A DNA stretch of 35,603 bases from a virus. Every line of letters starts with the position of its first letter. Position 1 is the first letter of the stretch. The stretch lies in IMG/VR virus record IMGVR_UViG_3300042922_000702, positions 1 to 35,603 of that record; one strand, written 5' to 3'. Made by a program: the position numbers and the translations under genes. This document shows positions 1-35,603 of this stretch, piece after piece. The notes below the pieces were generated by a model. The model did no database searches. It saw only the letters and a program-made list of their open reading frames with translations, and was not told the origin of the DNA.

Positions 1-93
1 CGAGGTATAGAGTAAACCCGCCACAACGGCACCGTGAATCACGACAGAAAGCAGCGTCGGCCAGGGAAAGCGGCGAGGTAAATCAAGGGTCAT
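1..93 (-). CDS. tonB: TonB, N-terminal fragment (runs off the window)
   Basis: This is the first 31 codons of the energy-transducing inner-membrane protein TonB, which couples the proton motive force (with ExbB/ExbD) to outer-membrane siderophore and cobalamin receptors. The visible residues start MTLDLPRRFPWPTLLSV and continue with the hydrophobic signal anchor, including the conserved Ser-His pair positions (SVVIHGAVVAGLL). Two further in-frame ATG codons lie upstream at 102 and 108; the start at 93 follows the usual E. coli N-terminus. It is divergent from yciI, as in E. coli. Only the start is in the window, so the Pro-rich and C-terminal domains cannot be judged. Confidence 0.9.
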   Translation of the reverse strand, partial: MTLDLPRRFPWPTLLSVVIHGAVVAGLLYTS

Positions 94-132
94 CGAAGTC
101 ATAATCATCAACGTTAAAAAACCGAACTCTGA

Positions 133-161
133 TTTTAAATGCAAATAGCAATCATATTCAA
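133..161 (-). promoter_or_regulatory. Putative tonB promoter
   Basis: Reading on the minus strand, TTGAAT (161-156) and TTAAAA (138-133) are separated by 17 bp and lie about 40 bp upstream of tonB. The A/T-rich spacer (ATGATTGCTATTTGCAT) resembles the Fur-regulated tonB promoter of E. coli. Fur control is inferred from the gene; no full Fur-box match is claimed. Confidence 0.45.
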
Positions 162-314
162 TAAGACACTTTGTCTAAGCGCAATTAAAGCGCCAGAGCG
201 GCGAAAAAAGGGGCATTTAGATCAGGGTTTTAACATTGTTTTTATCTTTACATTGCAGTCATTTGCCCTTTCACATAACGTAACTGGCACTTTTAACGGT
301 TAAGGAGCTTCGCC

Positions 315-611
315 GTGCTTTATGTGATTTACTCTGAAGATGTCGCTGAATCCCTGGAAAAACGCCAGTCTGTTCGCCCTGCCCACCTGGCACGCTTACA
401 GCTGCTGCAGGATGAAGGCCGCTTATTGACCGCGGGACCTATGCCTGCGGTAGACAGCAACGATCCGGGTGCCGCGGGTTTTTCTGGCTCTACGGTCATT
501 GCCGAGTTTGAATCTCTGGAAGCGGCAACCGCCTGGGCTGACGCCGATCCGTATGTGGCAGCCGGTGTGTACGAAAAAGTCACGGTGCGCCCGTACAAGA
601 AAGTCTTTTAA
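315..611 (+). CDS. yciI: YciI family protein
   Basis: A 98-residue cytoplasmic protein of the YciI/YCII family (dimeric ferredoxin-like alpha/beta fold). The translation is nearly collinear with E. coli YciI, including [34 protein letters not shown] and [10 protein letters not shown]. The family is related to muconolactone isomerase-like proteins, and its conserved His-Asp pair has been proposed as catalytic; its physiological role is not established. The start is GTG, chosen because AAGGAG lies 8 bp upstream and the protein then has the family's length. A strong hairpin terminator follows directly. It belongs to the host, not the prophage. Confidence 0.93.
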
Positions 612-618
612 TACCCCA

Positions 619-641
619 GGGCTCCGTAAGGAGCCTTTTTT
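619..641 (+). terminator. Rho-independent terminator of yciI
   Basis: Perfect GGCTCC-GTAA-GGAGCC hairpin followed by six T, 8 bp after the yciI stop codon. Its stem is the same hexamer as the leuE terminator used as the phage attachment site. Confidence 0.85.
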
Positions 642-650
642 ATCGCACCG

Positions 651-1604
651 CTAAACCTGTTTGAACCGGGTGAACTGCTGCTCAAGGATACGGCTGCCCC
701 ACTGATCGCCCTCCCACTCTTTCGCGAGCGTAAAGCCAAAGGATTCGTAAAGGCGTCGGGCTGCGGTCAATTTATTGAATGTCCAGAGATGCACGGCAGA
801 AAAGCCCTCGCTGTCGCAAAACGTCATGGCCTCGCTCAACAGTTTTTTGCCAACCCCATGGCCCCGGCAGCCATCATCCAGAATAAACCAGCGTAGATGC
901 GCCTCACCCGGCTCTAAATCTTCGCCGTCGATGGCGACAGACCCTACAATTTTGCCGTTCATCACGGCTAGCCAAACCTGATTGCACGGCTTTTCGAGGC
1001 GTCCGCTAAATTCAGCAAGCCCTGCAGCGACTTTGGCTTCAAAGAAGCTGCCAAAGTTATGCTCGCGCGCGTAATAGCTGCCGTGCATTTCCGCGATGCG
1101 GCCAATCATGCCGGGACGATAGCCTGAGACAATCACGGGTGCCGCTGGCTGTCGCCCAGCGCCGCTCTCCCGACAGGCCAGCAGCGCGTTGGCGTAGAGC
1201 GACAATCCCTGAGAGATGGTTTCCTGCTGTATGGGATCCAGTGATTGTATCGCTGAGATGACGCGCTCGCTCCCGTATGCATTAATCTGCTCCACGGTCT
1301 TGCGCCCCTTTGCCGTCAGCCGAAGACTTTTGGCCCTGGCATCCTGCGCAGAAACAACCTCCTCCAGTTCCCCTGCGGAAATAAGGCGCGACAGCATCCG
1401 GCTAACGCTGGATTTTTCCAGACCCAGCAGCTGCACCAGCTGACCTGCGGTCATCTCTTTACGCAGTTCAATTTCTACGAGAGTGTGTACGGCCGAGGGC
1501 GAGTAATGTGTAGAAGCCAGCGTGGAGGCCATAAAGCCCAGTTCTCTGACCATCAAACGTGACGCAACGCGAATGTCGCTAACTACAGGGGGTTCAGTAT
1601 GCAT
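651..1604 (-). CDS. MarR-type regulator fused to GNAT acetyltransferase
   Basis: A 317-residue two-domain protein. Residues about 10-140 form a MarR winged-helix DNA-binding domain (conserved GLEKSSVSRMLSRL recognition helix and a DARAKSLRLTAKG wing). Residues about 155-315 form a GNAT N-acetyltransferase domain with the acetyl-CoA loop CRGHGVGKKLL and the terminal RLYESFGF motif. Such MarR-GNAT fusions are known in bacteria; the ligand and acceptor are unknown. The start at 1604 is preferred over the upstream ATG at 1619, because GGAG sits 8 bp before 1604 and the upstream ATG lies inside a large palindrome (1613-1647) that looks like the gene's own operator. It is convergent with yciI. Confidence 0.85.
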   Translation of the reverse strand: MHTEPPVVSDIRVASRLMVRELGFMASTLASTHYSPSAVHTLVEIELRKEMTAGQLVQLLGLEKSSVSRMLSRLISAGELEEVVSAQDARAKSLRLTAKGRKTVEQINAYGSERVISAIQSLDPIQQETISQGLSLYANALLACRESGAGRQPAAPVIVSGYRPGMIGRIAEMHGSYYAREHNFGSFFEAKVAAGLAEFSGRLEKPCNQVWLAVMNGKIVGSVAIDGEDLEPGEAHLRWFILDDGCRGHGVGKKLLSEAMTFCDSEGFSAVHLWTFNKLTAARRLYESFGFTLAKEWEGDQWGSRILEQQFTRFKQV

Positions 1605-1612
1605 TATTTTCT

Positions 1613-1647
1613 CCGTCATTTAGTTGTACTATACAACTAAATGACGG
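1613..1647. promoter_or_regulatory. 35-bp palindrome, probable MarR operator
   Basis: Two perfectly complementary 16-base arms (1613-1628 and 1632-1647) separated by CTA. The palindrome lies directly upstream of the MarR-GNAT gene and contains TATAGT, a possible -10 element, at its centre on the minus strand. The placement suggests autorepression by the adjacent MarR domain. The palindrome is seen in the sequence; its function is inferred. Confidence 0.65.
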
Positions 1648-1659
1648 GACATTGTCAAC

Positions 1660-1682
1660 GACATTAAAAAGGCTCCCTCAGG
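1660..1682. repeat. attL core (23-bp direct repeat)
   Basis: Identical to 33817-33839. The repeat carries AAAAAGGCTCCCTCAGG, half of a terminator hairpin. With the following phage bases (GGCTTTTT) it still folds into a hairpin with one bulged G and a T run, so both prophage junctions keep a terminator-like structure. It lies between the MarR-GNAT gene and the ogr-side cargo gene. Confidence 0.88.
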
Positions 1683-1763
1683 GGCTTTTTAAAACGATTC
1701 AACTTAATGAAATAAAAGGATTTGTTTCAGGTCTTGTCCACAGATTGACCACATCGATACTCA

Positions 1764-1785
1764 AAGCCCCGCAAACGCGGGGCTT
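1764..1785. terminator. Hairpin downstream of the protease gene
   Basis: Nine-base stem AAGCCCCGC/GCGGGGCTT with an AAAC loop, 37 bp beyond the stop codon of the leftward protease gene. The T tract is short on both strands, so efficiency as a terminator is uncertain. Confidence 0.5.
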
Positions 1786-1821
1786 CTTATAGCGAATAAT
1801 TAATAAGTTAATATAATAGTA

Positions 1822-2688
1822 TCAGCAATCGTCTAATAAACCTGGAAGATAATTATTTATAAGGGCTAAGTGCTGTGTTATGCGTGATCCAATCAATGCC
1901 CCAGGAATATTACCTTTTTCTTTTTTATATTCAATTGTAATGGCATGAAGTTTGGGTCTTTCTATTTTTGGTTTAATACACAACTTATTTAAATCAAATG
2001 AACTAAATTTAAAAATAGCACCACCACTGAAGCCTTGCGGTGTCGGAGAAAGAGTAAAAATGCCATTTTTAAGAAGATTTTTTTCGTATGCCAAAGAGAG
2101 ATGCCATTCTCTATCAATACCTAACAACTCATAGTCTTCTTTGAGCAACTCCCTAGAGCCAAAACTTTCACGTTTACAATTGATAGTGCTGTTACGTAAC
2201 TTAGAATTTTTTGAATAAAATCCACTCACTATATACGAGTGGTCGAAACTGTCCGAGACCGTTCTATCAAGATCATCGTAGTTTAAAGCAAGTTTTTTTA
2301 TGTTATCACTTATAGAATCTTGTATATGAAATACTGATGAATCGTAAGGATCATCATTATGCGTTCCAGATACCCCCCTTGCTGTACTGAACCTATCACC
2401 TTTAAACGTCGTCACCCTCTCTTCACCTTCACACGACATTAATAACTCATGTTCACCTATAGCATCAAATACATGCGATGCAGAAAACACGAAGTACTCA
2501 CCTTTTATATTAACAAATACACCACTTCCAATTTGCTCAGGCCGACTTTCATGTTTCAATGGAAACAGAATTGCATTAACAGATTTTTCAATCTGAAGTG
2601 TATTATCCAAACATATTGCGAAATGTGTTTGTATGCGCCCTATTACTTTCTTTGTAAGCGGATTTTTGAGATCTATTTTTTCTTTCAT
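1822..2688 (-). CDS. Trypsin-like serine protease domain protein, prophage cargo
   Basis: A 288-residue cytoplasmic-looking protein (no signal peptide) with the three signatures of a chymotrypsin/trypsin-fold peptidase: catalytic His in FSASHVFD (about residue 72), a likely Asp in DPYDSSVFHI (about 116) and the nucleophile Ser in PQGFSGGAIF (about 221). This is the bacterial trypsin-like-peptidase pattern (H...D...GxSGG). The start at 2688 is chosen because GGGAAG precedes it; an in-frame ATG at 2700 lacks a ribosome site. The gene is AT-rich compared with the late genes, stands alone between ogr and attL, and is not part of the P2 core. It could be a defence or conversion factor; the substrate is unknown. 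Confidence 0.72.
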   Translation of the reverse strand: MKEKIDLKNPLTKKVIGRIQTHFAICLDNTLQIEKSVNAILFPLKHESRPEQIGSGVFVNIKGEYFVFSASHVFDAIGEHELLMSCEGEERVTTFKGDRFSTARGVSGTHNDDPYDSSVFHIQDSISDNIKKLALNYDDLDRTVSDSFDHSYIVSGFYSKNSKLRNSTINCKRESFGSRELLKEDYELLGIDREWHLSLAYEKNLLKNGIFTLSPTPQGFSGGAIFKFSSFDLNKLCIKPKIERPKLHAITIEYKKEKGNIPGALIGSRITQHLALINNYLPGLLDDC

Positions 2689-2727
2689 AACACTTCCCAT
2701 TTAGTAAACATAAAGCGTAAAAAATTG

Positions 2728-2741
2728 TTCACTTAAGTGAA
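2728..2741. promoter_or_regulatory. 14-bp perfect palindrome upstream of the protease gene
   Basis: TTCACTTAAGTGAA lies 40 bp before the protease start, in the only stretch that can hold its promoter. It may be an operator for a host or phage regulator. The rest of 2689-2939 is AT-rich and shows no further gene. Confidence 0.4.
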
Positions 2742-2939
2742 TTTTGTTGGTGGTATGGATGCGATAAATACAATTCCAATATTTCATATAGTCACTTACA
2801 TTAACACAATTTATCACCACATAAAACTATTGATTTTATTAAAATAAATCAGGCGTATTGGGGATAATTAATTTGAGATAAGCCAGTTTTGCATTTTACG
2901 GTATTAAATTATACCGCAAGTGCAAACTAATTATTATAG

Positions 2940-2961
2940 AAAACCCGCAGATGCGGGTTTT
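2940..2961 (-). terminator. Terminator of the ogr/late operon
   Basis: Perfect AAAACCCGC-AGAT-GCGGGTTTT hairpin, 9 bp beyond the ogr stop codon. It separates the late FI-D/ogr transcription from the protease gene. Confidence 0.8.
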
Positions 2962-2969
2962 GTGAAGAG

Positions 2970-3191
2970 TCACATCCATTGAATCTGTTGCTGTCCTGAC
3001 ATAGACGGGTGCGGTGCCGCTGGTACTACTACCCCCGGCGATACGATAAAGCGCTCGACCGTTTCGGTGGTCACAAAGGTCGCGCTGCAGTTGATGTTTG
3101 TGCACTGGTGATAACGCTCTTTGGTCGTATCAGTAAAATAGCGACTTGTGCGGGCGTGAGCGGCGAAATGACATTTTGGACAGTGAAACAT
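2970..3191 (-). CDS. ogr: Ogr, late-gene transcription activator
   Basis: A 73-residue zinc-binding activator of P2 late promoters that contacts the alpha subunit of host RNA polymerase. Cysteines follow C-x2-C-x22-C-x4-C (residues 4, 7, 30, 35), as in P2 Ogr and P4 Delta, and the sequence HARTSRYFTDTTKERYHQC is typical. The start MFHCPKC at 3191 is chosen from the family N-terminus; a longer frame upstream has no support. It follows gene D by 76 bp, as in P2, and ends at a strong terminator. Confidence 0.95.
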   Translation of the reverse strand: MFHCPKCHFAAHARTSRYFTDTTKERYHQCTNINCSATFVTTETVERFIVSPGVVVPAAPHPSMSGQQQIQWM

Positions 3192-3267
3192 GGCGAGCAC
3201 CTCATTTAATTTCCGATGCGTTAATTTTACTCGTTTTATCATTATATAACAAACACTTAAATACAAA

Positions 3268-4437
3268 TCACTGCTCTAGTTCTTCGCTTTCGTACTCCAC
3301 ATCCGAAACCTTAACCTCAAGCTCTAAGCCCGTCGTGTAGCCGTTCCCGTTAAGGGAATGCACCACCCGGCTGATTATCCAAGCCTGCTCGTCTATAACG
3401 CGCTTAAAGCCTTTCACCGCTATCGGCGTTTCAGGAAATAAATCGGCGCGGCCAATAGCCAGCGAAATTGAAAACTCCGCGACGCTGCGCTGCAGCTTGT
3501 CCCACTTTGCCTGAGCGGCGCGCATGGCCTGCGCCTTTGTCGCGTAGATGGTTGTCAGCTCCAGCACGTTGTCAGACTCACCGGCCATATACTCACCCTC
3601 GCGGGCTTCCTGCTCTTTTTTGGTTTTTGCCTTAGCAGTGTTTTTGGTCGCTTTAGGATGCTGCAGCGCGCGCATGTGCTGTACCTTTGGCTTGCGTTTG
3701 AGTTTCACCTTTTGCTTTTGCGGTTTCGGGTCTTTGGTGTGCAGCCATTTTGCCGTTACGCCGGTGTAGGCTTCCCGGTCAGCAATCGCAAATTGATGAC
3801 GGTCGCCGTCGCCGCGTTCGATCGTCAACTGCGGGATGGGCTTGCCGCTGGCCGTCCTGCCGCTACCGGCTTTCAGTAGCAGAAGTTTTCCCGCTTTTAC
3901 CGAAACCGCCGCACCGTTAAGGTCAGCCAGACGGGACAGAAACACCGCGTCGGATTCCTGGGTCTGGTCAATATGATGGACGGGGATCGCTTTCAGCGTA
4001 TCGGCCACGCTGGCCTCAAGCTTATTGCGCGCTGCGATAGTCTCAACAATGACGCCGAGCGTGGTGTCGTGCCATGACTGTTCCCGGCGTGAGTTCAGCG
4101 ACCCGCGAAAATCAGCGCTGCGCCCCCGGATAGTCAGCGTATCTGGCGCGCCACGGTGCTCGATTTCATCTACCGTAAAGGTGCCTTTTTTTATCAGGGC
4201 GCTATCCTGCCAGCCCAGCCACAGCGTTAACGTTGCGCCGCGCGGAGGCATAGCGATTTGCCCGTCGGTATCATCGAGCTCGATATCGAGCTGGTCGGCC
4301 TCGAATCCGCGATTGTCCGTCATGGTCAGGCTAATTAGCCTGTCGCTGAAATCCTGCGTAATATCTTCGTTATCCTGCTTGAGCATAAACGCCGGGGCAA
4401 TCTTTGTACCGGCCTGAATATTCATACCCGTAATCAT
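3268..4437 (-). CDS. D: Tail protein gpD (baseplate hub)
   Basis: A 389-residue late control/tail protein D of P2-like phages, related to the T4 gp27 / Mu gp44 hub that links tail tube and spike. Recognisable segments include RGFEADQLDIELDDTDGQ near the N-terminus, the HIDQTQESDAVFLSRLA segment and the terminal acidic tail. A Lys-rich, charged loop (about residues 233-280) is a typical variable insertion. Its start overlaps the end of U by 4 bp (ATGA), so translation is coupled. Length agrees with P2 D. Confidence 0.95.
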   Translation of the reverse strand: MITGMNIQAGTKIAPAFMLKQDNEDITQDFSDRLISLTMTDNRGFEADQLDIELDDTDGQIAMPPRGATLTLWLGWQDSALIKKGTFTVDEIEHRGAPDTLTIRGRSADFRGSLNSRREQSWHDTTLGVIVETIAARNKLEASVADTLKAIPVHHIDQTQESDAVFLSRLADLNGAAVSVKAGKLLLLKAGSGRTASGKPIPQLTIERGDGDRHQFAIADREAYTGVTAKWLHTKDPKPQKQKVKLKRKPKVQHMRALQHPKATKNTAKAKTKKEQEAREGEYMAGESDNVLELTTIYATKAQAMRAAQAKWDKLQRSVAEFSISLAIGRADLFPETPIAVKGFKRVIDEQAWIISRVVHSLNGNGYTTGLELEVKVSDVEYESEELEQ

Positions 4438-4898
4438 CCCGCCAGCCCTCCCAGCCAGTTACCGGCAGATGTCACCAGATTGTCGGCCTGCGTTTTCAGA
4501 TCGCCGTAAATCGCCGCGAGCGACTCATCGACCCGTTTCAGCGAGAGGCTAAACTCGATTTTTCTGGCCGCGCCGTCGCTGAATAATTCGCTGTGCGTGT
4601 GGGTCACTTTATCAATGACATACATGCCGTGGATCATGCCCGTTCCGTCAATCAGCGGCCACGCCCTGCCTTCGTCGGCCATCAGCTCGATGGCGGTCAG
4701 TGAGAGGCGACCGCCGGTGATTTCGGGGTACAGCACGCCCGAAAGCGTACGCGAGGTTTCCCCCTCCCCGAGAAACTGATAGGCCGGTGGCTTGCCGATG
4801 CGGTCATTTGACGCCCAGCGGTACTCTTTCGAATACTGCATTGACTGATGTGGCAGCGTGCGGCGCTCAAACACAAATAAACCTAAAACCATTAACAT
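4434..4898 (-). CDS. U: Tail protein gpU
   Basis: A 154-residue P2 gpU homologue, a tail-assembly protein acting at the tail/baseplate end. It matches the family in FVFERRTLPHQSMQ, YRWASNDRIGKPPAYQFLG, the ITGGRLSL segment and SLKRVDESLAAIYGD. It lies between T and D in P2 order, 10 bp after T, with a 4-bp overlap into D. Confidence 0.94.
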   Translation of the reverse strand: MLMVLGLFVFERRTLPHQSMQYSKEYRWASNDRIGKPPAYQFLGEGETSRTLSGVLYPEITGGRLSLTAIELMADEGRAWPLIDGTGMIHGMYVIDKVTHTHSELFSDGAARKIEFSLSLKRVDESLAAIYGDLKTQADNLVTSAGNWLGGLAG

Positions 4899-4908
4899 GC
4901 TTTAGCCC

Positions 4909-7359
4909 TCATCCATCGTGACGCATACTTGAGCGCTGACGCGCACGGTTTTGCTGGTCGAGTCTTTCGACGGCTTCGCGGAGCTGCCGGTCAAGGTCTG
5001 TACCCGGTGCGATGCCACCATGTAGGGTGATGTTATATTCTGGCTTGCTCTGGTCTACGTAGGTCTTCCCGGCAGGAACCGGCACCGGGTGATACCACTG
5101 AGAATCACCAAACAACGGGGTAGGTCTGATACTGGACTCTTTAACTGAACCCGTTGCGGCATTGGCTTTTGCGGCTTTCTGGTCAAGGTCTCCCGACTCT
5201 TTTTTGATAACCCCGAGCTTTTCGAGCAGCCAGTTAACGCCGCCGCGCAGTTTGTTGAAACTATTGAGCGGTAACATCAGCGCGTCGGCCAGTGCCTTAC
5301 CGAACAACACCCCCGCATTTTTACAGCTATCGAGCGTCTCCTGCGTTGCCTTCACCGGCGCTATCAGCTCTTTAAACCACTGCCAGACCCCGCGCAATTT
5401 ATCCATGAATGAATCAAACACCGGCGCGAGCGGCGAGAAGATTTCAGCCACCGGCGCAAAGGCCGCTTTAAGCCCCTCGACCACACCCGAGAAGAAAGCG
5501 CTGATGGGCTCCCAGTATTTACGGATGAGCAGCGCACCGGCCACCACGGCAGCGACCACCGCGACCACCGGCAGACTGATTGCCCCTAATGCCGCGACAA
5601 TGGCACTTCCTGCAGTGGTGAAAACGACACTCAGCAGACCGGCTGCAGCAATAATCCCGTTTATCCCGGCAATGACCGGCCATGCAATCAGCCCAATCCC
5701 GCCCAGCACGCCGACCAGCGCAAGCCCACCGGCGACAAGGTTAAACAGGGTTTGCGTCAGTTCTGGATTCGCTTTAGCCCATGCAGCCACCTTGCCGAGC
5801 CAGTTGGTCGCGGAAACCGTCAGGCGTCGCAGTGCTGAATCCTCTTTTTCGAAAACCTCAATCTGCAGGTCTTCCCATGCCGACTGCAGGTTTTTCAGAT
5901 CGCCGTCGAGGTTATCCGTCTGGATTTTCGCAATGCGTTCGGTCGTGCCTTTAGAATCCCGGATTTGCTGGCGCTTATTGTCGAGCGAGCCATCACCGGC
6001 AGCGGCGACGAGTTTAATCGCGCCCTTCATGGCCTCTTCACCGAAAATGACTTTCAGGTATTCGCCCTGCTCCGCCGTACCGAGTTTGTTTTTCGCAAAG
6101 GACTTGTGAATATCTTTGAGGATTTTCTCGACCGGCAGCATGTTCCCTTTGCCGTCGCGAGTTTTCACGCCTAATTCTGAAATGGCCTCAACGGCCTTAC
6201 CCATAGGAGCCTGCAGACGGTTGAAAATGGCACTCGCGCCCGTACCGGCCATCGAGCCTTTAATCCCGTTATCCGCCAGAATGCCGAGCATGGCTGTCGT
6301 GTCTTCGATGCTCGCACCTGCAGCCTCAGCAATTGGCGCGACATATTTCATCGCCTCGCCCAGCTCGACGAGGCCGGTGTTTGATGACGTAAAGCCTTTC
6401 GTCATCACATCCGCGACACGCTCAATCTCGGTGGTCGGCAGGTTAAATGCCGACTGCATGTTAGTGATAATGTCGGCGGCTTCTGCGATATCCACGTCGG
6501 CCGCGAGGCTCAGGTTTACGGTCGAACCGGTCGCAGCCAGCACGTCATCGGCGTTATAGCCCGAGCGTGCGAGCGTGGTCTGCGTGCGCGCTACATCACC
6601 CGGCGAAAAGGCGGTTGTCGCACCGATATCACGCGCCTGTTGACGAATGGCCGCGAGCTTATCGTCGCCCTTATCGAGCCCGAGGATCGCCTGCGTGCCT
6701 GACATCTGCTTGTCAAAACCGATACCCGGCGCAATAAAGCGTGACGCACCATAAAGCCCGGCGGTCGCCACCCCGACGCCCACCATCCCGGCATTACGCG
6801 CACCAGCTGCGAGCTGTTGCCCGGATTCATAGCGGCTTTTTACCGCGCTGAGTCTGGCCTGTTGCTGACTGACGCGCGCCAGTGCATCGCGTTGCCGGTT
6901 AAGCTGCGCGGTTGTTTCGCTGATGCTGGATTTCAGTCGGCGCTCATCCGCCGACAGCGTGCGGGTGTTTATGCCAGCCTGCGCGAGCTCCGTGCGCTGG
7001 CGCTGTACCGACTGCCTGAGCCCGTTATATTTGAGCTGCAGGTCAGCGGCGGATTTCTTTGCCGCCTCCATCGCGCGCGCCTGCGCGTTAGTGGGGTTTT
7101 CGGTGTTTTTAAACTGGACGGCCAGCGCTGCGGCCTCCTGTTTCGCTTTGTTAAGCGACTGACCGGTCACGGCAAGCTGTGCGCTCGCTTTCCTGAATCC
7201 GTCAATTCGGGACGCCTGCGCATTCAGATCGCGCAGGGTGTTTTGAGAAGTGCGGATATCGCCAGCAAGGGATTTACTGGCGTTTTGGATAGCTTTGAGC
7301 GGTCGGCTTGCCCGGTCTACTGCGTTAAGCAGCACCTCAAGTCTGACGTTATTGCTCAT
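4909..7359 (-). CDS. T: Tape measure protein gpT
   Basis: An 816-residue tail tape measure protein that sets tail length and passes through the tube during DNA ejection. The N-terminal 190 residues are coiled-coil (NVRLEVLLNAVDRASRPLK, then Ala/Gln/Arg-rich heptads). A TP901-type tape-measure core follows (about 205-460, ATTAFSPGDVARTQTTLARSGYN). There is a strongly hydrophobic block at about 530-615, and the C-terminus is basic. Length is almost the same as P2 T. The start ATG lies inside the end of E', so E' and T are translationally overlapped by 11 bases. Confidence 0.96.
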   Translation of the reverse strand: MSNNVRLEVLLNAVDRASRPLKAIQNASKSLAGDIRTSQNTLRDLNAQASRIDGFRKASAQLAVTGQSLNKAKQEAAALAVQFKNTENPTNAQARAMEAAKKSAADLQLKYNGLRQSVQRQRTELAQAGINTRTLSADERRLKSSISETTAQLNRQRDALARVSQQQARLSAVKSRYESGQQLAAGARNAGMVGVGVATAGLYGASRFIAPGIGFDKQMSGTQAILGLDKGDDKLAAIRQQARDIGATTAFSPGDVARTQTTLARSGYNADDVLAATGSTVNLSLAADVDIAEAADIITNMQSAFNLPTTEIERVADVMTKGFTSSNTGLVELGEAMKYVAPIAEAAGASIEDTTAMLGILADNGIKGSMAGTGASAIFNRLQAPMGKAVEAISELGVKTRDGKGNMLPVEKILKDIHKSFAKNKLGTAEQGEYLKVIFGEEAMKGAIKLVAAAGDGSLDNKRQQIRDSKGTTERIAKIQTDNLDGDLKNLQSAWEDLQIEVFEKEDSALRRLTVSATNWLGKVAAWAKANPELTQTLFNLVAGGLALVGVLGGIGLIAWPVIAGINGIIAAAGLLSVVFTTAGSAIVAALGAISLPVVAVVAAVVAGALLIRKYWEPISAFFSGVVEGLKAAFAPVAEIFSPLAPVFDSFMDKLRGVWQWFKELIAPVKATQETLDSCKNAGVLFGKALADALMLPLNSFNKLRGGVNWLLEKLGVIKKESGDLDQKAAKANAATGSVKESSIRPTPLFGDSQWYHPVPVPAGKTYVDQSKPEYNITLHGGIAPGTDLDRQLREAVERLDQQNRARQRSSMRHDG

Positions 7360-7797
7360 GGTGGTTTCCGCTTCGCTGCAGCGCCTTATCGCGCCATGTG
7401 ATGAGCTCGGTCACGCTCAGGGAATAAAGCTCTGATGGCGGCCAGTGAAAAATCACCGCGATATCCGCCATCAGGTCATCGACCGAAAGGTTGTCGGGGA
7501 ATTTCAGCGAGCCGAAGATGGCGACAAAAAACCAACCACCTTACCGGCGAACAAAATCAGGTCTGATGCTTCCAGACGCGTGACCTCATGCTCGGTGAGT
7601 GCCGGGTACGTCATGCGCGGCAGCACCTTAATCAGCGCATCAACGTCAGAGTTAGCCAGCGAGGCCAGACTCACGCCGCGCAGGGTTCCCGCGTTGGGTT
7701 TTGTGACCGTAACCTGCTCGATTTTCTGCTCACCGCGCATGATGGGGTTATCGAGGATCACAATGTTCGGGTTTTCGGTTTCGTTGATGTTTTCCAT
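7349..7797 (-). CDS. E': gpE+E' by programmed -1 frameshift
   Basis: The heptamer T TTT TTG (7531-7525, minus strand) lies exactly in phase (GGT TTT TTG) for a -1 slip near the end of E. After the slip the reading continues as VAIFGSLKFPDNL, with the conserved segment FHWPPSELYSLSVTELITW. It stops at 7351-7349, giving about 149 residues in total. This is the P2 E/E' arrangement, equivalent to lambda G/GT. E' has no plausible start of its own. The frameshift is predicted from sequence and from the known P2 precedent. Confidence 0.88.
7504..7797 (-). CDS. E: Tail assembly chaperone gpE (zero-frame product)
   Basis: A 97-residue product of P2 gene E, one of two tail-assembly chaperones made from one start. 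It acts with the longer E+E' protein, probably holding gpT before tube polymerisation. The frame ends with GFLSPSSAR just after a T-rich slippery site. It belongs to the Phage_TAC family of Myoviridae and lies between FII and T as in P2. Confidence 0.92.
   Translation of the reverse strand: MENINETENPNIVILDNPIMRGEQKIEQVTVTKPNAGTLRGVSLASLANSDVDALIKVLPRMTYPALTEHEVTRLEASDLILFAGKVVGFLSPSSAR
7525..7531 (-). other. -1 ribosomal frameshift slippery site
   Basis: TTTTTTG read as T TTT TTG in the E frame, seven codons (including the stop) before the end of E. It directs synthesis of the E+E' fusion. Confidence 0.85.
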
Positions 7798-7853
7798 GAT
7801 ATTTCTCTCGTCAAAGTTAAATGACCGGCCAGCATTGCCGACCGGTTAAGGGG

Positions 7854-8372
7854 TTACAGGCCGATGGCCTTACGGTGTTCCGCCAGACGGTCGACGCCGT
7901 CGACTTTCATCACCATGTTGATGACGTCAATCTCGATGACCTCTTTCCCGTCAATCGTGAGCTGGTAGTAAGTGCACTCGGTCGAGATTTTGGTCGTGCC
8001 GCTTTCACCCTGTTTGTTTTCGCCGCCGTCATACTCTTTATGACGGCCACGCATGACCACTTCAACGGCAGAAATTGCGCCGGTGTCATCGCGCTGGTAT
8101 GAGCCGGTAAAACGCAGCGGCACGCTATCCGCGCCCGGTGACGCGTACTGCGCCCACAGCTCGATATCAGGCAGACCGCCGAGCGTCCACTCAAGCGACA
8201 GCGCGTCATCATCGAGGCCGAGGTCAATCGACACCGAGCCCGGCATCCCGCCGCCACGGTATTTCTCAAGCTTACGGGTCAGCTTTGGCAGGGTGACGGA
8301 TTCAACGACGCCCATGTAGCTGAGACCGTCGTTAAACATGTTCAGGTATTTCAGTTTGCGTGGTAACGCCAT
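7854..8372 (-). CDS. FII: Major tail tube protein gpFII
   Basis: A 172-residue tail tube subunit of P2-like contractile tails, the same length as P2 FII. It begins MALPRKLKYLNMFNDG and includes the conserved LEKYRGGGMPGSV and SLEWTLGGLP segments, ending with KVDGVDRLAEHRKAIGL. Hexamers stack to form the inner tube inside the FI sheath. It follows FI by 12 bp in the same operon. Confidence 0.96.
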   Translation of the reverse strand: MALPRKLKYLNMFNDGLSYMGVVESVTLPKLTRKLEKYRGGGMPGSVSIDLGLDDDALSLEWTLGGLPDIELWAQYASPGADSVPLRFTGSYQRDDTGAISAVEVVMRGRHKEYDGGENKQGESGTTKISTECTYYQLTIDGKEVIEIDVINMVMKVDGVDRLAEHRKAIGL

Positions 8373-8384
8373 GCTCTGGGCTCC

Positions 8385-9578
8385 TTAGCTGTTGACCGAG
8401 TCTGACAGGTTCGCCAGCCAGGTATCGGTGATGCGCTGGCGCAGAGTCAGGTTTTCCAGCGGCGGGACGGGGGTGTAGTCATAATCGATATACAGTTTCC
8501 CCGCCTTGAGCGTTTCCACGCTGTTTGACTCCGGGTCGTACCAGCAGGAGCCGTCAACGATATAACCGTTGTTTTTCAGCTCACGGAATTTGGCATTGAT
8601 ACCGGCGACGATGTCGCGGATAAGCGTTGCGGTGACGGGTTTATCAATCGCCCACGCGTGCGCCTCCGCCATCGTGTCGGCAAGCACCTGCGCCGTGCGG
8701 GTGTAGTTTTCAAAAAGGAAAAGCGGGTCATCTGAGCAGGTACGATTGCCCCAGAATTTAAAGCCGTCGTTACGAATAAGCGTGGTAACACCGGCCTGAT
8801 TAAGCAGGTTTGCGTCGGTGGCTTTCTCCTGCAAATCCCACGAGACCGAGGCACTGACGCCAGTGACGCCATTCACGCCCACGTTAGACAGCGTTTTGTG
8901 CCAGCCTGTCTCCTGGTCGATTTTGGCACGCAGGCCGAGCGCGCGGGCGGTCGCCCATGCAATATCGGTATCGTTCGCCGTGGTGTCCCATGCCAGAAAA
9001 TCAGGGTGAATGACCATCAGCTCGCGCTGGCTGAAATTCTCGCGGTAGGCAATGGCTTCAGAAATGGTCTTGCAGCCCCATGCGCTGATATAGCCAAACG
9101 CGCGCAGGCTCTGACAGGTTGCCGCGAGCGCGGTCGCCACTTCCTGAGAATCCAGCCCCGGCACGCCGAGAATGCGCGGCTTAACGCCGGTGACGGTTTT
9201 TGCAGCCAGCAGCGCCTTAAGCCCGGTGTATTTGCCGTTTTCGTCGGTCGTGCCGATGATGTTGGAAATGGTCTCTTTCTGCGCCGCTTCCGGGTTTTCC
9301 GGGTCTTCAGTACCTTCGGCAACGCGCACAACCACAACGACCGGCTTGCACTGGTCGGCTATGGCCTGCAGGGATTTTGACAGGGTGCCAAGTTTACCGG
9401 CTTTACCGATGGCGTTTTGCACGCTGGTAATCAGCACCGGCTCATTGAGTGGAAATGTCTTTTCGTCAGCATCGCCGGCCGTGCAGACCATGCCGATGAT
9501 GGCCGTCGAGACGGTGGAAATGGTGCGCGTGCCATCGTTAATCTCGATGACCTCGACGCCGTGATGATAGTCGCTCAT
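8385..9578 (-). CDS. FI: Tail sheath protein gpFI
   Basis: A 397-residue contractile tail sheath protein, matching P2 FI in length and sequence: MSDYHHGVEVIEINDGTRTI at the N-terminus, YISAWGCKTISEAIAYRE centrally and a C-terminal sheath domain with FWGNRTCSDDPLFLFENY. The start at 9578 fits the P2 N-terminus and has GGAG 8 bp upstream; the frame continues further upstream without support. It is the first gene of the FI-FII-E-T-U-D operon, behind a 227-bp gap that must hold the late promoter. Confidence 0.96.
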   Translation of the reverse strand: MSDYHHGVEVIEINDGTRTISTVSTAIIGMVCTAGDADEKTFPLNEPVLITSVQNAIGKAGKLGTLSKSLQAIADQCKPVVVVVRVAEGTEDPENPEAAQKETISNIIGTTDENGKYTGLKALLAAKTVTGVKPRILGVPGLDSQEVATALAATCQSLRAFGYISAWGCKTISEAIAYRENFSQRELMVIHPDFLAWDTTANDTDIAWATARALGLRAKIDQETGWHKTLSNVGVNGVTGVSASVSWDLQEKATDANLLNQAGVTTLIRNDGFKFWGNRTCSDDPLFLFENYTRTAQVLADTMAEAHAWAIDKPVTATLIRDIVAGINAKFRELKNNGYIVDGSCWYDPESNSVETLKAGKLYIDYDYTPVPPLENLTLRQRITDTWLANLSDSVNS

Positions 9579-9700
9579 CCGTTTAACTCCGTGGTTAAGG
9601 GGTGCAACTATTTTCTGATGTGCATGAGGTGTGCGAAACGTAATGCCGTTGGAGGAGCGACAGTACAACGGGCAGCGAGCGGCCGGGGCGTGCGGAAAGA

Positions 9701-9727
9701 TGATTGATCGTTTTCAGCGATCAATCA
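9701..9727. repeat. Inverted repeat with GATC arms, upstream of the 40-aa gene
   Basis: Perfect 10-bp arms TGATTGATCG/CGATCAATCA with a 7-base loop. A third related copy, ATTGATCGCCGAT, follows at about 9734. It lies between divergent genes (FI leftward, the small gene rightward) and may be an operator or a terminator for one of them. Each arm contains a Dam site. Confidence 0.5.
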
Positions 9728-9805
9728 GGAGGAATTGATCGCCGATAACCATTATCAATGAAGGGATATTGTCGCTATCGTTGCGCCATTAACGAGGGAG
9801 CGAGA

Positions 9806-9928
9806 ATGACGATTTTACTCTGGATTGTTGGTGGTCTGACTGCATGGTGTCTGCTTGGCTTTTGCTGGCTCAAACTGTTTGCCAGTGATGAAACAGAAAA
9901 TGACTATGAAGAATGCCCCTATGACTAA
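9806..9928 (+). CDS. 40-residue single-span membrane protein, prophage cargo
   Basis: A short gene of 41 codons with a good ribosome site (GAGGGAG, 5 bp before ATG) and a terminator overlapping its stop codon. The product starts MTILLWIVGGLTAWCLLGFC, one hydrophobic span (about residues 3-24), followed by an acidic tail rich in D/E and Tyr (DETENDYEECPYD). It is transcribed against the surrounding late genes and sits between G and FI, where P2 carries fun(Z). I do not recognise the family. Its own terminator and opposite strand mark it as a cargo gene probably expressed in the lysogen. A function such as superinfection exclusion is speculation. Confidence 0.65.
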   Translation: MTILLWIVGGLTAWCLLGFCWLKLFASDETENDYEECPYD

Positions 9929-9949
9929 ACCCGCTTAACGCGGGTTTTT
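9927..9949 (+). terminator. Terminator of the 40-aa gene
   Basis: Stem AAACCCGC/GCGGGTTT with a TTAAC loop and T tail, overlapping the stop codon of the small gene. It also shields the start of the FI region from transcription arriving on the plus strand. Confidence 0.8.
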
Positions 9950-9968
9950 CATATCTGTCAGAAACCTT

Positions 9969-10541
9969 TCACACCGGGAGTGCAGGCCATTCAATATCCG
10001 GCGCGGCATCAGGGGAAACCCGGCTAAGATAAACACGGTACTTTTTCCACACCGTCAACATGCTGACCTCATTCTCGCTCGCCTCCCCCAAATCGACAGC
10101 ATCCTGTAATGTTTCAATCGTGAGCGTAGCTTCCTGCATCAGCCGTTTTTTTTCACCTTCCGAAAATGACACCGCTGCGGCGCGTTCTGCTTCCGTATCT
10201 TTCTCCCAGCTTTCGCCACCCCAGCGCATAAAGTTACCGTCAGGGGCAATGGTCGTCACATCGGCAGGTAAAGCACCGGGCGCGGCGATATAAACACGTT
10301 CGCCTGTTTCTTTGCTGTAGAGCGTTTGGTTTCGGTAGTCCTCGACCAGCGCCCACGATGTTCCGTTGAATACAGCGACCTTTCCCTCCGGCACGTCGGG
10401 CGGTGCAATACTGGTGCAGTCTGCCGGGAGACCCGTATTAGCCGGTATATAGGCATCACCCGCGCCAATAAACTCCCGGGTGTCTGCACGGAGGTTATAA
10501 ATTCGGATAGTGCGGTCTTTTTCTGAGAATTTAAAAGCCAT
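9969..10541 (-). CDS. G: Tail fibre assembly protein gpG (Tfa family)
   Basis: A 190-residue tail fibre chaperone of the Tfa/caudo_TAP family, needed to fold or attach the gpH fibre. Family features are the N-terminal fibre-like segment followed by VFNGTSWALVEDYRNQTLYS, the repeated APDGNFMRWGGESWEKDTEAE segment and a helical C-terminal half (AERAAAVSFSEGEKKRLMQ). Its start overlaps the H stop (TAATG). Like all Tfa genes it is expected to be matched to the C-terminus of its own fibre. Confidence 0.92.
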   Translation of the reverse strand: MAFKFSEKDRTIRIYNLRADTREFIGAGDAYIPANTGLPADCTSIAPPDVPEGKVAVFNGTSWALVEDYRNQTLYSKETGERVYIAAPGALPADVTTIAPDGNFMRWGGESWEKDTEAERAAAVSFSEGEKKRLMQEATLTIETLQDAVDLGEASENEVSMLTVWKKYRVYLSRVSPDAAPDIEWPALPV

Positions 10542-12448
10542 TATGCAAGCCTCACAATGTAGTTATAAGCAATGTTTTTGACGGTGTTCTCTGCGTTACC
10601 GGTGGCGGCAACGGTGATGGTGTGGCTGTGTGACCCCATAACAACCGTATGCGTGTGAGCCCCTACGGCCACCGTATGCGTGTGAGCCCCTACGGCTACC
10701 GTATGCGCATGCGCGCCAGCGCTGGCCGCCGTGCCTGAAATGGTATGCGTATGCGCCCCCGCACTCGTCGTAGGCGGACCATTTGGATTGTTATTCTGTG
10801 CGTTATTAAACTCATTACGATCCACATATCGGCCAGCACCAGCCCCCCCGCTGCCAACCCACACAGGGACGGAGTGGTTATGAGCACCCGCGCTTGCTGC
10901 TGTACCGGAAATACTGTGCGTGTGTGCGCCCGTGCTGTTTGATGACTTTGTTCCGTAGTCAAAGGCGCTGGTCGTTTTCGTCCCGTAGTCAAAGGCGCTG
11001 GTTGTTTTAGTGCCGAGATCGGTTGATGAAGCCGATGCACCGTGGGCGTGCGACTTAACGCCATCCAGCTCCTGCGACAGCACTGCGCGACCGCTTGCGG
11101 GTTTCCCCTTAATCGTCCAGCTGCGCATATCCGGGATGACACCAGACGGATAGGCTACCGCCAGAAGTGGATATGCCGCTTTATCAAAGGATTGCCCTGC
11201 CATAATGGCGTAACCGGCTGGCACCGTATCAGACGGCCACGGAATAGGCGCACCTACCGGGTAATTGTTATATCCGTCATGATGAATGAGTTTCCAGCCC
11301 TTAAAAACGCCTGCAGTGACCGCGGCAAAACCAATGACATTGCCATCAAAATCAATCCCAATGACGGTGTTATAGCCCTGAGTATTAGAGTGTGCGGCGT
11401 TGATGTATTGCTTCCACGTATGGCCGCCGGGCATGCCATTTTTTACAGAGGAGCCGTTAAAAAAGCCGCTTCGCGTTCTTAAATCAACAGCGACATCGGC
11501 AAATGATTCAGCATAGGTATTCAGGCCAGCCCCTTTTGGCACGCGCCCTTCAGCATTTTCATTAGCAGACTTAGCGGCATCAAACGCAGCCTTAACCGCT
11601 TTCGGTGTCGCTGCCAGCACCTCAGACGTGCTGTCGGTCGCGCTGCTGAGCTGGGCAATACCCTTTTGCGCCGTGGTGGCGTCCTGAGCCGAATATTTAC
11701 CTTTCGCGAGGTCATACGCTGCCTTAACCGCTTTCGGCGTCGCTGCGACGCTCTCAGATGCGCTGTCGGTCGCACTGCTGAGCTGGACGATACCCTTTTG
11801 CGCCGTGGTGGCGTCCTGAACCGTGTATTTACCTTTCGCAAGGTCATACGCAGCCTTAACCGCTTTCGGCGTCGCTGCGACGCTCTCCGACGTGCTGTCT
11901 GTCGCATTGCTGAGCTGAGTGAAACCCTTTGCGGTGAGCGTGGCGTCAGGATGGCGGCGAGACTGCTCATGCTCCGCAATTTTGTCGTCGACGTAGTCCT
12001 GCGTTGCCATCACCGTAGAGGTATCAATCGTCAGTTCGACTGACTCGATGTCGCTCACCATGATAACCATACGCACGGTCTGCGCGCGGCCTGACCCCTC
12101 CGCCAGCGCAGGCTTGTAGCTTTCGGCCATATTGCCGACCGCAATCAGCGTGCCGGTGTCATCATAAAGCCCGAGCTCACGCATCCAGAAACCGCCGGTC
12201 TCCGGCGGGATAAGCAGCTCCGCCACGACGTAATTTTTATTCTTTTTGTCCTGACTGATTTTGTTCAGCGCGTGACGCCAGACCTCTTTGACGAGTTTTG
12301 TCTGGTTCGGGTCAGGCACCGGCAGCGTGCCGCCACCGTCACCCACGGCCATCGCCGTCAGGTTCACCTTTTTCCCGTTCGGGAGGGTCGCTGCAGCCAG
12401 CTTGATTGCACCGGCTTTGGTGATGACCGTTTTGTATTTCACTGTCAT
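10541..12448 (-). CDS. H: Tail fibre protein gpH (receptor-binding)
   Basis: A 635-residue side tail fibre. Residues 1-160 are the conserved P2 H baseplate-attachment domain ([20 protein letters not shown]). Three tandem copies of a 44-residue phage tail-fibre repeat follow (about 170-300; [30 protein letters not shown]). The C-terminal part has a collar-like segment ([20 protein letters not shown]) and then low-complexity repeats: two [10 protein letters not shown] units and many GAHTHT/GAHAHT motifs. HxH motifs of this kind bind iron in trimeric fibre tips such as T4 gp37, so a metal-threaded tip is likely. The distal part determines host range and looks mosaic. Length is slightly below P2 H. 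Confidence 0.94.
10645..10698. repeat. Tandem 27-bp repeat coding VAVGAHTHT
   Basis: Two adjacent 27-base units differing at one position, in frame within the fibre tip of H. They can expand or contract by slippage in units of nine residues. Confidence 0.8.
10953..11012. repeat. Tandem 30-bp repeat coding [10 protein letters not shown]
   Basis: Two adjacent 30-base units with a few differences, in frame in H upstream of the His-rich tip. A third, diverged partial copy (DYGTKSSN) adjoins on the N-terminal-to-tip side. Confidence 0.7.
11560..11960. repeat. Three tandem fibre repeats of about 132 bp
   Basis: Imperfect 132-bp units coding the 44-residue fibre repeat of H. The two best-conserved units are offset by exactly 132 bases (the CCCTTTTGCG tract recurs at 11661 and 11793). 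Boundaries are approximate. Confidence 0.75.
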
Positions 12449-12459
12449 TGTGCTCTCAC

Positions 12460-12993
12460 TTATCCGGGGTAAACCGTAATGATGTCGCCGTCATAGGACA
12501 GAGCGCCGGTGTAGAGGTAGCCGGGGATGTCCTGAATAATATTGAGGCCGATTAAATGGCGGCTGGCTGGCTTTGCATCGGCGATAAGCCGCTCCATTTC
12601 GTAGTACATTTCCTCGGTGATGCCGGTCTCCAGCACGCCGATATCGAGGCGAAACGTGCCGGGCGGATCGTTTGTCTCCCACCACTCAGAGACGTTAATC
12701 AGATACCCAAGCGGCTCCACCACACGGCGCACTGCGCCAATCGTCCCCTTGTGCGCGTGGATAAACCACGCCGCGCGGATCACTTCCCGCTTTGTGTCCT
12801 CCGGCCAGCTCTCATCCCAGCGGTCAACGGAAAACGCCCATGCCAGCCACGGCAGCAGGTTTGCCGGGCAGTCGTCAGGGCTCCAGAGACGGCGCAGGGG
12901 AACAGGCGTATTTTCGATTTCAGCGCAGGCGCGCGCCGCCGCCACCTCAAGCGGCGAGGAACCCACCGGCAACAGGCGGGTATTACTACTCAT
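12460..12993 (-). CDS. I: Baseplate wedge protein gpI
   Basis: A 177-residue P2 gpI family tail protein. Conserved motifs are [19 protein letters not shown], the [21 protein letters not shown] segment and [20 protein letters not shown]. It joins baseplate wedge J to the fibre H. The start overlaps the end of J by 8 bp, and H follows 11 bp after its stop. Confidence 0.95.
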
Positions 12994-13894
12994 CGTTACC
13001 CCCTATGGTGACGCTGTACCCAGTGCACCATGACGCCTGCGTGTCATCGAGCACGATGTCGGCCACCGGCGCGGCCAGCTCGACGCGCTGCACCCCCTCG
13101 ACGTGAAGCGCCGCATAGATGGCAGATTTACGGATGTCACGCCCGAGCCGGTGCTGTGCGGTGATATACGCCTGCAGCTTTGCTTTTGCCGCACTGAGCA
13201 CCGGCTCGCTTTCAGGACCGGGGTAAAGGTAAAGCGATGCGTTGATTTTATAATCGACAATTTTCGCTGACTGTACGGTCACACGGTCGGCAACCGGCCG
13301 GACGTCTTCGCCGTTCAGCGCAGTGCGCACGATGGCGAGTAGATCGTCAGAGGCCACGCCGTTATTTTCACGCGACAGTACAGACACGGTCACACACGCA
13401 GGCTCGGGACTGATGACGGAAATATCCGCGACCCGCCCGTCGGCGCTGCGGCCATGAAACTGATATGAGCCGGTAGAGCCTGCGGTACTCAGCCCCTCAG
13501 GGGCTTGCTGGATACGCAGGCGATAGTCAGTGTCCGATTCCATCACGGCTGGCGTGGGGGGAAACGTCGTGTCGTCTGCCGGGGTAATAACGAGTCGTGG
13601 GACGTTGGAATTTGCGCCTATCTGGTCGAGGTCGCTACCGGCAGCGTAAGCCAGCATGACCGCACGCGCGGCCTCGTTGACGCGCTGTCGCCAGATAACT
13701 TCCCGGTAGGCGTTTTCCTGCAGCAGCTTCACAATCGGCTCTGATTCGAGTGTCAGGGTGCGCGCGACGGCCTCCTGTTGTTCTTCAGGGTATAACGAGA
13801 CGAGCGTTGCCTTGCGCTCGCTCAGGATGCTCTCATAATCCAGCACTTCCACGACATCGGGCGCGGCGAGCTGGTTCAGGTCAACAATTGCCAT
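12986..13894 (-). CDS. J: Baseplate wedge protein gpJ
   Basis: A 302-residue baseplate J-like protein (T4 gp6 / Mu gp47 class), the same length as P2 J. Conserved features are the N-terminal DVVEVLDYESILSERKA, the VLRE-type core around EVIWRQRVNEAARAVMLAYA, the APEGLSTAGSTGSYQFH loop and the C-terminal domain DIVLDDTQASWCTGYSVTI. It lies 5 bp after W. Confidence 0.96.
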   Translation of the reverse strand: MAIVDLNQLAAPDVVEVLDYESILSERKATLVSLYPEEQQEAVARTLTLESEPIVKLLQENAYREVIWRQRVNEAARAVMLAYAAGSDLDQIGANSNVPRLVITPADDTTFPPTPAVMESDTDYRLRIQQAPEGLSTAGSTGSYQFHGRSADGRVADISVISPEPACVTVSVLSRENNGVASDDLLAIVRTALNGEDVRPVADRVTVQSAKIVDYKINASLYLYPGPESEPVLSAAKAKLQAYITAQHRLGRDIRKSAIYAALHVEGVQRVELAAPVADIVLDDTQASWCTGYSVTIGGNDE

Positions 13895-13899
13895 AGCGT

Positions 13900-14250
13900 T
13901 TAACTCAGTGGAATGGTGAGGGAAAAGGGCTGGCCGCTGGCCGAGCGCGTGCCGGCGATGTCGACATACAGCCCGCCGTCATCCTCTGACCGCTCAAAGG
14001 TGATGCTTGTCAGGCTGACGCGCGGCTCCCATTTCTGGATCGCGGAATAACACGCGGCCATAATCTGCAGGCGCAGCGCCCTGGTCTGCGGCTGGTCAAT
14101 CAGAGCCGACAGGAGCGAGCCGTATTCACGGCGCATGACGCGCGAGCCTATCGGCGTGACCAGAATGTCACGCACGCTTTGCCTGATATGCTCGACATCA
14201 GAGATACTGAGGCCGGTCTGGCTGTTCATTCCCAGATAACGCACCGTCAT
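13900..14250 (-). CDS. W: Baseplate wedge protein gpW
   Basis: A 116-residue protein of the GPW/gp25 family with the hallmark DIEHIR-like start (SDVEHIRQSVRDILVTPIGSRVMRREYGS). In contractile injection systems gp25-like proteins nucleate the sheath on the baseplate. Its start overlaps the V stop (ATGA). Confidence 0.96.
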   Translation of the reverse strand: MTVRYLGMNSQTGLSISDVEHIRQSVRDILVTPIGSRVMRREYGSLLSALIDQPQTRALRLQIMAACYSAIQKWEPRVSLTSITFERSEDDGGLYVDIAGTRSASGQPFSLTIPLS

Positions 14251-14888
14251 TTAGTGCCCTCCGTCCAGCTTCCGCCCCGTTCGACGCCGCCGTGGTCGTG
14301 GTCATCTACCTGCACGCCGTTTGAGGTCAGTTTTCCGCCGGTGTGCTCGATGTTGCCGGACATCTTCCCGCCTTTCTGCACTTCGAGCGTGCCGGTCGTC
14401 AGCTTGTTGGTGCACACCACCTCGGGCGTATCGAGCGTGATACGGGTTTCGGCTTTCACCAGTACCATCGGCACGGTGGCCGTAATGGAATCCGACGCGG
14501 TGACGTCAGCGGTTTTGATACCGGACACGGTGAGCGCCCCGCTTTCGGGCTCGTACTCGATAACCGCCCCGTCAGGAAATGAAACATGAAGCGCATCGGG
14601 CGAGGTCGACGGCGCGGGATGGTCATCCGAGAAAATGCCCGGCATCACAAAGGCCGTATCGAGCTCGCCGCCGATGGCCAGCAATAACACCTGCTCACCG
14701 ATCGAGGGAGCCCACCACACGCGAGAACGACCGGCGCGACAAGTGAGCCAGTTAAGCCATGTGGTTTGCATACCGCCGGTCTGGACGCGACACAGCCCCT
14801 CGTCGAGATCAATGTCGGTCACAATGCCGGTGCGGATAAGGTTGCGGACCGCGCGTGCGATTTCCTGCAGAGAATTTAAATTATTCAT
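14247..14888 (-). CDS. V: Baseplate spike gpV
   Basis: A 213-residue trimeric membrane-piercing spike. It has an N-terminal OB domain (RCRVQTGG-like segment VQTGGMQTTWLNWLTCRAGR, SIGEQVLLLAIGGELDTAFV) and a beta-helix stalk. The tip is His-rich (VQVDDHDHGG), equivalent to the HxH iron site of the P2 gpV apex. It is the first gene of the V-W-J-I-H-G operon. No strong Shine-Dalgarno sequence is visible before the ATG, but the N-terminus fits the family. Confidence 0.95.
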   Translation of the reverse strand: MNNLNSLQEIARAVRNLIRTGIVTDIDLDEGLCRVQTGGMQTTWLNWLTCRAGRSRVWWAPSIGEQVLLLAIGGELDTAFVMPGIFSDDHPAPSTSPDALHVSFPDGAVIEYEPESGALTVSGIKTADVTASDSITATVPMVLVKAETRITLDTPEVVCTNKLTTGTLEVQKGGKMSGNIEHTGGKLTSNGVQVDDHDHGGVERGGSWTEGTK

Positions 14889-15095
14889 GGGGAAAGGATG
14901 CCGCCGGGCGAGGCCAGCAGCAATCGAAGGGGGTTTTGTCAGCTATGTAACAACGAACAAGTTACGTACTGTCCGCTTAATATTAATTTTGAGTTATTTG
15001 GAGAAAAAAACACAACAAAACAGTGCTTAATTAGCGCTCAAAACCATTAAAAAAGGAAAAGCACCATCTTCTGTTTCATCATTTTTCATCAATAC

Positions 15096-15995
15096 TCATT
15101 CTTTAGGGGTTGTAACAACCACTGAATTATAAAGATACATTTTTTCAGCCTCCTCTTTATCAAGCTTCATTATGCTCGCAAGTAAATCGAGATCTACTTT
15201 TTTGCATCGTTTTGATATTTGTTTAACGATTTCAGAATTATTCTCATGAGCCTTTAAAAAAATATAATTAGAAATATATTTCTTTTTTAGCAATCCTGAT
15301 GCCATACTAGGGAAGTTTAGCAAAAAGTCATTTATGGTGATTAATAGATCATCACCCAATACGATGAATTTCTCTGTCAAGTCGACATATTTCATAAGCA
15401 GACTTTCATCGAGCAAAGGATATACATCTTTTAATGCTACCTCAGCTTTTGCTCCCGTCCCCGAAATCAAAGAAGCCAATTGTTTCTTGACATCTTCATC
15501 AAGTTTATTTCTGATAGTTAACAACTCAATATATTGATTGTAATTACCATACGTTGCAACAAATGATGAAATATTCATCCAAGGATATTTATCTAGATCT
15601 AATTTACGTGAATATAACAATTGCACTAACTCATTAGATTCAAAAGTTACAGCCTCAATTCTAGCTGGCATCATTGGGATACATAAAGCACGCTGCAAAG
15701 GGTGCGTTTCCAAGGAATCAAAATAATTAACCTTAATGGCAACAATATTGGCCTGCATATTCTGCATCTGAAGGATTATTTTATTTAGAACATCCACCTT
15801 TGCTCGTTCATTCTTAGATGCTTCCTGATATTGGTACCCCCTTATAGCAATGAAATATGCGGTTAAAGCTGATAGCAGAACCACAAACACAGGCATGATA
15901 TAATCTTTAAACATGTTGGTTTGACTTGCTATATTTACGGCATCTGTTAAATGATTTAAAGCTATTACAATCGAATAAGGGTCGAACGATATCAT
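15096..15995 (-). CDS. Unknown membrane-anchored protein, prophage cargo
   Basis: A protein of about 299 residues that I do not recognise. From the preferred start (MISFDPYS, AGGA 9 bp upstream; the frame extends to 16058 without support) it has a short N-terminal helix and one strong transmembrane span (about residues 32-51, YIMPVFVVLLSALTAYFIAI). About 245 mostly helical, Lys-rich residues follow, probably cytoplasmic. It lies between S and V, a junction without a gene of this kind in the P2 core, and is much more AT-rich than its neighbours. It is on the late strand, followed by a 207-bp gap that must hold the V promoter. A single N-terminal anchor with a large helical cytoplasmic domain is compatible with an exclusion or abortive-infection protein, but nothing in the sequence proves it. 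Confidence 0.6.
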   Translation of the reverse strand: MISFDPYSIVIALNHLTDAVNIASQTNMFKDYIMPVFVVLLSALTAYFIAIRGYQYQEASKNERAKVDVLNKIILQMQNMQANIVAIKVNYFDSLETHPLQRALCIPMMPARIEAVTFESNELVQLLYSRKLDLDKYPWMNISSFVATYGNYNQYIELLTIRNKLDEDVKKQLASLISGTGAKAEVALKDVYPLLDESLLMKYVDLTEKFIVLGDDLLITINDFLLNFPSMASGLLKKKYISNYIFLKAHENNSEIVKQISKRCKKVDLDLLASIMKLDKEEAEKMYLYNSVVVTTPKE

Positions 15996-16075
15996 GATGT
16001 TATCCTGTGGGATTCTATTTGAGGTCAAACATCGAACTATTGTAAACGCACTATGCATTTTCGGTAAGCAAAAAA

Positions 16076-16531
16076 TTAAACCTTATCTATAAGGTATTTG
16101 ATAACCATTTTACTGATTATCCGCTGATCTCCATGGCTAAATCCGAGCAACTGGCGCTCTGCGTACTGCACATCCTGAGCGTGCGCGTTTGGCCGGTCTT
16201 TGAGGCCGTACTGATGGACACGCGCGATGCGCTGCACTTTTCCGGTAAATTCCACCACGGCAATGTTTTCACGGCCACTGGCTTTCATATACCGGCTCGT
16301 GCGGAGTTTCTGGAACATCGCCCGTTTAATCCGCCCGGTCTTAGCCCTGAGAGGCTGACGCTTTCGCGCCTGATAGGGTGAGCCGTCCGGGGCTTTTTGC
16401 TGTTTAATCCGTTGTTGTTGCGACTTGCGCAGCTCCTTTGCAATATCACCTGCAAGTTCGCGACGCCCTGCGGGTGACAGGGCAGCAAGCAGCCCGGCGA
16501 GCTGGTTGTCAAAGGGCTTTAAGTCACTCAT
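16076..16531 (-). CDS. S: Tail completion protein gpS
   Basis: A 151-residue P2 gpS family (phage virion morphogenesis) protein required for tail completion and tail-to-head joining. Features: an N-terminal amphipathic part (LAGLLAALSPAGRRELAGDI), the basic segment QQRIKQQKAPDGSPYQARK, and the conserved VHQYGLKDRP near the C-terminus. Its start overlaps R by 8 bases. Confidence 0.95.
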   Translation of the reverse strand: MSDLKPFDNQLAGLLAALSPAGRRELAGDIAKELRKSQQQRIKQQKAPDGSPYQARKRQPLRAKTGRIKRAMFQKLRTSRYMKASGRENIAVVEFTGKVQRIARVHQYGLKDRPNAHAQDVQYAERQLLGFSHGDQRIISKMVIKYLIDKV

Positions 16532-16991
16532 CCCATTTGCTCACCAGTTCGCCGTTAATATAGAGCTCTTTTGGTCGTGTCACGGGCTCAGGCAGGGGCG
16601 GCTCCGGGGCATAGCTTACATGCAGCGCGCCGTTTTCCTCTTTGATGAGGGTACGCTCGGTGAGCTGCAGGCTGATGCTGATATCGACGCTGTCCCCGTC
16701 GTTTAAATCCATCTGGAAACGGTAGCCCTTTTTGCGTACGTCATCGAGCGTGCAGATATCCGGCTGATGCTCACGCAGCCACGCGGCCACCGGCACGAAT
16801 ATCAAATCGGGATCGCCCACAAAGTCACACACGATCACATTCAGGGTGTAAATCTTTTCGTGTGACAGCGTGGCCGCGAGCCGTGCATCGATATTCCCCT
16901 CATCGGCAAAGATACGCATCATTTCGGGGTTCGTTTCCAGTTGCGGAACGGCTTTAATCAGCGCTTCGCGCAGGCTGCGTGCTTTCTTCAT
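16524..16991 (-). CDS. R: Tail completion protein gpR
   Basis: A 155-residue P2 gpR family protein needed for tail completion, as long as P2 R. It begins MKKARSLREALIKAVPQL, which fixes the start at 16991; the frame continues upstream inside lysC without support. Conserved segments are IDARLAATLSHEKIYTLNV and DICTLDDVRKKGYRFQMDL. It overlaps lysC by 38 bp and S by 8 bp. Confidence 0.95.
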   Translation of the reverse strand: MKKARSLREALIKAVPQLETNPEMMRIFADEGNIDARLAATLSHEKIYTLNVIVCDFVGDPDLIFVPVAAWLREHQPDICTLDDVRKKGYRFQMDLNDGDSVDISISLQLTERTLIKEENGALHVSYAPEPPLPEPVTRPKELYINGELVSKWDE

Positions 16992-17244
16992 CGAGTTTAT
17001 CCTGACAGTCTTTGACGGTTTCAACCTGCAGCGCGCAGGCGGCGAGCGCGTGCTCAAGCCTGCGAATATCTGCACTCAGGTCGCCATTACTGGCCGGGTC
17101 GCTGCCCGGCATCGGGCAATAGCTCACCTTCGGGCAGGCGCTGTAAACAATGACCGGCGGAGGCGCAACCGGCGCGGGTGTGCAGCCTGCGCACAACATC
17201 AGGCAGCTTGTCGCTATACCAGCGGCGTAACGTTTCATTCTCAT
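16954..17244 (-). CDS. lysC: Outer-membrane spanin LysC (Rz1-like lipoprotein)
   Basis: A 96-residue o-spanin. A signal peptide ends in the lipobox LCAGC (Cys about residue 20), followed by a Pro-rich segment (TPAPVAPPPVIV). The mature part contains the Cys-containing VYSACPKVSYCPMPG. It works with LysB to fuse inner and outer membranes at the last step of lysis. The gene starts inside lysB in another frame, the usual embedded Rz/Rz1 layout. GAGG lies 7 bp before the chosen ATG; an ATG two codons later is an alternative. Confidence 0.88.
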   Translation of the reverse strand: MRMKRYAAGIATSCLMLCAGCTPAPVAPPPVIVYSACPKVSYCPMPGSDPASNGDLSADIRRLEHALAACALQVETVKDCQDKLDEESTQPARSAD

Positions 17245-17512
17245 TAATCAGCCTCGTAATGGTTTCTTCCCGTCGCACGGCCATTGCACCGGCGGCGATT
17301 AACTCACCGCGTAAAGTGACTTGCGCGGTTTCGTTTTTCCTGGCAATTCCCTGCGAAACGGAAATCTGATTTTTCAGCATTCCGATCACGTTTTTCTGTT
17401 CACCTGCGACCTTGTTTGCCCGTTCAAAGGAGCGGATCAGGTTGCCGTTTTCATGACGTTGCCAGAGCACAATCGCCATCAGCGCGGCCAGCAAAAAAAA
17501 CATCGCTTTCAT
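17087..17512 (-). CDS. lysB: Inner-membrane spanin LysB (Rz-like)
   Basis: A 141-residue i-spanin, the length of P2 LysB. It has an N-terminal membrane span (MKAMFFLLAALMAIVLWQ) and then a long periplasmic coiled coil (about 20-100, rich in E/Q/N/K). The lysC gene is nested in its 3' half in another frame. The start at 17512 overlaps the endolysin stop (ATGA); the frame extends upstream in the endolysin gene but only the ATGA start gives the family N-terminus. Confidence 0.92.
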   Translation of the reverse strand: MKAMFFLLAALMAIVLWQRHENGNLIRSFERANKVAGEQKNVIGMLKNQISVSQGIARKNETAQVTLRGELIAAGAMAVRREETITRLINENETLRRWYSDKLPDVVRRLHTRAGCASAGHCLQRLPEGELLPDAGQRPGQ

Positions 17513-18018
17513 TGAATCCCCCTGATGCAGTAGGCACGCTCGCGCGCACGGCGATTTTCCAGCCCGGTGCTGACTTTGCCATTCACATAAACCCAGCGGG
17601 TGAGCTGGTCGCACGCCTGCCACCATTGATGAAGCTTGATGTACGAGACCAGCGTTGAGCGGCAGGCCGCGCCGGTTCCCACGTTGAATGAGAAGCTGAC
17701 CAGCGCGTCGTAAACGTGCTGCGGCATTTCCACCGGCGCGCAGACCGCGAGACGTTTCTCGACGGTCATCACATCCGCGACAAGGTTCGCCGCCGCCAGT
17801 CGCTCGGTGATGTCGCCTTTCGGGACGACGCCTGCAGTATGGCCGATGCCCGACGTCCACACTCCCGCGCTGCACTGGTAAGGCGTCAGGCGACAACCTT
17901 CGAGGTCGGCAATCAGCGCCAACCCCTCGGGCGAGGTGTTAAGCAGTCGAAAGTCAGGCATCAGCGCCGCCAGCGCCAGCACTGCGGCCACACTGCAACG
18001 TTTAACGATTGATTTCAC
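17509..18018 (-). CDS. K: SAR-type endolysin (lysozyme family)
   Basis: A 169-residue muramidase of the T4-lysozyme/P21-R class, cleaving peptidoglycan glycan strands. The N-terminus (RCSVAAVLALAALMPDF) is a weakly hydrophobic, Ala-rich signal-anchor-release helix rather than a cleaved signal. The catalytic triad fits E-8-C-5-T (DLEGCRLTPYQCSAGVWT), with Cys in place of the T4 Asp. This is a known variation in this class. The gene occupies the place of P2 gene K but is a different endolysin type from the one I remember for P2 K. It overlaps the holin end by 17 bp and lysB by 4 bp. Confidence 0.9.
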   Translation of the reverse strand: MKSIVKRCSVAAVLALAALMPDFRLLNTSPEGLALIADLEGCRLTPYQCSAGVWTSGIGHTAGVVPKGDITERLAAANLVADVMTVEKRLAVCAPVEMPQHVYDALVSFSFNVGTGAACRSTLVSYIKLHQWWQACDQLTRWVYVNGKVSTGLENRRARERAYCIRGIQ

Positions 18019-18211
18019 GAATAGCCCCCTTATCGAGTCCGAGTGACGTCAGATAGAGATAGGTTTTGCGCTTAAACCAGTAGTTCGTCAGCGCGGTAAA
18101 AATGGCGCATCCGCCGCCCACGTAAAGCGCCATCTTTTCGGGTGAAATTGCCCCGAGATACGCCAGCGCAACGGCCAGCCAGTAGGCGATAAACGTGGTG
18201 ATTTTTTCCAT
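18002..18211 (-). CDS. Holin (two-span, class II type)
   Basis: A 69-residue hydrophobic protein with two membrane spans (about residues 5-22, FIAYWLAVALAYLG, and 27-44, KMALYVGGGCAIFTALTNY). A basic C-terminal tail follows (FKRKTYLYL). It sits between X and the endolysin, where P2 carries holin Y, but looks like an unrelated smaller holin (HP1-family type). With a SAR endolysin, the holin needs only to depolarise the membrane. The start at 18211 (GGGA upstream) is preferred; an in-frame ATG at 18223, inside X, is possible. Confidence 0.82.
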   Translation of the reverse strand: MEKITTFIAYWLAVALAYLGAISPEKMALYVGGGCAIFTALTNYWFKRKTYLYLTSLGLDKGAIREINR

Positions 18212-18213
18212 GC

Positions 18214-18417
18214 TCAGTCCCATAGATTCACCGTTTCGGTTCTGGCCGCGCTGTCGGTCTCGGGCAGCTCAATTGCCGTGCCGTGCGGCAGAATGACGCC
18301 GAGCTCGGACAGGCCGGGATTCGCTTCTAAGACGGTTTCGACTACCCCCTCAGTGCGCCCGTAATACCGCACACAAATCGCGTCGAGGGTGTCGCCCTGC
18401 AGCGCATACGCTTTCAT
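18214..18417 (-). CDS. X: Tail protein gpX (LysM-like)
   Basis: A 67-residue P2 gpX: a short tail protein with a LysM-like fold (YALQGDTLDAICVRYYGRT, EANPGLSELGVILPHGTAI) similar to the tail-associated adaptor of other contractile systems. The start MKAYALQGD at 18417 overlaps the last base of the L stop (TGATG). A longer frame upstream is inside L and is rejected. Confidence 0.94.
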   Translation of the reverse strand: MKAYALQGDTLDAICVRYYGRTEGVVETVLEANPGLSELGVILPHGTAIELPETDSAARTETVNLWD

Positions 18418-18923
18418 CAGATTTGCCCCACAATACAGCGCGCCTTGTCCTGGATACGCGCCACTGACCAGCGCATATCCCGCCACATCTCATCGATAGT
18501 GCTGTCGATGCTGTCGGCTTTTTTGTCGCCTTTGGCGGTCGCATCCACGCCGCGAAAACGCTCGTAAAGCGTGGCCGTCGTCATGGCACATACGGCGTTG
18601 AAATAGTGGAAAACGCGCACGCTCTCGCCGTCGAGCTGGTCGGTCGGGACATCCGCCAGCGTGGCGTGACCGGCTTCGATCTGACGCTCGCGCCATTCGC
18701 TCAGCTCCGCATTCGTCTCCGCGATGGCGGTCTTAATCGCGCGGCGCAGGCGCACGGGGGAAACGGTCTGCTCTAACCGCATTTCCTCCCGCACGCGCTT
18801 CGGATCAACATCAGGAAAAAAAAGGGTGTTTTTGATTACCGGCTCGCTCACGCCCGGCGGCGGTATCACCACGCCCGGCACATCCTGCGGCTCTTTGTTT
18901 TGCTCAATAATCAGCGTCGTCAT
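18417..18923 (-). CDS. L: Head completion protein gpL
   Basis: A 168-residue P2 gpL family head-completion protein that binds at the portal after packaging. Recognisable segments are LFFPDVDPKRVREEMRLEQTV, RLRRAIKTAIAETNAEL and YFNAVCAMTTATLYERFRGVD. It follows M and overlaps X by one base. Confidence 0.95.
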   Translation of the reverse strand: MTTLIIEQNKEPQDVPGVVIPPPGVSEPVIKNTLFFPDVDPKRVREEMRLEQTVSPVRLRRAIKTAIAETNAELSEWRERQIEAGHATLADVPTDQLDGESVRVFHYFNAVCAMTTATLYERFRGVDATAKGDKKADSIDSTIDEMWRDMRWSVARIQDKARCIVGQI

Positions 18924-19022
18924 GACAACCTCGGGTAATGGGTGGGCGGTGGACGCCGTTCGCAGTCAGGGTAAGGAACACCCACATTGAACGGCGTGCC
19001 GCCCGGCTCGGGGAGCGCTCGG

Positions 19023-19778
19023 TTAACCTGCGGCTTTTGCCGCCTTCGGTGGACGCCCGCGCCGTGCCGCCGGTTTAGCAGCAGGTTTGCGCGTGCGCGG
19101 TTTAGTCGTTTTGGTTTTCGGGGCGGGTTCAGGTTCTGGCCTGAGCTGGCGCGCTAACTGCTCGATATCCTTTTTCACCCCGATAGTGCTTTCTAGCTGG
19201 ATCGCACGCTGCAGGTGCGCCAGCGCCTCGGGCAGTTGCTTCGCATCACGCAGCACGTAGCCGGTGATTTTGTGCAGCTTCGCACGCACGATATCGGGCA
19301 TATCCGCGCGCTCCGTCAGCGCGATGGTGTCGAGCAGGTTCGCCAGTGCGACCGGCTGTTTTGCCGCGAGCAGGCGCTGCGCGGCGAGCGTGACCTCTTC
19401 GGCCAGCAGGCACGGCGTCGGACGGCGACCGACCGGCATGGTGAGGCCGTAGGTCATGGCGTAACGGGCTATCTCCAGCGCCCCGGCGATATCGTCAGCA
19501 TCGAGACGCCACAGCATGACCGTCATGACGATGTCATCCTGTGCCCCTTTACCACTGTCGAGGACGCCAGCCACCCACGGCAGATAGAACGGCAGCAGCT
19601 CGCGTTTTTTCGCGGCTTTACGCTCTTTTGAACTGATTTGTTTTAGCGTGCGGTTGTCTGCGGCCAGCTTAACGAGCATCTGCTCATAGGCAGTTGCATT
19701 ACGCAGCGGGATTGCAGCCCGCTGCGCAGTTTCAGAGGCCGAGACCCGCATCATGTGACGCGCTGCGGGACTCGTCAT
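19023..19778 (-). CDS. M: Terminase small/endonuclease subunit gpM
   Basis: A 251-residue P2 gpM, the terminase subunit with cos-cutting activity that works with ATPase gpP. It starts MTSPAARHMMRVSASETAQ and contains KKRELLPFYLPWVAGVLD, GAQDDIVMTVMLWRLDA and an Ala/Lys/Pro-rich basic C-terminal tail (about residues 215-251, KTTKPRTRKPAAKPAARRG), presumably DNA-binding. Three bases separate it from N. The likely substrate, cos, lies at 24888-24906. Confidence 0.94.
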   Translation of the reverse strand: MTSPAARHMMRVSASETAQRAAIPLRNATAYEQMLVKLAADNRTLKQISSKERKAAKKRELLPFYLPWVAGVLDSGKGAQDDIVMTVMLWRLDADDIAGALEIARYAMTYGLTMPVGRRPTPCLLAEEVTLAAQRLLAAKQPVALANLLDTIALTERADMPDIVRAKLHKITGYVLRDAKQLPEALAHLQRAIQLESTIGVKKDIEQLARQLRPEPEPAPKTKTTKPRTRKPAAKPAARRGRPPKAAKAAG

Positions 19779-19781
19779 GGC

Positions 19782-20849
19782 TTACTCCCCGCCTTCCGGT
19801 GCAGTAGGTGCGGTGAAGTCACCGAGCGTGATGTTTTCAATCAGGCACCCGGCGGCGTAAGCCTCGACCACGTAGTCAACATTCATTGACTCGTAGTTTT
19901 CGACGCGGTCTTTTTTCGGCTCTTCGATGATGGCGCGGCGGTGTGCGTCATCCATGAAGTAAATAGACAGGTTGTCGAGGCGCGTCACCATCAGGGCATT
20001 AGCCGGGAAGTACGGCACGCGCACGGCTGGCAGGTTGCCGATTCGCTTCTGGCTGATGATGATGTCGGCGGCCAGCGACTCGGTGTTTGCCTGCTCCTGA
20101 TTAACGATAGGGAAATATTTATCCGCCATCAGCTTACGCCCGGTGATGACAACCAGCTCCGGGTCATCCTGATAAATCTCGTCAATCAGATTGCCGCTGG
20201 CATCCATAACCAGCGCATCGAGGTTCGCATAGTCACCGTTTTTACCCACGCGGATCACTTCAGAAATCACCGCTCCTTCCTCGTCGGTGATTTTGGACAT
20301 CACGCGCGCTGGCGCTTCATTGCGGTACTTCTGCAGCCAGCCGGTCGCCACGTCCTGTAGCATCGGATTCTTTTTGCGGTCGGACGTCGCCGCGCGCTCG
20401 ATGCCGTTGAAACCGGCCATGATGAAATCGAGCGACTGACGCTTGATAATCGCGTCGCGGATACGAGTCTGGAAGTCCTGGAATCGTGCCCACAGGTCGA
20501 GCTGTTTGTAGCGGATATGGAAGTCAAAGTTAATCTGCGCGCACTCGTATTTGTTGGACTCCAGCGCGGTGAAATCAGCGGTTTTACGCTCGTCGTCACC
20601 GGCGGTGTCGGCAGTGCTGGCAATCGTACCGTTAACGCCAACCCCGACTTTTTCGCCTTTCAGCTCGTCGACCGGCACGATGTTGATTTTGGTCAGAAAC
20701 GCGGATGACATCTGCAGGGTGGTCATCAGGGTTTGCGTGACCGACGGCTCTACGGTGAATTTCTTCGCCACGTCATCGGTGGAAACGCCGTTCAGCTCCG
20801 CGACGCGGGACAGGAAGGCATTGAATTTGAAGCGGGTATCTTTACGCAT
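19782..20849 (-). CDS. N: Major capsid protein gpN
   Basis: A 355-residue HK97-fold major capsid precursor of P2-like phages. Typical segments are MRKDTRFKFNAFLSRVAEL at the N-terminus (removed by the gpO protease in P2), the ALESNKYECAQINFDFHIRY segment, and MADKYFPIVNQEQANTESLA. It makes the T=7 capsid and can be redirected to smaller capsids by satellite phages such as P4. It lies 55 bp after O. Confidence 0.97.
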   Translation of the reverse strand: MRKDTRFKFNAFLSRVAELNGVSTDDVAKKFTVEPSVTQTLMTTLQMSSAFLTKINIVPVDELKGEKVGVGVNGTIASTADTAGDDERKTADFTALESNKYECAQINFDFHIRYKQLDLWARFQDFQTRIRDAIIKRQSLDFIMAGFNGIERAATSDRKKNPMLQDVATGWLQKYRNEAPARVMSKITDEEGAVISEVIRVGKNGDYANLDALVMDASGNLIDEIYQDDPELVVITGRKLMADKYFPIVNQEQANTESLAADIIISQKRIGNLPAVRVPYFPANALMVTRLDNLSIYFMDDAHRRAIIEEPKKDRVENYESMNVDYVVEAYAAGCLIENITLGDFTAPTAPEGGE

Positions 20850-20904
20850 GGTTATTCCTGTTCAGGTAATAGGTATCTGGCCGGGCAGCTCACCCGGCGG
20901 GTTA

Positions 20905-21759
20905 TCAGCAGTTGGTCAGCAGCTCGTCGCCGGTACCGCCTTTTGAAAGCCCGCGGCGCGGCTGGCGCTGGCTTTCGGTGTTATCGAGGGAGTTTTTGAG
21001 TTCATTAAACGCCTGCGCGCTTTCATCGGCCTTGCTGGTCACGTCCTGCTTAAGCTTCGCCAGTTCGGTTTCCAGCTCGGTGACGCGCTGGTCAGTGGCG
21101 GTGAGATTGGTTTGCACCAGCTCGGTGACGGTGGTGACAGCCTCATGCACATCGGCGAAACGGGCGTCATCGCTGGCCTGCTTACGGCCAAAAATGGCTC
21201 TGACCTTATCGGTCAGGCTGTTGAGCATGGTGTCGGGAACGTCCTCAAATTCCAGCTCAGCCAGTGAGGCCACAGAAAAAACGTCATCCGGCTGGTCTTT
21301 TTTACCGGCGAGCGGGTTTTGCATGGCGCGGCTGCAGAATTCGAGGTATTCGGTGCCGAGGCTTGCTGGGTCATCGGTGACGGCAAGGCCAACCAGATAG
21401 CACTTGCCACTGTTGGCAAAGTTCGGGCGGATCTCCATTGAGGTGTAAACCTTTTGACCTGCCTTAACCATGCTGACGAGCTCGTCAAGGGGCTGGATTT
21501 TGCCAAACAGCGCTTTTTTGCCATCGAGCGCAGAGCCATCGCTGATAATCTCCGCCTTAAGCTCGGTCACATCGCCATAACGTTTAAACTGACTGTCAGG
21601 CATCAACCCCCGGATATGTTCGAGGTTAATACGGCAGCCGTAGACGCGCGGGTCGAACGTGTCGGCCATATCCTGAATATCATCGCCACTGATGACGCGG
21701 CCATCGCAGGTGTCACCTTCGACGCCGATGCGAAACCATTTAGAAACTTTCTTTGCCAT
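20905..21759 (-). CDS. O: Capsid scaffold and maturation protease gpO
   Basis: A 284-residue scaffold/protease, the length of P2 O. The N-terminal half is a Ser protease of the phage prohead type (MAKKVSKWFRIGVEGDTCDG, YGCRINLEHIRG; the latter contains the conserved His). The C-terminal part (about 195-265) is a coiled-coil scaffold (TDQRVTELETELAKLKQDV). The protease processes N, Q and O itself. It is divergent from P across a 166-bp gap that must contain the two late promoters. Confidence 0.96.
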   Translation of the reverse strand: MAKKVSKWFRIGVEGDTCDGRVISGDDIQDMADTFDPRVYGCRINLEHIRGLMPDSQFKRYGDVTELKAEIISDGSALDGKKALFGKIQPLDELVSMVKAGQKVYTSMEIRPNFANSGKCYLVGLAVTDDPASLGTEYLEFCSRAMQNPLAGKKDQPDDVFSVASLAELEFEDVPDTMLNSLTDKVRAIFGRKQASDDARFADVHEAVTTVTELVQTNLTATDQRVTELETELAKLKQDVTSKADESAQAFNELKNSLDNTESQRQPRRGLSKGGTGDELLTNC

Positions 21760-21925
21760 TGTTCAGGTGTCCTGATGTTGGGTTTTTGGGTCAGGGTTAT
21801 TTTCCCGACTCTGACCCGTATCAGCCACCGCTTACGATCTTATTAGATCTGACACAACAGTCACTTAGCGCGAATACCCCCCTATTTCCTTAGCCTTGCC
21901 ACGTCACACCAAAAACGAGGCAAGC

Positions 21926-23695
21926 ATGACCATTTCAACTGACCTTTCTTTGTTAAATGACCCGCGACGAAAGGCGCGGCTGTTGTACTGGCAGGGGTTC
22001 GCCGTGCCGCAAATCTGCGCCATGCTGCAGCTCAAGCGCCCGACCGTGCAGAGCTGGAAACAGCGCGATGGATGGGAAGAAACCGCCCCTATTAACCGCG
22101 TGGAATCGACGATAGAGGCGCGGCTTATTCAGCTCTACGCAAAGCCAGACCTGACCGCGCATGACTTCAAAGTTGCTGATTTTCTGTCGCGCCAGATGGA
22201 GCGGCTCGCACGCGTGAACCGCTACGGCCAGACCGGAAACGAGGTGGATTTAAACCCCAATATCGCCAGCCGTAACAAAGGGGATCGCAAAAAGCCGAAA
22301 CGTAATTATTTCAGCGAGGAGGCCATCGAGAAGCTGGAAGAGATTTTCTTCGATCAGTCGTTTGACTATCAGCTCCGCTGGCATAAAGCGGGATTAGAGC
22401 ACCGCATCCGCCACATCCTGAAATCGCGACAGATTGGCGCGACGTTCTACTTTGCGCGCGAGTCCCTCCTGCGCGCGCTTAAGACCGGGCAGAACCAGAT
22501 ATTTTTGTCAGCCAGTAAAACGCAGGCTTACGTGTTCCGTAAGTACATCATCGCCTTTGCCCGTCTGGTTGACGTCGACCTGTCAGGCGACCCGATCGTC
22601 ATCGGAAACAATGGCGCTGAGCTGATTTTTCTCGGGACTAATTCCAACACAGCGCAGAGCCACAACGGCGACCTGTATGTCGACGAAATTTTCTGGATAC
22701 CCAATTTCCAGAAGCTGCGCAAAGTCGCCTCGGGCATGGCCTCGCAATCGCACCTGCGCACCACCTATTTTTCAACGCCGTCCACGCTGGCGCACGGCGC
22801 TTACCCGTTCTGGTCAGGCGAGCTGTTTAACCGTGGACGCAGTAACCGCGACGAACGTGTCGACATCGATATCAGTCATCAGGCGCTTGCCGGGGGCATG
22901 TTATGCGGGGACGGTCAGTGGCGGCAGATTGTCACCATTGAGGACGCGCTCGCCGGGGGCTGCACCCTGTTTAACCTCGACCAGCTCAGACAGGAAAACA
23001 GCGCGGATGACTTCCGTAACCTGTTTATGTGCGAGTTCGTCGACGATAAGGCCTCGGTATTCCCGTTTGAGGAGCTGCAACGCTGCATGGTCGATGCGAT
23101 GGAGGAATGGGAGGACTTCGAGCCATTCGCCGACCGTCCGTTTAACTGGCGTCCGGTCTGGATTGGCTATGACCCGTCCCACACCGGCGACAGCGCAGGC
23201 TGTGCGGTGCTGGCTCCGCCACTGGTTGTCGGTGGCAAGTTCCGCATCCTTGAGCGTCACCAGTGGAAAGGTATGGATTTTGCCTCTCAGGCCGAGGCCA
23301 TCCGGGCGCTGACCGAGAAATACACCGTCGACTATATCGGCATCGATGCGACCGGCATCGGCCAGGGTGTTTACCAGCTCGTGCGCTCATTCTTCCCGGC
23401 GGCGCGTGCCATCCGCTACACGCCGGAAATGAAAACGGCGATGGTGCTGAAAGCAAAAGACACCATCAGGCGCGGGTGTCTGGAATATGACGCCGGTGCG
23501 AACGACATCACTCAGTCATTTATGGCTATCCGCAAAACCATGACCAGCAGTGGCCGCAGCGCCACCTATGAAGCCAGCCGCAGCGAGGAAGCCAGCCACG
23601 CGGATATCGCGTGGGCGACCATGCACGCCCTGTTAAACGAGCCGCTTTCCGCCGGTAGCGGTATGCACTCCACCTCGATTCTGGACATTAACTAA
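21926..23695 (+). CDS. P: Terminase large subunit (ATPase) gpP
   Basis: A 589-residue packaging ATPase, almost as long as P2 P. It has an N-terminal helix-turn-helix-like segment (YWQGFAVPQICAMLQLKR). The ATPase domain carries Walker-A-like KSRQIGATFYFARE and Walker B LYVDEIFWI. The C-terminal RNase H-like part has DPSHTGDSAG and the terminal Asp in SHADIAW. The start at 21926 is chosen from GAGG 5 bp upstream and the P2 N-terminus MTISTDLSLLNDPRR; a TTG start at 21896 is not needed. Confidence 0.96.
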   Translation: MTISTDLSLLNDPRRKARLLYWQGFAVPQICAMLQLKRPTVQSWKQRDGWEETAPINRVESTIEARLIQLYAKPDLTAHDFKVADFLSRQMERLARVNRYGQTGNEVDLNPNIASRNKGDRKKPKRNYFSEEAIEKLEEIFFDQSFDYQLRWHKAGLEHRIRHILKSRQIGATFYFARESLLRALKTGQNQIFLSASKTQAYVFRKYIIAFARLVDVDLSGDPIVIGNNGAELIFLGTNSNTAQSHNGDLYVDEIFWIPNFQKLRKVASGMASQSHLRTTYFSTPSTLAHGAYPFWSGELFNRGRSNRDERVDIDISHQALAGGMLCGDGQWRQIVTIEDALAGGCTLFNLDQLRQENSADDFRNLFMCEFVDDKASVFPFEELQRCMVDAMEEWEDFEPFADRPFNWRPVWIGYDPSHTGDSAGCAVLAPPLVVGGKFRILERHQWKGMDFASQAEAIRALTEKYTVDYIGIDATGIGQGVYQLVRSFFPAARAIRYTPEMKTAMVLKAKDTIRRGCLEYDAGANDITQSFMAIRKTMTSSGRSATYEASRSEEASHADIAWATMHALLNEPLSAGSGMHSTSILDIN

Positions 23696-23696
23696 G

Positions 23697-24722
23697 ATGA
23701 AAAAACGCCAACAGAAACAGCCAAAACAGACCAACATGACCGCCAGCGCACCGCAGAAAATGGAGGCGTTCACCTTTGGCGAGCCGTCACCCGTTCTGGA
23801 TCGCCGCGACATTCTCGACTATGTCGAGTGCATAAATAACGGCAAATGGTACGAGCCGCCGGTCAACTTCTCCGGGCTGGCGAAAAGCCTGCGCGCCGCC
23901 GTTCACCACAGCTCCCCGATTTACGTGAAGCGCAACATTCTGACGAGTACCTACATCCCGCATCCGTTGCTTTCACGTCAGGATTTCAGCCGCCTTGTGC
24001 TCGATTATCTGGTCTTTGCAAACGGCTATCTTGAAAAGCGCATGAGCGTCACCGGCCAGCTTTTTAAACTGGAAACCTCCCCGGCCAAATATACCCGCCG
24101 TGGCGTCGAGGATGGCGTTTACTGGTACGTGTCGGACTTCACTCACCCGCACCAGTTCGCGCCCGGCTCGGTGTGCCATTTGCTGGAGCCTGACATCAAT
24201 CAGGAGCTCTACGGGATGCCGGAATACCTGAGCGCGCTAAATTCAGCCTGGCTGAATGAATCCGCCACGCTGTTTCGTCGCAAGTATTACCAGAACGGCG
24301 CGCACGCGGGTTACATCATGTACGTCACCGACGCGGCGCAGAGCAGCACTGACGTTGAGTCGCTGCGCTCCGCGATGAGGGATTCGAAAGGGCTCGGGAA
24401 TTTCAAAAACCTGTTTTTCTATGCCCCGAACGGGAAACCGGACGGCATTAAGATCGTGCCGTTGAGTGAAGTCGCCACAAAGGATGATTTTTTTAACATC
24501 AAGAAGGTGAGCGCCGCCGACCTGCTCGATGCGCACCGCGTACCGTTCCAGCTCATGGGCGGCAAGCCCGAGAATATCGGCTCAATGGGCGATATCGAGA
24601 AGGTCGCGCGAGTGTTTGTGCGTAACGAGCTGACGCCGCTGCAGGAGCGTTTCAAAGAAATCAATGAATGGCTCGGGATGGAGGTGATCCGTTTTAAGGA
24701 TTACAACATCGAAACTGAGTAA
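23697..24722 (+). CDS. Q: Portal protein gpQ
   Basis: A 341-residue portal vertex protein of the PBSX/P2 family. Conserved motifs are MEAFTFGEPSPVLDRRDILDY, the KSLRAAVHHSSPIYVKRNIL segment, FANGYLEKR and QLMGGKPENIGSMGDIEKVAR. It starts one base after the P stop codon, forming the P-Q operon that points toward cos, as in P2. Confidence 0.97.
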   Translation: MKKRQQKQPKQTNMTASAPQKMEAFTFGEPSPVLDRRDILDYVECINNGKWYEPPVNFSGLAKSLRAAVHHSSPIYVKRNILTSTYIPHPLLSRQDFSRLVLDYLVFANGYLEKRMSVTGQLFKLETSPAKYTRRGVEDGVYWYVSDFTHPHQFAPGSVCHLLEPDINQELYGMPEYLSALNSAWLNESATLFRRKYYQNGAHAGYIMYVTDAAQSSTDVESLRSAMRDSKGLGNFKNLFFYAPNGKPDGIKIVPLSEVATKDDFFNIKKVSAADLLDAHRVPFQLMGGKPENIGSMGDIEKVARVFVRNELTPLQERFKEINEWLGMEVIRFKDYNIETE

Positions 24723-24734
24723 CCCCCGCCAAAA

Positions 24735-24752
24735 TGCCGCCTCCGGGCGGCA
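24735..24752. terminator. Hairpin after gene Q
   Basis: Stem TGCCGCC/GGCGGCA with a TCCG tetraloop, 12 bp after the Q stop. There is no T run, so it may be a pausing or rho-assisted structure. Confidence 0.45.
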
Positions 24753-24887
24753 CTTACACAGAGCGCACCAGACGCCTCACACGCTCCGTAATCCCTTGCT
24801 CACCTCGTCACCCAACCGAAAGCACAGCGCGCTACCACGACGCGCACAGACGCGCAAAATAAATGCTGTCATCACGTCTGGCGCGCA

Positions 24888-24906
24888 GTGCTATCCCCGC
24901 CTCGCC
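24888..24906 (-). other. cos: cos site (19-base cohesive end)
   Basis: The minus strand reads GGCGAGGCGGGGATAGCAC followed by TGCGCGC. This matches the P2/P4 cohesive end as I remember it except for one base (A to T), and the match continues beyond the 19 bases. Position and orientation relative to Q are as in P2, where virion DNA begins with this sequence and runs into Q. Confidence 0.85.
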
Positions 24907-24962
24907 TGCCCGCTTAAAAGGTCGGTTTGAATGCAGTTGCATGCACCTTTTAAAGCCCTGAC

Positions 24963-25002
24963 GCATCGAGCGATTGTTCAAAAAAGAACAATCGCTCGAT
25001 GC
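24963..25002. repeat. Perfect 17-bp inverted repeat beside cos
   Basis: Arms 24963-24979 and 24986-25002 are fully complementary, with an A6 loop. It lies 57 bp from cos and 33 bp beyond the kinase operon's last stop codon. There is no T run outside the stem, so it is not a classical terminator, though it may stop or stabilise the operon mRNA. Confidence 0.75.
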
Positions 25003-25034
25003 ATGCATTTTGATGCAGCCGAATGCATGGCTTA

Positions 25035-26096
25035 CTACTTAGCTTTAATGACGGGATGAGCCCTATCATGACCCCCGCCTAAAAACTTAGAAAAGATAAC
25101 TTTGTCTTGGCTTACTGGTTTTTTTCCATAAACACTGTCGTAATGGAAAAAAACCTGAGGTTGATTCGAAACATGAATAAATCCATAAGCTAAACGAGTG
25201 TCTCCGATCACTCCGACCTCTCGTTCACAAACTGGATAACATAATAAGCCACACATCGATACCAGTTGATCAGCAGTAGGACGGTCATCAGGATTTGAAA
25301 CCAAACATGCCTCAATTATTTTGATTATTTCGTTTGCCAAAGGCGCAAACTGTCCATTTGATGTTATAAAATTCGGATAAGGGACATGTTTACCAGAAAG
25401 AATCCCCGGTATTGCCATATAACCAATGCCAAATGGATATTCTCCTGTAAGAATTCTAAACATCATTGCACCTAAAGCCCAAACATCTGAAGGCTTCGAT
25501 ACCTGACCAAGACTCCTAATAATTTCAGGAGCCATATAAGGTAAAGCCCCCATGGCTGTTTGAGATGTAGTGATAGATCCTTGGCCGTTTTTTGCCGCCT
25601 CATCTATTTCATCACCAGCCATTTTTGATATACCAAAATCTGTTATTTTTACGCCAGTTGCACTGAGACCACCAGTAACCATTATATTAGAAGGTTTTAA
25701 ATCTCTATGGATGACATTTACATGATGGGACGCTGACAATGCCTTTGCAAGGTTATGGAATATTTTTGCCGTCAAATAAGGGTCAACACTAGTATAATGG
25801 CTAAGTAACGCTTGATCGAGATCTACTCCATCGATGTATTCTTCAGTTAAGAACTCTCGTTCTCCACTAGTAAAATAATCTAATGTTTTTGCAACGTTAG
25901 GATGATTCACTTTCGATGCTAAAACGGCACTTCTATGAAATCTCTTTTCTGCAGATTTATTTTTTGGAGTTTTAAGTGCAACGTTTCGCCCAAGGATATT
26001 ATCTTCCGCCAAATAAACCTTCTGCATGCCACCCTCACCAATTTCCTTGATGATTGTATAGCGCTCAATACGAACTCCTGCCGCGAGCTCAATCAT
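25035..26096 (-). CDS. Ser/Thr protein kinase with C-terminal cold-shock/OB domain
   Basis: A 353-residue Hanks-type kinase without a membrane span. All catalytic elements are present: glycine loop GEGGMQKV (20-27), VALK lysine (42), HRDLKPSN (130-137), DFG (153-155) and APE (189-191), so it should be active. After the kinase domain (about 10-280), residues about 296-353 look like a cold-shock/OB fold with two RNP-like strands, YGFIHV and VFFHY, spaced as in CspA-type proteins. This suggests nucleic-acid binding. The start overlaps the upstream kinase stop (ATGA). It is the last gene of the PP2C-kinase-kinase operon, next to cos. Kinase-OB fusions are known from TerY-associated phosphoprotein systems; the comparison is from memory. 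Confidence 0.88.
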   Translation of the reverse strand: MIELAAGVRIERYTIIKEIGEGGMQKVYLAEDNILGRNVALKTPKNKSAEKRFHRSAVLASKVNHPNVAKTLDYFTSGEREFLTEEYIDGVDLDQALLSHYTSVDPYLTAKIFHNLAKALSASHHVNVIHRDLKPSNIMVTGGLSATGVKITDFGISKMAGDEIDEAAKNGQGSITTSQTAMGALPYMAPEIIRSLGQVSKPSDVWALGAMMFRILTGEYPFGIGYMAIPGILSGKHVPYPNFITSNGQFAPLANEIIKIIEACLVSNPDDRPTADQLVSMCGLLCYPVCEREVGVIGDTRLAYGFIHVSNQPQVFFHYDSVYGKKPVSQDKVIFSKFLGGGHDRAHPVIKAK

Positions 26097-27157
26097 AACA
26101 CCACCTCCGGATGAGAAAGGTCGAAAGTAATAAAAATACGTTTAGTGGTTGTCTTACCTGCAGGACCGAGAATTATTACACAAGAATTAGGGAGTATGTT
26201 AAACTGTTTCGCCCTAATATTATTAACATGCACATCACCAGATAGCTTTGAGATAAAAAAAACAGAGCCTGAATATGTTATTTCTATGCTCCCTATTCCT
26301 GGGTTATCGTAAAATTCTGTTCTGTGTGTTTCCGAAAGTACTACTGGTTTTTTATAATCTGTTATAAGTAACGCTCGATGTGAATTATTAAGTAAAATAT
26401 TTTTTAGAGCATCACGAACAACCTTCATAGAAGGTCGATTACTTGGATCAACATCCAAACATGCATATAGTATTTTTTTAATATTATCAGGAAGTTGTAT
26501 TTGAGAGCTGTCAAAGGGATTAGCCTTTAATTGTTTAGGATAAAAACCTAATTCAGCCGGTGCTTCCGTTTTTGCCAGACACATCGCAGTAACAGCAAAA
26601 GCATAGGTATCTACGGCTTTCGTGAAACGTACATGCTGCATATATAGTTCTGGAGCGGCGAAAATAGGTGTACCCTTGAAGCCCACGGTATGAGCATTAT
26701 CTATATTCCTAGACAACCCAAAATCATATATCTTTACAACGCCCTCATGGTCTACTTTCATATTGCCAGGCTTAATATCTCGATGAATTATGTCGCAATC
26801 ATGAATCTCTGCGATACCAGAAGATATTTGCCATAAAATTTTAATGAGGGAACTGTCATCATTTATGCTATCATTGATTTCATGTAATGAAGGACCATTA
26901 ATAAATTCTTCTACTATCGAAATAGTACCGTCGTCATATTCTATAGCATCGAAAACTTCTACAACATGCTTTGATCTAAGTCGCATTAATGCAGAGAGTT
27001 CGTCTCTCATACGCGCAGAATCATGTGCATCGTTTATAGATTTAATCGCCACATATCTATCTAAATGAGTATCTAAACACTTAACGACACTACCGAATCC
27101 GCCGGATTCGTGATCATCGGTAGGAACATATCTTTTAGGTAGAGTTCTATTTTCCAT
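26093..27157 (-). CDS. Ser/Thr protein kinase with C-terminal beta-rich (FHA-like?) domain
   Basis: A 354-residue Hanks-type kinase with SGGFGSV (18-24), VAIK lysine (39), HRDIKPGN (125-132), DFG (145-147) and a GTPIFAAPE activation segment (162-170). The domain ends near 255. Residues about 260-354 are beta-rich, and GDVHVNNIRAKQFNILPN followed by CVIILG resembles the second half of an FHA phosphopeptide-binding domain. The protein ends FDLSHPEVVL. This assignment is tentative. There is no membrane span. It overlaps the phosphatase gene by 11 bp, with its own GGGAGAT ribosome site, and is coupled to the next kinase by ATGA. Confidence 0.86.
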   Translation of the reverse strand: MENRTLPKRYVPTDDHESGGFGSVVKCLDTHLDRYVAIKSINDAHDSARMRDELSALMRLRSKHVVEVFDAIEYDDGTISIVEEFINGPSLHEINDSINDDSSLIKILWQISSGIAEIHDCDIIHRDIKPGNMKVDHEGVVKIYDFGLSRNIDNAHTVGFKGTPIFAAPELYMQHVRFTKAVDTYAFAVTAMCLAKTEAPAELGFYPKQLKANPFDSSQIQLPDNIKKILYACLDVDPSNRPSMKVVRDALKNILLNNSHRALLITDYKKPVVLSETHRTEFYDNPGIGSIEITYSGSVFFISKLSGDVHVNNIRAKQFNILPNSCVIILGPAGKTTTKRIFITFDLSHPEVVL

Positions 27158-28313
27158 TTTTATCTCCCTTAACCGAATTCTTTTCCGAGAAAGGCATATC
27201 TAACTGTGAAATATTCTCTAATTCTTCATTTTTATTAAGCTCTTTTTTCTCTATATTCTTTGCATTAGCATTTTTGCTTCTTGCTTTTCTTTTTACCCCT
27301 GCTTTTTTTTCAATACCAGTATTAATTTTATCACTACCTACCGGTTCACTTTTATCAACATTATCTTGCTTATCATTACCTTGTGAACCAGCTTGGGGCA
27401 AATTAACAAGCTTTAATTCGCCAAAAGGATCCCATACATTTATTACATATTCTGAACTAACATCAAGTTCCTTTAAAATACCATCTACATCTACAACTGC
27501 CACAGTCGCATTATCAAAACCACCAAACCAGCTAGCAAGATCAATTATTCTTTTGGCATATACACCTGTATTTGAAGAGTGCACAAAAAGTTTATTTAAA
27601 TTAGCATCTCCGATGGTATGCGCTCCATCAGAGCTTAAAAGCACGGTTCCTCCCTGAGGAGCAGTTATGTCATAAAAATGAATTTGTAAGACACTATCAA
27701 TCCCAATAAATTGAACTAGTTCACCACCGAATTTCGAGTCTATCTCTGACGACTCAATATCAATATTATTGTATTTTTTTGCTAGTGCAACAAGTGTATC
27801 ATCCTCACTCAATTGCACTATACCATCATTTGTTAGACCATATATTCTACTATCACCAACATTAGCTGTAGTTATATATCCAGAGCCATCTAAGACAATA
27901 GCGGTTAGCGTAGCCCCTCCATTACCTTTGTATAACTTAAGCACTGCTTCATTTGATTTCAATATAGCTTTTTCAAGGCATTCTCTTACACCAAGATGAC
28001 AGCCCCTAATTACCTCCGTGAAAAAAGTAGAAAGAGTCAACGAAGCAGCATTGGCCCCTCCTTCCATCCCGCCCATACCATCAGCTAAGGCAACTACAAC
28101 CATATCCTTTGTCTTGTTCGCTGGCCGGAACTTTAAGACAGAAACTCTATCCTGATTCTCTTTTCTAACCAAACCAATATCTGTTGCTATAGCAACTGGC
28201 AACGTTGAAACTCGACGGACTGAAGAAGATATATTCTTTCTATGTAGCCATCCGTGTATTTGTTCATGAAGGATCTCGTAAGAATCGCAGCTCACACTAC
28301 CTCCCACTAACAT
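27147..28313 (-). CDS. PP2C-family protein phosphatase
   Basis: A phosphatase of about 388 residues with the metal-dependent PP2C motifs in order: NQD (about 53-55), ADGMGG (77-82), GGATLTA, NVGDSRIY, SSDGAH and the final FDNATVAVV (Asp about 267). All metal-ligand aspartates are present. About 50 residues with no recognised motif precede the catalytic domain. The last 70 or so residues form a Lys/Glu/Asn-rich, probably disordered tail. It is the first gene of the operon with two kinases, which it probably counteracts. The start is uncertain: ATG 28313 is used here. GTG 28295 has the better ribosome site (GGGAGG), and TTG 28325 is also in frame. Confidence 0.88.
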   Translation of the reverse strand: MLVGGSVSCDSYEILHEQIHGWLHRKNISSSVRRVSTLPVAIATDIGLVRKENQDRVSVLKFRPANKTKDMVVVALADGMGGMEGGANAASLTLSTFFTEVIRGCHLGVRECLEKAILKSNEAVLKLYKGNGGATLTAIVLDGSGYITTANVGDSRIYGLTNDGIVQLSEDDTLVALAKKYNNIDIESSEIDSKFGGELVQFIGIDSVLQIHFYDITAPQGGTVLLSSDGAHTIGDANLNKLFVHSSNTGVYAKRIIDLASWFGGFDNATVAVVDVDGILKELDVSSEYVINVWDPFGELKLVNLPQAGSQGNDKQDNVDKSEPVGSDKINTGIEKKAGVKRKARSKNANAKNIEKKELNKNEELENISQLDMPFSEKNSVKGDKNGK

Positions 28314-28631
28314 AATGATGTCCAAAGAAACAGATTACAAAACCTCGGCACGAATTCCTAGTATTTTAAAGGAGATAGATGATTTTTTCATGTTTAAACT
28401 GGTCGTGTTTTGTACCATCAATAAACGTATGACATCATTAGCTACGTGAGAAGTTAAGAAAATTTAAATCTGTGCGTGTCGTTCATAAGCATTCATCCTC
28501 GGGCTAGCGAGTCTAGCTCTTGTCTACTTGAGGTAATGTCCTTCAGATTTAGCAAGACTATCATGCTTGTGCTTTTCAAAAGGTCAGAACTTGTTATTCA
28601 TCCAAGATGGTTTACCTGCTATTTTTTATGA
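28314..28631 (-). promoter_or_regulatory. Leader/promoter region of the phosphatase-kinase operon
   Basis: About 318 AT-rich bases between the A stop and the phosphatase start, with no credible gene. On the minus strand TTGATG (28421-28416) and TTTAAA (28398-28393) are separated by 17 bp and form a reasonable sigma-70 promoter about 80 bp upstream of the operon. No terminator for A is evident, so read-through from the early operon is possible. Confidence 0.4.
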
Positions 28632-30701
28632 TTATCCACTTTTTTGCAGACGTTTTGGGCTTAGCGCATCTTGTTTCAAGGCTGCTTTAAGAACCATTAC
28701 GACTTCGGGGTCATCCAATCGGATAGCTCCAATATCAACTAGATCTAGCACCGCTGCGGCATGCTCAGAAGGTGATGGAGCCATAACCGTAACCTCACCG
28801 CCGGTGAGCTTTCCACAGTTATTGACAGGACTCCGAGGCGCGGCAGAGCCGCTTTTTAAGGTCAAAGGCTCAACGGCCAAAACCTTTGGAACGATACGCC
28901 ATTCGGCTGTACGGGTTACATGGACACGGTCAGTCCCGAGATGAGGGGCATAAATACCGACCACCCTCTCGATATCTTCCTCGTACTCGTTAACCTCATC
29001 CGTCACCTTACGGGCGACCCTGACGGCCTGAGCATCACGCGGCATGTTTGCCCCACCCTGCGCGATGATGTACCGCTCAAAGTCACCCTCATCTGCAGCA
29101 GCTCGCGCGGCCTCGACCCTGTCGTCAAACTCGCAGGCAATACTCACCCCACGTGGCAGTTTACGCAGTTCGCGGTAAGCGCCCATCGTCGGGAGACCAA
29201 TCGGTTTAAACTGAGGGATGCGCCATGTTGACGCCCATGCGGTGACGGCTGCGGCCGTGTCTTTTAGAGGCTTGCCGGTGTCATTATCGAGCTGGCCGTC
29301 GAGCGCGTAACCGTCGATATTTTTTGCAATGTATTTAGCGATATAACCCGCCGCTCCGCCCTGATTAAGATGGCGTGACTCAAAGCGCTGTTTTGCCGCG
29401 CCCTTTTCGTGTCCGTCCTCTTTGAGGGCATAACGACGCATAATTTCGTTAATGGCTTTACGCTGACCGGGTTTGCAAAACAGCATCATGTGCCAGTGTG
29501 GCGTGCCGTCATGGTGCGGTTCGACAACACGCATCCCGTAAACCTCTAAATCGTTATCTTTGAAAGCTGTACGCATCAGGCTCCAGACTCGGCACAGATA
29601 GCGCTGGCCGTCTTTGGGTGTGAATGCTGTTTCGTTCCAGCCGTGATTGAGCTGCACCGTTTTGCTTTCACCTTTGCCAACCTGACGGGTCGGGTGATAC
29701 TTCGATGGCGTGGTCAACGTGATAAACATTCCCACGTCACCAACGCTGGTCGCGTAGCGTTCAATCCCGGCGATAGTATTCATCAGCTCCATACGACGTA
29801 TTTCAGGGTTCGAAATACTCCCCATGACCTTGCTTATGAGGTCAATACGTTCGCCGGTGATTTTGTTTTCCAGCTCGCAGGATTTCAGGTATTCGAGATT
29901 AGCCAGACGGCGCGCGTGAACATCGCGGATCGCTATTTTGCTTGCGTAAGGTGAACGGTCTTTGTTGACCTCACCTGCTGCGATGAGCAGCGCCTCGCGC
30001 CAGCGCATCCGCTGCGCCTTGAGCTGGTTGACCCACCACTCGTCTTTAATCAGTCGTGAAATTGCGGAAAATGCCATGCGGATCGTCATCTGACCCTTAC
30101 GGTATTTTTTCCAGAACATCGGGGTGATGTTAAATGCGCGAGCAATACCGGCCACTTGCCCGTATAGGTGCGACTGAGCTTCATCGGTGAAAAGTGTCTC
30201 TTTCCCGCCGTAAGCCTCCGCCCATGCGTCGCTTAACTCCTCGTATTTGCTCCAGAGCTGAGAGGCAATTCTGGCCGCAAATTTCCTGAGCTCTTTGTCA
30301 TTCATATCTGGTAAGCGCGCATACTGGTCGCGCTCGGACAGAAACCCAATCGAGGCGGTTTCATTCATCCCGCACAGCTCATTAACACGCTCAAGACGTG
30401 GCAGCAGCTTGCGCTCAAACGTGTTTTTAAGGAAATACAGCCCACCTAAAGGGCTCTTTTTACGGCGGATGAAGTTATAACGCGATGTAAACAGCGTTTG
30501 CAGGAAAAACGGCAGACGGTCAATCCGGTTTAAAACACCTTGCACCTGACGGAGTTCGGCACGTGTAAGGGGTCTGTCGCGGCCAATGGCCTCTTTGGTG
30601 ACGTTATTCCAGGGATAAGCACCAACGAATGAATCACTGGCGCCCTTCAAAAATGGTGGTGGTGGCGAGGGGGCAACACGCCCCCGAGGTTCGTTGGACA
30701 T
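28632..30701 (-). CDS. A: Replication initiator endonuclease gpA
   Basis: A 689-residue rolling-circle initiator of the P2 A / HUH class, which nicks the origin and stays bound through tyrosine. The metal-binding motif is PHWHMMLF (about residues 401-408). The paired catalytic tyrosines are Y453 and Y457 in GYIAKYIAKN, the Y-x3-Y pattern of P2 A. The start at 30701 is 1 bp after the DUF5405 gene; the frame continues 14 codons upstream without support. It is somewhat shorter than P2 A. In P2 the origin lies within this gene; I could not locate the nick site here. Confidence 0.95.
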   Translation of the reverse strand: MSNEPRGRVAPSPPPPFLKGASDSFVGAYPWNNVTKEAIGRDRPLTRAELRQVQGVLNRIDRLPFFLQTLFTSRYNFIRRKKSPLGGLYFLKNTFERKLLPRLERVNELCGMNETASIGFLSERDQYARLPDMNDKELRKFAARIASQLWSKYEELSDAWAEAYGGKETLFTDEAQSHLYGQVAGIARAFNITPMFWKKYRKGQMTIRMAFSAISRLIKDEWWVNQLKAQRMRWREALLIAAGEVNKDRSPYASKIAIRDVHARRLANLEYLKSCELENKITGERIDLISKVMGSISNPEIRRMELMNTIAGIERYATSVGDVGMFITLTTPSKYHPTRQVGKGESKTVQLNHGWNETAFTPKDGQRYLCRVWSLMRTAFKDNDLEVYGMRVVEPHHDGTPHWHMMLFCKPGQRKAINEIMRRYALKEDGHEKGAAKQRFESRHLNQGGAAGYIAKYIAKNIDGYALDGQLDNDTGKPLKDTAAAVTAWASTWRIPQFKPIGLPTMGAYRELRKLPRGVSIACEFDDRVEAARAAADEGDFERYIIAQGGANMPRDAQAVRVARKVTDEVNEYEEDIERVVGIYAPHLGTDRVHVTRTAEWRIVPKVLAVEPLTLKSGSAAPRSPVNNCGKLTGGEVTVMAPSPSEHAAAVLDLVDIGAIRLDDPEVVMVLKAALKQDALSPKRLQKSG

Positions 30702-30702
30702 A

Positions 30703-30966
30703 TTATTTAAAAGCGTCCAGACATTGCTTCCCCATGCGTTCAATCCGAGCTTCCAAAGCTGAGAAGCCGGTAAGATCGCTGGTCAAAAGATCATGCAAAA
30801 CCAAGCCTGAGATAAGCTTAGGGATAGTTGGGTAGTAACCCACAACGTCCAACCATTCCTTACCTTCATTCTTCCCGGATGTAGCGGTCTTTTTTTCCTG
30901 CAAAATGAATTGATAGCGGTCACTAGTGATGACGTATTGGTTATTAATCTCGATGCGTATGCTCAT
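30703..30966 (-). CDS. DUF5405 family early protein
   Basis: An 87-residue small early protein, beginning MSIRIEINNQYVITSDRYQF, conserved in P2-like early operons between B and A and known to me as DUF5405. It has no established function. The ribosome site AGGAAG precedes the ATG. The gene ends one base before A. Confidence 0.8.
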   Translation of the reverse strand: MSIRIEINNQYVITSDRYQFILQEKKTATSGKNEGKEWLDVVGYYPTIPKLISGLVLHDLLTSDLTGFSALEARIERMGKQCLDAFK

Positions 30967-30988
30967 TTTTGCTTCCTGTTAAAAGTGG

Positions 30989-31207
30989 TTAGCCAGCTCT
31001 ACCGAAAATTGAGTTGTGTAACTTTTCCGACTCCTGCCCTAATAACTCGATAATCTCGGTGCGATTAAGTTCTGACTTACTGATGTACGCGATAAGTCCG
31101 TCAAACTGAGAAGAGAAACGGGTCGCCGTGTCGCGCTGTGCCTCGCTTACTGCCTGCGCCAGATGTGCCGAATACATCCCCCGCTGCGCTGTATTTTGTT
31201 TTTGCAT
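30989..31207 (-). CDS. Small early protein (DUF2732-like)
   Basis: A 72-residue helical protein in the P2-like early operon. The start [10 protein letters not shown] at 31207 is chosen because GGAG lies 8 bp upstream; the frame can extend to a TTG at 31225. The [19 protein letters not shown] segment recalls the DUF2732 proteins found at this place. The function is unknown. I do not see the TraR/DksA zinc-finger gene that P2 and others often carry nearby. Confidence 0.7.
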
Positions 31208-31273
31208 TTGCCTATCTCCGGACAAAAGGAGTCCCCACGCTGTAAGGCGCGTAATAAAACGAATCCAGATTAA

Positions 31274-31774
31274 TTAATGTAAATACTGCTCAGGTTTTAC
31301 TGAGGTTAAAATGGTTGGTGCGTACTCAAAAAGGCTGAACAACTCTCGCAGAGCGCGGAAAAGTTTGTCACGCCAATAACAGTCCTCCTCATTCAAACGC
31401 CAGTGCGGCATCATAAATTCCTGCTCTGTCAGTCCCGCATGAAGAAACAATGAGCGTCTTTGGCTGACGGTCAGGCGGCTGATGAAAGTTGCTTTTGACG
31501 TGCCAAGTTGGCGATACCGGGTGAATGCATTTCTCAATTCATCAAGCGCGCAAACAAGACGCTCACGATCGGCTTCGGTCATTTCCTCTAAGCGCATGAC
31601 AGAGTGACGCTGTTTTAATTGAGCGTGGAAACAAACCGTAAGACGCTCCCGTTCCATCATCTGATTGTAAAAATCGCAAGTGTCTTGCCAGCGAGGCTGA
31701 GCCAGATACTTGCAGACCAGACCACGAAGCGCTGTTGGTTGTTTCTGGATCACATCAAGTGTCATTACCGTCAT
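31274..31774 (-). CDS. B: Replication protein gpB
   Basis: A 166-residue homologue of P2 gpB, which helps load the host DnaB helicase for lagging-strand synthesis. Features are MTVMTLDVIQKQPTALRG at the N-terminus and the conserved QMMERERLTVCFHAQLKQRH and SQRRSLFLHAGL segments. It ends VKPEQYLH. The start at 31774 overlaps the stop of the upstream small gene (ATGA) and gives the P2 length; a GTG at 31780 is also in frame. Confidence 0.85.
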   Translation of the reverse strand: MTVMTLDVIQKQPTALRGLVCKYLAQPRWQDTCDFYNQMMERERLTVCFHAQLKQRHSVMRLEEMTEADRERLVCALDELRNAFTRYRQLGTSKATFISRLTVSQRRSLFLHAGLTEQEFMMPHWRLNEEDCYWRDKLFRALRELFSLFEYAPTILTSVKPEQYLH

Positions 31775-31944
31775 AACCACAGTCCTCTCTTTTTGACCAG
31801 GCGACGAAGCTTCTCGATAACGCCCGGCTTTCGGGTTCTGATGATGATGCCCTTACGTCCACGACCGTGAGTGATAGTGAAGTTGGTAGGTTTAGGACTT
31901 TCTCTTCGAAGCAGCTGTGCGATACAGCGAGGTTCATTCTTCAT
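31771..31944 (-). CDS. Small basic early protein (Fil-like)
   Basis: A 57-residue basic protein reading MKNEPRCIAQLLRRESPKP near the start and ending RRLVKKRGLWL. Its start overlaps the cox stop and its stop overlaps the B start, both as ATGA, so it is clearly a translated operon member. The short SP...HG.G pattern resembles the phage filamentation protein Fil family (phage 186 fil, DUF2724) at the same map position; the similarity is weak and from memory. If so, it would delay host division on induction. Confidence 0.65.
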   Translation of the reverse strand: MKNEPRCIAQLLRRESPKPTNFTITHGRGRKGIIIRTRKPGVIEKLRRLVKKRGLWL

Positions 31945-32216
31945 ACTGGCTCACCTAATCCGAGCCACATCAGCCAACCATCTCTAATTTCCTTCGGGCG
32001 GCTGTCATAGGCCATCTTCATGCCCTTGTTCCAAGCTGGCAGGTAAACCCAATATTCCCCTGCGCGTCCACTAGTTGACTGTGGATCAGTCATCTCGACT
32101 ACAGGCAGCTTGCCCTTTTCAATCATGCCTTTAACGGCTGCAGGTGTTTTACCAATAAGGCGCGCGAATTCCTGGTATGGAACCGCATCTGTTCTACTTA
32201 CAAGCTGGTTGTTCAT
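31941..32216 (-). CDS. cox: Cox, excisionase and repressor of the lysogenic promoter
   Basis: A 91-residue protein, the length of P2 Cox, and near-collinear with it: YQEFARLIGKTPAAVKGMIE (helix-turn-helix), GKLPVVEMTDPQ, GEYWVYLPAWNKG and the terminal RPKEIRDGWLMWLGLGEP. Cox promotes excision with Int, represses the C/int promoter and in P2 also activates satellite P4. It is the first gene of the early operon, with AAGGAG before its ATG, divergent from C. Confidence 0.96.
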   Translation of the reverse strand: MNNQLVSRTDAVPYQEFARLIGKTPAAVKGMIEKGKLPVVEMTDPQSTSGRAGEYWVYLPAWNKGMKMAYDSRPKEIRDGWLMWLGLGEPV

Positions 32217-32241
32217 CTGCTACGATTCTCCTTTAGTGTGA

Positions 32242-32272
32242 TTAATTGCTCTTAATGGGCTTTAATTGCTCT
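32242..32272. promoter_or_regulatory. Immunity operator (direct repeats) between cox and C
   Basis: Two direct copies of TTAATTGCTCT at 32242-32252 and 32262-32272, 20 bp apart (about two helical turns). P2 C repressors are known to bind directly repeated half-sites rather than palindromes, so this is the probable C operator over the early promoter. The promoters themselves are in 32217-32336 and could not be placed with certainty. Confidence 0.65.
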
Positions 32273-32336
32273 CACTAGATAACCCAATAAGAGTAAAACA
32301 TCCCGATAGGGGCAATATTCTTCCATAGGAGTAACT

Positions 32337-32636
32337 ATGTCAACCCCGGTATTTGAGAAGATAAAGCTGATTAGAGAATCAGAGAGATTAAATAAGAGGC
32401 AATTCAGTGAGTTAACAGGAATAGCGTATAGCTCTCTTGCGGGTTATGAGTCCGGTGACAAAAAGCCCGGAGTTGAGCAAATCATGAAAATCCTGCAGCA
32501 CCCACGATTCACAAAGTACACGTTGTGGTTCATGGCCGATCAAATAACACCTGAAGCTGGGCAAATTGCACCGGCTCTCGCGCACTTTGGGCCACAGACA
32601 ACCACGTCACCCCACTCAGACCAGAAAACTGGCTAA
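32337..32636 (+). CDS. C: C repressor (immunity repressor, P2 type)
   Basis: A 99-residue P2-type C repressor with an N-terminal helix-turn-helix (RQFSELTGIAYSSLAGYESG, residues about 21-40). Its C-terminal part is strongly P2-like: FTKYTLWFMADQITPE, GQIAPALAHFGP, and the final HSDQKTG. It keeps the lysogenic state by blocking the early promoter. It has no protease domain, so induction is not by the RecA self-cleavage route, as in P2. It is divergent from cox and upstream of int, which it probably shares a transcript with. Confidence 0.95.
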   Translation: MSTPVFEKIKLIRESERLNKRQFSELTGIAYSSLAGYESGDKKPGVEQIMKILQHPRFTKYTLWFMADQITPEAGQIAPALAHFGPQTTTSPHSDQKTG

Positions 32637-32732
32637 CTATTTACGGCGCTTATTTGTGCAGTAAATGCACAGTGAGTTTTTGCTATTTAAATCAGGATAT
32701 TGAAGTACGCAGTAACATCATCGGGAGGCTTT

Positions 32733-33743
32733 ATGTCTGTTAAAAAGCTCGATGATGGTCGATATGAAGTGGACATTAGACCGACCGGGCGTAACGGAAA
32801 ACGCATCCGTCGGAAGTTCGACAAGAAAAGCGAGGCGATGGCTTTTGAAAAGCATACTCAATATAACCATCACTCAAAGGAATGGCTTTCAAAACCAACG
32901 GACAAACGCCAATTGTCGGAACTGAAAGAGTTATGGTGGAAGCTGAAAGGTAAACATGAGGAGCACGGTCAATCGTATCTCAGGAAAATTGAGCGTTTCG
33001 AAACGATGACCGGAAATCCGTGTGCTTTCCAGATCACCAAGAGCCTGATAACGCAATATTGTGCTCAACGCCGGGGGGAAGGTATTAAGCCAACTACCAT
33101 CAACCGCGACCTGATCACGCTAGGTGGGATGTTCACAACCCTGATTGAGTCAGAACTGTATAACGGTGAGCATCCATTCAGAGGATTCAAAAAACTGAAA
33201 GAGCAGACAGCCGAAACGGGCTATCTCACTCTTGAGGAAATTGACGCCTTACTTGCTGCGCTCTCAGGTGATAATCGTAAAATTGCGGTCTTGTGTCTGA
33301 GTACCGGGGCAAGATGGGGTGAGGCTGCAAGGCTGAAAGCGGAGAACGTGATTCATAACCGGGTGTCTTTCGTTAAGACGAAAACCAACACACCGCGCAC
33401 GGTCCCGATCTCTGATGACGTTGCGGCTTACGTAGTCGGCAAAGCACGAGGCTTTCTGTTTCCTGAGGCCAGTTATGCTGACTTCAGGCGAACCCTCAAA
33501 GAGGTTAAGCCCGATTTACCGGCGGGACAAGCAACACATGCGCTACGACACTCTTTCGCCACGCACTTTATGATTAACGGAGGCAACATCATTACACTGC
33601 AGAGGATCTTAGGTCATACGAAAATTGCGCAGACAATGGTCTATGCGCACTTCGCTCCTCAGTACCTGCAGGACGCGATTTCGCTTAACCCGTTGAAGGG
33701 TGCAAATGGTGGTCAGAGTGTCCACAATGTGTCCACACCCTAG
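32733..33743 (+). CDS. int: Integrase, P2-type tyrosine recombinase
   Basis: A 336-residue tyrosine recombinase closely resembling P2 Int (N-terminal MSVKKLDDGRYEVDIRPTGR). Catalytic residues are R194 (ARWGE), H269/R272 (THALRH), H295 (LGHT) and Y304 (MVYAHF). The start at 32733 has GGGAGG upstream and the P2 N-terminus; an upstream ATG at 32700 lacks support. It lies 73 bp from attR, a gap that presumably holds Int and Cox arm sites. Confidence 0.97.
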   Translation: MSVKKLDDGRYEVDIRPTGRNGKRIRRKFDKKSEAMAFEKHTQYNHHSKEWLSKPTDKRQLSELKELWWKLKGKHEEHGQSYLRKIERFETMTGNPCAFQITKSLITQYCAQRRGEGIKPTTINRDLITLGGMFTTLIESELYNGEHPFRGFKKLKEQTAETGYLTLEEIDALLAALSGDNRKIAVLCLSTGARWGEAARLKAENVIHNRVSFVKTKTNTPRTVPISDDVAAYVVGKARGFLFPEASYADFRRTLKEVKPDLPAGQATHALRHSFATHFMINGGNIITLQRILGHTKIAQTMVYAHFAPQYLQDAISLNPLKGANGGQSVHNVSTP

Positions 33744-33816
33744 CCGCTTTTTATGGCTTTTGACTGCTAGTAGTAAAACGTGAAGCCTTGTCTGGCGCGG
33801 CTTTCCAGTTACGCCA

Positions 33817-33839
33817 GACATTAAAAAGGCTCCCTCAGG
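33817..33839. repeat. attR core (23-bp direct repeat)
   Basis: Identical to 1660-1682. It supplies the proximal half of the leuE terminator hairpin; the other half is the adjoining host sequence. The prophage end at int and this repeat define the phage boundary. Confidence 0.88.
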
Positions 33840-33846
33840 AGCCTTT
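33823..33846 (-). terminator. leuE terminator, overlapping attR
   Basis: On the minus strand GGCTCC-TGAG-GGAGCC is followed by five T. The gene's stop codon is 7 bp away. Integration keeps the hairpin perfect because the phage core carries one arm. Confidence 0.88.
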
Positions 33847-33852
33847 CTTCTG

Positions 33853-34488
33853 TCAATGCAGCGACGCTAACCTCGCCGCAAAACCGACAAATATCAGTCC
33901 GATCAGTCCATTTCCCAGCGTCGCCAGTTTCTTTTTGGTTTTCAGGTAACGGGTGACAAACGCACCAGAGAAGATCAGGAAGCTCATGTACATAAAGCTA
34001 ATCAGCTCAAGCGTGGTGGCGAGGATCAGGAAAGAGGTTCCCGTGTTTTGCGCATTTACGTCAATAAACTGTACGAAGAATGACACGTAAAACAGAATCG
34101 CTTTAGGATTCGTCAGGCTCAATACCAGGGAACGTTTCATGATCGCGCTGGCAGGCTCGGTTCCACCTTCGTGGGCGTTATTCTGGCGAGTCATAACGGA
34201 CCACAGCATTTTGCCGCCGAGCCACAGCAGATAAAACGCCCCCAGATAGCGGACGATATTGAACAGCACCGGCGTGGTCTGGATTAAGGCCGCAACGCCT
34301 GCCCAGGCCAGAAACATTAAAACCGCATCACCGATAAACACACCAGTCGCGGCGAGATAGCCTTTTTTGATGCCGTGACCAATACCCGTTTTTAATACAA
34401 ACAGCGTATTCGGTCCGGGTACCAGCACAATGAAAAATGCGCCGACCACGTACGTCCAGAAATTCAGTACACCAAACTCCGCAAACAC
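33853..34488 (-). CDS. leuE: Leucine efflux protein LeuE (LysE/RhtB family)
   Basis: A 211-residue inner-membrane exporter of the LysE/RhtB superfamily with about six spans. It matches E. coli LeuE in order: the conserved [11 protein letters not shown] motif near residue 25, [21 protein letters not shown], the [19 protein letters not shown] span and [18 protein letters not shown]. It exports leucine and some other hydrophobic amino acids. It is a host gene whose terminator serves as the phage attachment site. In E. coli leuE lies elsewhere, so its presence near yciY/clsA is a feature of this host's genus. Confidence 0.92.
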
Positions 34489-34515
34489 CTCTCCCTCCTT
34501 TTGCTGAAAAACAAC

Positions 34516-34544
34516 GGGAATATCGCTGCAAAAACGATATTCCC
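34516..34544 (-). terminator. Hairpin between the lipoprotein gene and leuE
   Basis: Perfect 10-bp stem GGGAATATCG/CGATATTCCC with a 9-base loop. On the minus strand it is followed by GTTGTTTTT, so it probably terminates the Exc2-like gene. The leuE promoter would have to share this 69-bp gap. Confidence 0.65.
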
Positions 34545-34557
34545 GAAAAATGTCGCG

Positions 34558-34968
34558 TTATTGTACGCCGTTATAGCCGTCAAGATAAGTCGTGGCCAGT
34601 TCGTTGCCGTATAAAATGGCATCCTTCGGCTCCATTTCCGAAGTCCATTTACTCCCACTATTCCCCGTGAAGGCGTGCTCCGTTTTGGCCTCATCCTTTA
34701 ATTGATCGCGAATAGCCTGTGCATACTGCTGGGCGTAAGAAGGCGATTGCCCCGCGGCACGGTCCGCTTTTCCCTGCTTATAAAGCTCACGAAACTGCGG
34801 AACATTGAGACGGTAATTTTGCGAAATGCTGGAGGTATAATTCCCGCCGGTAAAATTTGATTGATGCGAGACGAAATAATAGGCATGTCTTTCAGGTGAG
34901 GGTTTATTGCTGTTGCAACCGCTGAGGACAGCGATCCCCATAAGTACCGCGACCACTTTTCCATTCAT
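34558..34968 (-). CDS. Exc2-like lipoprotein
   Basis: A 136-residue predicted lipoprotein: a short signal peptide ends in the lipobox LSGC (Cys about residue 18). The mature part includes ERHAYYFVSHQSNF, RLNVPQFRELYKQGKADRAAG and the final LATTYLDGYNG. This pattern recalls the Exc2 family (named for the ColE1 entry-exclusion region), which also occurs on enterobacterial chromosomes. The Ser after the lipobox Cys region (CNSN) suggests outer-membrane sorting. No function is established. Confidence 0.75.
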   Translation of the reverse strand: MNGKVVAVLMGIAVLSGCNSNKPSPERHAYYFVSHQSNFTGGNYTSSISQNYRLNVPQFRELYKQGKADRAAGQSPSYAQQYAQAIRDQLKDEAKTEHAFTGNSGSKWTSEMEPKDAILYGNELATTYLDGYNGVQ

Positions 34969-35067
34969 CCTTTGTTCCTTTTAAATTCATGAGGTTAGGC
35001 AAGAGGAGTATATCGCGGAATGAGGTCGGGAGGAGACTGCGAAAAATGATAGTCTTATAAAATCAGC

Positions 35068-35086
35068 GGGCACCTTGACGGTGCCC
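35068..35086 (-). terminator. Terminator of yciY
   Basis: GGGCACC/GGTGCCC stem with a 5-base loop, followed on the minus strand by GCTGATTTTAT; it lies 10 bp beyond the yciY stop. Confidence 0.6.
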
Positions 35087-35095
35087 TCATGGTTC

Positions 35096-35269
35096 TCAGA
35101 TATCCTGGACGGCGAACAGCAACGCGTTGCGGTGTCTGTTTAGTCCACATTTTCTGATAGCGTGGATACGCATATTGCGGCGGGATTGTGCTTCCAGCCA
35201 ACGAGCCTTACGACGACTCACCTGTCGCAACATACGCCAGCGCCCTACTTCTGTTCTACTGCGCTTCAT
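35096..35269 (-). CDS. yciY: YciY, small basic protein
   Basis: A 57-residue, very Arg-rich protein matching E. coli YciY along its length (MKRSRTEVGRWRM, KARWLEAQSRRNMRIHAIRK). The start at 35269 gives the E. coli length; the frame extends seven codons upstream without need. Its function is unknown. It is divergent from clsA, as in E. coli. Confidence 0.9.
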   Translation of the reverse strand: MKRSRTEVGRWRMLRQVSRRKARWLEAQSRRNMRIHAIRKCGLNRHRNALLFAVQDI

Positions 35270-35412
35270 ATCGACAACTCTTTCACTCACAGAGTCGTCA
35301 TTATAAGCTCAACCCCGTCGCAAACCAGCGCTTTTATCTGCCGTTTTTATTTGCCAGATGAATCCTGATGCGTACACTCATAACAATACGCTTTCAAAAG
35401 GATTTTTTACTT

Positions 35413-35603
35413 ATGACAACCTTCTACACCGTGGTGAGTTGGCTGGTCATTCTGGGATACTGGCTGTTAATCGCGGGGGTGACGTTACGCATCCTGATGA
35501 AGCGCAGAGCCGTACCTTCTGCCATGGCCTGGCTTCTGATTATTTACATTCTGCCGCTGGTGGGCATTATCGCGTATCTCTCTTTCGGTGAGCTCCATCT
35601 GGG
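35413..35603 (+). CDS. clsA: Cardiolipin synthase A, N-terminal fragment (runs off the window)
   Basis: The first 63 codons of ClsA, which makes cardiolipin from two phosphatidylglycerol molecules in the inner membrane. The visible part begins [20 protein letters not shown] and contains the two N-terminal membrane spans (about 5-25 and 37-57, [20 protein letters not shown]). The catalytic phospholipase-D HKD motifs are beyond the window. The translation start follows AAAAGGA about 8-10 bp upstream. Confidence 0.92.

Follow-up and report, generated by a model that had tools for sequence, protein, structure and literature searches.

It has been reported that KKP (kinase-kinase-phosphatase), encoded by pfpC-pfkB-pfkA, is a phage-defence toxin-antitoxin system (Guo et al. 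2024, Nat Commun 15:7244, PMC11341870). It is defined as a PP2C-kinase-kinase triplet in that order with genes of 900-1300 bp each, in which PfkB carries an FHA domain and PfkA a cold-shock domain and a GFI/A motif. Each of the two kinases is harmless alone and the pair is toxic jointly, the toxicity being reversed by PfpC (PMC11341870). T4 Gp59 binds and inhibits the PfpC of one E. coli KKP, and the freed kinases phosphorylate proteins of replication, translation and division, which stops growth (PMC11341870). More than 1200 KKP clusters are described, over 90% of them in temperate phages, with P2, P4, Mu-like and Pf6-like ones among them. T4 is blocked in E. coli by KKPs taken from four other hosts; protection of E. 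coli against T4 is reported for a KKP of S. Typhi CT18 (PMC11341870). In addition to defence, the KKP of Pf6 in P. aeruginosa tunes prophage silencing through MvaU, and inter-prophage control by KKP has been proposed elsewhere too (PMC11341870).

Several other systems are comparable in part. The slot discussed below, between gpA and gpQ beside cos, is also that of the P2 old/tin locus and of the anti-phage hotspots which Rousset et al. 2022 (PMC9122126) described in P2 and P4, with a high turnover of cargo; as far as the main text of that study goes, the cargo differs from KKP, KKP is not singled out and the word "phosphatase" is missing. The prpZ-prkY-prkX cluster of Salmonella Typhi, a phosphatase with two tandem kinases, can be likened to KKP by gene make-up, although it is read as a macrophage-survival factor (PMC11984733). 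Stk2, PD-T4-6, MADS MAD6 and TerY-P also use Ser/Thr kinases in defence, but with other partners and accessory domains.

Identity and organisation of the operon

The DNA analysed here (the window) is the viral record IMGVR_UViG_3300042922_000702 of IMG/VR, 35,603 nucleotides in length, and contains three coupled ORFs on the minus strand, in the order pfpC-like PP2C, kinase 1 and kinase 2:

27147..28295, minus strand: PP2C phosphatase resembling PfpC, the predicted antitoxin and presumed sensor of infection (Pfam, NCBIfam, phmmer, motifs)
26093..27157, minus strand: pfkB-like Ser/Thr kinase (kinase 1) with a C-terminal domain of predicted FHA fold at about residues 255-354 (Pkinase and predicted fold)
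25035..26096, minus strand: pfkA-like Ser/Thr kinase (kinase 2) with a C-terminal cold-shock domain with GFI motif at about residues 286-353 (Pkinase and profile)

A sequence-only reading of this stretch had described an active-looking phosphatase and two active-looking kinases joined by an 11-bp overlap and an ATGA, and both overlaps are exact. The PP2C gene ends with a stop codon at 27147-27149 and kinase 1 starts at 27157, giving an overlap of 27147-27157, while the TGA of kinase 1 lies within the ATGA at 26093-26096. The HRD, DFG and APE motifs are intact in both kinases, as are NQD, DGMGG, SDG and DN in the phosphatase. At 1149, 1065 and 1062 bp, the genes lie inside the published KKP filter. 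The arrangement could not be named in that reading, and an exact match to an already described system had been set down as one finding that would refute it; a match to a described system exists, the arrangement being already published as KKP with anti-phage activity (PMC11341870).

Gene order, gene sizes, a PP2C with two Hanks-type kinases, the cold-shock domain with GFI, the FHA fold and the residence in a P2-like phage are all shared with the published system (PMC11341870). The window copy may differ in an FHA region that PF00498 does not recognise and in a 30-nt leader element common to most of the P2-borne copies compared. Family, gene order, domains, intact active-site motifs and slot are shown for the window copy by sequence and predicted structure. 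It was related to the assayed KKPs (MPAO1, CP079712; 15EC039, draft JAMFTL) through domain organisation and not through direct alignment. We consider it highly probable that the three genes form a KKP module (pfpC-pfkB-pfkA) which a P2-like prophage carries as cargo in its A-cos-Q slot and which acts as a phage defence by the published mechanism; that is to say, it is another copy of a known system and not a new kind of system. What is new here is the KKP-specific leader, the exchange of alleles in the slot, and a predicted FHA domain without obvious phosphothreonine-binding residues.

The phosphatase and its leader

The phosphatase scores 25.7 bits against Pfam PP2C_2, just over the curated cut-off of 24, and is matched more clearly by the NCBIfam Stp1 family (1.7e-34) and by a solved PP2C in phmmer (1.5e-19). 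It had been drawn from 28421, but the frame has a stop at 28337, so that this start is impossible. The most likely start codon is GTG 28295, preferred over TTG 28325, since NCBI annotates the same position in E. coli homologues; GGGAGG is located upstream of it. The promoter predicted earlier for the operon is not supported by a scan for the sigma-70 consensus, which gave 10 matches against 11.8 expected from shuffled sequence. Comparison of loci revealed an element immediately upstream of the ribosome-binding site:

28332..28361, minus strand: KKP-specific leader element of 30 nt, CTAGGnAT-N11-TTTTGTAAnCT (comparison of loci)

The pattern can also be written as CTAGG.AT......TTTTGTAA.CT. Among 181 loci compared, nine P2-borne KKP loci besides the window, representing about five distinct alleles, have it at a constant length of 30 nt, and no KKP-less locus has it; these statistics are weak because the pattern was picked after the alignment had been inspected. 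It is missing from one KKP locus that also occupies the gpA-gpQ slot (L095) and from the P4-borne L181. The element may serve as core promoter or as operator.

The two kinases and their accessory domains

Kinase 1 is a protein of 354 aa whose kinase domain matches Pfam Pkinase with an E-value of 1.6e-40. Its last 107 residues (248-354) were modelled by AlphaFold with a pLDDT of 90.4 and a pTM of 0.82. When this model was compared by VIA-align, all 50 of the 50 matches listed were FHA-domain entries (Z 7.2-9.0), and in Foldseek the top ranks were mostly FHA domains, none below E 1e-3. By sequence, PF00498 (FHA), the model by which the KKP study describes PfkB (PMC11341870), matched neither kinase 1, nor 8 relatives, nor 7 further relatives, and an HMM search of the region against PDB sequences found no FHA match. 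The C-terminus of kinase 1 is therefore assigned an FHA fold on the strength of its predicted structure. Across the relatives, the region has no invariant Arg or Ser before the conserved Y-G-F core, which hints that phosphothreonine binding may have been lost. Going further, the P2-borne KKPs might be imagined as a separate lineage with its own leader operator, in which the FHA domain of PfkB, having given up phosphothreonine recognition, would be a constitutive dock for PfkA and activation would run through the phosphatase alone; this is a speculative proposal that we think improbable.

Kinase 2 consists of 353 aa, matches Pfam Pkinase with an E-value of 1.4e-44 and gave a predicted model with a pLDDT of 87. 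The C-terminal end reads GVIGDTRLAYGFIHV...VFFHYDSVYG...DKVIFSKFLGG. A profile of this domain built from 15 sequences matches solved cold-shock domains at E-values from 2.4e-9 to 1e-6, among them Unr (2.4e-9) and CspB (1.2e-7). PF00313 reaches at best 2e-4 among relatives, and the window kinase 2 alone is unmatched by it. The OB domain previously suspected on the last kinase has thus become a cold-shock domain, which is an OB-type nucleic-acid-binding fold. A fold search with the whole model returned only kinases among the matches listed, as that single domain filled the list. The PfkA motif is GFI in the window and most relatives, GFA in L099 and GLI in L016. In terms of rate, kinase 2 is the slowest-evolving of the three proteins, with 78-86% identity in alleles where kinase 1 has 63-71% and the phosphatase catalytic domain 68-70%. 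This pattern would fit a phosphatase pressed by phage triggers, although kinase 1 is equally divergent and the identities are only suggestive.

The cargo slot of the prophage

The operon lies between the replication and portal genes of a P2-like prophage, as delimited by the following features:

23697..24722, plus strand: gpQ portal protein, one slot edge (phrog_68 2.3e-172)
24888..24906, minus strand: sequence GGCGAGGCGGGGATAGCAC, slot boundary, taken to be a cos of the P2 type
24963..25002, no strand assigned: 17-bp hairpin, candidate terminator immediately 3' of the operon
28632..30743, minus strand: gpA replication endonuclease, opposite slot edge (phrog_91 7.8e-286)

The site between A and cos, the P2 tin/old place, was correctly recognised from the outset: gpA stands on one side, and the P2-type cos with gpQ on the other. 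The AT-rich character was likewise borne out, with a GC content of 36-39% against about 54-60% across most of the phage core. The gene gpP, like gpQ, neighbours the cos side of the operon.

The A-Q slot has both its edges in 71 of the close backbone relatives listed; there it measures 1.3-4.7 kb, is AT-rich (median GC 0.42) and contains ORFs of at least 120 aa that form 76 clusters, a high turnover of cargo. KKP occurs in none of these 71 readable slots, nor in any of 80 listed portal-based relatives, a listing from which no frequency is to be read. The movement of the cargo becomes visible when single loci are compared with the window. In L006 the flanking DNA is mostly 90-98% identical to the window and the KKP only 59-77% over the corresponding stretch, whereas in L004 the proteins gpA, gpQ and gpP are 78-81% identical and kinase 2 is near-identical (96%). 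These two contrasts indicate that KKP alleles are exchanged in the P2 cargo slot, by movement or by replacement, without regard to the phage backbone.

Relatives and their carriers

Viral contigs, genomes, plasmids, phages and E. coli genomes were scanned for relatives, and 19 loci with full-length PfkA were inspected, among which L005/L010 and L007/L008/L011/L012 are near-duplicates. Conserved co-occurrence, suggested earlier as a check, was found: 18 of the 19 (L003-L014, L016, L095-L099) have the trio in unchanged order, with the phosphatase frameshifted in L004 and split in L012, the copy on an E. coli NDM2 plasmid. The remaining locus, L015, belongs to a Pseudomonas assembly and is a remnant lying next to a filamentous prophage with Zot; in this remnant the last kinase is whole, the PP2C is lost and the first kinase retains its last 221 residues, most of the PfkB kinase domain being gone. 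Such a joint loss is what toxicity of an unrestrained kinase pair would lead one to expect. The scan of genome contigs yielded mainly unrelated kinases, L015 and L016 being the sole relevant loci among those inspected.

Most of the operon is present at about 69-70% nucleotide identity in 18 of 5426 complete E. coli genomes. A megablast of the region against E. coli returned nothing but a short non-coding stretch near cos, and the KKP copies needed a more sensitive search. The window thus adds to the published system an allele that shares only about 70% nucleotide identity with its nearest copies in complete E. coli genomes. The two chromosomal copies that were opened both lie between replication endonuclease and portal genes in P2-like prophages, and another E. 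coli copy lies near psu in a P4-type satellite. L099 is a phage with a transposition protein, hence considered Mu-like, and further relatives are carried on plasmids of Rhizobium, Agrobacterium and Pantoea. The P2-like, P4-like, Mu-like and filamentous (Zot-bearing) elements found are the published kinds of carrier.

Proposed mechanism and alternative functions

By analogy with the published relatives, joint toxicity of the kinases, the antitoxin role of the phosphatase, a phage trigger and defence would also apply to the window copy. First of all, in a healthy lysogen PfpC would hold both kinases and their targets dephosphorylated. A protein made by an infecting phage (T4 Gp59 in the case of a published E. 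coli KKP) would then bind PfpC and inhibit the phosphatase, whereupon PfkA and PfkB, mutually dependent and requiring the cold-shock and FHA domains, would phosphorylate many essential host proteins. The resulting hyperphosphorylation would arrest growth and leave few progeny for the invader. That the active-site motifs are intact and the accessory domains conserved supports carrying this mechanism over to the window copy. The model offered in the sequence-only reading agrees with it in that the phosphatase keeps the system off; its choice of a kinase as the sensor of infection does not hold, the published sensor being the phosphatase, and in place of a sensing and a relaying kinase the published kinases act jointly (PMC11341870).

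A second function, which is compatible with defence by KKP, is regulation: phosphorylation of an H-NS-like silencer would set the induction of the prophage itself or of a co-resident one, with defence being secondary. The Pf6 KKP acting through MvaU in P. aeruginosa and the proposed inter-prophage control (PMC11341870) are precedents for it. However, the operon occupies a slot known for defence cargo, as described in the main text of Rousset et al. (PMC9122126), heterologous KKPs defend without their prophage (PMC11341870), and the absence of KKP from 71 of 71 listed backbone relatives with a readable slot means that the phage backbone has no need of it. That regulation is the chief role is rather unlikely.

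A virulence-type cassette like prpZ-prkY-prkX, which would aid macrophage survival through a secreted kinase, is far less probable. The prpZ cluster is likewise phosphatase-kinase-kinase (PMC11984733) and a KKP from S. Typhi CT18 is among those assayed, but it is precisely this KKP that protects E. coli against T4 (PMC11341870), and macrophage survival is irrelevant for the relatives on Rhizobium and Agrobacterium plasmids. It is just as hard to believe that the operon is decaying or neutral cargo without function: cargo slots do turn over fast, and the frameshift in L004 and the remnant L015 are examples of decay, but the window has three open frames with intact catalytic motifs, and alleles at a mere 59-77% nucleotide identity retain all three genes.

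Membership of another kinase defence family (PD-T4-6, Stk2, MADS (mad6) or TerY-P) is the least credible, since the matches of kinase 2 in PADLOC (mad6 6e-60, many PD-T4-6 models down to 2e-53) are confined to the generic kinase domain, the operon lacks a TerY/vWA, methyltransferase or PglW partner, and in both gene order and C-terminal domains it corresponds to KKP.

Annotation in defence databases

The search of defence HMMs recommended earlier gave, in PADLOC, only generic matches for the kinases and none for the phosphatase. PADLOC-DB 2023 contains no KKP-specific model, and the best kinase matches are to PD-T4-6 and MADS models, the former, for which there is no curated cut-off, stopping where the kinase domain does, at about residue 280. 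MADS MAD6 and BREX PglW were rejected on their curated NCBIfam models, with 124 bits against a cut-off of 460 (MADS6) and 69 of 990 bits (PglW). The TerY-P triad was rejected as well: the missing vWA (TerY) protein, already remarked upon at first reading, was confirmed, there being no additional minus-strand ORF of at least 60 aa between gpQ and gpA. Until KKP models are added, the operon is open to mislabelling by annotators.

Leader element and possible cargo genes of the prophage

A 30-nt leader element at 28332–28361 (−) of the window is common to most P2-borne KKP (kinase-kinase-phosphatase) operons and was not found in the remaining loci of the 181 compared; it is a candidate promoter or operator. 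As for the window ends, the flanks at 1–1800 and 33800–35603 are bacterial-looking, with YciI, MarR-GNAT and LysE genes, which suggests that the record contains an integrated prophage, both ends included. Between host DNA and ogr lies an AT-rich gene (1822–2700, −), possibly a third cargo gene, whose product weakly matches LmuA of Lamassu (3e-4). Another AT-rich gene (15096–16058, −; 33% GC), a candidate second cargo gene, is inserted among the tail genes, by its position probably between V and S, and matches phrog_21267, of unknown function.

KKP loci elsewhere

In L004, a locus related to the window KKP, the phosphatase gene has a one-base frameshift within a G run at about 4280, and both kinase frames are open; the frameshift is likely a sequencing error, and otherwise L004 would be a KKP without its antitoxin. 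Another related locus, L015 (5330–7077, Pseudomonas assembly), is a KKP remnant adjoining a filamentous prophage with Zot, in which the PfkA-like gene is intact, the PfkB-like gene truncated and the phosphatase absent. In E. coli NDM2, KKP occurs in two records (NZ_CP083886, NZ_CP083887): the chromosome and a plasmid-like one of 43 kb. The latter also bears P2 genes and may be, within this assembly, a P2-like prophage that was excised or duplicated.
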